Shown here: positions 1 to 64,000 of the stretch, piece by piece | Layout: every line of letters starts with the position of its first letter | How positions within the stretch are numbered: position 1 is the stretch's first letter | Position numbers and translations under genes: made by a program | The notes under the pieces: model-generated | Told to the model about the DNA's origin: nothing | What the model saw: the letters and a program-made list of their open reading frames with translations, nothing else | The model's database searches: none | DNA from: Schizochytrium sp. TIO01 | Taxonomy: Eukaryota > Sar > Bigyra > Thraustochytrida > Thraustochytriidae | Length of the DNA: 64,000 nt | Assembly (NCBI GenBank): GCA_004764695.1 | Contig: SMSO01000034.1 | Span: 4,534,501-4,598,500 of the forward strand | Direction of reading: 5' to 3'

Positions 1-487
1 TCGATTCAGACCATTTTCTTTCCGCTCCCGTGCTACCTAAGAAAGAAGAAACTGCCACAAGGAGGGATATTGTTATTCAGTCAGGCACGAGGCTCTCGAG
101 AAACAGCCAAGAAACTTGCTTTGAAGGATTGCCAAGCTCGTGTTAACTCAAACTTGAACCTCGGGTCTGTTTAGAGGAAGACGTAGACTGTACAGAGTTA
201 CATGCGTGCAGGCAAGCGAACTCTCGCCTACTTAATTCATCGAAATAGTTCACTGGAAAAAACAAAAACAAAAGCAAAAAACTTTCTGGAGAGCTTTTGA
301 TTTGTGGCTGCAAAAAGGAGAGGGACATGAGATTGCAATTTTGTAGTCTTCTTTGAAAATATGAATAATGCAAAGAGTCGGGCTTTACTTGGTTATTTTT
401 TAATATATAAAAGAATGATTCAGAAAGTCGCGATGGTGTTTTCAACTTTTGCTACGAGTAGGACTTGGATGATCTGGATTAAAATGC
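1..487. other. Left-edge intergenic segment
   Basis: AT-rich sequence downstream (3') of the oxidoreductase gene. The open frames here are short, low in complexity and resemble no family I know. I see no RNA gene. A gene lying mainly left of the window could end here, but nothing shows it. Confidence 0.4.
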
Positions 488-1977
488 TTAGGTGGAGCCA
501 ACAACCTTGAGGCCGGTGGGCTCGCCCCAGCTCTCGGCGTCGTCGTAAAGAATACGCACAGGCATGCTGCCATTGTCAAGACTCTGTCTGCCAGCCTCCA
601 GGACCGCTGTGGTGAGCATGGTGGTCTCAACTGTAGGAAGATCACGGTTGCAATCCTCAATGGTGCATTTGCCTTCGCGAAGTGCAGTTGCGTATGAAAC
701 GAAGGCCTCAATGGAACGGTAGCCGTATCCGAGCTGACCAGCGAACTCACCTTGCGGGTTTGGCTTGTACTTCATGAAGAGAGGGTTGCACGAAGCATAG
801 CCGCTCTCGTCAGTGGCAACCTCGAATCCACGGTGTGCTGTGTTTAGACGTCAAGCAATTCATCCATTTTGTAAATCATCAGTTGATTTCGTCTGTGTTA
901 GTCATTCAATCCCGAGCTACGAATTATTGTACAATTAGCTCAATAATGTTTAGCCAAATGCCCCGATTCCTTTTTGAGATCGTAGCAATTTCAATCTGTA
1001 AATCTCTTCAAATGCAAAGCTGCCGCTTTAATGACAAGCCTGGATCCAATATGAGACTTACCTTGGTCAACGCGGATCTCGCCCTTGTGGCCCATGTAGA
1101 AGAATCGCTGCTGTGAGTGAACCTCGCCTGGGGGCGCAATCCATGAAGATGTGTACACAGCAGTGCCAAGGCTGCCAGACTCGCGGTTCTCCCACTGCAC
1201 AAGCAGCGTGATGGTATCCTCGCATGAGTCGGCGGAGACAATTTTCTCGGCAACACCAGTGGATGCGTTAGCTGTGACAGAGACCGGACGGGCCCGACCT
1301 GCAGAACACCACTCGTGAAAGTCAATGTGGTGGGAGTTCAAGTAGTAAGAGATATCAGACGCCTTACCTGCCCAAGACTTGAAGGTTTCCAGCTGAGTCT
1401 TGGGCTGCGACATGTACGCGTTCATGTATGAAAAGTCTCCAAGCGCAGCCGAGCGGTCGCGAGCATCGGTGTAGATAGGGTCAAATCGCTTGTGAACCTC
1501 ACACATAAGGAGTACTTTCTTCTCCCTTGCAAGTTGGATAAGGTCGCGATGCTCCTCGAGGGTCTTGACGAGAGGCTTTGTGGTGAGGACATGCATACCA
1601 CGCTCTACAGCAGCACGTGTGATCTCGTAGTGGGTGTCATCTGGCGTAAAGACTGTGACACAATCTCCGGGCTTGAAGGCATCAAGGGCCTTGAGATATG
1701 CCTTCGGGTCCACCTCGTCATCGCCTGGGAAGCTCTCCATGGAGCAGTCCATGTCGGTGTATGCGTCGGCGATGTTTTTCTTCATGTGCTCCCGGATCGC
1801 AGGAAGCTTCTTACCATTGACACCGCAAAGTCCAAGACGCTTGACACGGCCTCCACGACGACGGAGATCAATCATCACCACGCCGACGACGCCTGCACCC
1901 TTGTCAGACTCGGCAACGCTCGTAGGTGAGTACCCTGTGGTGTACTCACCAGTGCCAATCATCAAGACATCCGTCAT
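488..1977 (-). CDS. Gfo/Idh/MocA-family NAD(P)-dependent oxidoreductase, two exons
   Basis: Predicted cytosolic dehydrogenase of the Gfo/Idh/MocA family, which oxidises or reduces sugars and related polyols with NAD(P); the substrate cannot be told from sequence. Exon 1 is 1977 to 1062 and exon 2 is 837 to 488. The intron (838-1061, 224 bp) has a GTAAGT donor and CAG acceptor on the minus strand. Exon 1 ends in phase 1 and exon 2 supplies the missing two bases, so the frame is kept and the product is 421 aa. The N-terminus carries the Rossmann motif GTGEYTTG. A later TKP motif sits where the family's EKP motif carries the conserved lysine, followed by the alpha/beta C-terminal domain. The joined reading GEIRVDQ-AHRGFEV across the splice reads as continuous domain. 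The start is the first ATG in the frame. Confidence 0.85.
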
Positions 1978-4499
1978 GGTGCTTTCGTGTTGTTGATTTT
2001 ATTCCTCTGATTCTTTTTCTTATTGCTTTCTAGCAACTGGAGGTGATCGTATAGCAAGGATTCTGTGCCTCGACAAGTTCGGGTTTTGCAGGCTCGCTTG
2101 AGCTGTTTCGTTTTGCGGGTTTGCTTGCTTCTCAGCAATCCAAAGCGTGGATATCTACTACTCCCCTTCTTCCCTTTTCCCTGCGATCGCATAATATTTA
2201 TCTTCTCAACTCACTTTTTCTTCACCTTCATTAGGAAACTATTAAAAATATTTATCATTTAAAGAGGAGAAGAAAAAGAAAAAAGCTACGAGCTATGAAT
2301 ATTTAAAAACTTAAATTTAATAAAATTAGTACTATGATAATCATGATAATTTTTCTGGTGAACTGAAAAGAAGCCTCAGGCTGATAATTTAGTTTAATTA
2401 AAAAAAAAAAAAAAAAAAAAAAAAAGACTCGAGACCGTCAGGCTATCGTCATCATCAAGATTACTCGGGTCATAACTCCATCCAAGCACTATAGAGAACG
2501 ACAACATGAAGGAACTCACTCAGTTTCTACCTCTCGCCTTGCCACAAGATCAATCCCACTGTTTGTACCGGTCCGTGGCGTCGACGGAGATCAACTCTAC
2601 AGTCCCGAGATACCCACGCAAGCAACCCACATTCAGCCCACCTTTACTTTAATCATTTTGCTATTTATCATTGTAAATTGAAAACACTTTTTGTTTTGTT
2701 TTTTTGTTAAGAGTAGAAAAAAAGACCGAAATCATGAAAATATTTTAGAAGAAAAGAGAGTTCTTTCTGAAGAATTCGCAGAAACAGTCAGTCATTCCAA
2801 AGATCTCGATATCTCCCAGAACTGCTGATAGATCGGCACTTGACCAAACAGTGTAGATGGAGTTAGGAGGAAGCCAAATCTATTTCAAGCTCAATCGACA
2901 GATTTCTACAGCAAGTTAAACAGCCAATTTTAATAAAGCCAATGTTTGCGGAGTAAATTAAAATAGATACCTGATATACTGCTGCATTAGACTGCATTCT
3001 ATCGCATCTCAGTACTACGTTTAATTGTTTAAAGTGCATTGCATCTCATGCTATGCTAGATTATGAAGCGGTGGCATACGCGGCGCACACCCTCACATTT
3101 CTCGCAAAACAAATGAACTATTTGGACAGACCATCGCGAGTCGAATCCTTTTGTTGCTGTCACTGCTCGAGCTCGCTGTTTGATCTACTCTTGTTCTGTA
3201 GTTCCTGTTTGTGCAAAGTCTTGGGTGCTCAATAGAGCTTACAAAGTATAAATGCGACAAATAAATCGGACACGCTGAAAGCCATGGCCTTGAAAGCGAT
3301 GCCACGGGGGAATTTCTGGACAAGATGTCCGATGGTCGGTACAAAGCAGCAACGATCGCAATGAAAGCAACATTGCCGGATCGAGAGGTCTTACATTACA
3401 CTCCGTCCATAGCGAACTAAGATCCCGACGATTATGCTTTCAGACTCGCGCATATTGCACATGGCCATCGTTGATTGGGTGCCTCCAGGATCACGTCAGA
3501 ATGGATGAGCTAACTCCATCAGCCAAGCAAAACAAAATCATGAATGCCATATGCAGATCTTGTCTTAAGTTTCAATCTTGGAACGTGCCGCTTTGCACAG
3601 CTTTTATATCTTGAAATGCAATCAAACCAATTATTATCGCTGGTGGCAGGCAGGCAGGCATCACGATAGCAAGCACACGAAATATCTGCCTGGTTTAAGC
3701 GAGCTGCAGACGGTGTAGACAATCGCTACCTGCGTCGACCAGGCTTCGTCTTGAACTGCGCTAGAGTGCTCATCTTTGCAAACTCCATGAGGTAGGTATC
3801 ATCGCGTTCTTCTCAATCCAGACGGCTTGAGGGGGTACTATACAAACTACCCCGAACATTCTCTTTACTAACCAACATATTATTTTTGTAAATCCACGCA
3901 TAAACTCCCCCTCAGCACCTTTTTGTACCAAAGGGGTTATTGTGAACGTATTCAATGGCAGCACCCCGTGAGAGATATGGCGGTCTGAGTGGTTCGGAGA
4001 AATAAATTTCCAATGTGGCCCTGCAGCGTCCCGAATCTAAAAACGAAGGACGAATTAATCAGCCTCTCGAAGGGCTCCAAAGCCAGCCCTTGCAGCGGCA
4101 GCTAGGCCCGTTGCGAGGCGGAAGACCGCACAAATGGCCCTCGAGGCTCTAGCAGGGGCGGCGCCAGAGCCCTTCCAGCGGGCAGCCCGAACCCGAAGGA
4201 ACCGAGGGGCGAGAATCCAACCGGAAGGCAAGAGCACATTACACAAGAGGCCTCTACTACCTCGAAAGGAGAGAGCGGTTACTATAGAGTAAAATTCTGT
4301 AAAGTGGAACAAAAGTTTTTATACAGTAGGTTATAGTTTACGGAAAGTAGAGCAAAGTTTTGCAAGTGGGATATTTGAAGTAGGATCAAACAAATTGGGT
4401 AAATCAAATCCATCGGATCTCAGAGAAACCAAAGCAGAGCGCGAACTGAGCTTGGGAGATTTCGTCTGGACAACTCGGGTCCACAAGCCTTTTGCGAGA
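1978..4499. other. Intergenic region with poly-A tract
   Basis: About 2.5 kb between the divergently transcribed oxidoreductase and cysteine synthase. It holds pyrimidine-rich promoter-side DNA, a run of about 25 A (about 2401-2425), and AT-rich stretches. A short protein-like open stretch on the + strand near 3270-3420 has no start context and no family I recognise. No convincing tRNA was found; a GAGTGGTT near 3985 and TCGAATCC near 3142 look like isolated promoter-box fragments without a cloverleaf. Confidence 0.4.
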
Positions 4500-5720
4500 A
4501 TGCAGCGCCGGGCCGGGTCTGCCGCTCTGCTGCGTGCGTCACAGCAGCTGCACGGCCTTCCCTCCTTCTCTGGAGCGGCTTCGTCATTCTCTTCGTCAGC
4601 ATCCTCCTCGGACGATGGCGATAAGCCCAGCTTCGAGCAGCTGGTTGGCAACACCCGTATGGTACGCCTCGACTTTGCCTCCAAGCTGACTGGCTGCAAC
4701 ATCCTTGCCAAATGCGAATATGAGAACCCTGGCGGCTCCATCAAAGATCGCGCTGCGTTATGGATGATCCGCGATGCTGAAGCCCGCGGTCTGCTTAAGC
4801 GTGGTGAGCCTGGCGTCGTCGTGGAGGGTACGGCAGGCAACACCGGTATTGGTCTCGCTCTGGCTGCTCGCGTCTTTGGGTACCGCTGCATCATTGGTAT
4901 TGCTTCTTCGCAGTCTGAGGAAAAGAAAGCTACTTTGAGACTTGCTGGCGCATCATTGGTCGAAGTTCCTCCAGTGCCGTACAAGAACCCCAACAACTAC
5001 GTGCACGTCGCCAAGAGACTTGCCGCTGAAATCAAGAGCACCACTGGCATGAACACACTCTACGCCGACCAGTGGGATAACCTTGCCAACCGCCGTGCCC
5101 ATGTGGAATCTACAGGCCCCGAGATCGCCCGCCAGGCCATTGAGATGACTGGCAGGCTCGATGCCTTCTCCTGTGCCATGGGCACTGGAGGAACCCTTGC
5201 AGGCACCTCCGAGTATCTCCGGGCTAATGTACCGGGTATCAAGATCGGTCTCACCGATCCCTGCGGAGCTGCTCTTTACAGATACTTCACCGAGGGTGAG
5301 CTCAGGTCTGAAGGTAGCTCCATCACCGAGGGCATTGGACAAGGACGGATCACAGGCAACATGGAGGGCTTTAGACCCGACTTGCTCCACGAAATTCCGG
5401 ATACGGAGATGATCAATACGCTGTACGAATTGCTGGAGAAAGAAGGACTCGCGGTCGGTGGCTCCGCTGCGATCAATGTCGCAGGAGCTATTAGAATTGC
5501 TAAGGACCTTGGACCAGGACACACTGTGGTGACTGTGCTCTGTGATTTGGGACAGCGTTATGCATCGAAACTGTACAACCCGAGTTTCTTGGCAAGCAAG
5601 GGACTCCCGATTGCACCGTGGCTGCACACACAAGACCAACAGGAAGACCTTGACCCTGAGTTCTTTACGGCACTCCATGAGGCAACCATCAGGGCCACAG
5701 CACCCGTGGACGAGGCCTAA
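4500..5720 (+). CDS. Cysteine synthase (PLP-dependent, fungal mitochondrial type)
   Basis: PLP-fold type II enzyme of the cysteine synthase/cystathionine beta-synthase family; it should make cysteine from an O-activated serine and sulfide. The PLP lysine is in NPGGSIKDRAA (Lys82 from this start). The phosphate loop EGTAGNTGIG and the GTGGTLAGT motif are present. A segment reading VPYKNPNNYVHVAKRLA is typical, as I recall, of the fungal mitochondrial cysteine synthase branch (yeast YGR012W type). The open frame extends to 4395 only through a TTG; the first ATG is at 4500. It gives a 406-aa protein whose first 35 residues (Arg, Ala, Ser and Leu rich, no acids) look like a mitochondrial targeting peptide. 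No introns. Substrate (O-acetyl- versus O-phosphoserine) is not resolved. Confidence 0.9.
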   Translation: MQRRAGSAALLRASQQLHGLPSFSGAASSFSSSASSSDDGDKPSFEQLVGNTRMVRLDFASKLTGCNILAKCEYENPGGSIKDRAALWMIRDAEARGLLKRGEPGVVVEGTAGNTGIGLALAARVFGYRCIIGIASSQSEEKKATLRLAGASLVEVPPVPYKNPNNYVHVAKRLAAEIKSTTGMNTLYADQWDNLANRRAHVESTGPEIARQAIEMTGRLDAFSCAMGTGGTLAGTSEYLRANVPGIKIGLTDPCGAALYRYFTEGELRSEGSSITEGIGQGRITGNMEGFRPDLLHEIPDTEMINTLYELLEKEGLAVGGSAAINVAGAIRIAKDLGPGHTVVTVLCDLGQRYASKLYNPSFLASKGLPIAPWLHTQDQQEDLDPEFFTALHEATIRATAPVDEA

Positions 5721-6494
5721 ATTGATCATGCATCTTACTCATGATAACATTTTGTCGTGCCTCGGCGACTGACGCGAATTTTCCTTTCACTCTGTTTTCG
5801 TATGACGCCTGCTGTGCGAGGAGCACCATGGTAGAATGTGAACCTCGCTCGCCTCTATAACACACTCGTTAACTCAAAATTAACTTCTTTTTTAAAAACT
5901 GTCGCTACTATCTCTGCCTCATGGTAGGGAAATGACTCCTCTTTCGCTCAAGCAAGTCTCTGTTTGAATCCCTTGCACTTGGATGCTATAGTACCATGAT
6001 TTGATCTGCCAAGGCGGCATCCATGCGTAAATCATTAATGGGACTTACACGTATGCGAGATTCTGAGACTTACACTCAAACTTGAGAAGAACCCTGGCAA
6101 TGACATACATAACCTTTAAAGAAAGGAAAAGCTGTTCTGTTAAGCTTTGTTTAGCGGGGGAAGCTTGTCCGTATTAGTCACACCAGCTGTTGCGCCCATC
6201 ATGCATGTTTAAGGTAGAGAAAAGGGTTCTCAACCCACAACATATGGAAATTGTAAAAATAGTCATTTCGCGCGAATGTTTTGTGTCTTATTATTTTGGT
6301 ATAGAATATGTAGTTTTATGATGGTGCTGAACTAATGAAAGGTAGGAAAGCTAAGTCGTTGCAACCACACCTCGCCATTCTAAACATGAATCACTTGTTT
6401 CAATCTGCATTTAAGCGGACAGGACTAGCGAGAAGCGGCAACATGTGATAGGAGGGATGAGAAATGTCATATGTGTTTGTGCAAGAGGTATAAC
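5721..6494. other. Intergenic region between convergent genes
   Basis: About 0.8 kb between the 3' ends of the cysteine synthase and the NAT10-like gene. AT-rich, without open frames or RNA genes that I can support. It presumably holds both 3' UTRs. Confidence 0.4.
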
Positions 6495-9400
6495 TTAGTT
6501 CTTCTTGCGCTTGTGCTTGGACGCAGAAGAGCGCTGGAACTTGCGGCTCGAGCCAGCAGGGGTAGAGCTGCCGCCGTGGCTCTTACGGGCCTTCTTGGCA
6601 GTCTTAGGCGCCTCTGCTTCCTCATCGTCGTCGTCAGCAGAACGCTTTACTTTGACACTCACGATCCCGTGGCTGCCAATGCCATTCTTGGTGGCCTCCG
6701 CAAGCTCAGAAGCATCGCCCTTAATAGCGTACTTCTCAAGGTTGAGCTTCTTAATCACCTCGTCCTGGAGAGAAGACATCTTCTTGAGGGCAGCAGTACC
6801 CTCCTCTGCCTGCTCGGCAGACATGGAAGAAGAGAGGGGCTGGAGCACCTCGCCCTTGCGGATCTTGCTCTGCAAGTCCAAAGCAGAGCGCATACCAGCG
6901 TCTTGGTTGAGCTCCTCTTCGGCCTGGCGCTTCTGGATATCGTCGAGCACAGAGCAGAGCTTACGAACAGACTTGTTGAAGAGGGCAAGCAGCTGCGAGC
7001 CGGGCATGTCGTATTCGCCACCAAGATCATCGACATTCTTGTGCTGCAGACCCATGCCGAGAAGGAGAGCACGCTGCAGGAATGAAAGACTCAAGGAGCC
7101 TGGCAGACGGTCCTCGAAGAAGATACGGGCTACATCCGGAAGCAAATCAGTTACCAAATGGAAGTCCACCAAGTTACGGGAGTAGGCCTCAAGGCGCTTC
7201 ACGTCGTGCGGTGAAAGGAGAACATGGAGGTCGCGAGCAGAGATCTCGTTCTGAGAATCAGCCTTCTCGGTACCGGCATCCATGTCCTGAGCAGTCACAG
7301 TGGTACCCTTGACGGCGGTGTTCACAATACTGAGGGCAAGAGTCGACTCCAACTTGCGGAAGGGGCCAGCAAGAAGGTTAATGAAGCGACGGGCGAAATC
7401 CTTGCAAAAGCTGTGTAATAGGAAATAAAACAGGCATTCAACCACCATTTATCCAGAACAGAACAAAGTCGGGTTGCATAAACGGGGTTAGGATCATGTT
7501 AGTTGGTCAATTCTTCGATGAAAACAAGGACGACACTCAAAAGAACCAAAGACTCCACCTATTATTGCGAAGAGATTATGATACGCAAAGAAACGAAAAT
7601 GGCCACAGACAAAATGTCCCAGTCGCATCTGACCCAACGAGAGGTGCAACTCTCTCCACGCCAGTCTATCTAAACGCCTGGGTACACACCAATGCGTGAA
7701 ATCGTGTTGCGAAGCTCAAAATGAGTCTGCCTTGCGGCCTGCAGAGTAATTTGAAGATAACCCATCTCAACACCGGCTTCCTTCCCCTCACTCATATTAA
7801 TGGGAAAGAGCTAAAGTCACACAAGTGTCGATTTAAGAGTATGTTCTGCACACACGCTCTTGTTAAGATATTATATAGTATGAAGTTGGCAGACCGATCA
7901 AACAGACTGTCAGACTACTACTACAGTCAAACAAAACAAGCTCTGGGCCTTCGCGTATAGGGAATAGATGGGTTGGACTCATATTTTCATAACTTGCACC
8001 ATACACTCTTCTATTTCGACAAATCGAATTTTTACTACATGAAACAGTAAATGGTTACATGAGGTATGCTCAGGTTTGAGATTTTAATAGATACAGCCTT
8101 GTGGCAAGCACAAGGAAAGTTATCGAGAAAAAAACTTACTTCTCCTCCCACTTAGATTCAAGGCCATCGTTGAGGTCCGAGGTGTCGAGCGGGCTGATCA
8201 TAATGTTCGTAAACTCGCCAGTAAGGTCGTTGGCGGTCTGACGCAGGTATAAGGGACGGAATCCACTGGTGCTCCAGAACGAGAAGAGCTTGGAGGTAAG
8301 ACCATAAGAAACGGAAAGGTAGTGAAGACGAGGCGGCTGCAAATCGGCAAGCTCGACCAAAAGAGGCTGAAGACGCTTGCGCGGGCGGATCTTCTCCTTA
8401 AGAATGTTGGTTTCCCCCTTGTCAACAAGCTCGACGCGCTCAAAGTTATCCTGCTCCGGGGTGTCATCATTCACAAGTTCACCCTGATAGAAACGTCTCA
8501 GGAGCTCAAGGGCACGCTTACCATAACCCATGCGAGTGGCACTCGGATGAGAGGCAATTCCGCACAACGCGTGCACCATCAAGGCGAGCAAAGTCATTGT
8601 CCTGAAACTGCTGCGAGATAGTCCACGGCACAAGGTCGCCATTCGCGCGGTTGCCGTGACGGAGTTGTGCCTCGACATGTTTTCTTGAGATACCACCCTC
8701 GAGGGCAACTTGCACTGCGCAGAGAATGTCGGGAAGGGAGTCTTTAGCCTTTCCATCTTCATCCTCGTTATCATCTTCATTCTCCTGCTGAGGTCCAAGT
8801 AGAACAAAGAGGCGGTGAGCCGGTGCATCAGACAGCAGCTGGAGATCGTTGGGACTGTTTTTGTAGTGAGATGCCACGAAGAGTGACCAGATTCTCTGGA
8901 GAAGGGCCTCGCTCACGGCATGGTGGGAAAAGAGGGTATCACGGTCCACAGCAAAGAGTGTGCAGTTGTTAGGATGCGGTGTTCCCGCCTTCAGTACCTG
9001 TGTCATGTTCGTCGCCTCAAGGCACAAGGTATGGTTGAGCCACGCCTCGACTGGGTCCTTATCCGAATATCTGATCGGCTCCTTGAGTTCAATCTCGCGG
9101 AGTGTTCGCGACGACGAAGATGTATCTGCGCTTTCTCTAGCAGCCACTGCCTGGGCATCTGCGGCCTCTTTGTTGCCCTTGCGGTACATAAATTCGTTAG
9201 TTCTCCAACCTTGAGCAGCGCTCTTTGCGCGAGCTGAGGAAACTCTGAGTTGGTTAATGAGTTTCACGGAAAGCGATCGTCCGGTACCTTCGTATCCGTC
9301 AATGGTAGAACTCATGAAGACCAGGTACGGTCCAATGAGGCTGCGTACAAGAGGCAAAGGAATTGCAGCGGCCTCATCGACAACCACGAGCTCAGCCTGG

Positions 9401-10551
9401 GCAAGCTTAGCGCTGTCATGGGGTTCGATGTACTGGATAGTCTGGCGGTGCTCGTGAAAGATGTTCACGCGAACCACGGCCTTGTTGAAGTCTGGGTTTG
9501 TACTCTGAATAATTTCGTAGTCGATGTGCTCCTTGTAGGCGATGGCATCAAGTCCCTTGAAGAGAAACTCAAAGACAGTCTTCAAGTTCTCAGGGCTAGG
9601 GGACGTCACAAAGATGTTGCTGTATCCAAATGCAACCGCAGAGGCCAAGCCCAAACCAAGGGCAGCGGACTTTCCGCGACCACGACCAGCGGTCAAGGTC
9701 ACGGTGGATGCAAGGCTCTTATCGGCCACGGACTCGATGAAGGTCAAAATTGCCTGAGCCTGGTCAAGAGTCTTGGCAAGAGAAACGAGGTTGCTTGCAG
9801 GCTGCGTGCCTTGAAGGCTCTCTTTAAGTTCAACGAGCTGCTTGCTTGCAGCAGACTCGAGCTGACCGGTCTCAGCGCCAGTGAGAGGGCCTTCAATGGG
9901 CTGGATTTCACGGATGTGCTTCGAAATCGGCAAGATGTTGAGCTCATCATCCATAACAGCACAGGCTTCGCAAGAAGAAAGCGACAAGATAAACCGCTCG
10001 TTGAAACGAGGCTTGACCGTGTCGTAAGCCTGGGTCCGGAACCTCGAGTGGACATCCATGGACATCGTGTAAAGCTGTCGAAGAGAGTCAAGCTTACGCA
10101 AAAGCAGAACCACGACGCCACCGCCTTCGACAGTCTCAACTGTACGGGCAAGAAGGTTCGGGGTAAGAGCCTCAAAATCCTGAAGCACGCACATTCCAAA
10201 GGTTTGACCCAAAACCTTGTCAGTGTCCTTGTAGTAGCGCCACTGGATCTGCGTGGAGGCTACAAAAAGCTCAAAAGGGTCATCACGCTCTGCATCGTAG
10301 AGGCCGCGTTGGACTTGCTTCTTGATTTGACGCATGCGTTTCTTTTTGTGAGTGGAGAATCCAAGCTCCTTTTTGTAGCACCAAAGCACAGAGGGTCGTG
10401 CCTTGACTTGGAGTTTGCTAAGAATGTAGTGGATGTTCACCACCTGATCTTTACCGCCATCACCGACAAGAACAATGAGAGAACGGTGCCGGTTCTTGAC
10501 ACCATTCTCTAGCAGCGTGCGAAGACGCTCGTCAACCTTCTTGCGGACCAT
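6495..10551 (-). CDS. NAT10: RNA cytidine acetyltransferase NAT10/Kre33, one intron and a one-base frame break
   Basis: Nucleolar enzyme that uses acetyl-CoA and ATP to form N4-acetylcytidine on 18S rRNA and tRNA; needed for small-subunit assembly in known eukaryotes. The N-terminus is nearly family consensus (ENGVKNRHRSL, VKARPSVLWCYKKELGFS). The Walker A AGRGRGKS lies near residue 290, a GNAT domain spans about 500-740, and a C-terminal tRNA-binding part has AYSRNLVDFHL and LGMGLQHKNVDDL. A Lys/Arg-rich tail ends it. Exon 1 is 10551-8140 and exon 2 is 7410-6495. The intron (7411-8139, 729 bp) has a GTAAGT donor and CAG acceptor, and the phases match. Inside exon 1 the frame breaks: after CGG (8562-8560, Arg664) one base (8559) must be skipped to go from VVR to IASHPSATRMGYGKRA, the conserved GNAT acetyl-CoA loop. 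Without the skip, translation stops 13 codons on. Corrected length is about 1108 aa, normal for the family. Confidence 0.92.
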
Positions 10552-12135
10552 ATTTGTTGATCGACGATGTTAGAAATCGTCAACGCCAGCCACAGAAAGG
10601 GAAAATAAACTCCACGCAGATCAACCCTAGCGACCAAACGCAAAGACCGACCTCGTGACAAGAATCAAGTGTGAACCGATATCGCACGCAACTCTACGCC
10701 GGCGAGCGAGCGCAGGCCAGCAGAGCGAATCGGGTTTGGGTCCACGACGTGTAGACTTTCAATGGAATCAGTACCAGTGATTACTCGGAGCGCTTCGATA
10801 TTGTATAAACTTCTATACTTTAGTACTCCCAAAGTAGGTTATAGGTCCAGTCAAAGTCAAGTATTTAAATAATCTACTTTATAATTCCAACCACAAATCG
10901 AGAAAGTAAAGAACAAGATTGTATTGGCTATCGAGAGAACACAAAGTGGGTTATTGTGCTTCAAGACTTTTGGTGATTCATAGCTCAAAGCAACGCTGGA
11001 GGAGCGTTTAGAAAGCTGGGTAAAATACTGAAAGCCTGGGTAGAATTGGGTTTAGTTTTACATGCAGATAGGTGATGCACTGGTATACTTTAAGAATCAG
11101 TACAGCCGTGAGCAAGAGAAGGAGGATGACTGGCACCCACAAAGTTATCTATTTATATCAATATTTGGCTATATAAAGTTATGTATTGATAACATTATTT
11201 ACAGGGGTGTAGCGCTAGCAGGATCAATGATTTTTGAAGCATGTATTAGTCTACTAAGCTAGTTTCCGCTCTAGTGAGGACAATAACAAAACGAAGCTAA
11301 GTATATGCAGAATCTCTCCAGATTTTGTAACTTTGCTTGAATTATCTGTGGTGTGATAATCTTAGTGTTGACCAAAAAAAATTTACAGGAAAGCGAAAGT
11401 TTCCATCGTTCAATACAAAATGAGCATCGAGATGGACTTTTAAAAATGAATTTCGGTCGAAGGGCTTCGTACTCGGCTTTCATATCAAGAAGGTTGTCTC
11501 AGCTTCCAAATTTAGGACACCAGCCTCTACTATCCATTGAATATCGAGGTTTTAGTCAGATCTTTAGGATCTTCGTGAAAAGCATAGAGGACTTGTTTCC
11601 ATGAAAGCAGAAATATGATGAAATAAATAAGTTCTTGCTGAAAAGCTTGTCTTTGAAAAGGTATGGTGCGTAAGAGATAGAAATGAGATGCTGGATAAAT
11701 CCTATATCAGTTGAAAAAGAGGCAAATTGATAATAATAACAACTCACATGTTTTTGTTTTGTTTTTTTAAAGAAAGAAAAATGGTTGTTTACAAACGAAG
11801 AGTAGAACGTATTTGTATGATCAGTCACAGTTGCAGGTATGCTGTTGTCACTTAAATGATGCGAAGGCGCCGAGCTTGACCCTTGTAAAAGTATGCTCGG
11901 TGTCCATTTGTCGTCATGTTTGACAAACATTTCTTACAAGTGAAGAATAAGCTAGCAAGCCTGCAAAGCCAGAGAAATAAATGGAATGTACAGGGCTACT
12001 GAATGACTGAATAGCTAGTAATTTTCAAAGCCTAGGTCATGAACTAAGTTTGCTGGCACGCCTAGATAAGGTTCAATTATATCCTCCTTAAAGGGATGCT
12101 CGTGACCATGCTCAGGCAACAGAACTCAAGATTGC
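10552..12135. other. Intergenic region
   Basis: About 1.6 kb between the start of the NAT10-like gene and the end of the TIR-MORN gene. GC-richer near 10600-10750 (probable promoter side of NAT10), then AT-rich. Open frames here start at non-ATG codons or have no recognisable content. No RNA gene seen. Confidence 0.4.
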
Positions 12136-13215
12136 TTATTCTTGAACCGTGAATCGGCCTGCGCGGACTACACGTTTGATTGAGAGGCGTTGACCCAAAG
12201 ATTTGCGCCAGCTTTTGCGCGAAGAAGGATTTGAGCCGGAGGATGAAGTGGATGCTTCTGAGATGCTACCACGCCCGGGAAGATCTTCTTGACCCTGAGG
12301 CTGGACAGGTGCATCTTCAGCTGGCTCATCGCCGTGAAACCCAATCACGTTGACTAACTCACCGTCCTCATACTGAACGTCACGCCAAGGCTGTCCTTCA
12401 TCATTATATTCCGTACCATTTCCGCAGCGAAGGCCACATGAATATTCACCCTCATACTTGAGAGTTCCATCCGCTCGGAATGACTTTCCCATACCATGAC
12501 GTTGGTCATAACGGTAATGGCCCTCAAACCGAGCGCCATTTGCTGAGTAGTAAATGCCTGCACCTGCGAAGTAATCGTTCTCAAACATACCCTCATAGCG
12601 GTCTCCGTTGCGGAAATAGTATGTTCCACGTCCGTGCATCTTGCCAAAGAGAACGGTGCCAATGTACTTTATGTCTCCATTGGGATAGTACAAAGTGCGG
12701 TCGATGGCGTCCCAGTCAACTGGAGCCTCAACAAAGCTCTGTTTGGCGCGTCGACGACGAACGTGACCATTTTCAAGATATGCTTTGTGCTCTTCATAGC
12801 AATGCACGATTTCCGAGACATCTGCGTCTCCCGTGAAATCAAGAACTTGGCTTTCGAGCTTGTTAGCTTCGATAAAGTCAGCGTATGGGCTCCCCTCCTC
12901 GAGGAGCTCAGGCTCTAGGAATACCAGAAGGATGCCAGCGCTTCCGAGCGAGCGGTGTGCATAGTTCCATTCATGTGAGCACCAGCTGAGGCGATTGCTG
13001 TCGTCAGTGAGCAATTGATCAATATAGCTCATGGTCAAGAAACAAATGACCATGTCGCATTCATCAATATGGTTTGTGAGAGACTCCATGATGTCTCCAG
13101 CCACCCGGTGCTCCTCAAAGCATGTGCCAATGCCACCCTCCATGAGCTCATAATTGATCGATGCAACACGATCAAGTGTATCTTCTTTCCAATCATAACT
13201 TAAGAAAAGACTCAT
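12136..13215 (-). CDS. TIR domain plus MORN-repeat protein
   Basis: Single-exon gene for a 359-aa soluble protein without signal peptide or membrane segment. Residues 1 to about 125 form a TIR domain: it opens with FLSYDWKED, has a BB-loop region FEEHRVAGDIMESLTNHID and a strand DMVICFLTMSYI. The motif SWCSHEWNYAHR carries Cys79 and Glu82; this Glu aligns with the catalytic glutamate of NAD-cleaving TIR domains (SARM1 type), so NADase activity is possible but not shown. Residues about 178-290 hold around five MORN repeats (YIGTVLFGKMHGRGTYYF, YEGMFENDYFAGAGIYY, FEGHYRYDQRHGMGKSF, YEGEYSCGLRCGNGTEY), which in other proteins bind membranes or scaffold partners. The C-terminus (about 310-359) is Ser- and basic-rich. 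The start is an ATG with no upstream in-frame alternative. Function in the cell is unknown. Confidence 0.85.
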   Translation of the reverse strand: MSLFLSYDWKEDTLDRVASINYELMEGGIGTCFEEHRVAGDIMESLTNHIDECDMVICFLTMSYIDQLLTDDSNRLSWCSHEWNYAHRSLGSAGILLVFLEPELLEEGSPYADFIEANKLESQVLDFTGDADVSEIVHCYEEHKAYLENGHVRRRRAKQSFVEAPVDWDAIDRTLYYPNGDIKYIGTVLFGKMHGRGTYYFRNGDRYEGMFENDYFAGAGIYYSANGARFEGHYRYDQRHGMGKSFRADGTLKYEGEYSCGLRCGNGTEYNDEGQPWRDVQYEDGELVNVIGFHGDEPAEDAPVQPQGQEDLPGRGSISEASTSSSGSNPSSRKSWRKSLGQRLSIKRVVRAGRFTVQE

Positions 13216-13889
13216 TTTGCCTGTGCGAGATGTCTTTGCTTGCTTACTTGGTTGGTTGCTTGTTTGCTCGGACCTTTATTCGGCCTCTCAGATGATTCGT
13301 GCTCTGCTTCTACTCTACTTCGATGTCTTGATGGCTTCTGTGTCGATGCAGGAGGGAAGTATTGTTGTTTGCTTGGACCTTGCGCACCAGATGAGGATGG
13401 CCAATTTAGGTTTTGCTTTGCATGCTAGGCTGCCTCGAGTCGAGAACCCCAACTCCACCCGGGGCTTTGTATTTTTCAACTTGGTAGATGTGCTTTAGTA
13501 CCCGAACAACTCTTTTAACGATTCTCGTACGTCCAGCTACGTCATTATTCAGAGGCTCTTCCTTTAATCCTCCTACTCACTTCAGTGAAAACTCACGTGA
13601 AAACATTTATATCTTGAAACGTGTTCTAATTTCACAACTCAAAGTACGGGAAAGTGTCGAGGCTTTTGGAGCAGCCTTGATTTCCATAAGTTTTAGGAGC
13701 ACTTGCTTGAGCGCTCTGGGCTGCTCCTTTCGTCTGGCCCTTAAAAACCATCCAGAGCTGGCTGCAGCAGCAGCAGCAGCAGCAGGTGTCACGGACGCCT
13801 CGATCCTGCGCGGGAACTCTATTCTCTGCGCAGCTGCGAGGTAAAGCACAAGTCGAGCTGGGATGTGAAGGCCGGACACCAGTTACAAG

Positions 13890-13912
13890 GTGAGTGAGTG
13901 AGTGAGTGAGTG
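13890..13912. repeat. (GTGA)n microsatellite
   Basis: Perfect tetranucleotide repeat of about 5.5 units in non-coding DNA upstream of the TIR-MORN gene. Confidence 0.9.
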
Positions 13913-15063
13913 TGTGCCCCTTTAAGGGTTCTAAAATGTAATACAGTCGGTGCTAGCAAACGCTAGCTTGGTCCTATACGCAGGGGCCGAGTACAAGAGC
14001 TTCTCTTTCTTTTAGTCTCAGTGAGATTCGCTTGGCACAGAGATGTTCTTTGTGGAGCTCAGACTACGTAACCAATTTTTGCGGCTCGTTTGGCGTTACG
14101 GGGACCTTTGGCTTGACCCAGAGACGAGTGCCTTTATAATGGATGCAACTGCAGCATCTTTGTCCATTCTAATAGTTTTAGGCACCTGGTACTATTTATT
14201 CCTTTTGGTCTTGTTTTTTGGGCCTGGTTTAGCAGACTTTGGTAGACTTTGGAAAACGCGGACGGGAACTTATTGGGCGAAGGTTTGGAACTTGGAGGGA
14301 GAACTTGAAGAACCTCGAAGTCTTCAACTTGATCTTACAGTTTGCTCGAAGCGGTGAGAAGTCGAGGACCGACTTACAGTGAGACTGTCAGCACTCGAAG
14401 GGATTAAGGATTCTGCAGAGTAGAACTCGCCCAAGATCTCAGAGTACAGATGCAACTGCTTCAGATAGAAATCTTCAACAGCCCTGCGTTGATAAACATG
14501 ACAGATCATGAAGACATAGCCCGGCTATGTCCTCTTTTAGGCCTACAAGTATCTTTGCAAGTTATTAGCGATGAAATTTGTCATGTGAAGGTTTCCACAA
14601 CCACCATCACTATAATCTTCCCAGGACAAAGCCGTCTTATTCTTCAAGTTAACTTACATGTAGTCATGAAGAGACCAAGAGCAGCGTGTGGTTTCAATCC
14701 TTAAATCTCCCACAATCCCCCGTTAAAAGGTCGGCCATGATTGTTCTCGAGTGAGCGATTTCCAAGTCCCAATCTAAAAGCGGATTGCACTACTGGGTCC
14801 TAGGAAATGCATGAAACAAAGCCTCCATCGAAGGCAGTTCTTGCCACAATGCCCCCTTCGCGAGTGCTAGATTCCCTCCAAGCATCCTCGGACCTTCACT
14901 TTTGCAAGACTCTCCAGGTTAGCATGGAATTTGTGACATTTGAGCTAACCTAGAAACAGAAAAGTTAAGTTGTCTCGTTTTCAACCCAAACTTTAGTTGT
15001 GAAAATTTACTATCTCTCTCTCGAACGTAGCAGCAGTTAGGCAGTGCTTAGTAGACAGGCCGG

Positions 15064-15091
15064 GTAGGTACCAGAATACTTAAGTACCTAC
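15064..15091. repeat. Inverted repeat GTAGGTAC / GTACCTAC
   Basis: Two 8-bp arms in perfect inverted orientation (15064-15071 and 15084-15091), separated by 12 bases. The same 8-mer recurs in other intergenic regions of the window. Confidence 0.75.
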
Positions 15092-15186
15092 TTCTCCATA
15101 ACTGCTGACATTCTGGGAGCAGGTTCTTCTTTTTGCACGCCAAAACTCTACTCACAACTGAAGATCGATTGCAGCAATGCTGCCCT

Positions 15187-15240
15187 GAACTTGAACTTGA
15201 ACTTGAACTTGAACTTGAACTTGAACTTGAACTTGAGCTT
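15187..15240. repeat. GAACTT hexanucleotide array
   Basis: Eight perfect GAACTT units followed by one GAGCTT. Because the unit is six bases it stays open in several frames (Glu-Leu, Asn-Leu, Gln-Val on the reverse), which produces spurious open frames on both strands. The same ACTTGAA word is common in nearby non-coding DNA. Confidence 0.95.
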
Positions 15241-17432
15241 GTCTACCATTTGCCACGGCTTGGACAGCTCCAGCGTCTCGAAAAATCTTCATCACTTGAA
15301 GTGGATCATCCAAGATTTCATTCATCCTCATCGTCAAAGTTCCCTCTTTTTCGACAACCAAAACTTACAAAACCAGTATCTGCGCCACTCCTATAGTAAA
15401 CGGTATACAGGCCTTACAAGTCTCGTTCATGGCACCGCTGAACTTTCAGAACCCAGCGGGAACCTCTTCTGCACGTCATGGCAACTCGAAGGTCCAAAGA
15501 TAGAGCTACCCAATTTTTCCATGAAAAAGGCAAAAGACTCAGAACTAATAGGTCGAAGATGAGGATTCTGGCACATTGCAATCAAGACGAAGGCGCATTT
15601 CCGTGGGTCTTGACGGCGCGATTGAAGCACCCATACGAAGGAACTGACCAACCTCCACAGAGAAGAGGAGCTTTTGTCAGCTGACCCAATTAACAGCAGC
15701 AGAAACTGCAGAAGTAGCAGCCTCTGCGTACCTATTCGTGTCTAAGTTTGCAATAGCGCTGGCGAGTGAATACGAGGGTCTGGTGAGGTACAAGCCACCC
15801 TCGTTGCGCACACCACCAGACCGAGAGTGGTGTTGGTTTGGCCAGGTACTATTATTGTTTACTGTAGACGTGGTCCTACTTGGCACCTGAGGAAGGTATA
15901 TCAGAAGTGGCGCACGTCAAGATATTGAAGGGCTGCTTCTTGAAGCTGGATGAAAGTTCAAGCCCAAGTGCTGTCAATTCGCTGTTGGGGTTAACTGGCT
16001 GACAAGTGACTGCTGTTTCACGCGTAGGCCATACTCCGAAAGCTCTGCACTGTCGGACAAGGGTGCCTGAGAAAGTTCTGTTTCGTGTAAACGGAGAGCG
16101 ACTGCACTTGATATCCTATTACGTGAAATTAATCGCTACCTAACTCAGGGTTTGTTTGCATGGACGTTGCTAAGACTGCGAAGATAGGTTTATATATCAT
16201 ATTGCTTCTGCATCTCAACTCGGGTCGAGGAAGAGTTTGGAGATCTTGTTCATCTTACCGAATGCTGAATATGCAGTTCGTTCACGATCACGACTCGCGA
16301 TACTGATCTTGAAGAAGGTTATGAGCTTGCAGTCATAGCTTCTATCGCAACGACGACCTGCTGCTTCAACTCTCCTCGACGCTGGTCAGGCAATGCAATG
16401 CCTTGAAAGAAACTCGCCACATTAGCGACTGCGCAGGAGTTGAATCTTGGAAGCAGGCACGTCTACGCTAGCAGTCACTAGGTCGTCGATAATACATTCC
16501 TAGTACTTACAGCAGCGCTCTTATTCTCATCACGAGGCGGGGTTCTTCGTAAAGGTAGAATCGTGATGGAGAGGGTCTAAAGTTGCTGGGAACCGGCTGT
16601 ATGTTATCGTGGTTCGACTTGAAGAACCAGCTGAGCTTGAAGAAAGAGTGGCCTGGTGAGAACAGTCGTAGTAGAGTACTGCTAAGGTTTCTGCCGATTG
16701 CATCTGGCGGGACTGAACCAACTGGTTTAAGCCGGGATTCTCTGTAAACAGAATTCCGACTTGGAGGTGGTACAGATGAGACTGCTAGTAGGATCGAAGA
16801 AGCTGACTGTCCTGACTCACAGGGGAAATACTCGCTAGTGTAGCAACGACGACGTCCTACCTTGAGCTGGCAGTTTTGCCTGAACTCACACCCGCCGAGT
16901 TCTCGCAGAACTTTCAGAGGAAATATCTGATATCACGTCTCGGTTTGCAGATGCTTTGGGGCTCGAACTGGCAGTGGTGCTGCTCATGATAAAAGAAAGT
17001 GAACTGGTAGTGGGAACCTAGAGCTGAACACCTACGTTGCTGCATCTGCACAATGGGTTTACAGAGATGGAAGCTGCTTCGAAAGAGGAACTAAAGACAA
17101 GAAAACAAGACTCACCTTGAGCAATGCTGCTCACTGATGGAAAAAATAACAGGATGCAAGCGTAAACCACCCTATATACACATGCGCTGCGCTAGTCAAC
17201 GATCAGATTATAAAGCTCTTTGATTTAGATTATATGATGTTCACAACTCTAAATTTTGTCTTGTCAAAAAGAATGATATCGGCCATATTGATTTGGAAAA
17301 TGATTAGAACAATAGGAAAACAGCATGTTTCTCTGATTTGAGGATAAATTTTAATGGTGGTCAATAGTGTCGCTAAGCCGAAGACTTTCTTTGAATGAAA
17401 GGCATATATATGTTGTACTTGTCTATGTTGTG

Positions 17433-18542
17433 TTATGACACCGAGTGTGCTTTGGGGTCAATGTATGAAAGAGGTGTAGATGTTTGGGAATCGGCCCGGA
17501 AAATAATCGATGCGGATCTCAAATCCGTAGGGAAACTTGATACTGCAGGCTCGACTTGCATGTTGCGCATATACTTTGGCTTGTGCATCCTTTCGCTTCT
17601 GTAGAATAGATAGATTGTAAGAATAGCGAATGCGCAGAGAAAATGCCAAAATGCATTGAATTGGAAAAAATTGTCTGGATCACAGTATTTGAGCGATTCT
17701 CCTACATTTAACATCGCGAAGCCAAGGCCGAGACCAAACCCTGAGATAAAGATGTTCCGCCAGGCGCGGAAAAAGATGCGATCTGGTTGCCCTCGCCGCA
17801 AAAGTCCACGGCGTATGCATGCTAGAAAGAAAAAGCCTAAAGCTGCTGCAATCTGGCCGTACATGAGGTTTTTGACTGTGATGCTAAGATTATAAAATGT
17901 CATGATAAAGGTCAAAATCACAACAAGAAGGAAAATCGCGAGACGAATTGGAATGAGAAGATCGCGTGGCATATCGGGGTTGAAAATCATCATAAAGCTC
18001 CCGGCAATGACAAAATTGAGGGTGGCAAAGACACCGCCAACATCAAGTTGCTCGGTCAGTTTAGTATTGTGTGCGTAGTACATAAATGAAAAACTGCCAA
18101 AGAGAAAGGATGAAGTGCCATACAGCAAACTGTACAATGGACAAAGAATGGTGTGGTTCTCGATATTAAAAGGCGCGTCGTCAGGAGCTGCGAAGAACGA
18201 GCCTACGCGAACGCGATCAGCGAGACCACAAAGTATTGCGAATAAACCAACAACACAAAAACCAAGGTTCGACATACTATTGATTGGCAGCTCCATCAAA
18301 GCATTTTCTTGAAATGTTTCGCAGTACTCCTCTGATGCACTGGCATTACGTGCTTCACCCCAGAAGCTGGACTGCCAGTGCCTGTCAGTACAGGATTCTG
18401 ATGCTTCGCATATTTTCAGCCATGCAATTGTAGACGCTAAAGCAAGACCTTCAATAGTAAGCACTGCGAGATCCCCCGCTCTTGTAAATGGCCATGCAAC
18501 TCGCGATTGGACGACTTCTTCTGGGGTCCTTATGAACTTCAT
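17433..18542 (-). CDS. Alkaline-ceramidase-like (CREST) multipass membrane protein
   Basis: Predicted 369-aa membrane protein with about seven hydrophobic segments. The layout resembles the alkaline ceramidase/CREST superfamily, zinc-dependent hydrolases that cleave amide bonds of ceramides in ER or Golgi membranes. Visible marks are a Cys-Glu pair ahead of ELPINSMSNLGF (family pattern: E, N, SN), a GTSSFLFGSFSFMYYAH segment followed by LD, and near the C-terminus FNAFWHFLCA, where the family has its last two His. Only one His is evident there and the first may be Asn, so the zinc site may be incomplete. The open frame continues upstream to a GTG at 18719. I chose the first ATG (18542), but a 5' exon or longer N-terminus is possible. 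The C-terminal 45 residues look cytosolic. Family call is moderate; substrate unknown. Confidence 0.6.
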   Translation of the reverse strand: MKFIRTPEEVVQSRVAWPFTRAGDLAVLTIEGLALASTIAWLKICEASESCTDRHWQSSFWGEARNASASEEYCETFQENALMELPINSMSNLGFCVVGLFAILCGLADRVRVGSFFAAPDDAPFNIENHTILCPLYSLLYGTSSFLFGSFSFMYYAHNTKLTEQLDVGGVFATLNFVIAGSFMMIFNPDMPRDLLIPIRLAIFLLVVILTFIMTFYNLSITVKNLMYGQIAAALGFFFLACIRRGLLRRGQPDRIFFRAWRNIFISGFGLGLGFAMLNVGESLKYCDPDNFFQFNAFWHFLCAFAILTIYLFYRSERMHKPKYMRNMQVEPAVSSFPTDLRSASIIFRADSQTSTPLSYIDPKAHSVS

Positions 18543-20439
18543 GGCTGCTTGAAGCACGTGGCCCAATCCTATATAAAGAAGGTCTTTACACCGCACCCAA
18601 AGGAACCAAAGACTCCCTTCTGTGGCGATCTTTAACCTAGCCACGTTGCAGGATGATATAGTTCGGGTTCTGCTTCTCTCGACGTTCGACTTGCCGGACT
18701 CGGACTCAGAATTGAGCACGTCCCTGCTGAAAGACGGAACCTTGCCTAGCTAACTTTCACGTGCTAAGTACCTACTACTTCCTCTGAAGTACCCACACTT
18801 CTACCTTCAACTACTACTAAGGTTTAATAAATAAAGAGTGTAGTAGCCCAGGTTAAACATTTCAGGACCAGTCCAGCTCCGGGCTGCTGCATCTAGTCTC
18901 CATCTTCAATCAATCCTCTGCCTGCGTCTTTGTCAACTCTCCTGCTGTGAAAGATCCTAGGTAGGTACTTACCATCGGGTGTCTAAATCTCTCGCTTAGA
19001 ACACCAATATAAGGGCTGATAAACATTCAACGTAGAAAATCACAACAGAGGCCTAGTGCAATTTTATAATAGTTGGACTAAAGTACCTACCTAGGTATAT
19101 ATGCTAGGTGTAAAAATGTAAAATAGAGTGGCTTCTTCCACCCACTTGGATTGAACCTGCGGAATCTGCAACTTGCAAGATAGACTTGCCCCGACAAACC
19201 AATTGAAGCGCTATGGCACAGGAAGTCATACAAGCTGGTCTTTGGTCATGAAATAAAGTTTCAAGGGAATGCCTACCAGTTCTTTCGGTGCCAAGCGAGC
19301 ACTGGACTTTTCCATGGATGTAAATAAATCTCCGTGTGCACTACTAGTTCTATGATGATGGTACTTGGCATCAATCTGAAATTCAGCTCAGCTGGTTTTT
19401 CGCTAAACATTCTGTACTTTCAAGTCAAGTTCCCCATTTGTCGAAATCCAGCGAGGCGCTAAATTACAGACGTGTGCCCAGCAACTTGAAGAGAGGTAAA
19501 GTAGTGATGAAAGACATTGGAAGGGCTGCCTCGACAATTGCAGTTTCCAGCATGACTATTCAAAAACAATGCGTAGAGATGGTGGGTGAGACAATTGCAA
19601 GATAGCAGGGCCTCAGTAGAGATACCCATGAACGATACCTGGATGCTACAAACATCAGACCTATAATAAATGGTATGGATAGATAGATGTAAATAAAATT
19701 GTATGAATCGGACTTCTCTCGTTCGCGAAAAAAAAAGCTAATGTTAAGCATATCGAGATGAACTTGCACAAAGAGGTAACTGAGCAGGCTTTCATCGAAC
19801 TCCCACAATGAGTTTGTGTACAGTTTGTGTGCCCCTCAGAATCAAGATATATCTTCCTTACTTTAAAAGACGAAAATTATTTTGTCTTTCTCCAAGCAGC
19901 ACCATCAACTGCAGACTTTGGTTACGAATGTTATATAAAAAAAACGTGAACTTATGTTATAGTTTGCGAATGGACGTTGTATAGACAAGAGCTACGAAGG
20001 TAGCCCACAACAAAGGAAGACGAAGACTTTTGCTCCTTTCTTTTTTATTGAAGTTGAGAATATCAATCAGGAGAGAGATTTGAGAGGGTGAATTATTCTA
20101 CCCAATCCATAATAGATATAGAATTTACTCCTGATAAATATGTTTGTCTCCGTCACCGTCAAGCACCTTTGCAGCCTCGCATTTGATAACTAACACGCGA
20201 GTGCTTTTCTAAAGACACGTTACTTTCAAAGAATCACGGGTCTTCCATATGTGGCATGGGGTAACACAAGCGTGTGCTGTAGATGCAATAAAAAGCTTCA
20301 AAAAGAAGAAGAAGTAGAAAGGAGGGGTGAAAAGAGTACGAGTAGAGATCAGATATGCAATATAGGCCACGATAGAAGCAAAAGCTAAACATGCACCAAT
20401 GAGCGCCACTGATCCCTAAAAGAACTTGATACAAGAAAT
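18543..20439. other. Intergenic region
   Basis: About 1.9 kb, AT-rich. It includes several copies of the GTAGGTAC/GTACCTAC word (near 18768, 18961 and 19084) and a perfect palindrome TACCTAGGTA at 19088-19097. No open frame or RNA gene can be supported. Confidence 0.45.
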
Positions 20440-21564
20440 CTAAACGCGGGCTGTAGCGCTCGTAGACTCCAGATCAGCCTCCGCATCATCGTTACGGTAC
20501 GAGTGTAGAGGGGGGAGGTCGATTTCGAGCGCATCTCCACTTGTTAGGCTTGTGCGGCTAGAGCAACGGTCGTCGGGTTTGGGGACAGGGAGGTAGCCAT
20601 CGCTGCTTTCATCATCATCGTCGATCTTGTGTTCCTTCGTGGTAAGCACAAGCATGCCGCTGAGTGTCACGAGGGTTCCAATGATGAAGAAGGTCATTTG
20701 AAGAGTCGAAAGGTCCTTCCATTCACCAAAATATACAAGACCTCCAGTGACCCCCGAGATGATCCAATAGCTCTGGTAAACAGGGACAACCAACAGAGAG
20801 TCGTAGCGTTTCAGTCCGCCGTTGAGGAAGGTAATTTGAGTGATAAGGCAGATTGCCAAGAGGACAATGATAATGTAGGTTTCAATATGAGTGAAGACAT
20901 CATCGCCATGGGTTGCATCCTTGATCAGCTCCATTGTGCTCTTTGCAAAAAGCACACTTTGACCACCAACAATGCCAGCAAATCCAGCATATCCGATCAT
21001 TTCGCAGGTTTTCTTCTGCTGGGCGTTCAAGGGAGCCTTGCTCCAGCTCGCAAACTGAATGAATCCGTAATGCAATGCTAGAAGGACAGGGACGAGGACG
21101 GCGTAAATGTACATGCGCGTCTCGTTATAGAGCTCAAGAAGGGTTTCAAAGGGATACTCTTTCTCTTCATGGTTTGCAAAGACAACAGTGAGAGCAGTTC
21201 CGAAGAAGATGAGGCAGACAGCCTTAATATCTGTAGACGTGTGCTGTTCGTCAAGCATCCAGTTCGCCATGCCAAGGTTCCATATAAGTGAGAGAGCGGC
21301 AAGGGGAGCAAGCAGACTCTGTGGCGCTAGGCCAAAGGCGACGAAATCAATAATACTGCCCACTAGGACGCAGGTAAATCCCATGACCCATCGCGGTTGT
21401 TGCCAAGGGTTCACGTTGGCATTCTGAGGCAAGCACAATGAGTACTTTTGCATGTTCAGGCCGAGGCATGTCACAAATGATGCTGCCACTGCCAGAACAA
21501 CGCCCATGGCCACTACGAAGCCATCGCTCAGCATACGATAGTCCAATCCATCGCTCCACGACAT
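20440..21564 (-). CDS. NIPA-type magnesium transporter (copy 1)
   Basis: A 374-aa membrane protein of the NIPA/DUF803 family (Mg2+ transporters within the drug/metabolite transporter superfamily). It has about nine hydrophobic segments. Recognisable family stretches are LGLNMQKYSL, GLAPQSLLAPLAALSLIWN, GGQSVLFAKSTMELI, ITQITFLNGGLKRYDSL and PVYQSYWIISGVTGGLVYFGEW. The C-terminal 65 residues are acidic and Ser-rich, probably cytosolic. Single exon with an ATG start. It is closely related to the gene at 32.1 kb: the same motifs appear in the same order, but that copy has an intron inside the YQSYW codon run where this one has none. Confidence 0.9.
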   Translation of the reverse strand: MSWSDGLDYRMLSDGFVVAMGVVLAVAASFVTCLGLNMQKYSLCLPQNANVNPWQQPRWVMGFTCVLVGSIIDFVAFGLAPQSLLAPLAALSLIWNLGMANWMLDEQHTSTDIKAVCLIFFGTALTVVFANHEEKEYPFETLLELYNETRMYIYAVLVPVLLALHYGFIQFASWSKAPLNAQQKKTCEMIGYAGFAGIVGGQSVLFAKSTMELIKDATHGDDVFTHIETYIIIVLLAICLITQITFLNGGLKRYDSLLVVPVYQSYWIISGVTGGLVYFGEWKDLSTLQMTFFIIGTLVTLSGMLVLTTKEHKIDDDDESSDGYLPVPKPDDRCSSRTSLTSGDALEIDLPPLHSYRNDDAEADLESTSATARV

Positions 21565-23374
21565 CGTGCCTAGGGTTTCTGCTTCTCACTCAGTTCGTCC
21601 CCTGCAGTGATTCTGTGTTTGCTTTTGCTGGCTTGCTAAAAAAAGATGTCAAGTCAAGTCGGCGTGCGCCACACCAAAGTTAGTTACTCTCTGTCTCACC
21701 GTGTGTAACTCCCACAAAAGAGAGACCAAATCGAGGATGCGCTCTTGTTTTTTTGGTGTCGCACACAAAACTACGATTTGGTTTTTCCTGTTTCTGCAAA
21801 CTGCGCGGGCAGGTGAGACTTTGCCTGGGTTTAGTTTCACGCAATCACTTCTTGGAGAAAGAAAATGAGAAAGACCTCGTCTGCTTTGCCAGCTGTCGTC
21901 GCACACGTACGAGCACGCGCGTTACAAAGGCCGTGGGAAGGAAGTTTGGGAACCAGCGATAGGGTAAACTCTATCTACCTATTAAGCAGCACCACTTACC
22001 AATATCAGGAGTGAATTCGCCAATTCGTCCTCGTACCTACAGAATTCCACCTTGCTGCTGTGAAATGCAAAGCAAATCAGTCGCAAGCCTCTACAAATAA
22101 AGAAACACCAATCACTCCAGACAATGCAATCAAAAGCTTATTCGTCTCGTTGCACAAGTTGGAGGTAACAATCACTAGCCAGCACAGCGATTTTGGGGAA
22201 GTAAGAAGGTACCTTTGCAATTGCAAATATAAAGAGCTCAATGAGATGAGATGAACTCTCCCAGTCGCTTCAACTAAGCCCAAAATACCGCGTGGATGCT
22301 AAAAGCGGCTTGAATTGAATTACGCTAAACAGGCTGAATTGAAGTAAGTGACTATTTGCAATAGGCAATTGAAAAGGAAGCTCCAAGGTCACTCAGGCCA
22401 GCTCCCGGAGATGATAGTTGGCAACACCGTTTCGATTTTACGCTCGTTTCTCACGCCAAGGAGACGAGCTTCTTCGCCGGGTCGGTTTCGAGCTTGCGAG
22501 TTCTCAGTTGATGGTATTTGTACGTGTCCTTTCAAGAGTAGCTAGGTCAGTACCAAGGAAGGAGAAACCCAGAAGAAGAAAGATGAAAGAAGGTCCGATC
22601 GCCTTCGACGTGCGGCCTTGACGCACGATGAGTTTCGCAGCGGAGGTCCCTGCCGCGGTCGCACGAGGGTGGAGGGTGAGAGGGGGAGTTTGATTGAGGT
22701 GCCGCACGTCTGCCGGTCGTCAGGGAACGGCGCGCAGAGCGAGGGCCGGGAGAAGGGTCAATGAATGAATGAATGAACGTCTGTCTCTCTGTCTGGCTCA
22801 GAGAAGGAAGCAGAAAGAAAACTTTTTCATAACTTTTCAGAAACAATCAATCATTGATCATCATATTACTAACTCGAAAAGAAAGGAAAAAAGAATTCCT
22901 TAGAAATCATGGCGTTTCCTCTATGCGAAAACGATCTGTCCTTCAGCGCAGTTTCAATCAAATTATCCTATAATATCCCCCACAGGCACCACATGGCACC
23001 GCCGCAACATGAGGGGTCTCCAACGTACAGAGGCAGGGTATAATTATTTGTTGATATGGAAGGAAGGTGTCCCGGGTGGTTTGCTGGAGAACGCACACTT
23101 TTGGTCATTGATGGCGCAAGAAGACTACGGATAAAACTTGTATGAATGGCCTTGAAAGGTGGGTAATAGGGAGAATAGAGAGCGGAGAAGGGCGGCTAAG
23201 GTGCGCGATAGGATGGGAGCGGCTGCGCAGAGGAAGATACGAGTTTTATGAGGAGAGGCCGATGAATTCTGAAGCTAAGCTGGCGAGGTGGAGAAGAGTT
23301 TTGACTGGATAAGCAATTTGGCAGACTCGGGAGAAACGCAAAGCCTTGTGCCAAAGTTGAAGATGCTCTGCAGA

Positions 23375-23405
23375 GACTCGACTCGACTCGACTCGCTCTC
23401 GACTC
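23375..23405. repeat. GACTC pentanucleotide run
   Basis: About four tandem GACTC units followed by a degenerate one. Confidence 0.8.
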
Positions 23406-23649
23406 TGGCAGTGATGTGTGTGCTACGGGCAAAGGGAAAACATGGACTGAGTACTGAGTCTGCTGCAGGAACAATGGCGTCAGATGCGTTTTCTCAAGGC
23501 TGAACATGAGAGATATAAAGTGTGGTATTGCCCGCCTTGTCAGCTTTTTGGATGCCAAGGTAGTGGGATTATCAGTAACGAATAGTAAGGTTTTATGGCA
23601 GAGGAATCCGAAGGATGCATTTCCGATGATGGGGAGGGCTCAGCGATGA

Positions 23650-23991
23650 ATGACCTCCTCGATACAATATGTAAACGATATTTTAAAGATGGAAGAACTC
23701 TCAAGTTCAGGATTTGCATTGCGCGAGAAATACGTTGAGGAACTATCAGACCGCCACAACCTTTTCAGCGAGAGGCAAAGCTCTTTTGACGCGTTCATCA
23801 CGATAGTAATTGAGGGGCGCAAAATATCAAACAAGTTTTACAAATGTTGTTTGGTCGAGCGTCCGACGACCTTTTACTTTTTCTATTTTATTGAAGTTGG
23901 CGTTTCACAGGGAAAGCTCAAGGCCGATTCATGTATTGTCCTCGTTAATCTGAAGGAGACTGTAGAGTATGTCAAGCTTGAAAAAACATGA
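23650..23991 (+). CDS. Small hypothetical ORF, doubtful
   Basis: 113-codon frame with an ATG start in the repeat-rich desert. The translation is mixed charged/hydrophobic with no domain, signal peptide or repeat I recognise. It is somewhat long for chance at this base composition, but nothing else supports it. Confidence 0.15.
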   Translation: MTSSIQYVNDILKMEELSSSGFALREKYVEELSDRHNLFSERQSSFDAFITIVIEGRKISNKFYKCCLVERPTTFYFFYFIEVGVSQGKLKADSCIVLVNLKETVEYVKLEKT

Positions 23992-26163
23992 TGTAGTCAA
24001 GTTTGATTGCAGTGGTGTCAACGCATACACACCAGATTTTCAAGCAGGTAAACCATTCCTCCTTTCTCCCTGTCAAGCATTATGCAAAGCAGTGCTAGTG
24101 TGGTGTTGTTGTGTATTACGAAATAGAAAAGTTGCTTAGAAAACCAGTCATAACATTCTGGGATAAGGAATTGATGCAAAACTGGTCTTTCAGAGACATA
24201 GAACTAGGCTAACAGTAGTAATATACATGGCGAGGCTTCGCAGCATGCTTTGAGAAGCTTTACGGTTGTCAACATAAACCCATTCATTACGAAAGGTTGA
24301 CACCATAATCTAAGCATGGGTGTATTCTCCCTTCATGGGTCTTCGTTGTACCTTAGCTCTTCAATTTTTGTGATGTTGTTCTTTTGTTCTTAGTAAGCAG
24401 TCATAGTTCTGAATAAAGAGAGTAAGACTATGAGCACTTAAATGATGTTTGTCAGTATAACATAAATTTAGTTTTGACGTATCAACCCGATAGGATTTTG
24501 CTCAGACCTTGTGTTATTCGGAAATCAATCTATGGTGCGCGGTGCTGCCACATGTACGACTACTCCAGTATCCTTTATAGTTTCCCATGCGAGAGATTGC
24601 GTATCTGCTGTATAGCCGATGTCCTTGAGCTTGCAAATCAAGTCAACCGATGTAATCTGCATTCACGGTTTTTATCGGCTCAGACCAGCACATGACCTTT
24701 AAAGTCAAAAAAAAAAAAGGTCACTACTCCTTATATACGAGAAGAGTGGATGCATCTGACCTAGTCTGGCACAGCCATTACGCCAATGAACCTGTTGGGG
24801 CCTTTTCAAGTCTCAGCAAGCATCGGCAATAGCTCCAGGAAAGATCATGGTGCATAGGGATGGGGAAGGGCATACGGAATGAGGCTGCGAGATTTTTGTA
24901 GCTACATGGGCATTGGACTGGGCTCATCTAAGAGTTTAAATCTAGGTTCCCACGATAAGATTCAGCTGTGGTTAGTATAGACTATGGTTTAGGTTATAAT
25001 GCATAGTTTAGGCCACATAAAATGCAAACCTTATAAAAAGGGCGTTGACCCAAGAAAGCCCCTTAACTGTGGGTGGGTCTAATGTCACAAAAGTGGTTTT
25101 ACCTCTTGAAGACGCGCAGGGTAAATGGATAACACATAGTATATGGTCTAGGAGCGCAGCACATCGAAGACCATGGCGCAGAAATCCGCGTGGAGAGATC
25201 AATGCTTGATCAATGCTTGGTGATCGGTTCTTTGTTCCAAAGACAATGTCAACCCTTGATGCTTTGTCTGGTGTCTCGAGGTTTCCATCCATCTCTCATG
25301 CCTCCAGGTGATTGGCTCGATTCAGAAAATTCTTGAGGCTGTCCTTGCCTTGTACGTATGCTTTCGTTTTGGGCTGAAGCTGTGGTGTTTCAGGAATGGC
25401 TCTGCGTGTGCGAACTGCTGTCGCAGCTTCTACAGCAAAGCGAGGAGCTCCTCGGGGATTTGAGTTGAAGGAGAAGAAGGTCAAATGCGCAATAGCCCTC
25501 TTTTCGTTGCTGCACAGTTCCAGTCTCGCCCATGATATCATTTTAGACGGGAACCAGCTTCCCGCAACGAACCCCAATTAAGCAGGCAGGTACGTCTCAC
25601 AGATCCTGGCCCGTAAATAAAAAGCTGCGCGATTCAACGTTGCATTCCTGCCGAAGCCAGTCGCAAACGTCGTGCTCTAACAGCCTGGGTCCATCGAGTC
25701 TCTCGCCCTGGTCAAGTTGCCTTTCTTTTGCCCATCGAAGTAAGTACGTCGAGAGGGGTGTGCGAAACCAGCGCGTGAGCGAGCGCTAGCACCCTGGTAG
25801 CTAGGGTTACTGGCATGGCGTCTCATCCTAGGTCAAACAACACCCACGAGCAGAAACGATATCGAAGACCCCGACCTCAAAACTGATATCAGCGAGCAAA
25901 GTCTCTCTGATATCACTGAAAAGTACATTGAGCAGGAGCAGGAGCTCCATTCGTTTGTCCGAAGAGGCCTCGATAGGACACCTTGAGCCCGGGCATGGTC
26001 GGTGCTCGGGATGCAAGAAGGTTGCCACGCTCTGAAGAGCCTCCGGCACGAAGTGGAGGTCGCTACAAAGCATCGCTTTCGCCTTCACGAGAGTTTATTG
26101 CGAAGCGGACATCAAAGGCGAATCCTATCGTTCGCACACACCGGTTTGGCATGACATGTCGAC

Positions 26164-26225
26164 GACCATGGTCATCGTGATTATGTTTACGATGATGATA
26201 TCGTGATTATGTTTACGATGATACG
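26164..26225. repeat. Short tandem duplication
   Basis: A word of about 21 bases (ATCGTGATTATGTTTACGATG) occurs twice in direct orientation, a few bases apart. Confidence 0.7.
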
Positions 26226-27275
26226 ACGATGGCAATGGATGGTGACCATCATGATGGAGGTCTTCTTGAGCGCCAGAATCGAGAGCTCCCGTGAGTTTGT
26301 GAGTTTGTTTGACACGTCCCCATAGTATCTTCTCTGATGACAGAGGAGTGAGTGTTGAGATGATGCAGATATTCATGGCGATCGATGCTGTGCTCATTGG
26401 CGATTCTGGTGAAGTGGAGCGCCACAGCCCAGCTCGCCGAGGCAAATTAACAACTCGAGCTTAAGCCGAAGCTTCCCTACTGCGTGTTGCAGGCACGCTG
26501 TCATACCGGCAGGCCTCGCAGGAAAGCTGAGTGCGTCGAGCGAGGCCGTCCGAGTGGCTGTCAGCAAGAGCCACCGCGATGGAGCTGACTGACTGAGCAC
26601 ACGGTCCTCTGTCCTAAAAGACCCAACAGAATGTTCAATTTTGGTGTTCTTTAGTGCAAGAACTGCGTCTCTCTCTATATATATACGTATCTATGTGGAA
26701 GTGAATGGTATGTATTCTTTTTCTTTTGATTTAGTCACGGAATGACGAAAGTGGCTAGTCACGGAAAAGGAAAAGAGTTACTGTTGTTTGTTTGTTTAGT
26801 GTTATTGTCATGGATACATACATACAATACCCTTTTTCTTTCCTCCCCCCCTTTTTGGTTGCTGTTTTGTTTGTCTTTTATTCGAAAGAGATATATATGC
26901 ACAGAGGTTTGTTTTAAAATTGTTAATTAATTTAATTAATTTTTATTTTATTTCATTTTTTAATAATTAACATTTTTTTTTAATGTTTAAAATGGTGGGG
27001 GAAACTACATTTGGTAGTTTGGTCATTCTTGGTCAGCATGTTCCTTTATTATGAACCTAACAAAAAGTGGGCTTTTGGACCTTTTCAGGTCATGAAAACG
27101 AAGTTGAACTTGAAGAAAGCGCCTCAAAGCGAATGAGGGATCAGTTATCGTAAAAATCTCTGATTTAAGCCTGCCAAAGCACTCTGCAAACGAAATGACG
27201 CAGAAATTTTCATTCAAGATTAGTTGATTTTAAATTGGATTTGCTTCATAAGCTTGTTGATTGATATTCAATTCA

Positions 27276-27400
27276 ACTCAACTCAACTCAACTCAACTCA
27301 ACTCAACTCAACTCAACTCAACTCAACTCAACTCAACTCAACTCAACTCAACTCAGCTCAACTCAACTCAACTCAACTCAACTTGACTCAACCTGACTCA
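27276..27400. repeat. ACTCA pentanucleotide array
   Basis: About 21 ACTCA units to 27380, one carrying a G for A, followed by a decayed tail to about 27400. It keeps an open frame with a Ser-Thr-Gln-Leu-Asn pattern, which is a by-product of the repeat, not a gene. Confidence 0.95.
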
Positions 27401-28680
27401 AGCTCGGGCTGGCCGGCTTGTGGACCATCCGTGGAGAGGAACGGGGCCAGCTATGACTGCCTGGCTCGCTCGCGGGCCTCAGGTCAGTTTGGGATTGAGG
27501 CTTGGAGTTGCGTAAAGCAAACTACCTGAGCGTGGACGAGGCGCGCATTGTGGATGCAATGAGCGCAGCGGGCGTGGAGCACTTAGGCCACCTAAATGAA
27601 GCAATCTGGAGTAGTAGCCATGCTGAAACAAAATGGAGACCCAAAGCATGGAGCCCCAAGGCATGATGGCGTTGAACTAAAACCTGACTGGTTTGTTTCA
27701 TCATAAATTGCGAATGACCCGTTTCGAATGGAATCGTGGGCTGAGGTTTAGCCCCGTTGCAGTTGACACTCTGGGCTCCACGGGTGGAGGTGCTGACAAA
27801 CAGCGTTTCACGAGGCCAGGTGAAAAGCAGAGTTCATGTGTACCACCCGAGCGAGCTTTTTGTCATGGCCTGCAAGTTGTAAACTCAAGATGATAGATCC
27901 AGTGGCTACCAAGATGACGGTGCGATGCATAATGATGACGCTGAAGAGTTATTACGGATACAATGATTGATAAAGATTCGTCATCTCGTACCTTGATCTT
28001 CGATATCTTCGGCGCACGCACAAAGTTTAAAGGTGATGTTTGTGTAAGCTTAAATTGGCAAAATAATTTGCGCAGTGAGGGTCAGAGTCGTCAACCGAGA
28101 GACCCTGCGCGGTCATGGTGCGACCAGGTCAAGCTAAACAACATTAAATTACTTTGCCTCCTTATATCCTTTCGCCTCAAATACCATGGTCCTTCATGTT
28201 TACGACAATGTTTGCACTATCCTCCACGGCGGCCATGCAGTCGCCATAGGTACCACCAGCGTCCACAATCTTCACCAAGTCTACTTTGCAGTATCCCCAA
28301 TTGGAATTTGACACCACCACCAAGAAGAACTTCAACAAGTGCAAGAACCCGGCACAGAACCCCACCTCCGCTTGCATTCAATACCCATGTGCTTCTAGCT
28401 CTCCCAAGAGTCGCCTGCCTGGAACTCCTATCCCATCTTGCCATCCATCCTGAGCGTGGTCCGTGGCGTCGTCGGAGTCCTCCCGAGCCACGTACGTGAG
28501 CTCAAGTCGAGGTCTTCAGCTTGAACCACACAGAAAACCAAAACAACGCGGCTGTGAAACGTCCATATCTCGCACAGAGAGAGAGAGAGAGAGCTCTCAT
28601 GCTTTCAATACACCGTCTCTCAAGGGCCCCATGGTGACCGGGGCGGCTGGCTAGCCAGCTGGCATCATCGAGGCTGTGGC

Positions 28681-28720
28681 GATGAATGAATGAATGAATC
28701 AATCAATCAATCAATGAATG
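28681..28720. repeat. TGAA/TCAA tetranucleotide repeat
   Basis: TGAA units change midway to TCAA units and back, all in the same four-base register. Confidence 0.9.
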
Positions 28721-28910
28721 ATAATCGACCAGAAGACAGCTCACGGTCGCGAGATCGGCGGCGAAGTAGCCAGCGACAGTGTCGGCCACCAGGAACGTGG
28801 GCTTACAACAAGACCGTGGTATCTTCAATGGCCATGAGTCGTGATCGATCATCAACTTAGACTGATCGCAAGAGTTTTATTTTAACGACTGTGATGTATG
28901 TATTATTGCA

Positions 28911-28980
28911 TTCATGAATGAATGAATGAAGTGATGAATAAATCAATTGATGAATGAATGAATGAATGAATTGATGAATG
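28911..28980. repeat. (TGAA)n interrupted microsatellite
   Basis: About seventeen TGAA-like units with scattered substitutions. Confidence 0.9.
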
Positions 28981-29151
28981 GCTAAAACTCAGAAAGCCTG
29001 ATGCCTCCCCATCGTGAAGCTGACCTGGTCGGAGTTTCCCGGCCGTTGCAGTCGCTTTCGACGAGGTTTTGAGAAGCGTGGTCTGCGTCTTCGAGTTCTC
29101 TTCTCTGCTCAGACAAGTGTACGGCCAGCAATAATGAAAAAAATAAAAAAT

Positions 29152-29182
29152 AAATGAATGAATGAATGAATGAATGAATGAA
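29152..29182. repeat. (AATG)n microsatellite
   Basis: About eight tandem AATG units. Confidence 0.9.
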
Positions 29183-29669
29183 TTGTACCTACGAAGGCAT
29201 TTTAAAGTTAAAGTTAGTTCTCCCTTTACAAAGGACCTTCTTCATTCCTCGAAAGGAAAATGGGTACTTTATTTTACTTCTTCACTTTCTTTCAATCGCC
29301 TAAGAAAAGGTTTTGGAGGACAAGTGAAAAAGAAAATTGAAACAAAAATGAAACAAAAATGAAACATGATGGAGGAAAAGGGAAAGAGAACGAATGCGTC
29401 AACATCACGAACCCAGCGACTCTTCGGGGCCGTCGATCGATCGATCGATTGATTGTGCCTGACTCGCTGGAGGCAGACAGGGCGGGGCCTGGGCCTGCAA
29501 GGGCGCCTCGCTTGGCCTCTCGCAGAAGGGCGTCTCCAGAGACCAAGAATACCAGTAAAGAAAGAAGCCTCAGTCAGTCTTGGCGTTCTCTCTTCGCGCC
29601 TCCAAAACAACCATTTATTTATTTATTTAGTTATTTATTTATTCATTTATCATCCCTTCTTTCACTTTT

Positions 29670-29775
29670 TCAAAGAATTCATTTTTTCATAGAATTCATC
29701 CTGTCATAGAATTCATCCTTTCAAAGAATTCATTTTCCCATAGAATTCATCCTTTCAAAGAACTCATCCTTTCAG
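29670..29775. repeat. AGAATTCAT minisatellite
   Basis: About six units of 16-18 bases with consensus TCA(A/T)AGAATTCATCCTT. Two variants (CAAAG and CATAG leads) alternate irregularly. Five of six carry the palindrome GAATTC. Confidence 0.85.
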
Positions 29776-30652
29776 TTCCTATGGATAGTTGGTTAGTTAC
29801 CTGTTTAACCAATGCCTCAGAAGTGAATAAACCAAACCAAAACTGTCATCGCTAACAAAATAATAAAATACGAAGCAGGAACCGGATTTCGTTATGTTAC
29901 AAGTTTCTAAGAGTGAACGAACGATCAAAAGAACACGCTGCCCAACCGGTCTATAGTAAGCCGTCTTTGCGTGTTTCTTGACGGGTTCTTCGCTTCGCAG
30001 GAGACTTACAGCTCGAAGAACGCGGGTTTCCTTCGCAGCCGGAGGGATTCCCGTTTTTCTGCGCCCTCGTTAAGCGCCACGCGCGGCTCACCGGCATTCA
30101 TTCGCTCATAAACATTTATCGGTCGCTTCCATCGCTCTTATGCCCTCATCAGTTTGTCACAATTCCCAACTGCCTGGCACTGCTACCTGCATCGCTAAGT
30201 ACGCTCCTAGTCCAAGCTGTTTTATTTTTTCAATTTTAATATTAGAAAATAAATAATTACCCTTTTAACCAACTAAGGATAAATTAATAAATAATTCTAC
30301 CATTTCATAATGATAAGCTTGAAGACCACTCTATATACTATATCACGTTATATAATATTGTTTTCTTCTCTCTCTCTATATGTATATGTTTATACTTCAT
30401 GCATTGAGGCATTATTGAGGCTCAGTTTTCAAAGAGAAGAGAGTGTATTTGATGGTTTCTTTGTGTGCCTCCTTCGCAAAGGAAAGAACTCCAAATCGAC
30501 CCTCTGCTCCCGAATTGCGATGCGCCACTGTGATTCTGCACGAATGAATTCGCTCATTCATTCACTCACTCGCATTGTCGCGACCATTCGGAGAGGCGGC
30601 CACGCGGAGGGCCGTGAGGAATCCATCTATCCTCCAGCGTCTGCAGCGAAGA

Positions 30653-30705
30653 GAATGAATGAATGAATGAATGAATGAATGAATGAATGAGTGAATGAAT
30701 GAATG
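30653..30705. repeat. (GAAT)n microsatellite
   Basis: About thirteen GAAT units with one GAGT interruption. Confidence 0.95.
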
Positions 30706-30836
30706 GGCTCTCTCTCAATCAAAGACCTGATGTGATCTGATCTGATCTGGAGGAAAGCGAGTTCTTCTTGCATCCGTTCGATCCGTCGTTCCTCTTGTCA
30801 TCATTCGTTCGCCCATCCATCCGTGCATTCAATGGA

Positions 30837-30973
30837 TTGATCAGTTGTTGGTTGACCAATTGATTGTTTGATCAATGGTTTGATTGATTGATCAATGGTT
30901 TGATTGATTGATAGATCAATTGAATGATTGAAGCTGTTTATTTGTTTGTTTGTTTGTTTGTTTGTTTGTTTGT
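30837..30973. repeat. GATT/GATC and TTTG compound repeat
   Basis: A run of GATT, GATC and GGTT words, including a duplicated unit of roughly 24 bases (GATCAATGGTTTGATTGATT), followed by about nine TTTG units. Confidence 0.85.
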
Positions 30974-31393
30974 TTACCTTCGTAATAGAAATCATTTGAG
31001 GAAAGAAGCAGTGTTACTGTTATCACCCTCCATTCCCTATTAATGGGGACATAATATTATTCGAAGGTTGTGAATGATGCGTTAATTATGACGCGCGAAT
31101 GGCCGCCTCCGAGAGATTGGTTGATTGATTGATTGATTGATTGGGTCAAGTCGATGAGGACACTCGAAGCCGCTGAGATGGAGGGCCTCGAGCTGAGAGC
31201 GGTCTTGAACTCGCGCTGAGGCTCGATTTGCAGCAGCGGAAGAAACGAGTGAAGAGATGAAGAGGGGTGAGGATACGGCTATTGCTATTGTTTGTTTGCT
31301 GTTTGTTTGTTATAGCGATGGTGGGAATATTGGGCATACAGAGTGTGAGGATTTGGAGCAAATGTCACACCCCTTTTTTGCGCGGAATTAGCG

Positions 31394-31480
31394 CAAACAA
31401 ACAAACAAACAAACAAACAAATGAATGAATGAATGAATGAATGAATGAATGAATGAATGAATGAATGAATGAATGAATGA
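31394..31480. repeat. AAAC then AATG compound microsatellite
   Basis: About seven AAAC units pass directly into about fifteen AATG units. Confidence 0.95.
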
Positions 31481-32128
31481 CTCAAGTTCGCTTTCTTTCG
31501 AGCAAGTTCGAAGTTGATGGCCCAACTGCTGAAGCGGGGCGAGGCTTGAAGAAATGAGGCAAATGCGGAGAAGGGAAAGACGAAGGAGGGCTGATTGGCT
31601 GTTTGATTTGATTGATTGACGGGCCGATCGATCGATCGATCGATTGCGCAGGGACCTTTTCAATTCTGAAATGAAATAAAGCCAAAGCCAAAGCCGATTT
31701 AACTTTTCATTGCTTTTTATAATATTTTCCTTAATTGGTATTTAAATTAGATTAGTATTTTATTATTTTAAAATAATAATTATGTTTTGGAATGTTGTAA
31801 AGTTAAAATTATGTAAAATAATAGTAATCATAATATAATGGAAAGAAGACTAAGAATAAGAGGAAATCGACTTACAAAATGAGCGCGAGTTTGAAAAAAA
31901 AAATTAAAAAATGAAAAAAATGAAAACGTTCGAAATGTTGAAAATGTTGATGAAAAACACCCAAAATCGGAAATAAGACGATCAACCAACAAACATTGAA
32001 CGAGAATCGCGAGACGGCCTCGTGTAGCGCAAGCCCGCTCTACCCCAAGGGAAGGGCAGAGAAGGCGGCGGCGCTGCTACTGGCGAGGAGCGACCTTCTT
32101 TGAGCTGGAGTAAACCCTCCTCCTTGCA

Positions 32129-33688
32129 ATGGTACTCCGCAGCCTGGCGGCCGTGCTCGCAGGACCCGGTGCCGCGGCGGCTCGCATGCTGCTCTTGGCA
32201 AGGCAGGCCGCTGACGCTTCCAGCAGCGAGGAGTCTGTCGCTGATGACACCTTCGGCGTAGCAAATCTCACGGATCTCGAGACGTTTTACGTGTTCTGCG
32301 GCGTCACGCTCGCAGTCGCCGCCTCGCTTCTGGTTTGCCTTGGCCTAGCACTGCAAAAGGTCTCATTGTGCGCTCCTGGGAATGATCATGTGGCACCTGT
32401 GAAGCAGCCAAAATGGATGGCAGGGTTTCTGTGCATGCTCCTCGGAAACATCTTGGACTTTATTGCCTTTGGTATGGCACCGCAGAGCCTTCTTGCTCCT
32501 CTGGCTGCCCTTTCCTTGGTATGGAACTTGTTCATTTCATCCTACATGCTCGAGGAAACCTATGACAAAAATGATATCCATGCTGTGGCGCTCATCTTCT
32601 TTGGTACAGCAGTCACGGTCATTTTCTCCAACCACAGAGAACATGGATACACCCTAGAAATGCTGCGTGAACTGTACAGGAAGGAGCGCATGTATGCGTA
32701 CTTTGTCATCGTGCCTCTGCTTCTCATGGCACACTATTATCTTATCCATTATGTGTCCACGCGCGAACTGCAGGGAACGATGTGGAAGCTCGTCGAGCTC
32801 GTGGGATGGTGCGGTTTTGCCGGTATCACCGGCGGTCAGAGTGTGCTGTTCGCAAAGTCTACCGTCGAGCTCCTGAAGGATGCTGCCCAGGGGGACGCGG
32901 TCTTTTATGATTTTGACACTTATCTCATTATCTGCGCCATGATCGCTTGCCTTGTTACCCAAATTACTTTTCTGAATGGCGCAATGAAGCGCTTTGACCA
33001 GCTTTATGTCATGCCAATGTACCAAAGCTACTGGTAAGTTTACCTCCTCTCTTTTGTTGACGTTCTACTGCGATGCAGATATATTTTCTTCAGTTCTACA
33101 CGATCAAACAACGAAACAAATGGTAGTCCTATGCTCTACCATTAACAACCTCGCAAGACACAACACGAAGACTAACCCAAATCACTCTCTCCTTCATGGA
33201 AATTGCGCTCCTCAAAATAATTTATCTGAGTACGTCAATTGTGTTTTCACACATACAGGATTATTTCAGGCGTGATTGGCGGGCTTGTTTACTTTGGCGA
33301 GTGGGAAGAAGCAACCACAACACAAATGAATATGTTCATTGTAGGAACCCTTATCACGCTTGCCGGCCTTTTGGTCCTCACACGAAAGGAAAACCACACA
33401 TTAAATAACTCTGGCCCGCAGCCTGGCTTTGATGTCCTGCCGAGTCGGAAAATTAGTGTGGATAGCGCATATGGTTTCGCTGAAGACAATAGCAGCGAGT
33501 CTATTGGAGATGACGATCCTTCTGATCATGTCTTGGAGATGTCAGAATCAGTCGCACACTCTGCTTATGCGAATGATCGCCGGAAAAACTCTTTCCGAAA
33601 GCTGAGCCACGTTTCCTCTGCTGGAAGCCTAGATGCCGGCGAGGATCATCGCCGAAGAACATCTTCATACACTGTCGCTGCTTTATAA
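32129..33688 (+). CDS. NIPA-type magnesium transporter (copy 2), two exons
   Basis: Exon 1 is 32129-33033 and exon 2 is 33259-33688. The intron (33034-33258, 225 bp) has a GTAAGT donor and ACAG acceptor. The split TGG codon in YQSYW-IISGV restores the family motif exactly, giving a 444-aa protein. It shares with the 20.4-kb gene the blocks GMAPQSLLAPLAALSLVWN, GGQSVLFAKSTVELL and VTQITFLNGAMKRFDQL, so the two are paralogues. The N-terminus is longer (about 50 residues before the first common membrane segment) and begins with an Ala/Leu-rich stretch that could be a signal or an extra helix. The C-terminal 120 residues are Ser-rich and hydrophilic. Family knowledge points to Mg2+ transport in plasma or endosomal membranes; specificity is inferred. 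Confidence 0.9.
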
Positions 33689-35870
33689 ATAGCTAGGATG
33701 CCTAGGTTTTGCTTGTTGTGTCATTCGTTCGTCTAGCTTCTTTTTAATTCCGTGTTACATCTTGTACTTGTTTTAGTAATAAATAATACCACGCCCTTTT
33801 CTCATTTTTTCCTGTTTTTATATGAAGGCCCTTCTACCTAGATAGTACTGAAGCATGAATTATCTTGTTGCAGGCCAATCCAGCTGACACCCATGGATGT
33901 TTTCTATATATTTACAATGAGGCAAATGACCTACGTACTACTTTGGTTCTGCATGTGTTTCACCTAGCTAGAATCCATCTACTAAAGTACGATTCGGTAT
34001 CCTGGACCAAGGTCGTATTCTGAAGATAGCCATCTTCGCAGGAACTTTCACATCACTTTTCATTCGACTTGAAGAAAATATTATGTTGCTACTTACTAGA
34101 AGCTCGAAGCCGGAATTCATCGCCTATGCGCACTCTTTGCACTCTTTCAGCTGAAAGAGTGGCTTTTTGACATCAAAACTCTTAGCTTCGTAACAGGTTT
34201 TAATTATCCTAGACCTTATCAGAATTGTCGCTCACCTACTACTGGTAACCTGCGGTTCCAAACTGTGACTCTGCAAAGCAACGCGTCTAAAAAAATGAAA
34301 TATAAATATTGACCCGGGAGGGGGGGGGAGGATTTTCATCTTTCTTTTGCGCTCAATATTTCTACTTGGCCAACAGAAAGATCACAAAGACACTTTTACT
34401 TACCTACTATTTTTACGTCTCTGATTGGATAGAGCTTGGGAGCATCCGATGAAAACTATCCCTAGCAGCTTCTCAAGTCAAATGGTGGTATTGGCAAGGA
34501 CTCTTGGGAGCTCTACCATGATATTCTCATCAAAGTCTCAAATCTTAGTGCTGTTTTACCTTATTTCACGGCATTTTTTATCCCACCTCTGTTCCCAACG
34601 GCGTCAATATCAAATCAGTGTATAACTAGAAACGCGCAGAACGTTCTTTCCAAATCAGAACCTGAGACTCGATCGTCACGATCACTAATTTGCGAAACGA
34701 AATAATATCATAGCAGAGATAAGTGGATCACAGTTTGCTCGTTTACACAATCAAACTACAGAAATGAACACTTGCCAGTGATAGCCTGAGCATAGAACGA
34801 GCAATAAGCAAGCGAATTTGTTGTAAACGTATACATGCTGGAATCATAGTATTCCAAGCAGGATTAGGGGTCCAAGAACGAAAAGCAAAGGTCTACAATT
34901 TGACTTTTGGATTCAGGAGGTATCACATCACAGCTAAGGCAGATCTTAATTCATTCACGCAATTGCTTCTCGAAGTTGACGATATCAATATTTGATCGGG
35001 ACCGAATTAGAAGGTAGTCAGTTCCAGTACCCCTCAGGCGTTTCTTTCACTCCGTAACTATAAGAGCAGCCATGAGTTATTTCTTGCCCATCAAGAATCA
35101 AACCAGAGCTAAGGACCTTTTCTTGAATCATTTGGTGTTTCCTCGCATCTGATGTTACATTGAGTTGTTGGTATTACTATCTGCTGCAAGTTTGGTACCT
35201 AGGTATAGTAATGACAAGTGGTAGGAAGCTTGAGCTTGTACATAGGTATAGATCAGGTTAGTACCTCAAGTAAGTTGTACGAGTTTTTTTTGTTAACTCG
35301 GATGTTCTTTTTACTTTTTAAATAAACATTTTTAAACTAACCTGAGAACAATTTGAGGACATCGAATTGACTGCTCATACTACATCGCTGAGTTGGCGCC
35401 ACGCAGCAGACAACAAACTGAGGCCGACTCCGCAGCGGCAAGAAAGCCGTGAGGAGTGGCACGAGGCAGGGCTTGGTTGGTCGTGCTCTCGTGGCACGCC
35501 ACGCTGGCCAGCGAGTGCCCCGGTGAGAGGCAGCGTCGGCACAAGGAGGCCATCCATTCGAGCCGACAACCGTGGAGGAGCGAAGACGTTGAAGGAAATA
35601 TATCTATATCTATATATATATATCTGATCTGTTCATAGCGCAAAGGTTAACTCTGTACGCTTTACGCTGTACGGGCCCCAAGACCAAATTACATTCGGGC
35701 ACCATCTGTGCGTACTTAGTATCAGCGCCAAGAAGTCTTGCGTGATATTAATTTGATACCTGAATCTAAACGGGTTTAAAGCGTGCTGGGATCGATAGCT
35801 CGCTGTTCGGCTAGGCCTGTATCTGGCCAGATCGTCAAATTTCCCAACGTATTGACACCGACTAAAGACA
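33689..35870. other. Intergenic region
   Basis: About 2.2 kb. Mostly AT-rich; contains a G-rich run near 34319, a palindrome TACCTAGGTA at 35196-35205 with further GGTAC words to 35270, a GC-rich block at 35380-35590 and a (TA)n-like run near 35600-35625. No gene supported. Confidence 0.4.
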
Positions 35871-36392
35871 ATGAAGTTTCGGGATTGCATTTACCTCGGT
35901 CTGGGTGTTCTCATGGCCGTGTGGATCGTGACGATTCACAGGTTTGAGATGAACACCAGTGACATGATTGATAGCGTCGAGGCTATTGGCACAACCATCA
36001 TTGATCGCAGTGGCATCCGTGGAGCAACCTCATCGAATACCGAGGAACCGCTCAATAGCGTCCAGTTTTTTATTCTCGTGGGCCGCAAGAACTGCGAGTA
36101 TACAAAGGTTGCAGATGGTCTGCTTGACAGGCTCGTGGAGACCTATCCGAACGACGTCATGCAGTACAAATGGAACGCCAAGTCTAAGCAAGAGTTTGAC
36201 TCTTGGTTAAGCGCACGCAAAACAACTAACCAGGTGCCAGAGTACCACACCACTTCGCCTGTCATTTTCTTGCGGATCGGCGAGTCCCGTAAATTTCTTG
36301 GTGGCGTTGACCAGCTTTTGAAATATGTGGAAATTCGCTTTCCCAGAGTTCAATGTGCAGAAGGAGATTGCACAAAAGAACATGATCGATGA
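35871..36392 (+). CDS. Signal-anchored glutaredoxin-like ORF, probably 5' part of the next gene
   Basis: 173-codon frame. Residues 7-22 are one hydrophobic helix preceded by Lys and Arg, the pattern of a type II signal anchor placing the rest in the ER/Golgi lumen. Residues about 64-155 resemble a glutaredoxin/thioredoxin fold: strand VQFFILVGRKNCEYTK with a single Cys75 where the active site lies, a cis-Pro strand SPVIF (129-133) and FLGGVDQLLKY (142-152), which matches the GG motif of glutaredoxins. After that the frame yields 20 nondescript residues and stops. The TTL-M14 frame (+1) opens at 36322 and overlaps by 68 bases. Dropping one C from the CCC at about 36343-36345 joins the two frames into one long protein. 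Same-strand overlap is unusual in eukaryotic nuclear genes, so a single gene is the better reading. Confidence 0.65.
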   Translation: MKFRDCIYLGLGVLMAVWIVTIHRFEMNTSDMIDSVEAIGTTIIDRSGIRGATSSNTEEPLNSVQFFILVGRKNCEYTKVADGLLDRLVETYPNDVMQYKWNAKSKQEFDSWLSARKTTNQVPEYHTTSPVIFLRIGESRKFLGGVDQLLKYVEIRFPRVQCAEGDCTKEHDR

Positions 36393-39300
36393 CATTAAAG
36401 ACACGGATCTTGGGGCATCTGCATCATTACCGAAGCAGAGACGCAAGCCGTCTGCTGGTGGCAACCATGAATACAGTGATGATAAAAGCGAAGACGAGAC
36501 CATCCTCCGCAAGGACGGTGATGCCCTTCCTGAGGACCCCGAGCCACCCATTGACCGTGTGGTTAACAATCCTAACAGCTTGATTGATAACCAGGAGCAA
36601 GTGCCTATCTCTGTATCACCATCTCAGGAAGTTTTTATGCGTTCTCCATACAATCAGCTCCAGCAGCAAGTCCCCCTGCGCAAAAAGAGTATCGTCTCTA
36701 CCTACCATATTACTGAGAAGCGTGTAACCAACTACCGACCAATGATTGACTTTTTGCGTGTGCGCGGTTGGTCAAATATGCCCCAGGCGCCTCTACTGGC
36801 GACATGGATTCTGGTTCAGGATCAAAAGACCGCTGCCTATGTTCTTACTCGCTACCATAAGTCAATTGTAAATAACATCGGATACGGCGGTCAAAGCTGT
36901 TTTGGTGGAACCAAGGGATATCAACTTCGCTGTCGCTCTGAATTTGCAACCAAGTTTGGTTGCTCGTATGATGATCTTCACGTTCAACCCCCGCAATATC
37001 GTCTATGGGAGGAGCCAGAATGCCGAAAGTTCTTTGATCATGTCTGTGTTGAGTCACCCGAGGCCATGTGGATTGAAAAGCCTAGTGGCGGCCAACATGG
37101 TGCCGGTATGCGTGTTCATTCAGGTTGCGAGAAGCTTAGGGAAAGTTACTCTACCTGCACAGGTGCAGGCAAGAAGTTCATTGCTATGCCGTACTTGTCA
37201 CCAGCATTATTGTCAGGCCACAAGTTTGATGTACGCTCTTACCTTCTTATTGCTAGTCTTGATCCTCTTCTCGTGTTCTACCATGATGGATTTGCTCGTA
37301 AGGCAGGTAGCAAATACACCTCTGATACCTCGGATGTCAATGCTCATATTACAAACGCCGAGTCGCAGACTTCAGAAGATCACTTCTATGAATTCTCCAG
37401 ACTAGGAAAAGTACTCCACGAGGAGTCTGGTTTCCCTGCTGACTACATGCAGCGTGTGTTCCGCCAGCACGCAATGCGTGTGCAACGGTACGTCTTCCAT
37501 GCGTCACGGCAGACGATGAAGTTGCGCAAAAAGGGTGTTTACCAGATCTTTGCACTTGACTGGATTATTGATGATGACGGTGGCATTCACATGCTTGAAG
37601 CCAATTCTAACCCTCTTGTCACGCTTTACAAGGATATGAAAGAGGAGTTCACAGAGACATGGGACAGCATGGTTGACCTTGTGCTCAAAGTGCAGACCGC
37701 GCCTGCAACACTTTTCTCGCAAGCACATCCTGAGCTTATTACAGAGCCCCCCGAGAAGCGCTTTGAGTACCGTAACTGGCACCTTATCTTCAGCGAGCTT
37801 GAGGAGCGTCAGAACCAAGAAACGTTCAACCCATGTGAAATTAATATTAAGCCTTTTAGTCTCAAGGCCGAAGGTAAACAATTCCCCTCTACTAAGACTA
37901 CGTCCAGCCTACCGTCATCAATTCCTGGCGCCGCTACTACTGCTACCACTAACGTTGGTTCATCCGTTGCTGCTGTGACCCCGAGCTTGCGTGAGTCCAG
38001 CCCCGCGCAAGTGACAACTGTGCCGGGCCCTGACTCCAGAATGTCCTCGGCTACATCTGGCGCTGCTTCAGTGAGTACAGTATCCTCGGTGGCCCACCCT
38101 TCTGCACCCGGGGCAGTAGTTGCGAACCAGCCTCAAGAAACGCCGTATCAAATCACTGCCTCTGAGGTTCGCGAGGCTATTCAACTCGGTGCATCCCGTG
38201 CTTGTGTTCCTATGGACTTTACGAGCCCTACCTTTGAACAATGCGTTCGCATTGATCGTGGTTTTGGCCTTGATGATCATGCGACTCGCTGCCATTTTGG
38301 TGATGAGAACTACTTTTATGCTATTGAACCAACTCTTAAACCTGGAGCAAAACGTTCCAACTGCTACCCGATTGTTCTTGTCGTGGCTGGTGTTCATGGA
38401 AATGAGCATGCTGGTGTTGTTGCAGCAAACTTTATTCGTCGCAAGTGGACTCTGGAGAATGCCCGCCTTGTGGTTGTAGAGCGTCTCAATCCTAAAGGCA
38501 CTGGCAAGGGCCGCTACATTCCTAAGGTCCCTGTTGCTGAGCGCGACTTAAACCGCAACTTTCCCGTGTCTGGACCGGTGGGAACACTTGCCAATCAGAT
38601 CTGGAGCGTCGTGGCCAAACTTCAGCCGCATATTTTCATTGACCTGCACGAAGGCTGGGGTGTCTACAACCGCTTGAAGGCAAATAAAGGCAATGGACCT
38701 CTCGTTGGCAACCCATCGTTCAGCAAAGGAAGCTCTATCATATCTACAGAGCTTGCACAGCCACTGGCTAAGTACATGATCAATAAGGTGAACGACTTAA
38801 CTGTGCCAGACGCGACAAAGCACTTTCTCAGCATTACGCCTCCTATTGACTCGGGATTGGCAAGTATGATCCACCGTTCGTTCAAATCTCTCAATATGGT
38901 TCTCGAAACTACCTCGAAGGGTCAAACACTTCATCTTCGGGCCCAGCAGCAGCTTGTCATGGTTGGGGCATGCATGTCACTCTTAGGATTGACACCCAAG
39001 AACTTTGATGCTCGTGAGGGCTTCGATGCTTCGCAGGCCTGCTTGGCTGGCACTGAGAAATGCATCTTAGCTTACCCTGGCGATATGCCGTACAACTCGG
39101 AGGATAACATTGCAAAGCTTCTCAACCAGGTAGACGAAGCAGCAAAGCAGGAGGAAGAGTTCAAGAATAATCCCGTGCAGGAGCTCGAGGATGAAGCAAC
39201 ATCGGAGCAGCGCATGCAAAAAGAACAAGATGACTTTGAGGATGCAGAGTACGGCAATGGAGCCGAGGAGCCAGCAAGCAGTGGTGTTGATGGCGAGGCT

Positions 39301-39405
39301 ATGGCCGAGATTCCTGATGAAGAACCTGGTTTGAGCTTGGAGGAAGAGTCCCCAGAGAACGCTGACAACGATGAACTTGTACTTGAGGAGGAGATTTCCT
39401 CATAA
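36325..39405 (+). CDS. TTL (tubulin-tyrosine-ligase-like) plus M14-type metallopeptidase fusion
   Basis: 1026 codons from an ATG at 36325, single exon. Residues about 120-460 are a TTL-type ATP-grasp ligase: MWIEKPSGGQHGAGM (near 248), HKFDVRSYLLI (near 299) and FALDWIIDDDGGIHMLEANSNP (near 415-430, metal/ATP ligands). TTL enzymes add Tyr, Glu or Gly to proteins. After a Ser/Thr/Ala/Pro linker (about 535-615), residues about 680-900 form an M14/AstE-AspA-like zinc hydrolase: HGNEHAG (first His and Glu), DLNRNFP, DLHEG (second zinc His, near 773), and a downstream ET motif (near 860) that could supply the catalytic Glu. These enzymes remove terminal amino acids or acyl groups. The tail is strongly acidic. 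So one chain carries an amino-acid ligase and a hydrolase of the carboxypeptidase fold. The probable upstream signal anchor and glutaredoxin-like part would place it in the secretory pathway, where tubulin is not the substrate. Substrate unknown. Confidence 0.85.
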   Translation: MWKFAFPEFNVQKEIAQKNMIDDIKDTDLGASASLPKQRRKPSAGGNHEYSDDKSEDETILRKDGDALPEDPEPPIDRVVNNPNSLIDNQEQVPISVSPSQEVFMRSPYNQLQQQVPLRKKSIVSTYHITEKRVTNYRPMIDFLRVRGWSNMPQAPLLATWILVQDQKTAAYVLTRYHKSIVNNIGYGGQSCFGGTKGYQLRCRSEFATKFGCSYDDLHVQPPQYRLWEEPECRKFFDHVCVESPEAMWIEKPSGGQHGAGMRVHSGCEKLRESYSTCTGAGKKFIAMPYLSPALLSGHKFDVRSYLLIASLDPLLVFYHDGFARKAGSKYTSDTSDVNAHITNAESQTSEDHFYEFSRLGKVLHEESGFPADYMQRVFRQHAMRVQRYVFHASRQTMKLRKKGVYQIFALDWIIDDDGGIHMLEANSNPLVTLYKDMKEEFTETWDSMVDLVLKVQTAPATLFSQAHPELITEPPEKRFEYRNWHLIFSELEERQNQETFNPCEINIKPFSLKAEGKQFPSTKTTSSLPSSIPGAATTATTNVGSSVAAVTPSLRESSPAQVTTVPGPDSRMSSATSGAASVSTVSSVAHPSAPGAVVANQPQETPYQITASEVREAIQLGASRACVPMDFTSPTFEQCVRIDRGFGLDDHATRCHFGDENYFYAIEPTLKPGAKRSNCYPIVLVVAGVHGNEHAGVVAANFIRRKWTLENARLVVVERLNPKGTGKGRYIPKVPVAERDLNRNFPVSGPVGTLANQIWSVVAKLQPHIFIDLHEGWGVYNRLKANKGNGPLVGNPSFSKGSSIISTELAQPLAKYMINKVNDLTVPDATKHFLSITPPIDSGLASMIHRSFKSLNMVLETTSKGQTLHLRAQQQLVMVGACMSLLGLTPKNFDAREGFDASQACLAGTEKCILAYPGDMPYNSEDNIAKLLNQVDEAAKQEEEFKNNPVQELEDEATSEQRMQKEQDDFEDAEYGNGAEEPASSGVDGEAMAEIPDEEPGLSLEEESPENADNDELVLEEEISS

Positions 39406-39837
39406 CTATTTTTTTCAAGCGCTGTAGCCTAGTTGATGCTGCCTTTATCCACAACATTCCAATAAGATCAGAAATTGAGAAATGAAGGATAATTTTTCAC
39501 ATCAAGTTTTCTGAAAAAAGAACTTGAGCAAAAAAACGATAACTTGCTATAGTCTTGGATTGATGAATGAACTGTTTCCCCTAAAGACTTTTGTACTAGC
39601 CATATCATATAAGAAACCTAACTACCATTTTGCATAACAAATATGAAGCTTGCTTCCTTTCGAAAAGTATGGGTGTTGTTGTTGGGAGGGAAATGGCCAA
39701 GCTATTCTCCTAAGAGATACTCGAAAGAGCTTTCAAGAAGCTAAATAATTGTTAACTTTATGACTACAAAGGCCGGTCCACATGCGTGGCGCACCGTGCG
39801 AGGGAGTTTAGCAAATAATCGCCTTCAATCACACAAT
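39406..39837. other. Intergenic region between convergent genes
   Basis: About 430 bases of AT-rich DNA between two 3' ends. No gene or repeat seen. Confidence 0.4.
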
Positions 39838-40523
39838 TTATAAACACAGAGGCGGGTAATGGTAGGTATCGCTACCAACAGAGTTGTTAAAGACGAGATC
39901 ACTCCAAGAAATGTTACGTAAGATAGACTGAGCACATAAGGAAAGAAGAAATCTGGTTAAGCGAGGACTATCACATACTTGTGATCCCCAACGCACTGTG
40001 TACAGTCCAGTATGATGCCTAGGTGGTTCAATGCAAGCAATCAGATTTGTGTTGGACTCAGAGCGAAGAAAAGCTAGCACATCAACAATACTGCGAACAG
40101 GGCGCCCCCACGTACGCACAACGATGTCCTCGGCCGCGGCCTTGTTCATTCGGTGCTTTGATTGCACAGACTGAACTCGAAGATCAATTCGGCTACTCCA
40201 CTGCGTATCGATAGTATAGAAGCCAGATAGGTCTCTCGCAATTTGGGCATCCTCTCTAGTACGAGTATCCACGGTCCAGAGAGCATATTGCATCTCGAGA
40301 AAACACAGCACTTGAGCTCGAATAGATGCGGCTCTTTTTTTATAGCGTTATAAGGTAAAATAGTTGTTTCGAGCTCCTCTTCAAGCTGAGCTTGGGCTAC
40401 AAGTCGGAAAGCCAAGGGTTCTTGCCACACCCTGAAGTCGTATTTTTCCTTTTCTACATCTCCGACAAGTTCCCAGGTTTCATCATCTTGTGCTTCTGCC
40501 GCACCTATAGTCTCGTCGCTCAT
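39838..40523 (-). CDS. Unknown protein, frame break at an A7 run and a possible 51-bp intron
   Basis: I recognise no family. The first frame starts at an ATG (40523) and encodes an acidic N-terminus with ETWELVGDVEKEKYDFRVWQEP, then a helix ending LPYNAIKK. There lies a run of seven A (40341-40335 on the minus strand). Reading one A twice continues as KRAASIRAQVLCFLEMQYALW, a plausible continuing helix, in the frame that runs on to 39838. Without the shift the first frame gives about 60 less protein-like residues before a stop at 40146. Near the 3' end a GTATGT donor (39978) and a pyrimidine-rich CAG acceptor (39928) bound a 51-bp in-frame segment that may be an intron. With both adjustments the product is about 211 aa, soluble, mixed helix and strand. 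It converges on the TTL-M14 gene. Confidence 0.6.
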
Positions 40524-41894
40524 AGTCTTCGCAACGAGTGGATCTGACTTAAGTCGGCGTTCTGGACGTCTTCAGGCTAATTCTAATACAGGTCAACTTC
40601 AGTTCTCCTTTCTTTGTGAAGATGCAAATATCGAAGAATCAATCAACAAAAATGAATGTTCTGATTTTCTCCAGAACAAAAATTGATCTACCAATCAATC
40701 CAAATCAAAGCTCACCCCTTTCCCGACCTCGCAGTAGTTTTTTTTTTTTAAACCTTGGTGTCCACTTTTGCAAGTTGCTTTTGCGCTGTTGCTTCTATCT
40801 TCGAGTTCCACAAGCCTCAGTAGCTAGCTACCTCCTTACCAACCTTCGTCACTGCTATTCCCGCTACCCGAGGCCTGAACGACCGACTTGTTGCCGTCAA
40901 GATCGATCTCCGTCGTCCAGGCCACGCAAGAATGAGGACCACGCCCGCCCAGGTCCATTCCCAATCCTGCAATTGATGTTCTACTTCTGCTGCTTCTCCA
41001 TTCTCGCACATTCTTCATGCTATCACTAAATCTACTCCATCATCGCCTAATCTATTACAGAGATTTATTACGATAGGTCCTTAATATCATCAATTCTCCA
41101 CTCTTTCACCGCCAACACGTATGACCCTACCAAGGCCTATCCAACTCTTAACCCTCGAAACACAGGAGCAGACCAAGAGTTTTCTGCGCAACCCATTTTG
41201 CGGCTCATCTCACCATGGTTCCTTCACGTTCCTCGTTACGGCATAAGGAGGCACTGCAGGCCTCCAGTGTGCGTGTGAGGGGCGGAGACTTTCGGTGGCA
41301 AGTTCTTGAGAGGGGCCGCACTGAAGACCTTGAGAGAATGAAAGTTACAGTGGAATAGGAGAGGGAAAAGAAACCGCGGGAGAGGTTCAAAAGATGGGTT
41401 GCGCGGTCCACGAAGTCGGCGAAGGCAGGCGAAGAAGAACACGAGAAGAAGAAGGAGAATAAGGAGAAGGACAGAGACTCGGCGACGGCAGACCCGAGAC
41501 AGCCCCGCCCGCGACCGGCCACCCTTCCTGCCGCGGCGCCACTCCCCTCTGCGTCCCGCAGCCCGTCTCCCCCGCCGCTTCCCCCCGCCGCTCGGCCCGC
41601 CGCCCACCTCGCCTCGGCCAGCCTCGCCTCGTCGGATTGGCACGCGACGATACATACATATATACCTTCATTGCCTTATATTAGTTAGGAGCGCAGAAAG
41701 AAGCGAGGTCTCAGACAGGTCAGCTTGACAGCAGGCAGGCGTATCTCTGTGCCGCGACCTCCTGCGGAGAAGCCCGGGTGCCTGGCCCGGCCAGCCCGAC
41801 GTGGCCTGCGTTGCTTCCGCGGTTCCTCTGCATTCATTCTTTCATTCATTCTTTCATTCATTCCCTGCGAACCCGTGCTCTCAGGTTTGGCTCC

Positions 41895-41982
41895 ATTCTC
41901 TACAGTAGAGCGCCGCATTCTCCATAGTAGAGCGCCGCATTCTCTACAGTAGAGCGCCGCATTCTCTACTGTGTGGGCGCCT
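41895..41982. repeat. 22-bp tandem repeat with internal palindrome
   Basis: Three full units (41895-41916, 41917-41938, 41939-41960) of ATTCTCTACAGTAGAGCGCC plus GC, and a fourth partial unit. Units 1 and 3 contain CTCTAC-A-GTAGAG, a perfect inverted repeat with a one-base centre; unit 2 carries two changes that weaken it. The array lies about 650 bases upstream of the ATG of the Asn-rich gene. Confidence 0.9.
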
Positions 41983-42219
41983 ATAGTGCACTTGGGTTGC
42001 TTGCGTTCTTTTTGGGGCGCTGTTCCTGGAGCACGGAGAGAAAGAACGGAACGGCGAAGAGGGAAGAAGGAGAAGGAAGAAGAGCGAAGAAGAAGGAACA
42101 GAGAGAACAGCGGCGGAATACGGTGGTTACTGAGGAGCCAATTCGTTGGAATTCTTCAGGCGAATTGCAGCACGCGATAGCAGAGCCCACTGCAGGCGTA
42201 CCTACGTACAGACAGTGAG

Positions 42220-42241
42220 ACAGACAGACAGACAGACAGAC
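42220..42241. repeat. (ACAG)n microsatellite
   Basis: About five ACAG units in the likely upstream region of the Asn-rich gene. Confidence 0.9.
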
Positions 42242-42362
42242 CCCTATTGCGAGTGTTGACAGGCTCGACGGAGAGCAGGTGGAGAGCGACGCGGAGACGG
42301 CGAGAAAGCGGAGCTGCGGTGAGAGAAGCTCGGCGACTCGCTGAGGGCATTGAGTGATCGAT

Positions 42363-42373
42363 TGATCGATCGG

Positions 42374-42404
<31 letters not shown>
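42363..42404. repeat. (GATT)n microsatellite
   Basis: GATC/GATT words followed by about seven GATT units, 230 bases upstream of an ATG. Confidence 0.9.
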
Positions 42405-42408
<4 letters not shown>

Positions 42409-42633
42409 GTTTACTAAGTTGTTAGTGCCGGTTAGTTGGCGGAGAGCGGCTCGAGAGCGAGACTCTTCGAGAATTGGCAGACAGATAGACGTAGAAGGAA
42501 CTGAGGTAGCGAAGCAGCAGCAGTTTCGCAACCGAAGAGCAGACTAGACTTGGACTTGAGCTTGAGTTTCGTTGTGTTTGTGTTTGTGTTCTTTTAGACA
42601 GACGAGGAGGAGTCTTGTGTACAAGCAGACAAG

Positions 42634-43242
42634 ATGCTTCAGTCAAACAAGCGTAATGCAGTGGACTTTGAGTCCCCCGATGCAGCATGCAAGCGACGTC
42701 GCATGTATGGAGCTCACAATAATGCGCCTGTGCCAGGCCCCTTCTTTGGCAACAACAACGGCAACAACTTGACGCCCTTTCAAAACAACAACAGCAACAA
42801 TGCACAGCAGAACGTGCAGAATAACTACACAGCGGGTATGAACAAGCGGAGGAGACAAACCGATGACGATGGTGCGATGAATGAAGTCGCTGCGCTCCGG
42901 GCCCAGCTCGAGCAGATGCATCACCAATTGCAGGAACGTGAGCTTGTGAACATGAACCTTAAGCAGGCTTGCGAGAATCAGCAAAGTGAGCTTGTCAAGA
43001 TGCACAATGAGAACAAGCTTCTTAAGCGATCGGTTGTTGCTTTCAACGACAAACGCGAGAAAGCTGAACACGTCGCAGCGCAAACACGTGAACGTCTGGC
43101 CGTCACCGAGCGCCGTGTCCGCGAGCTTGAAGAGACAAATTTACGCCTTCTCTACCATGCTCAGCAACAATCTCTCCAAACCTGCCGCAACGATAATTTC
43201 CACGACCATAATCCGTTCTCTGGTGGCGGCCCTGTATGTTGA
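42634..43242 (+). CDS. Asn-rich coiled-coil protein, probably nuclear
   Basis: 202-aa protein from an ATG. The N-terminus has two basic clusters (KRRRMYG near 20, NKRRRQTDDD near 70) that look like nuclear localisation signals. Between them lies an Asn/Gln-rich low-complexity segment (about 39-66). Residues about 82-180 are a long charged helix with heptad-like Leu spacing (EVAALRAQLEQMHHQLQERE, NENKLLKRSVV), so a coiled coil. The short N-terminal FESPDAACKRRR faintly recalls akirin-type N-termini, but the rest does not match. I recognise no family. The stop lies inside GGCCCTGTATGTTGA; GTATGT could be a splice donor, so the true C-terminus may be in a later exon. Upstream DNA carries the hairpin array and two microsatellites. 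Confidence 0.65.
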   Translation: MLQSNKRNAVDFESPDAACKRRRMYGAHNNAPVPGPFFGNNNGNNLTPFQNNNSNNAQQNVQNNYTAGMNKRRRQTDDDGAMNEVAALRAQLEQMHHQLQERELVNMNLKQACENQQSELVKMHNENKLLKRSVVAFNDKREKAEHVAAQTRERLAVTERRVRELEETNLRLLYHAQQQSLQTCRNDNFHDHNPFSGGGPVC

Positions 43243-44239
43243 TTTTACCACACCCCTTTTTATCTCTTGGCCTCGCCTGCTGCTTTCCTTTCCTGGTTTG
43301 GCCTGAATTACTTCACATAATGATGATAAAACTTTTACTCTGATATTTTCACACCGTTTCCTATCTTACTCCATTGTATTTACGCGATCAATTACACGTA
43401 CACTCCAAAACAGTGAGATAAATAATTCGTTGGCTGTAGTGTAAGAATTGCATTCGCTATACTCTTGACTGTTTGCATTTGCAGCGCTCTGCTTGCATGC
43501 GCTTTCTTCTCTTGCGTCTTCTTTTGGATCTTCAAGTTTTGATAGATCATGCTTGCAAATTTTTGCTAGTAGATGTTGCTGTTTTGCAAATGATACAAGA
43601 AAACATTGTTTGATTGAGTGATCTCTTTAAGGTCTTATAAATATAAAGATGGCCAATAGGGGTGAAATGAAGTTACCTCTTTGTTGAGCTGTAAACACTT
43701 TTTTTTTTATAAAGCTAACGCCGACTATTCTTTGCCCAATATCCACATGAAAGATGACCCTATAACCATCCAGCTTTCAGTTTAGAGATTGGTTAATTAG
43801 TACATTTCCCCTTGAACTCTCTAATTTCACGTTAACCTCTTGAAAATTAGGTCAAGCATGAAGTCACTACTAAGCTTATTTGACCGAACTTGTGCGGGCA
43901 ATTCATCACGAATGGTGAAGCATATTCCACCAGCACAAGATCATGTTGAAAGAAGGAAAAGCGAGAGAGAGAGAGAAAAAAAAAAAAAAAAAAAAAAAAA
44001 GTCCGCTGATGGTCACATCCTACCAACTTTTATTATGAATTGATGATCGACTCCTCGTTTTCCTTGGCATGACGCTTCTAGCAAAGAGGATTCTGCAACT
44101 TGTGAATCCTCGTATAGGAAAGTAAGACAGACCCACGAAGGTTGCTCAAGGCCTTCGGTAAAGCAAGCCTTCGTTGGCTAGACGTGGGTACTTCTTGCAT
44201 AGTAAGCGTCGGCATTCAAGAGTCACACAAACCTTCAAG
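43243..44239. other. Intergenic region
   Basis: About 1 kb, AT-rich, with a GA run passing into about 23 A at 43977-44000. No gene supported. Confidence 0.4.
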
Positions 44240-45641
44240 ATGGAGGGTAGACGTTATCCGCCAATTCGCGAGTGGCTTCCACAATACAAGTGGTCAGAGG
44301 ACACTCCGTATGATGTGGCCGCAGGTCTCACCGTTGGTGTGATGGCCATCCCGCAGTCTTTATCGTATGCACTGATTGCCGGCCTCCCGCCAGCCTATGG
44401 ATTGTACTCAGACCTGCAAATTTGCTACCCAATATTTGGATCCTCAAAATACCTTGTCGTAGGACCAGTTGCTGTGATGAGTCTGATGTCGAGATTTGCC
44501 ATGGAGAAATTGCATTATCACGAAGGGTCGAAAGAGTGGATCGACATGGTTTGCTTTTTGTCTGTGCTTGTAGCTGCAATTCAATTTGCTATCGGCGCTG
44601 GGGGGTTTGGATCGCGCATTAGCTCACTCTTACCAGCACCAGCTATTGCAGGATTTTCTTCAGCAGCAGCACTCATCATTGGCAGTACTCAGCTCTCTGC
44701 TCTTTTTGGACTATCGAAATGTCAGACAAGCGATGGCCAATCGTGTGATTTTATTCGCAGCATCTTTCACACTGTGACAAATCTACCAGAGATGGACATG
44801 GCAACTTTTATTTGCGGCGTTCTTAGCTTTGCAACCTTGATGGCGTTCAGAGCCTTAGAACCTTCTCGTGAAGCCAAAGCTACTGCTATCTCTTTGGGAC
44901 AGCGTCCCTCTATGGCTCGTTCTCTACTTCCTAAGCTTGGTGCCCTCTCCGTTGTCCTTTTTAGCACAAGTATTCTATACTTGTTCAGTGATGACAGCAG
45001 CTCGTCCATTTCGCAAATCAAACAAGTTGGATACATCCCTAGTGGGCTCCCATCCCCCCGTTGGTTTCCGGCTTTCCCTGCTAGTTTGGACATCTTTGTG
45101 AGTCTTCTGTGGTCTTCTATACCGATTGCTCTTGTTGGGTTTGCCGAGGCTTCCGCAATAGCTAAATCATCCACCAAGCTTCGCAATGAAAATGTAGATG
45201 CCATTTCCGATGACTATGAAGTTCTTGCGCTAGCATTCTGCAATGCATTCACTGCATGGGTAGGCGGATACCCTGTAACGGGATCTTTCTCGCGAACAGC
45301 TATCAATGCTGAGAGTGGGGCTCGCTCAGCGCTAAGTACAGCTATTGCTGCAGTGGCAGTTGTTTTTGTTCTCTTGTTTTGCACTGGTTTCTTGGCCAAG
45401 CTACCTAAAGCTGGCAGTATCGGCAATTGTTCTATCTGCTGTTGTCAAACTTATCGACTACAAAGAGTTCCTTGAGCTCTTGCACGCTTACCAAACTAAC
45501 CGCCGTGATCGCCGTGTGTGGGTGTTCTCTGTGGTCTTTGTGACCGCTCTCGTTCTTGGTGTAGAAAAGGGTTTGCTTGCAGGTGTGGCAGTACATTTTC
45601 TGCTCTTGAGGGTTCAACAGGGTGAGCGTGCTATTGTATAA
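44240..45641 (+). CDS. SulP/SLC26 sulfate-type anion transporter, one-base frame break, no STAS domain
   Basis: Membrane transporter of the SulP/SLC26 family (sulfate and other anions). The signature is clear: DVAAGLTVGVMAIPQSLSYA, LIAGLPPAYGLYSDL, SSKYLVVGPVAVMSLMS, LPAPAIAGFSSAAALIIG and VTGSFSRTAINAESGARSALS. After FLAKLPKA (45410-45412 is the Ala codon) the frame breaks: skipping one G at 45413 leads into AVSAIVLSAVVKLIDYKEF, the normal continuation, in the frame that ends at 45641. Unshifted, the product stops 21 codons later. The corrected protein (about 467 residues) ends just after the last membrane segment, with no cytosolic STAS domain, which most eukaryotic members have. The next 400 bases show no STAS-like sequence. 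The first ATG is at 44240; the frame extends to a TTG at 44174. Confidence 0.85.
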
Positions 45642-46069
45642 TTGGACTTCCCTCTTAAGCAACATAAATCATAGTTAATTTCCGTAGCCTTTCAGAGCAC
45701 TCTTGTGGTGATTAAATATTAAATTAAGACTTTCATCGAGACGACCCCCCCCCCCTCAAATACTCCACGCGTCGCAATGCAATGCAGTAGGTTATGAATC
45801 TAGATCATCCTCGACTTCAGTTTTATTTTTAAAATAGAATCTATTGATAGTTGTAACATTTATTATTTTGTTTTTAGTTTTTTGCTTTCCTTTTTTTTAA
45901 AAGAGGATTCTTATTTGGGATGATGAAGCAGCCCATCAAAAAAACCCTATGAGTGGAGTTCCTAGAACTATAACCTGAAGATGGCGTACTAATTGGAGTA
46001 GCCAATCAAAAAAGTAAGGTTTTGATGAGATCAATTCAGTAATTAAGAAACAAAGGTGATATAATCCAT
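45642..46069. other. Intergenic region between convergent genes
   Basis: About 430 bases, AT-rich, with a C11 run near 45745-45755. No STAS-coding or other frame found in either direction. Confidence 0.45.
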
Positions 46070-46822
46070 TTAGTCTGCCTTGAGCTGGAAGATCTCATGT
46101 TCTGTACCATCCTTAGTGATGGCGTAAATGTCCACAGCATCACCACAAAGAATATCACGCTCTCCGACAGTGATGAAGATATCCTTGATCATCTCAATGG
46201 CCTCATCGATAGAATACTCTGGTTTCTCCTCGAGTCCAGAGCTGACACCAATCTTACCAAGAGCATTGTCCAAAATGGGCATAGCAATGGCGGCGGCGCT
46301 GCCGTTTGCGGTATAGCCGTCGCGAGAACGAAGGTAGGATCCAACGGCATCGTAGCCGGCAACGTAGCCGACACCCTCATCATCGAGGCCCGCGACAACG
46401 GCAAGTGCATAGTAAGGGAAGAAGCGCTTGTAGTAAAGAGTATTGGACAAGAGCTGCGCAGCTCCAATTGTGGAGAGGTCCTCCTCGTGGTTGTACTTGT
46501 ACATGACGGCGCGGAGCTTGAGGTGGTTGTACAAAGCATCAACGTCGTTGTGACTGCCACCGCAGGCAATGACGGTCTTGCTTGTGAGTTGCAGAGCACG
46601 GTTGATGTTGCGGCTCTTGATATTGTAGCCCTCGGCAAGACGTTTGTCCGTGGCAATAAGGCAATAATCCTTACCAGCAACAGCGATCACAGTACCACCA
46701 TTCCAAGAGTACGGCGAGAACCGGTGCTCAAGGGGCACGGAAGCGGCAGCATCTACGCCGGCACTGACCTGCAAACGCGGGTCCAGTACGCGGGAGCCCT
46801 CAGAAGAAGCAATCGAAGCCAT
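46070..46822 (-). CDS. PSMB1: 20S proteasome beta-6 subunit (PSMB1 type)
   Basis: Non-catalytic beta-6 subunit of the 20S proteasome, in the inner rings of the core particle in cytosol and nucleus. It has the subunit-specific start of the mature part, HRFSPYSWNGGTVIAVAG, without the catalytic Thr1 found in beta-1, -2 and -5. Other marks are DYCLIATDKRLAEGYNI, LTSKTVIACGG, TLYYKRFFPYYALAVVAGLD, GYDAVGSYLR and TVGERDILCGDAVDIYAITKDG. Length 250 aa matches the family (about 240). Single exon. The frame reaches a GTG two codons upstream; the ATG at 46822 is the likely start. A residue stretch of about 35 precedes the mature fold, as in other beta-6 subunits. Confidence 0.95.
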   Translation of the reverse strand: MASIASSEGSRVLDPRLQVSAGVDAAASVPLEHRFSPYSWNGGTVIAVAGKDYCLIATDKRLAEGYNIKSRNINRALQLTSKTVIACGGSHNDVDALYNHLKLRAVMYKYNHEEDLSTIGAAQLLSNTLYYKRFFPYYALAVVAGLDDEGVGYVAGYDAVGSYLRSRDGYTANGSAAAIAMPILDNALGKIGVSSGLEEKPEYSIDEAIEMIKDIFITVGERDILCGDAVDIYAITKDGTEHEIFQLKAD

Positions 46823-47257
46823 TTTCACTTAAATTGAAGAAAGTTTGAGAGTGAGGATCAAGGTTTATCTCTGTTTCAAGTCTAAAATCTTCGCAGCTGA
46901 AGATCTTAAGATATGCGGAGACTACGATATCAAAACTCAGCGACAACCGCCAGCGATGGCGACGGCAAAGAAGCGATGCGGAGAGGAGGACTGTGTGTAG
47001 AAACCACGTAAAGCAGTAAGGAAGCCGTGAAAGGCTTTGTCCAAGCACAGCGAGCGCCGCGTCCGATTTCGCGACGTGCGCAGGGAGCGTTGGGAGTCTG
47101 CGCGAAGGCAGAGAAAAAGAAAGAAGCAGCTTCGCTCTCCTTCGCTGCGTATCCGAGGATATCCTTCACAACCCATTTTCTGCGCAACGCATATTAACCG
47201 CAACCCTTTTTTCCCTTTTTTTAATTTTATTTATTTTATTTATATACATTGGATATA

Positions 47258-47302
<45 letters not shown>

Positions 47303-47842
47303 CTTACTACTGTACTTTGTGTATGTACTTGGATGAAATAGAAATGAACTTGAAAGCATCGTTGTCATACTGGATTGTAGTTAACTGTGATCACCCCTAT
47401 CGCTGTTCTCTAACATTATTGGACAGCTTTCGTTATGTCCAAGAACATAATCTTCAATACTTGTTTCTGATCACTAGACGCAGTTTTGACTATTATCTCT
47501 GTAAAAACTTGCGCTGCATTTTATTTCGCACTGACGTTTTCTTCAGACTTGCGGTGGTCCTGCATGTGCACGACCCTCGCAGGTGAATGGTCAACATCAT
47601 AATCTTCAAGAACAGGGCTCTCTCTACCCACACACTCTCAATCTTGACATAAGCATTCTCGAGTGTAATGCCGGAAAATGTTAATCGAAAATCTAGACAA
47701 GGTGGTGCATAGGTAGGTAAGGCTTCCTACACGGGTCACAAGAACTGCGAATGCAAAACTGCAGTGTCTCAGCAGATCCTTATCAAAGAGCATAGACTAA
47801 CGCGCGCGAGGTCAAGAGCAAAGATACCCAAGGCAAACCAAG
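46823..47842. other. Intergenic region between divergent genes
   Basis: About 1 kb holding the promoters of the proteasome and VOC genes. It has a CTAT microsatellite and AT-rich stretches; no gene. Confidence 0.45.
47261..47302. repeat. (TCTA)n microsatellite
   Basis: About 10.5 perfect tetranucleotide units in intergenic DNA. Confidence 0.95.
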
Positions 47843-48379
47843 ATGCAACACTCTAGTAGCGCTGCGCGGAGGCTTGAGAAGATTAGTGTACACCTGCGTG
47901 GTTCGCAGTCTGGCGCAATTGCAGGCGTGCATGCCGAAGAAACTGGCGCAGAGCAAAAGTTGCAGCCTTTTCACCTCGCATTTCCTGTGCATGATCTTGC
48001 AGTAGCAAGAAAGTTTTATGGTGAGGTGATTGGATGCGACGAAGGGCGGTCTTCCGAAACTTGGTGCGACTTTGATTTTCAAGGACACCAGATTGTTTGC
48101 CACTTTGTCAGCAAAGACTTCCGCGCTGTAGATTACCACAATCCTGTCGATGCCCACGATGTGCCTGTTCCGCACTTTGGAATTGCACTCACTGTGCCTG
48201 CCTTCAAGGAACTTGCAGAGCGTTTGAAGAAGAATAACATGAAGTTTATCATTGAGCCGTACCTTCGATTCAAAGGACTGCCGGGTGAACAGTACACGAT
48301 GTTCTTCAAGGATCCGTCCGGCAACAATCTAGAGTTCAAGGCTATGACTAACCCGGAAAACCTTTTTGCAAAGCAGTAA
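47843..48379 (+). CDS. VOC-superfamily (glyoxalase/dioxygenase fold) protein
   Basis: 178-aa single-exon protein. Residues about 38-170 make a vicinal-oxygen-chelate domain: PFHLAFPVHDLAVARKFYGEVIGC, VPHFGIALTVPAFKELAERL and FFKDPSGNNLEFKAM. His44, His111 and Glu164 sit where the family binds its metal, so it is probably an active metalloenzyme of dioxygenase or isomerase type; the substrate is unknown. Residues 1-37 are basic, Ser- and Ala-rich and could be a mitochondrial targeting peptide. The frame ends CAGTAAGTACTT, which coincidentally reads like a splice donor, but the domain is already complete at the stop. Confidence 0.85.
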   Translation: MQHSSSAARRLEKISVHLRGSQSGAIAGVHAEETGAEQKLQPFHLAFPVHDLAVARKFYGEVIGCDEGRSSETWCDFDFQGHQIVCHFVSKDFRAVDYHNPVDAHDVPVPHFGIALTVPAFKELAERLKKNNMKFIIEPYLRFKGLPGEQYTMFFKDPSGNNLEFKAMTNPENLFAKQ

Positions 48380-49145
48380 GTACTTAGCCTTCCATATCAT
48401 TTGCGTGTATTTTTGATTCAATCAGCAATGTGAAAGTGAGACTCAGCGACAATAGATAATATGTGTGTTTATATCCTTTTATCACTGCCATACTCGGCTC
48501 CTCCACACTACAAGCAAGAACCCGCCACTTCGAGAAATGAAGGTCAAAACTAATTCCGCTATATACAAATCCTTAAGAAAGTGTCAAGTTTTACTCTCGT
48601 AAAGTTGCTATTTAAATTATAGGGTGAAAGATAATGCAGGGCAAAAATAACCCTTCTGTGTACAGAAAGAGACCCATTCTGTTTTCCTAAAGTTGCCCCT
48701 TATAATCCAGAATCAAAGAATGTATCGTGTGATATCCGTGTCTCGGTTCACAAAGTTGTTAAGATAGAAATGGCTGTTAAAAAATGCAATTTATATCAAT
48801 TTCGCGGGATGCTTCATTTGATACCCATAGAAGGCTGACAAATAGAAGGAAAGGAAAAATTAGATTGTGATGTTTTATTATTCATACGCAGATCGATTAA
48901 ACTTTGTCTCCCTTCCCCTCAATGAATGTAAAAGAGTTAAGATATGTTCTAAGTGAGTTACCAAAATTATGTTGTATGTATATATCAATTTAATCTTGCA
49001 GGATTGACTTGGGTTTTTCAAAGAGTGACAGGGTCCTCTATGTGAACAGGGTGATAATATAACTACAAAAAGGCAGGAGCGCTAAGAAAGCACAGCGGGA
49101 GAGAGAGAAGTAGAGACTAAATATGAACGAATCTTCCACAGATTC
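48380..49145. other. Intergenic region between convergent genes
   Basis: About 770 bases of AT-rich sequence, no gene or strong repeat. Confidence 0.4.
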
Positions 49146-51032
49146 TTAAGAAACCACACAGTCCCAAGAATCTGCCGAGTTCTCCGGCCAACGGACGAGA
49201 TTGGCAAACTCTGCCCAGTTAGATTCCCACCATCCAAGCTCTTCCTCGTCCTGTGGAGGTACGACAGTAGTTATACGAAATGTGAGCTTTTTATTCCGCA
49301 TACGTGAGAATGAGTTGTCGAATTTAATGTACAGTTTGCCCGGCATGGGAATCTTCCATGTGCCTTTCACCATGCCATCTTCACAATCCAGCCGCAGCGG
49401 AGCCATAGTAGGGTTTAAGCTGAAGTGGCGAGATATGGATTCTCCTGCGCCCTCCTCAAATGATGGAGTAGGTTCGTCAGGACCGAGTACACGAGCATTG
49501 AGTGATTTTACAGTTTTCCGTCTTCCTTGGCTCTTGTGTTTATGTTTATGACTATGTCCCTTTTTCTTCTCTCGCCTACGGTGCTTATAATGTTCAACCT
49601 TGTACGGACTTACATCATCCTTAGCATCCTCACCATGCTCGAGCTCATCGTTCTGGCTGCTGAGATGGCTCTGGGCAACGTCGTCATCATCGTCGACATC
49701 GTCATCATCATCGTCGTCATCAAGATCATCATCAACGCCGTACTCATCCTCTTCATCGTCGTGATCTTTGGTGGGTGTCCGTGAAGCAGCCCCGTGATGA
49801 GATCCACTCACGCGGTTCATCTTTTCGGTAGACTTTTCGAAATTCTTGTCTGATTTCTCAGGTTTATCGTTTTTATCAGATTTCGTCACACCAATCACCT
49901 TCAAGGTGCTTTGTCCAAAAACAGCGCTTCGTCCAGGTACCATCTCAGCAGCAATGTAAATATGATAGCTGTCTACCATAGCCTCAAACTCTACAATAGT
50001 ATCAGCTTGCTCAATGTCAAGTTCCACTACGGCAAAGCTACGATTTGCGATTTTGATTGTACGAAGAGGAAATTCGTCAGGACGAGCCTCCGGGGGCGTA
50101 AGTGTAAGCGGAAGGGGAGCGGTACCACCAAGAAAAGCTGGGACCGCCTCCATACCGCCGTTGGCGGACATGAAAGGGCATGCAGAGACGCTCTTTTGGT
50201 CGGTCTGCTTCGCTGGGCACATGACCATTTTCTCCATAGAAGACTTTGGCATAACGGATGCGAGGGTTTTGTGCAACATACTGTAGTATGAAGGCGTGTT
50301 AATAGCGACAGACTTTGCTTGGAGCTGCGGAAAGTAAATGGAGCTCATTTTAGAGCTCTCGCCGAGTGCCGAAAAGAAGCGGTTGTCAAAGCGGCTACCG
50401 AACATGGAAAAAGAAGCAAAGTCAATGATAGTTACACACTTGATGAGGCGACCCTGGATGCGTGTCTCATGGTCACAAATACGGAACATGCGCTCCTTTT
50501 CGTAAAGCAAATAGTCTGCAACAGTGGCTACATCGTACATTTGCATAAGCTTGCGGAAGTCAGAAAGGCCCATTCGGGTTACATTCACAGGTTCGCCGCC
50601 GGCAAGGTTGCCAGTAATAGCCGTGAACAAAAATTGCGAGATGCTTTTCTCTAGAGGGTGTGGCTCACCCTTTTGTAGCGAGTTGAGCAGCTCAGCATTC
50701 TCCTTGCGCCATGCGAGGGTTTCTTCAATCTTAGACGCAGCCGTGTCAAGTTTTCCGCGGTTACTGAGTACGTAGCGGAGAAAGAAAATTTCATCTACTT
50801 TGACGCCGTCCTCAGTGACACCGTTTTTAGGCAATTTTCGCTTAAGCCTAGATTGCAGATCGTGTACAGCATCTGCATTTTCACGGAGTAATGTCTCCAG
50901 TTCGCTGGCCTCCATCGTTTGGGACCCTGTGGTGCCCCAGCTCGATGAAGCCCGCGAAGATTTGCGCTTTTCCATCACTGGATCAGCCTGAGACCCACGA
51001 CTCAAGCTCCGTCGCAGAGATCGTGTCGCCAT
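49146..51032 (-). CDS. CRAL-TRIO (Sec14-like) and GOLD-domain protein
   Basis: 628-aa single-exon protein. Residues about 65-125 have the CRAL-TRIO N-terminal helical lobe (DEIFFLRYVLSNRGKLDTAAS, ETLAWRKEN). Residues about 130-290 form the lipid-binding lobe, with RLIKCVTIIDFASFSM and the late stretch SSIYFPQLQAKSVAINTPSYYSMLH. Sec14-like proteins exchange phosphoinositides and other lipids between membranes. A linker at about 395-530 includes a run of 17 Asp/Val/Leu positions, almost all Asp (about 432-450), then a Lys/His-rich basic stretch (HSHKHKHKSQGRRK). Residues about 540-605 resemble a GOLD domain (GTWKIPMPGKLYIKFDNSFS, KLTFRITTV), the partner seen in SEC14L and patellin proteins. The frame reaches a TTG at 51050; the ATG at 51032 is taken as the start. 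Confidence 0.85.
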   Translation of the reverse strand: MATRSLRRSLSRGSQADPVMEKRKSSRASSSWGTTGSQTMEASELETLLRENADAVHDLQSRLKRKLPKNGVTEDGVKVDEIFFLRYVLSNRGKLDTAASKIEETLAWRKENAELLNSLQKGEPHPLEKSISQFLFTAITGNLAGGEPVNVTRMGLSDFRKLMQMYDVATVADYLLYEKERMFRICDHETRIQGRLIKCVTIIDFASFSMFGSRFDNRFFSALGESSKMSSIYFPQLQAKSVAINTPSYYSMLHKTLASVMPKSSMEKMVMCPAKQTDQKSVSACPFMSANGGMEAVPAFLGGTAPLPLTLTPPEARPDEFPLRTIKIANRSFAVVELDIEQADTIVEFEAMVDSYHIYIAAEMVPGRSAVFGQSTLKVIGVTKSDKNDKPEKSDKNFEKSTEKMNRVSGSHHGAASRTPTKDHDDEEDEYGVDDDLDDDDDDDDVDDDDDVAQSHLSSQNDELEHGEDAKDDVSPYKVEHYKHRRREKKKGHSHKHKHKSQGRRKTVKSLNARVLGPDEPTPSFEEGAGESISRHFSLNPTMAPLRLDCEDGMVKGTWKIPMPGKLYIKFDNSFSRMRNKKLTFRITTVVPPQDEEELGWWESNWAEFANLVRWPENSADSWDCVVS

Positions 51033-53057
51033 TGCGGCCTGTGTCAACAATGTATGTCTCTAGCTGATCTGATTGTCTGGCACAGTCAAAAGCGCGTGCA
51101 CGTGCCAACTTCGATCTCAGACCTGCTTGGAAACCCAGCGATCTCTCAACCCTTGATCTCCTGACCGCTTCAGCGGTGGCCGGGAAGCTTGCAATTAACT
51201 TTGGCACTCGGAAACACGACAGGTCTTGAGCGAAATTGGTTTACTGCCGCCTGTGCACGCACGCACGCACGCACACGCACAGTAGCTTGAACGACTGTCG
51301 TGGAGGAGTGAATGATTCAATCAGTGAATGAAGGAGCGATTTTGGCGCTAAGTCTCTGTCTTCCTTGTTTCTTCCTTCCCTCGCGTCGACAAGGCGCGAA
51401 CGACTGGAATTCTTGAGGCCTACGAACACAACGCCGCGGGTTGTAGGTCGGAGAGAGGTAGATAGTCCCTTGGGCTTGGAACTCTTTGCTGGTGGCGAGG
51501 CAATCAGGCGTGGCAGAGAAGCGCGATTGGACATGCGCTGAGCACAACAAGTTGCAAGAAACTTTTTACTCTTAGTCAGCTCAAGTTATGAACGACCGAG
51601 AGGAACTTATTATGTGCTAAAGAATGCCCTGAAGACGCAAACCTTGGCCCAAATTGACGCCAAGAAGCGCCACGCCAGCTACGCCTTATTGCGTCCGCGA
51701 ATGTAACTGGGGAGGCCTTCCCGTGTGCTCAAATCGAGAGCTTGACAACTCCTGGGTACTTTTTTAGGCGAAGAGAAGAAGCTAAAGTGCGGGTACTTCT
51801 GACTTTCCTGATCAAACTCGCTCGCGGGTAGAAAAGACCTTCAAGGTGGGCAATAATAGCATCTAGGTAGCACTTCCATCTTCTGAGCTTGGGATGATGA
51901 GAACAAGCTTTCAACAGCAGAGACTAGGGACTCAGATAGCGAGCGAGTGGATCGGCGCATGCATGCACAGTCCTAGCCAGTGCTAGCAAGAATCTTAGAG
52001 TGCGCTAGTGGGAAGTACGGCGCGTGCACACTCCATCTCTTGATGAACTTTTAATCAAAAGCAGCCTTGTGAACAAGTTGAACTTGAGCTTGGAGAGGGA
52101 TCAACCAGTGAAGATGGTGGTGATTGATCAACTTGAACATCATCACGACAATTAGGTGTCAACGCATGGCGAATTGTCTTCCCGAAAACTTGGGATGCTG
52201 ATTGTCTGGCCTCTAATAAGCACCGCAGAACAAAAAGGTCATAAATCAATGATTGAAATTCTTTCAGTTTGAGGATTTGAAAGCGAAGTAGTGAATGGGA
52301 ACGTTAGTTTCATTGTCGTGTCAAATTTTGACTGGCGGACCTAGGATCAGCACAATTGAAGATAAGACAATTGTCTTCGCGGAGACTTAGAGTATCTATC
52401 CCGGGCAGTAGTAGTTAGAGAAACCAACTTGAAGATTTTAATTTTAATTTTAAGGAGCTTAAAGAGCAAGCTCGATTGTTGTAAACCTCCATGGAAGCCG
52501 TCTCCATCATGAGGAGACATAAAGTTTTCCTGATGGAAAAATGATCATGACAAAGGCTAAGGATGAACAGGAAGTAACAAGGAAAGAGGCAGCCTGGAGT
52601 AGTAGTAATACTTTATCTGTCACCATTTTGTTAATTTCAAAAGTACCTCAAAACACCTAGCTAACCTACACAAGTAATTGGGCTTCTCTCTTTCGTCTAG
52701 TTTTATTTCATAATTTATGATGTTTAGCAGGGGGATTGTAATTTATGATATTTGGAGGGATGTAAAATTATCTTGGAGTAATAGAAGACACGACAGAGGG
52801 TGAAGAGAATTGACGAAACAGCGAATTGATTAATGAATCCAATTCGAACTTTGTTCATCTGGCTTATCAGAACTCTGATCTCAAGAAGCCCGCTGTTCAA
52901 TAAAATTGTAACTGTAGAGTAAGAGCACGTGGCCACTGTTCCTGCAGGAACGGGGTTCAAGGAAGTTTTAGCAGGTAGGTACTTCGGAGCGGTAGTATAG
53001 GTAGTCTCGTCAAGCCTATGAACTACATGTGTTGTATATTAAAATTAAATATATAGG

Positions 53058-53091
<34 letters not shown>

Positions 53092-54410
53092 AAAGCCATG
53101 TTTTGCTACGTGGTAAATACTTGCTTTCCACTGCTGGTCCTTTTGGATGAAGCGCTTTGCAAGGATTGCTCTATTGTTTCAATATAGCCACTTGTGCCAA
53201 GGAATCGCGCGCGCAAACACAATGCATTTTACTCGAACTAAGCTTCAATTATGTTATTTTAAAATGTAATTCGGGGAAAGCAGTATTACTGTCTGTATGT
53301 ACCTAATCCAGCTCTAAAGTCAAACGTAAGCATATATTCCTAGCTTTGCGAGGGTTTGTTAAGTGGATTATCGTATGGTCTATTGAAAGTCCAAAGTAGC
53401 TTAATGCATAAAATCTGCGGGTTCCGAGAAAAGCGTTTACACATATTCAATATTGCCATTAACCAGCAATGCATCCTGGAGATATACATACTTCTTTTAG
53501 CATCAATGGAGGTGTTTTAGGCTGCAACTTGGTAAGAAGGTCTCCTCGTCGACCATGGCGTGTTCACCTCAGTCGAAACATGATTTATCAGTCCCAAACG
53601 TATCCCACTTTTATTCTCACCATAGGAACAAGGAACGAGAGAAGGTAACAAGGTTTCATATTGCACTATTCCTTGATTCACAATCCTAGCGTTGAGGAAT
53701 TTTAGAGACTCGCCCCCTTCTTTTTGCTCGGCGGTAGGAACATGTTTTACGATTTTTATCAGTGTTGTCACACACTACGTGCATGGGGTACTGAAAGCCA
53801 CCAACACTAGTAGCATCAAATGCAAGGAATGCGCAGAAAATTGTCAGCTGTGCACGAGCGAGGCGTTGCTCACAATGATATTCGATTGAATAACTTCGTC
53901 ATTGTCGACGATAACTCGGTGTGAGTGTTTGATTTTAGCATGCCTATGGTTGAAGCAAGTGACTTGATTATTGCGTGTGAAAATGCAGCTTATGACATAG
54001 TATTTACCTTTGTCAATTAACAAGTTCAAACCGTAGGTGCCTCGGGCACGTGGTGCGTACAAACTTTCGAACGATTATGTGCAGTTTAATTCGATCATGT
54101 GAAAAACATTCACCGTTGCAGAAGTTTTCGCATCCAGATTTGCTCTATCCAGTGGTCGCTGCTCTCATCTAGATGGCCACAGAATAGTATTGTAAACCAA
54201 CCATAACTTTCTTGTTTAAATTGCACAATGATGGTAGATTGACTCAACAAGATGGACAGTTAATAAGAAATGTTCGTATGGAGCAAGAGGGGCTACTAAT
54301 GTGCCAAAAGTAGAGCAGAAAAAACCATTTACAGACCTTGTAATGAAGTACATAACTAAGAATTGTTGTTTTACATGAGTTGTACATTTCTTTCAAGCTG
54401 AGCTGGTGGA
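51033..54410. other. Intergenic region
   Basis: About 3.4 kb without a supportable gene. It has a GCAC run near 51258-51280, many ACTTGAA words at 52070-52440, a GTAGGTAC word at 52975 and an (AT)14 run at 53061-53088. Confidence 0.45.
53061..53088. repeat. (AT)14 microsatellite
   Basis: Fourteen perfect AT units. Confidence 0.95.
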
Positions 54411-56567
54411 TCACTCAGAAGCTCCAGCACTAGGTTCTCGTGCCTGTGGTTCGTTTTCAGTTATCTCCCCACGTTGCTGGTCATCACCAGTGACTTGATC
54501 ATCGGGAATAGTTTGCTCGAGAGAATCTTCTACTTGTGCTCTGTTCTTCTTCTTCTTCTTCTTTTTCTTTATTTTGATTTCAGGCGGGGCATCTGCAACG
54601 GAGGGAGGAGTTTCTAGGTCACCACCGTTGACTTCTGCTTGGGTTTCCAGATCCTTAGTTTTCGTCTGGGCATCTTCATGAGAAGGAAGTGGTTCTGGAT
54701 TACCATCATTGTTGTCTAATAGTAGGTTCTCTGGATCTTGGTACTTTGAAGCTACCAATTGACCAATAATATTTGCACTGTCTTGCGAAGGCGTTGCATC
54801 ATCATGCTTTTCTGCGAGTATGGAGTTGAGAATCTCTTTGTTTCCTGATATAAGTGCTTCTGCATTCCCTGAAAGATCAATATAAGAGCTTTGGCCACTT
54901 GCTGAAGGCCCAATCATATCGTCGGTGTGCTCGGAAATAATTGTGGACCGCAAAATATCCTCACCACCACTGGGATCATCAGTGAGGTTCGAAAGGTCTG
55001 CAGAGATGAACGACAACGCTTCAAGATTATCACCCTTTGCTAAAGCGAGCATTGTACTTCGAACATTGGATTTATGGCGCGCTAGCCTTCGCCCTTCTTT
55101 GGTGTTTTCGTTCCCTCCCTCAGCTGGTGCCACTCGGCCGCGCTTTTCACTACGAGACTTCTTGTCGCCAACTTGGGACAGTTGTGATGTTACATGTTCT
55201 GAAAGCACTTTAGAACGGCTTGGATTGATTCGGGCCATCATGTTCTGCATATCTGTCATGTGCTTAAACTGCTTAAACTTATCAGTAGCATGCTCAATAA
55301 CATCCAAACCCACCATTTCTTCTAATGGGTTAACTCGAATACTGAATCCACAAAGAAGAAGGCCTTTGAGGTACAGATATGTCCAGAGCATGGACCATAC
55401 AAGAATAGAAATAGCACCTAGCAACTGTATTCCAAGTAGTTTGAAGTTAAGGCTATAAAACAATCCAGCGTAGGCAACTTCTGTGCCGCCACAGCGAGTT
55501 TCGTGAGCGAAAAAACCAATACCCACAGTCCCAACCATAGCAGAAACAAGATGGACAGGCAACACTCCAACTACGTCATCAATATTGAGCTTTGGCAAAA
55601 GCTCCATGGAGAATACAGCCGCGATCGCACCAACAGCGCCCAAAACAGCGGCCTCCCACGCGTTAATAACATGCGCACCGCCCGTCACAGCTACGAGTCC
55701 AGACAAAACAGCAACACCAATGGTTCCAGGTTTCATAACTTTAGATCTCCATAGTCCAAAGGCAGACCCGGCACTGCCACCAAAGCATACACCAAGGGTT
55801 GTAGTAAATGCAGCATGGGCAGCAACGATGTGGCCTCCATTTGTAAGTCCGAGAGAGCTACCAGCGTTAAATCCAATCCATCCGAAAAGTAAGAGCATAC
55901 TTCCGTAGAGTACATGCACAGACTCGCCTGCAAAAACCTTATGAGATAACTCAAGTTGTTTCTCAACACACTTCAATTCTTCAGGAATTGGGTAATTCAG
56001 TTTGCCCATTCGCGGGCCAAGCATAAAGCTGCATACAAGGGCTGAGGCACCACCAAGAAGGTGGACAACGCTAACTCCGGCAAGGTCGATATACCCAAGA
56101 GTGTTTAACCATCCTTGTGGGTGCCAGACCCAATGCGTAGCAACAGGATATGTAAAAAGGGTCATCCAAAAAGAAAGTCCAAAATAGACCCAGAGCTTCA
56201 TACGCTCTGCGCATGCACCACTATCAATGGTTGAAGCGGTAGCTGCAAAACTGAGCTGGAAAAACCAGGCAGCATAGTCTAAATATTCATCTGCAAAAAA
56301 TTGAGTGGTTCCAATAAATCCTCCAGCAGATTCTCCGTATGCGAAGCCCCATCCTAGCATCCAATATGCCATTCCACCTAACAACAGATCTGCAAGATTC
56401 TTCACCAAAATATTCACAGTGTTATTCAGACGTACACTGCCACTTTCTAGCAGTGCAAAGCCACCTTGCATGGTCAAGACCAGTACACCGCATGATATGA
56501 GCCATGATGTATCACCTGGATCTCGACCATATGCGCAAACCTCAGTATCTGTAATATTAGATGACAT
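54411..56567 (-). CDS. Ammonium transporter (Amt family) with long cytosolic tail
   Basis: 718-aa Amt/MEP/Rh transporter of the AMT class; conducts ammonium across the plasma membrane. About eleven membrane segments occupy residues 20-420. Signature stretches are ESGSVRLNNTVNILVKNLAD, FQLSFAATASTIDSGACAER, IDLAGVSVVHLLGG and NAWEAAVLGAVGA. The twin pore histidines are His169 and His339, with Asp161 in the conserved position before the first. The post-membrane segment NPLEEMVGLDVIEHATD is the family's coupling region. After it comes a tail of about 280 residues not found in bacterial Amt: Ser/Asp/Glu-rich, with a run of eight Lys (667-674) in a KIK(K8) cluster. Single exon, ATG start. The tail is a plausible phosphoregulation or anchoring region, which is inference. 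Confidence 0.93.
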   Translation of the reverse strand: MSSNITDTEVCAYGRDPGDTSWLISCGVLVLTMQGGFALLESGSVRLNNTVNILVKNLADLLLGGMAYWMLGWGFAYGESAGGFIGTTQFFADEYLDYAAWFFQLSFAATASTIDSGACAERMKLWVYFGLSFWMTLFTYPVATHWVWHPQGWLNTLGYIDLAGVSVVHLLGGASALVCSFMLGPRMGKLNYPIPEELKCVEKQLELSHKVFAGESVHVLYGSMLLLFGWIGFNAGSSLGLTNGGHIVAAHAAFTTTLGVCFGGSAGSAFGLWRSKVMKPGTIGVAVLSGLVAVTGGAHVINAWEAAVLGAVGAIAAVFSMELLPKLNIDDVVGVLPVHLVSAMVGTVGIGFFAHETRCGGTEVAYAGLFYSLNFKLLGIQLLGAISILVWSMLWTYLYLKGLLLCGFSIRVNPLEEMVGLDVIEHATDKFKQFKHMTDMQNMMARINPSRSKVLSEHVTSQLSQVGDKKSRSEKRGRVAPAEGGNENTKEGRRLARHKSNVRSTMLALAKGDNLEALSFISADLSNLTDDPSGGEDILRSTIISEHTDDMIGPSASGQSSYIDLSGNAEALISGNKEILNSILAEKHDDATPSQDSANIIGQLVASKYQDPENLLLDNNDGNPEPLPSHEDAQTKTKDLETQAEVNGGDLETPPSVADAPPEIKIKKKKKKKKNRAQVEDSLEQTIPDDQVTGDDQQRGEITENEPQAREPSAGASE

Positions 56568-59500
56568 TTAATTATAAGCACCAATGTGCTTTTTACTAAA
56601 CACTCTATTATGTGACTAGCATGTAGCAGGGTGACGTGCCTGCGTCTCCAAACAGGGTTTGCTTGATTGTTCTAATATTCTTCACTGGTAGAGGCCCCGT
56701 GTGCAGTTTCCAATTTAGCCTCTATTTTTTTTATCAATCTATCCCCACAGCTATTTCTCAACGGAGACAAATTCGGAAGGAGGAGGTCGTAATTGTGATC
56801 TTTGTCTCCATTCTGCACCATCCTTAATAGTGCAATAGAATTGGCTCAAAGTAGTGGTGACAACGAAATAGCACAAAAAGGAAGCGAAACTTGCAGATAG
56901 ATGGCTTTAAAATGGGAATATGTTTGTTACTCTCGTGAAAAGAGAAGACACCCACGTTTTATTATGCGAAACTAAAATGTGCCTTTCAATTGACAAATCT
57001 CCGTCGCCGTGTAAAAAACGGCGAACAGCTTCCTCCAGCACCTTCCCTTCACCACGAAGTCATTTATTTTCTTTTCTTCTTTTCTTTTTTTTGGGGGGGG
57101 GGTCCGGGACCCTTATTCACCAGCGTGCTTGAAGGAGTACTCGTAGATATCAAAGACCAGCCACCTAGGCAAAGGTTCCTCTAGCAACGTCCCTGCCTTA
57201 GTCTATCTCGGAGGAAGCACATTTTACACTTAGTCGAACGGATTTTTTCTGTTGGTCAGGATCTTGAAAAAATAGGAACCATTTCTGGAGATGAAAGCCG
57301 TGACATTAGTTTGGGCTAAGGCTTGCGTTACTCATGCTTATGTGAGGGTCCAAAGTCCCTTTAAAAAGACATGGAGCTCACAGCACTAAGATACATTATT
57401 TACTTTATTTTAACACGTATGATATTTAGACCCCCAAAATAATTGCTACACTCGAATGATTTGGATGCTGTTCCGTTGAGCTGTTCCAGCTGGTTCGTCG
57501 CATACATGCAAAACATGATACTGATGATACTTAAACAATCATTTTTGAGTACGCCACAACAGACCACTTGAAAGCTAATATTCAATGTGACATGAAAGTA
57601 GTGAGACTGCTCTCGAAACCTGTTCTCTTGAAAAGAAGTTTGTCCGTTACATCAATTCGGATTGCCCTTCTTGACACATTGGTACTTTGAGTCATAGACG
57701 CATGCTACATGGCTGTAGAAAGGTTATAAAAAGAACGAGCAGTGCTTGCGATCACCTGGAGCGCACTTAGAGTGTCAAAAAAGCTAGCAGGAAAGCAAGC
57801 AGCTCGCAAAAGTTCGATACCAACTGCCATTTTTACAATGATTTTTTTTTTTTTCAATTGTAAAAGCCACACTCGATTTAGCTCCAAAAGAAGTAAGATT
57901 AACCCTTTTCAATACGTAGGGCACGCTTCTATCTCTAAAGTTACGACTTCAGCGATGTTCAAATCTGTGGGAGATTGTTTTCTTATTCCAAGTTGTTGTC
58001 ACGGCTTCTTCATTTTGATTGACTGTTTTGGTTTCCTTTTCGTTTTTCCTTCGCTTGCTTTTCTCCTTCAACCTTTTTTCCGCAAGGGGGCATGGACAGC
58101 AGCAGGGAGGACAAGAGGAATTGACACGTAGAAAGTATTACATGTGCAATCGCGAATGATGTGAGTGCTTTCGTTTTAGGCGTCCTTGCTCTCCCCGGCA
58201 ATGTCTCACATTTTCTAAATATTTGAAAAAAGAAAGAAAAAGAAAGACCAAGAGGCAAAATATCTTGCTTGCTTTAAAACTATGCTTTGATGCGTTTAAA
58301 ACATAGCCTCAATTAAATGAATGAGCATTCTACGTAGTGCAAGCTAGCATAATGTTCTAGGTTCCAGGTCTCGAGCCGTTACTCTCTTCTTACTAAGTAA
58401 TTATGCTCGATTGAAAAAAACACGATTTGGACATGGATATGTTGGTTGATGCGTGATTCAAAGATTGTACAAGGCTACTGATAGTCTGTTGGGTATAGAG
58501 CCTATGGTGTTTCGAGCTTACAATCAAAGTATCTATAGCCTGTCAAATCAAGGAACGCGGTACTACAAAAATTAAAAAAGTTGACACTTAATGTGCTTGC
58601 CAGTGGAAGAGAAAACCAAATGGGCCATGGGTTGGCCGTGCTAAAAGTCCACCAAAAACTTAAAAAAAAAGACTAGGGAGTCGTTTCATTCAATTTTTAA
58701 TCTCATCTGATATATGGCCCTTCATAAAAGAGAATACATCGCGGAGGGCAGCACTGATAAGAAAGAAACCAGTATCAACGCTCAACATGTATATTTAGTT
58801 ACATGACTCGGAGATGAAAAACCTCAAGCCATTGCATAAATATTTGGAGTGATAAATGGGTCTTCTGTACATTCCCATGAAACGTCTTGCGATAGTTTAG
58901 AAAGTGACTGATCGACAAAAATGCCAACTGTGACATACATCACTTCAACACCTCTACTCTGTAGTCCAGGTTAGTGCTCGCAAAAAGGGGTAGCTTTGCA
59001 GTTTGTTTCTAACACTGAAAACCCATACCACATGTTTCCGAAAGAGTCCGTTTACGCTTCATTTATTCGCGCAAACATATTTTTGCTAATTGACTTTTAC
59101 TTGTGATCACCTTATTATTATACTTGCGCTCCAAATCCTTTCCACCAAACAGCTTTCACCTTGTGGGACATAACCGGCCTATATAGTTTCGTAGGACCTT
59201 GTCACTCAATAATAGAATCTTTGACATCTCATTGCAAAATTTTCAATATCACAAGAGCACCCATCTCCGATGTTTTCCTGCCCTTGCGCGTATGCCACCT
59301 TCATCTTCAATCACACGATACCATTCAACGGACCTTTTACTTGACCCCTCTTTACAACTTCAACTTAGCATTATATCTTTCCGCACAATAATCATCGTTA
59401 TTAGTAGTAATGATAAGAATGCAATTTCGTTCTGTTCCGTTCCTTTGCGCACGCGCTTCTTTCAACATGTTGATTGCACCTCCTGGGGTTTATGAATCAT

Positions 59501-60875
59501 GAATAAAATTGTGCAACAAGAACCGTAGAGAGAGGGCCAGGCTGCACATTCCTGAGGTGTTCTGGGCATATCCCGGAGGAAGGGTGGCCAGGAACGAAGT
59601 ATCCCGTGATGCATGGGCCAGCTGCGGCCTAGCTTGTGCCGGCAACGAGACGCTTTCTGCCGAGTTCCTCTCGTTGATACTAACTCTTTGACCCTTTTCC
59701 ATTACATTTTATTTCTTTTCATTTCCTATCTCTTTCCATAGTAATCATGGATCATAGCATTGTTCATGATTGTGCTTAAATAGACAACTGTGAAATAAAC
59801 ACATAGCAATTTTATAGAAGTAACTAAAAAATAAATAGACGGTAGGGTGGCAGAATATTACATTACCTGCAATTGAGATATATATCTTCAGTTCTCTCGC
59901 TCTGAAAGTCGGAGGTTTCTTTCCAAATTCAATTCTGCAAAGCACGGCTCGGAGAAACACCATGCCGACGGCCAGAAGAACCTTGGAGAAAGTCCAGTGA
60001 TTGCGGAGAACTCTGCCACATAGTAAACAATGGTTGGTTAATGACGTTTTGTCGAGAAACCACAATCGCAAATACCTTGTATTATGATGTGGCAACGTGA
60101 AAGAATGGAGACAGAAATGACATAGTTAGTTATACCCATTAAACGTCGTATTAGAGATCGCTGGAACGGTGTGGATTAGATGTACGTACATGAGTTGGAA
60201 ACCAGACTTTGTGATTTCTTCGAACAAATTGCACATGCAATGAATTGCTTAGGCTAACCTAGTAAATAGTGTAGCACTGATAAATTTATTCTTTAAATTA
60301 AAAAAAGAGTTTTGGAAACACTTTTGTATGTGTAAAAACATTTGGCCAAGTACACCGTGGCATCGCTGCTTTCGAAGAGGGCTGTTCAGACCGAAGACCT
60401 GCCAAATGCTTCTCCGCTTAGTTTCGAAGCATTCCCGTTTGAGAATGAAGATGACGATGATATAAGAAGGATGATGATCATGAGGGCATTTCACAACTAA
60501 TTTATTCACTCCTTCGCTGTTCAGTGTGTTAAACATTTCGATTGTTCTTTATTCTGGTGTAATATTTTAGTTTAAATTGGGTCCTTTTACTTACTAGTGA
60601 AAGCTCTACTATTTGTTGACTTTAGTTCACTATAGTTCATGATTTATAACTCACTTATTCAATAAATCCCACTTTTAATTTTTACTTTTCATTGAGCCGT
60701 AAACTTATTTACTTTGATTGTTTATTTATTCATTCATTCATTCACGCATTGCTATTTTGCTCGAAAGCAATCGCACGCGCCACGGGGCAGAGGCGGCTCC
60801 GCAGCAGCAGCAGCAGGAGCAGCAGAGCGGCGCTGAGGCCGTCGGAAGGTAGCTCGGGAACACAGCAAAGCTACC
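56568..60875. other. Long intergenic region
   Basis: About 4.3 kb without a supportable gene. It includes a G10 run near 57093-57102, T and A runs, and near its 3' end ATTC repeats (60726-60748) and an interrupted CAG run (about 60800-60830), probably in the 5' UTR of the DHHC gene. Open frames are short and unremarkable. Confidence 0.45.
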
Positions 60876-62299
60876 ATGCATCGTCGCCTGAATGGCTTCG
60901 AGCGGCCGTTCACCAACGACCAGATGCTCTCCTGGGTCTGCGAACCCGTGGCCGCCGTCATCTTCTATCTAATCGTCTCTCCGTTCGCCTTCGACGAGGT
61001 CCGCATTGCTCTCCTCACGGTGCACTCGGTGCTTCTGGCGGCACACGTGGCGTGCTGGCTGTACTGCAGCTTGACGGACCCTGGTGTGGATGTAAGTTTG
61101 GGTCTTGGGCTGAGACTCACGAGGCCATGAACGTGTACTTTTATTTGCGCTGGTTGGTGCTTGCTCCTAGTTTTATACTGAGTTTTATGCTTGCTGGGAT
61201 CATGTTTCATGACATGATGATATTTTTGGGCTTGGTATAAATGCTGAGTTTGTTAGCGTTCACAATCTGATTGCCAGCATTGCAATCTGTCTGTTTTACG
61301 AGGCTTGTGTGACATGGCTCTGAAATCAGTCAAGTCATTCTTCAATTTATAGAAGGCGAGGTTTCTGCAAATAAGATGAGGCTTGAATTCATGGAACAAA
61401 ATAGGAAATCAAGTTAAAGTTTGGCAAAGGCAAGCACCAACATAAGACTATAGTAGTGTGACAAAGATGACTGACGTTGACTGATTTATTGTCTCATGGC
61501 TAACCAATTTGAATTTCTTTGCGCGGGCGGTGTGGGGGGTAAAATATTATATTCTTTAGAGTGGATGCCCGTGGCCATGTATGGCAGAATCTCAAAAGGA
61601 GGTGAGGTACTGCTCTGTGTGTAATAAACAGGTCCCTGGCCTTGACCACCATTGCACGTGTAAGTTTTATGTCCAAAATATTGTTTGTTTGTTTGTTTTT
61701 GTAGAGACCCCAAGCCAGCACAAGGATAATTTACTCTCGAGAAACTGGAGGACTGATATGTACATTGTTTTCTGTTTACAAATCACCTTATCACTACTAT
61801 TTTGGTCATGTGGGGTGGTGCGAAACATTCATTCACTTGCATTTAAATAACAGGGTTAAACACGTGCATTGGAAAGAGGCAATACCCAGCCTTCTTTGCG
61901 CTTGTAACCATCGGAACCTTTATGTTTTGGTTTGAAGCCGTTATGTTTATTTGCCTTCTGACCGTATGGCGCACACCTGAAACTGAGGCCAAGGCGGTGG
62001 AGATTCTAGGATCCTTGGTCACCTACAAAGTCCTCTTGTCGCTCGCCACGTGTTTTGCAGCTGGCTTAGCATGTTCACTTTCTATCCTCTTTGTCTTTCA
62101 CATGTTTTTACAGTTCACAGGGAAAGGAACCTATGCGTGGATGATCTCCAATCGGGAAAAGAAGGTCGAAAAGGCAAAACGCGAAAAGGCCCTTGCTAGA
62201 GAACAAGAAATGACAAAAGCCAAGACAACTCAAGAAACAAATGGATTGGCGAAGGTTTCATCTGATTCTTTGTCTTCTCGCGAAATTGCACATGTCTAA
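60876..62299 (+). CDS. DHHC-type protein S-palmitoyltransferase, three exons
   Basis: Integral membrane enzyme that attaches palmitate to protein cysteines. Exons are 60876-61091, 61560-61659 and 61854-62299. Introns of 468 and 194 bp have GTAAGT donors; the acceptors are a pyrimidine-rich TTCTTTAG and AATAACAG. All phases match, giving 253 aa. Splicing rebuilds the DPG motif (LTDPGVD) and the zinc-binding core EVRYCSVCNKQVPGLDHHCT-WLNTCIGKRQYPAFF, in which the Trp codon is split between exons 2 and 3. Two membrane segments lie before the core and two after. A GTYAWM segment stands where the family has TTxE. The C-terminal tail (about 200-253) is highly charged and helical. Short for the family but complete. 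Acceptor of intron 1 could instead be at 61598, giving a protein 13 residues shorter. Confidence 0.9.
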
Positions 62300-62960
62300 A
62301 CTATTTGATTCTTGATAACATAAATCCTACACCGGATTACATCAAATGAACACAATCACACACGCCCTGGCCTTTTCATATTCGCTCCGGGTGCAAATGC
62401 CTTTCCAAGTGCCAATCAGTTTCGTTTTTGCTGCGTGAATGAGCATTTTTCTCTCAGCTCTTACGCCTGGCACTTGGCCTTTTTCTTAAGCGTCACGCAA
62501 CAACTTGAAAACCTTAAAGCCATCTCGCTCATCCATTTGCCTTTTCCTTTTCAGTGCAATCATAGTAGAGGGAACCATTTATTGTATTAGCACAATTATG
62601 CAGCCTTTATTTTTCTTTTTGTTTCTCATGCCGAGTTGTTCTTCAAATGGCTAGTTTGGGATGGATCGTACTGTTATGCGCGATAACTTCCTTCACAATT
62701 CGTATCCAAAAAAAAAAAAAAATCTGTCTTATTTGCGTCTCCTTTCAAGAAATAAATTAACTAAATCGAAAAGGAGGGAGTAACGTGACTCCATTTAGAT
62801 TACTGATAGAATGTTGTAATGTGCACTTCAAAGTGTTCTGTGACCACTCGCCAACGTAGAACTTTAGTTCTACAAGCATATGATAGTTATTTTCTCTATT
62901 GTGCTCTTGAAACAAGACTCAAAAGGATGACTTTTTGCAAGGTAATACTCTAATTAATGT
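62300..62960. other. Intergenic region between convergent genes
   Basis: About 660 bases between two 3' ends, with an A14 run near 62707-62721. No gene. Confidence 0.4.
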
Positions 62961-64000
62961 TTAAGAGGATACAATGTTCCACTGCATCACAGTTCGATCA
63001 TTTCCACCGGTAGAAACAAGGGTGTCCAAGCTCACAAACGCAACGTTTGTTACATGAGAAGCATGGCCTGAGCCAATCGCAAATTGAGCTTTACCCTTCA
63101 TATCTTCTGGAAAGGGGAATGGGAAAAGTCTAACTTCGCCAAAATCATCACTAGTTGCTAGCAAGGCAGGTGCTGCAGGGTCAGAGCTTACTAAGCGACA
63201 GCAAGCATTGATATCAGTTCCGTCTGCTTCTGCTTGCCAAATACCTTCAGTTTCCCAGGTGAGTGGACAATTTGTGGTAGCCCACTCTGTATCCTTGAGA
63301 TCGCTCGCGAAGGTGTGTTGCTTCTGGGTGACCAAACTGTAGAATAAAAGCTCATACGAAGCATCCGAGGTACGAATATACTCGGACGTTTTGGAAAAAT
63401 CAATATGCGTGACCGTTGATGTAGAGGCCGAAAAGGCAAACTTCTTGCTGAGGTCTGAAGCAGACATGATATAAACCTTTGAATCGCTTGATCCAGCTGC
63501 GAGGTACTTTCCATTTGGACTGAACTCCAGGCAGCTAATGTATGGCGGGCGAGACTTGTTCGTTTGTGCAGATTTCTTTTTCTTACCCTTAACTGCTGTC
63601 TGAATATGCTTTAGAGAATCTGCATCAAAGAGCATGACTTTATTCTCTGCGAGGCCTACAGCAAGAAAACGACCGTCCGAAGACCATGCAAGAGTTCGCG
63701 AAACAGCAGGCAATGTGTACTGAGCGTGTTGTGTACGGCCTTTCGCATCCCAAATACGTAAAATTTTGTCGTCACCTGCAGTAGCGATTCTATTGGATGA
63801 GGGGTGGGCCGCGAGTCCCCAAAGCTCGCCCTGAAAATGACCTGTAACAATATTTGCTTCAGATTTACGATCGATGATGACTCCACTGGCCAATGCAACA
63901 TGATTTTTAAGCACTGCTCGAACTGGGTGTTCAAACTTGGCTCCGCTACCCTCCTGAACTAATTTATCGTTTTTGACTGTCCAACTGACTAGCGTACCAT
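62961..64000 (-). CDS. EML-like WD40 protein, C-terminal part (runs off the window)
   Basis: The frame is open to the right edge, so only the C-terminal 345 or so residues are present; an apparent start at 63914 is a GTG and not real. The sequence is WD40 blades of the EML (echinoderm microtubule-associated protein-like) type: GELWGLAAHPSSNRIATAGDDKILRIWDA, ISCLEFSPNGKYLAAGSSDSKVYI, GIWQAEADGTDINACCR, LLATSDDFGEVRLFPFPFP and HVTNVAFVSLDTLVSTGGNDRTVMQWNIV, which closes the last blade. The GTDIN and DDFG..LF motifs are characteristic of the EML C-terminal propeller. Known members bind microtubules and tubulin. Whether the N-terminal HELP motif is present cannot be seen. Confidence 0.9.
   Translation of the reverse strand, partial: GTLVSWTVKNDKLVQEGSGAKFEHPVRAVLKNHVALASGVIIDRKSEANIVTGHFQGELWGLAAHPSSNRIATAGDDKILRIWDAKGRTQHAQYTLPAVSRTLAWSSDGRFLAVGLAENKVMLFDADSLKHIQTAVKGKKKKSAQTNKSRPPYISCLEFSPNGKYLAAGSSDSKVYIMSASDLSKKFAFSASTSTVTHIDFSKTSEYIRTSDASYELLFYSLVTQKQHTFASDLKDTEWATTNCPLTWETEGIWQAEADGTDINACCRLVSSDPAAPALLATSDDFGEVRLFPFPFPEDMKGKAQFAIGSGHASHVTNVAFVSLDTLVSTGGNDRTVMQWNIVSS

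Follow-up and report, generated by a model that had tools for sequence, protein, structure and literature searches.

A TTL-type ligase and an M14-superfamily hydrolase in one open reading frame of Schizochytrium sp. TIO01, with a probable membrane anchor encoded upstream

The window analysed here, a stretch of 64,000 nucleotides from the thraustochytrid Schizochytrium sp. TIO01, carries an open reading frame (ORF) in which a TTL-type ATP-grasp ligase domain, a Ser/Thr/Pro/Ala-rich linker, an M14-superfamily zinc hydrolase domain and an acidic tail follow one another without a stop codon (Table 1). A further coding ORF (35871-36392) overlaps the start of this enzyme ORF in another frame. The initial annotation had described the ligase and an M14/AstE-AspA-like hydrolase as parts of a single polypeptide, and at the ORF level this fusion is real: the 1026 codons are open, both domains exceed their Pfam cut-offs, the linker scores as coding, every quoted motif was found at its position, and the ATP-grasp residues and zinc ligands, the loss of which had been named as grounds for abandoning the idea, are retained in sequence alignments. 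The TTL-M14 fusion was seen once, in one genome, and, as the initial annotation had supposed, no described family with this order appeared among the matches listed, which cover titles and abstract openings of open-licence PMC papers.

Table 1. Features of the locus, in window coordinates.
Feature	Position	Strand	Basis or detail
Probable true 5' coding part: TM anchor and MDH1B-like Grx domain	35871..36344	+	Codon log-odds, AF2, Foldseek
N-terminal TM anchor	35883-35939 (aa 5-23)	+	Maximum KD 1.75 at aa 5
MDH1B-like thioredoxin/glutaredoxin-fold domain	36048-36344	+	AF2, Foldseek
Change of reading frame (0 to 1) by one base	36339..36392	+	Codon model, Grx helix
ORF of the initial annotation (TTL + M14)	36325..39405	+	1026 codons, stop-free
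TTL-type ATP-grasp ligase domain	36709..37860	+	Pfam TTL, family profile, residue tables
TTL motif MWIEKPSGGQHGAG	37066-37107		
TTL motif HKFDVRSYLLI	37219-37251		
TTL motif LEANSNP	37594-37614		
Ser/Thr/Pro/Ala-rich linker between the enzymes	37861..38145	+	Frame 1 coding log-odds 0.13, 0.11
M14-superfamily zinc hydrolase domain	38146..39012	+	Pfam AstE_AspA_cat, alignment, profile search
M14 motif HGNEHAG	38395-38415		
M14 motif DLNRNFP	38545-38565		
M14 motif DLHEG	38641-38655		
Acidic C-terminal tail	39214..39402	+	D/E at 24 of 60 residues in its most acidic stretch

Codon log-odds in frame 1 were positive in all 13 of the 240-nt intervals between 36351 and 39470, the linker included, under a model trained on ten paralog ORFs without the gene studied here. 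The other frames of both strands were negative, except for one reverse frame that reached 0.02 in one interval; across the two linker intervals all five were negative. On these continuous coding scores, a fusion artefact at the linker was rejected.

The ligase domain matched Pfam TTL (PF03133) over aa 240-433 with 80.4 bits against a cut-off of 20.1 (E = 1.8e-22), and family profile A1 matched TTL (3tig, E = 3.7e-30) and 5vlq, which we take to be TTLL3 (E = 1.2e-29). The catalytic residues K252, D302, R304, D412, E425 and N427 are present, as is N344, and the K, FDxR, D and E-x-N residues of TTL enzymes presumably serve ATP/Mg catalysis. Nine TTL paralogs from the same genome (the best TTL matches of 39, with E of 9e-21 or better, two of them being second domains of L015 and L016; the wider set of 44 TTL matches includes several pieces of one gene) group with this domain in a quick tree of 37 rows, from which TTL domains shorter than 190 aa (L059, L061 and L065) were left out, with SH-aLRT values of 91 for the ten and 96 for an inner five. 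Four cysteines (C213, C233, C278 and C504 in the domain from the window) are invariant in all ten grouped domains; among 21 other TTLs (L059 and L061 left out), many of whose rows are gapped at these columns, a single one has Cys, at one of the four. Catalytic residues have been lost in two of the paralogs: in L017 the E and N are replaced, and L020 carries D and T at those positions and lacks the KFD. The N-terminus of L029 looked SPX-like by eye, Pfam found no SPX domain there, and none is claimed.

The hydrolase domain matched Pfam AstE_AspA_cat (PF24827) over aa 683-776 (32.9 bits against a cut-off of 25, E = 6e-8). Its six catalytic residues, namely H691, E694 and H775 (the putative Zn ligands), the N743/R744 pair and the catalytic E861, are identical in all nine rows of alignment A4, seven of which are bacterial; the ORF of an eighth bacterial locus (L039) was left out because it runs off its contig, and alignments A3 and A6, in which M14 rows were misplaced, were excluded. 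All 30 PDB sequences matched by the M14 profile at E ≤ 1 are, by name or recall, M14/AstE-type enzymes, including MpaA (E = 4.7e-10) and AspA/AstE-like entries, and scores against NCBIfam equivalogs were far under the cut-offs (MpaA, 24.3 versus 157; aspartoacylase, 19.2 versus 180). The C-terminal barrel-sandwich hybrid domain of AstE/AspA (PF04952) is absent from the enzyme ORF at Pfam E ≤ 1; it is present in a paralog (L031). A further M14 paralog (L014) stands alone, with no ligase. The structure prediction proposed in the initial annotation yielded a weak AF2 model for this domain (pLDDT 53.6), from which the fold matches to M14 enzymes derive, and a strong one for the domain encoded upstream (pLDDT 94.1); MpaA and AspA are missing from the 50 rows listed by VIA-align, an absence that is not evidence. 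By its sequence the hydrolase resembles AstE/AspA and MpaA/REP34/Csd4-type M14 enzymes. CCP-like bacterial entries score level with many other M14 enzymes, and the domain shows no special kinship to CCPs that would favour the CCP-type eraser envisaged in the initial annotation.

A scan by short peptide patterns with the M14 alignment recovered eight loci in prokaryote genomes, which belong by title to Myxococcales or other deltaproteobacteria; the same kind of scan, which can miss relatives, found none of the whole ORF in prokaryote genomes and none of the M14 or TTL alignments in viral contigs. No ATP-grasp gene was found beside the bacterial M14 relatives in 10 flanking ORFs (two without any family), taken from a list of 28 non-core ORFs that covers seven of the eight, and the TTL profile had no match in the 766 ORFs of all eight.

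The gene limits set by the initial annotation probably do not hold. Translation probably does not start at ATG 36325, since an anchor and a third domain are encoded by the overlapping coding ORF upstream. Of the three forward frames, frame 0 alone has positive coding log-odds over the probable 5' coding part; the predicted anchor has flanking charges of +2 / -3, and the domain behind it was modelled with a pTM of 0.84. Foldseek matched this model to MDH1B (9d2f_F, TMq 0.76, rank 8 by E-value) and PPIL6 (8j07_S, TMq 0.77, rank 12 by E-value), the remaining 48 rows of the best 50 of 1359 matches lying at TMq 0.51-0.71, so the model confidently indicates a thioredoxin fold that is closest, among those 50, to the MDH1B/PPIL6 N-terminal domain. 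Likeness by sequence is weak, both to MDH1B (E = 0.31) and to relatives in the same genome (E = 0.015-0.10), one of which, L036, matches MDH1B at E = 2.4e-4; Pfam returned no family for the upstream ORF at E ≤ 1, and the best match with a curated cut-off, TrbB, was far below it (16.1 versus 132 bits). HxxSP and GG motifs are common to the domain and its own-genome relatives. The CxxC of redox-active dithiol glutaredoxins is absent, CEYT standing in the domain from the window, and a monothiol role is possible.

Counting against a single protein, the anchor and enzyme ORFs lie in different frames as assembled. The last Grx helix was modelled to about 36338, and a codon model that heavily penalises stops, and whose training included the gene itself from 36424, placed the frame switch with near-equal likelihood anywhere from 36321 to 36348. 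No convincing GT-AG intron joining the frames was found among the 60 shortest of 124 right-phase pairs (donors 36200-36392, acceptors to 36700). Those of the 60 that spare the helix have GTTCAA or GTGCAG as donor, which does not resemble the GTAAGT of a neighbouring gene's intron (225 nt, GTAAGT...ACAG); the best-looking donor among the 60 (36289, 58-nt intron) was rejected, as it would remove the last Grx helix together with the GG motif. We nevertheless strongly infer that the two ORFs are joined, the full protein likely comprising a TM segment and Grx-like, TTL and M14 domains.

An N-terminal TM segment (KD > 1.6) precedes all nine TTL paralogs of the group, and the N side of the TM segment is the more positively charged in 10 of 11 sequences tested. 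In L003, L008, L052 and L059 almost nothing lies ahead of the TTL domain in which a TM segment could be sought, and a single clade of all TM-bearing TTLs was rejected on the quick tree (AU test, p = 1e-9). After the TM segment, 12 sequences (the enzyme ORF, the upstream ORF to 36344, the nine TTL paralogs and the M14 paralog L014) contain 13 N-glycosylation sequons versus 41.7 in shuffles, with none of 400 shuffles as low, and the reverse motif occurs 42 times versus 42.7. The enzyme ORF alone has no sequon in 1026 aa, with 6.0 expected. In 23 TM-less TTLs, sequons number 75 versus 81.7 in shuffles, and 81 of 400 shuffles were as low; this set includes L048 (KD 1.36) and L052, a short ORF, both of which group with TM-bearing TTLs in the tree. 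Sequon numbers also tend to be low in the short stretches ahead of the TM segment (3 versus 5.6; 60 of 400 shuffles as low).

According to PMC5562741, secretory proteins average more sequons than others, proteins that are recruited to the secretory pathway lose buried sequons, and sequon density may be a topology cue. Depletion is an indirect sign of the lumen, given that higher average. Since sequons are depleted after the TM segment, unlike in the TM-less TTLs, the depletion points to the secretory lumen and not to tubulin, and we strongly infer that the catalytic domains lie on the luminal side of the secretory pathway. Against this stand the opposite charge bias of L013, the borderline TM segment of the M14 paralog (KD 1.53) and the single sequon of the upstream ORF, where 1.0 is expected.

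On these sequence-based grounds, the locus somewhat more likely than not encodes a type II membrane protein that works in the lumen as a ligase-plus-trimmer, acting on secreted proteins or peptides. A short N-terminal anchor would leave the rest facing the lumen, in the order MDH1B-like Grx-fold domain, TTL ligase, flexible S/T/P linker, M14 hydrolase and acidic tail, the tail being a possible target of modification. The ligase would use ATP to activate a carboxylate and attach glutamate or a similar amino acid to these acceptors, and the hydrolase would trim or remove residues on acceptors of that class or a neighbouring one, so that, we propose, chain length would be set on one enzyme. The amino acid, the substrate and its sharing by both activities are only faintly indicated. 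The ligation-trimming enzyme suggested in the initial annotation is a fair reading, because ligase and hydrolase occupy one frame and the catalytic residues checked are present in both; its tubulin/CCP framing is not supported, given the luminal look of the TTL group and the lack of a special tie to CCPs.

Were translation to begin at ATG 36325, a soluble TTL-M14 protein could instead add and remove residues on tubulin or other cytosolic proteins, in the manner of the tubulin code. In favour of this, tubulin is a substrate of TTL enzymes, the ORF starts at an ATG and lacks a TM segment of its own (maximum KD 1.37), and both sets of catalytic residues are in place; we nonetheless consider this improbable, given the anchored nearest paralogs, the missing sequons, the conserved cysteines, the coding ORF overlapping that ATG and the M14 part's lack of special kinship to CCPs. 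Less improbable, if still rather unlikely, is that the hydrolase prepares the acceptor, deacylating it or clipping its end before the ligase adds to it, or that the two act on unrelated luminal substrates. The M14 domain is as like amidase/deacylase-type members as carboxypeptidases, as the MpaA and AspA/AstE-like matches illustrate, and its lone paralog lacks a ligase; nothing decisive opposes this, the physical fusion hinting at linked action and not at its order. A decaying gene or pseudoenzyme, with one domain inactive or the frame disrupted and hence no dual activity, would fit the frame change at the 5' end and the loss of catalytic residues in two paralogs, but is the most improbable of these, with every residue checked retained in both domains and 1026 codons still open and showing coding bias.

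Each fold belongs to a known family; what is unusual is the way the domains are combined and the compartment in which they apparently work. It is conceivable, if doubtful, that the group is the first TTL-type amino-acid ligase family inside the secretory pathway: a radiation of ten TTL proteins, membrane-anchored and luminal, in a single protist, with two probably inactive and one fused to a trimming hydrolase and a thioredoxin-fold module, writing and editing side chains of amino acids on proteins that are secreted or lie at the cell surface. If true, it would be a luminal counterpart of the tubulin code. TTL enzymes are known to tag proteins reversibly with amino acids in the cytosol and in cilia, and a luminal, membrane-bound version would extend TTL chemistry to secreted proteins and would require the lumen to contain ATP and amino acids. 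As its ligase and hydrolase would share a chain, adding and trimming would be testable on one purified protein; thraustochytrids are industrially grown and genetically modifiable, which makes gene removal practical.

Among known systems, the TTL/TTLL family (3tig, 5vlq, TTLL7 4ylr, TTLL6) is alike in its ATP-grasp core and residues, whereas the protein from the window differs in its membrane anchor, its four cysteines specific to the group, its depletion of sequons, its apparent luminal location and its fusion to M14 and Grx-like domains. Bacterial RimK-type ATP-grasp ligases are of the same superfamily and amino-acid addition chemistry, but the ligase described here belongs to a different family; PMC4431377 compares RimK with TTLs. 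AstE/AspA (PF24827), MpaA, REP34 and Csd4/M99 have in common with the hydrolase the HxxE...H metal motif, the N-R pair and the catalytic E, whereas the hydrolase is fused to a ligase, in a eukaryote, and, compared with AstE/AspA, shows no hybrid domain at Pfam E ≤ 1. CCP/AGBL deglutamylases, chemically the eraser type of the initial annotation, share the M14 superfamily. The likeness of the upstream domain to the MDH1B/PPIL6 N-terminal domain is one of fold; unlike it, the domain is membrane-anchored, precedes a ligase and has CxxT where CxxC stands.

Table. Coordinates of the features discussed (positions in the window unless a contig or locus is named; aa, residues of the TTL–M14 ORF)
Feature	Location	Strand
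TTL–M14 ORF	36325-39405	+
TTL domain	aa 240-433	
AstE_AspA_cat domain	aa 683-776	
Upstream ORF	35871-36392	+
Neighbouring gene, NIPA-like by eye	32129-33688	
Intron of neighbouring gene	33034-33258	
Tandem TTL paralog L015	C36:3283332-3287282	
Tandem TTL paralog L016	C33:2157383-2161261	
AstE_AspA catalytic domain, L029	C24:5069975-5070508	
Grx-like domain plus oxidoreductase	L038:1-1788	-
Bacterial M14 relative	L044:1972-2631	
PfaD-family match L067	C4:589107	
PfaD-family match L068	C30:1474872	

The TTL–M14 ORF runs for 1026 codons without a stop and contains all the motifs quoted in the initial annotation. Pfam recognises both a TTL domain (80.4 bits versus a cut-off of 20.1) and an AstE_AspA_cat domain (32.9 bits versus 25). 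Ten paralog ORFs, the window gene not among them, served to train a codon model; under it, frame 1 scored above 0 in 13 of 13 windows of 240 nt across 36351-39470, including the two covering the linker (0.13 and 0.11), and the sole positive score of any other frame in that stretch was 0.02, in one reverse frame. Because both domains are detected and the frame is open and coding through the linker, the proposed uninterrupted fusion is sound at the ORF level.

The originally assigned start at ATG 36325 is questionable, since a coding upstream ORF with a transmembrane (TM) segment and a Grx-like fold overlaps this ATG by 68 nt in another frame; the true start probably lies upstream. The mean codon score of the upstream ORF in its own frame was 0.197 over 149 codons, versus −0.87 and −1.63 in the other forward frames (stops punished), and 0.19 and 0.17 with the model trained without the window gene. 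Its opening hydrophobic segment (hydropathy score, KD, 1.75) is flanked by a charge of +2 on the N-terminal side and −3 on the other; the TTL paralogs likewise begin with a hydrophobic segment. No family was recognised by Pfam in its second part, which showed weak sequence likeness to the MDH1B N-terminal domain (E 0.31) and weak matches at three genome places (E 0.015-0.10), one of which, L036, matches MDH1B at E 2.4e-4; H..SP and GG positions are common to the alignment of these four sequences. The AF2 model (pLDDT 94.1) gave Foldseek TMq values of 0.76 to MDH1B and 0.77 to PPIL6, ranked 8 and 12 by E-value, with the other 48 of the best 50 rows at 0.51-0.71. At L038, a pyridine nucleotide-disulphide oxidoreductase follows this Grx-like domain, an arrangement like that of thioredoxin-glutathione reductase except that the CxxC region lacks its cysteine.

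The codon model places the change from frame 0 to frame 1 anywhere in 36321-36348, with little difference between positions; the last modelled helix of the upstream ORF ends near 36338, so frame 0 must be coding at least to there. Assembly error, ribosomal slippage or unusual splicing may account for the change. No convincing intron joining the frames was found among the 60 shortest of 124 listed GT-AG pairs with the right phase, the reference being the 225-nt GTAAGT...ACAG intron of the neighbouring gene. That gene encodes a multi-pass membrane protein, and its two ORFs form one open frame once this clear intron is taken out.

Catalytic residues are kept in both domains. The TTL domain has K252, D302, R304, N344, D412, E425 and N427, and the matches of its family profile include TTL (E 3.7e-30) and 5vlq (E 1.2e-29). 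The M14 domain has H691, E694, N743, R744, H775 and E861, which all nine aligned sequences share (seven from bacterial contigs). PF04952, the domain of true AstE/AspA, was not detected by Pfam in the ORF. The AF2 model of the M14 domain is weak (pLDDT 53.6); all 34 of its Foldseek matches with E<=1e-3 belong to the M14 superfamily. The profile search, with a mostly bacterial profile, favoured MpaA (4.7e-10), REP34 (4.4e-9) and AspA-like entries, and no tie to CCP deglutamylases stood out either there or in the structure comparison with the weak model. L029 carries a long N-terminal extension, SPX-like by eye and not found by Pfam, and the bacterial M14 relative at L044 immediately precedes a transglutaminase-like gene.

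In the 64.06 Mb genome (37 contigs), where the window lies at C33:4534501-4598500, the ORF best matched nine TTL paralogs and, for the M14 domain, the paralog L014 (43%), and no reported genome match spans both domains. An N-terminal TM segment was present in all nine TTL paralogs (KD>1.6) and borderline in L014 (1.53), with more positive charge before it in 10 of 11 tested (exception, L013). A quick tree built from 37 TTL domains unites the window TTL with these nine TTL paralogs (SH-aLRT 91); inside that group it clusters with L010, L011, L012 and L020 (SH-aLRT 96). Seven of 30 other TTL ORFs (L026, L027, L053, L054, L058, L065 and L066) also bear the segment, 4 of 30 being not assessable; six of these seven are in the tree, four of them in a single distant cluster that also contains L048 and L052. 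A single clade of all TM-bearing TTLs in the tree, including the window family, was rejected by the AU test; anchoring therefore has more than one origin or has been lost. The TM-bearing paralogs L015 and L016 (1,400 and 1,320 codons) contain tandem TTL domains in one frame, and L017 and L020, which lost the catalytic E and N and kept the four group cysteines, look inactive and are probably pseudoenzymes. Elsewhere in the genome, two strong, near-equal matches (E 1.6e-201 and 6.0e-201) to the PfaD family, a mark of thraustochytrid fatty-acid synthases, suggest two PUFA-synthase loci and agree with the stramenopile source presumed in the initial annotation.

The four cysteines are identical in all ten group members; among 21 other TTLs, many gapped at these columns, one has Cys at the first column and no Cys occurs at the remaining three. 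After the TM segment, 13 N-glycosylation sequons were counted versus 41.7 when residues were shuffled in blocks of 60, and 0 of 400 shuffles went as low; the reversed motif was at expectation (42 versus 42.7). The corresponding counts were 3 versus 5.6 in the short parts before the TM segment (60 of 400 as low), 15 versus 24.8 in other TM-bearing TTLs (8 of 400) and 75 versus 81.7 in 23 TM-less TTLs (81 of 400); the TTL–M14 ORF alone has 0 versus 6.0 expected, and the upstream ORF 1 versus 1.0. PMC5562741 describes how proteins drawn into the secretory pathway lose buried sequons and proposes sequon density as a hint of topology. It also states that secretory proteins carry more sequons on average, so depletion lends support without being decisive. 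Added to the TM segment, charge bias, cysteines and Ser/Thr/Pro-rich linker, depletion makes the lumen the best-supported predicted location.

Judged from sequence, the window protein is most likely a membrane-anchored luminal enzyme, whose TTL domain would ligate amino acids and whose M14 domain would trim residues. The hydrolase may undo the work of the ligase, make the acceptor ready for it or have a target elsewhere; the acidic tail (24 D/E in 60 residues) is, speculatively, a possible acceptor. Tubulin is a less likely target because the apparent compartment speaks against it. A bolder possible reading is a luminal code written by the TTL group. Among the open-licence literature matches listed (titles and abstract starts), neither the TM, Grx-like, TTL and M14 order nor a TM-bearing, sequon-depleted TTL group was found, nor any described family with the ligase–hydrolase order, of which the initial annotation knew none. 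A passage in a thraustochytrid study (PMC7698632) mentions tubulin tyrosine ligase solely as a gene induced by cold. Each fold is known on its own; the architecture and the apparent compartment look unusual.
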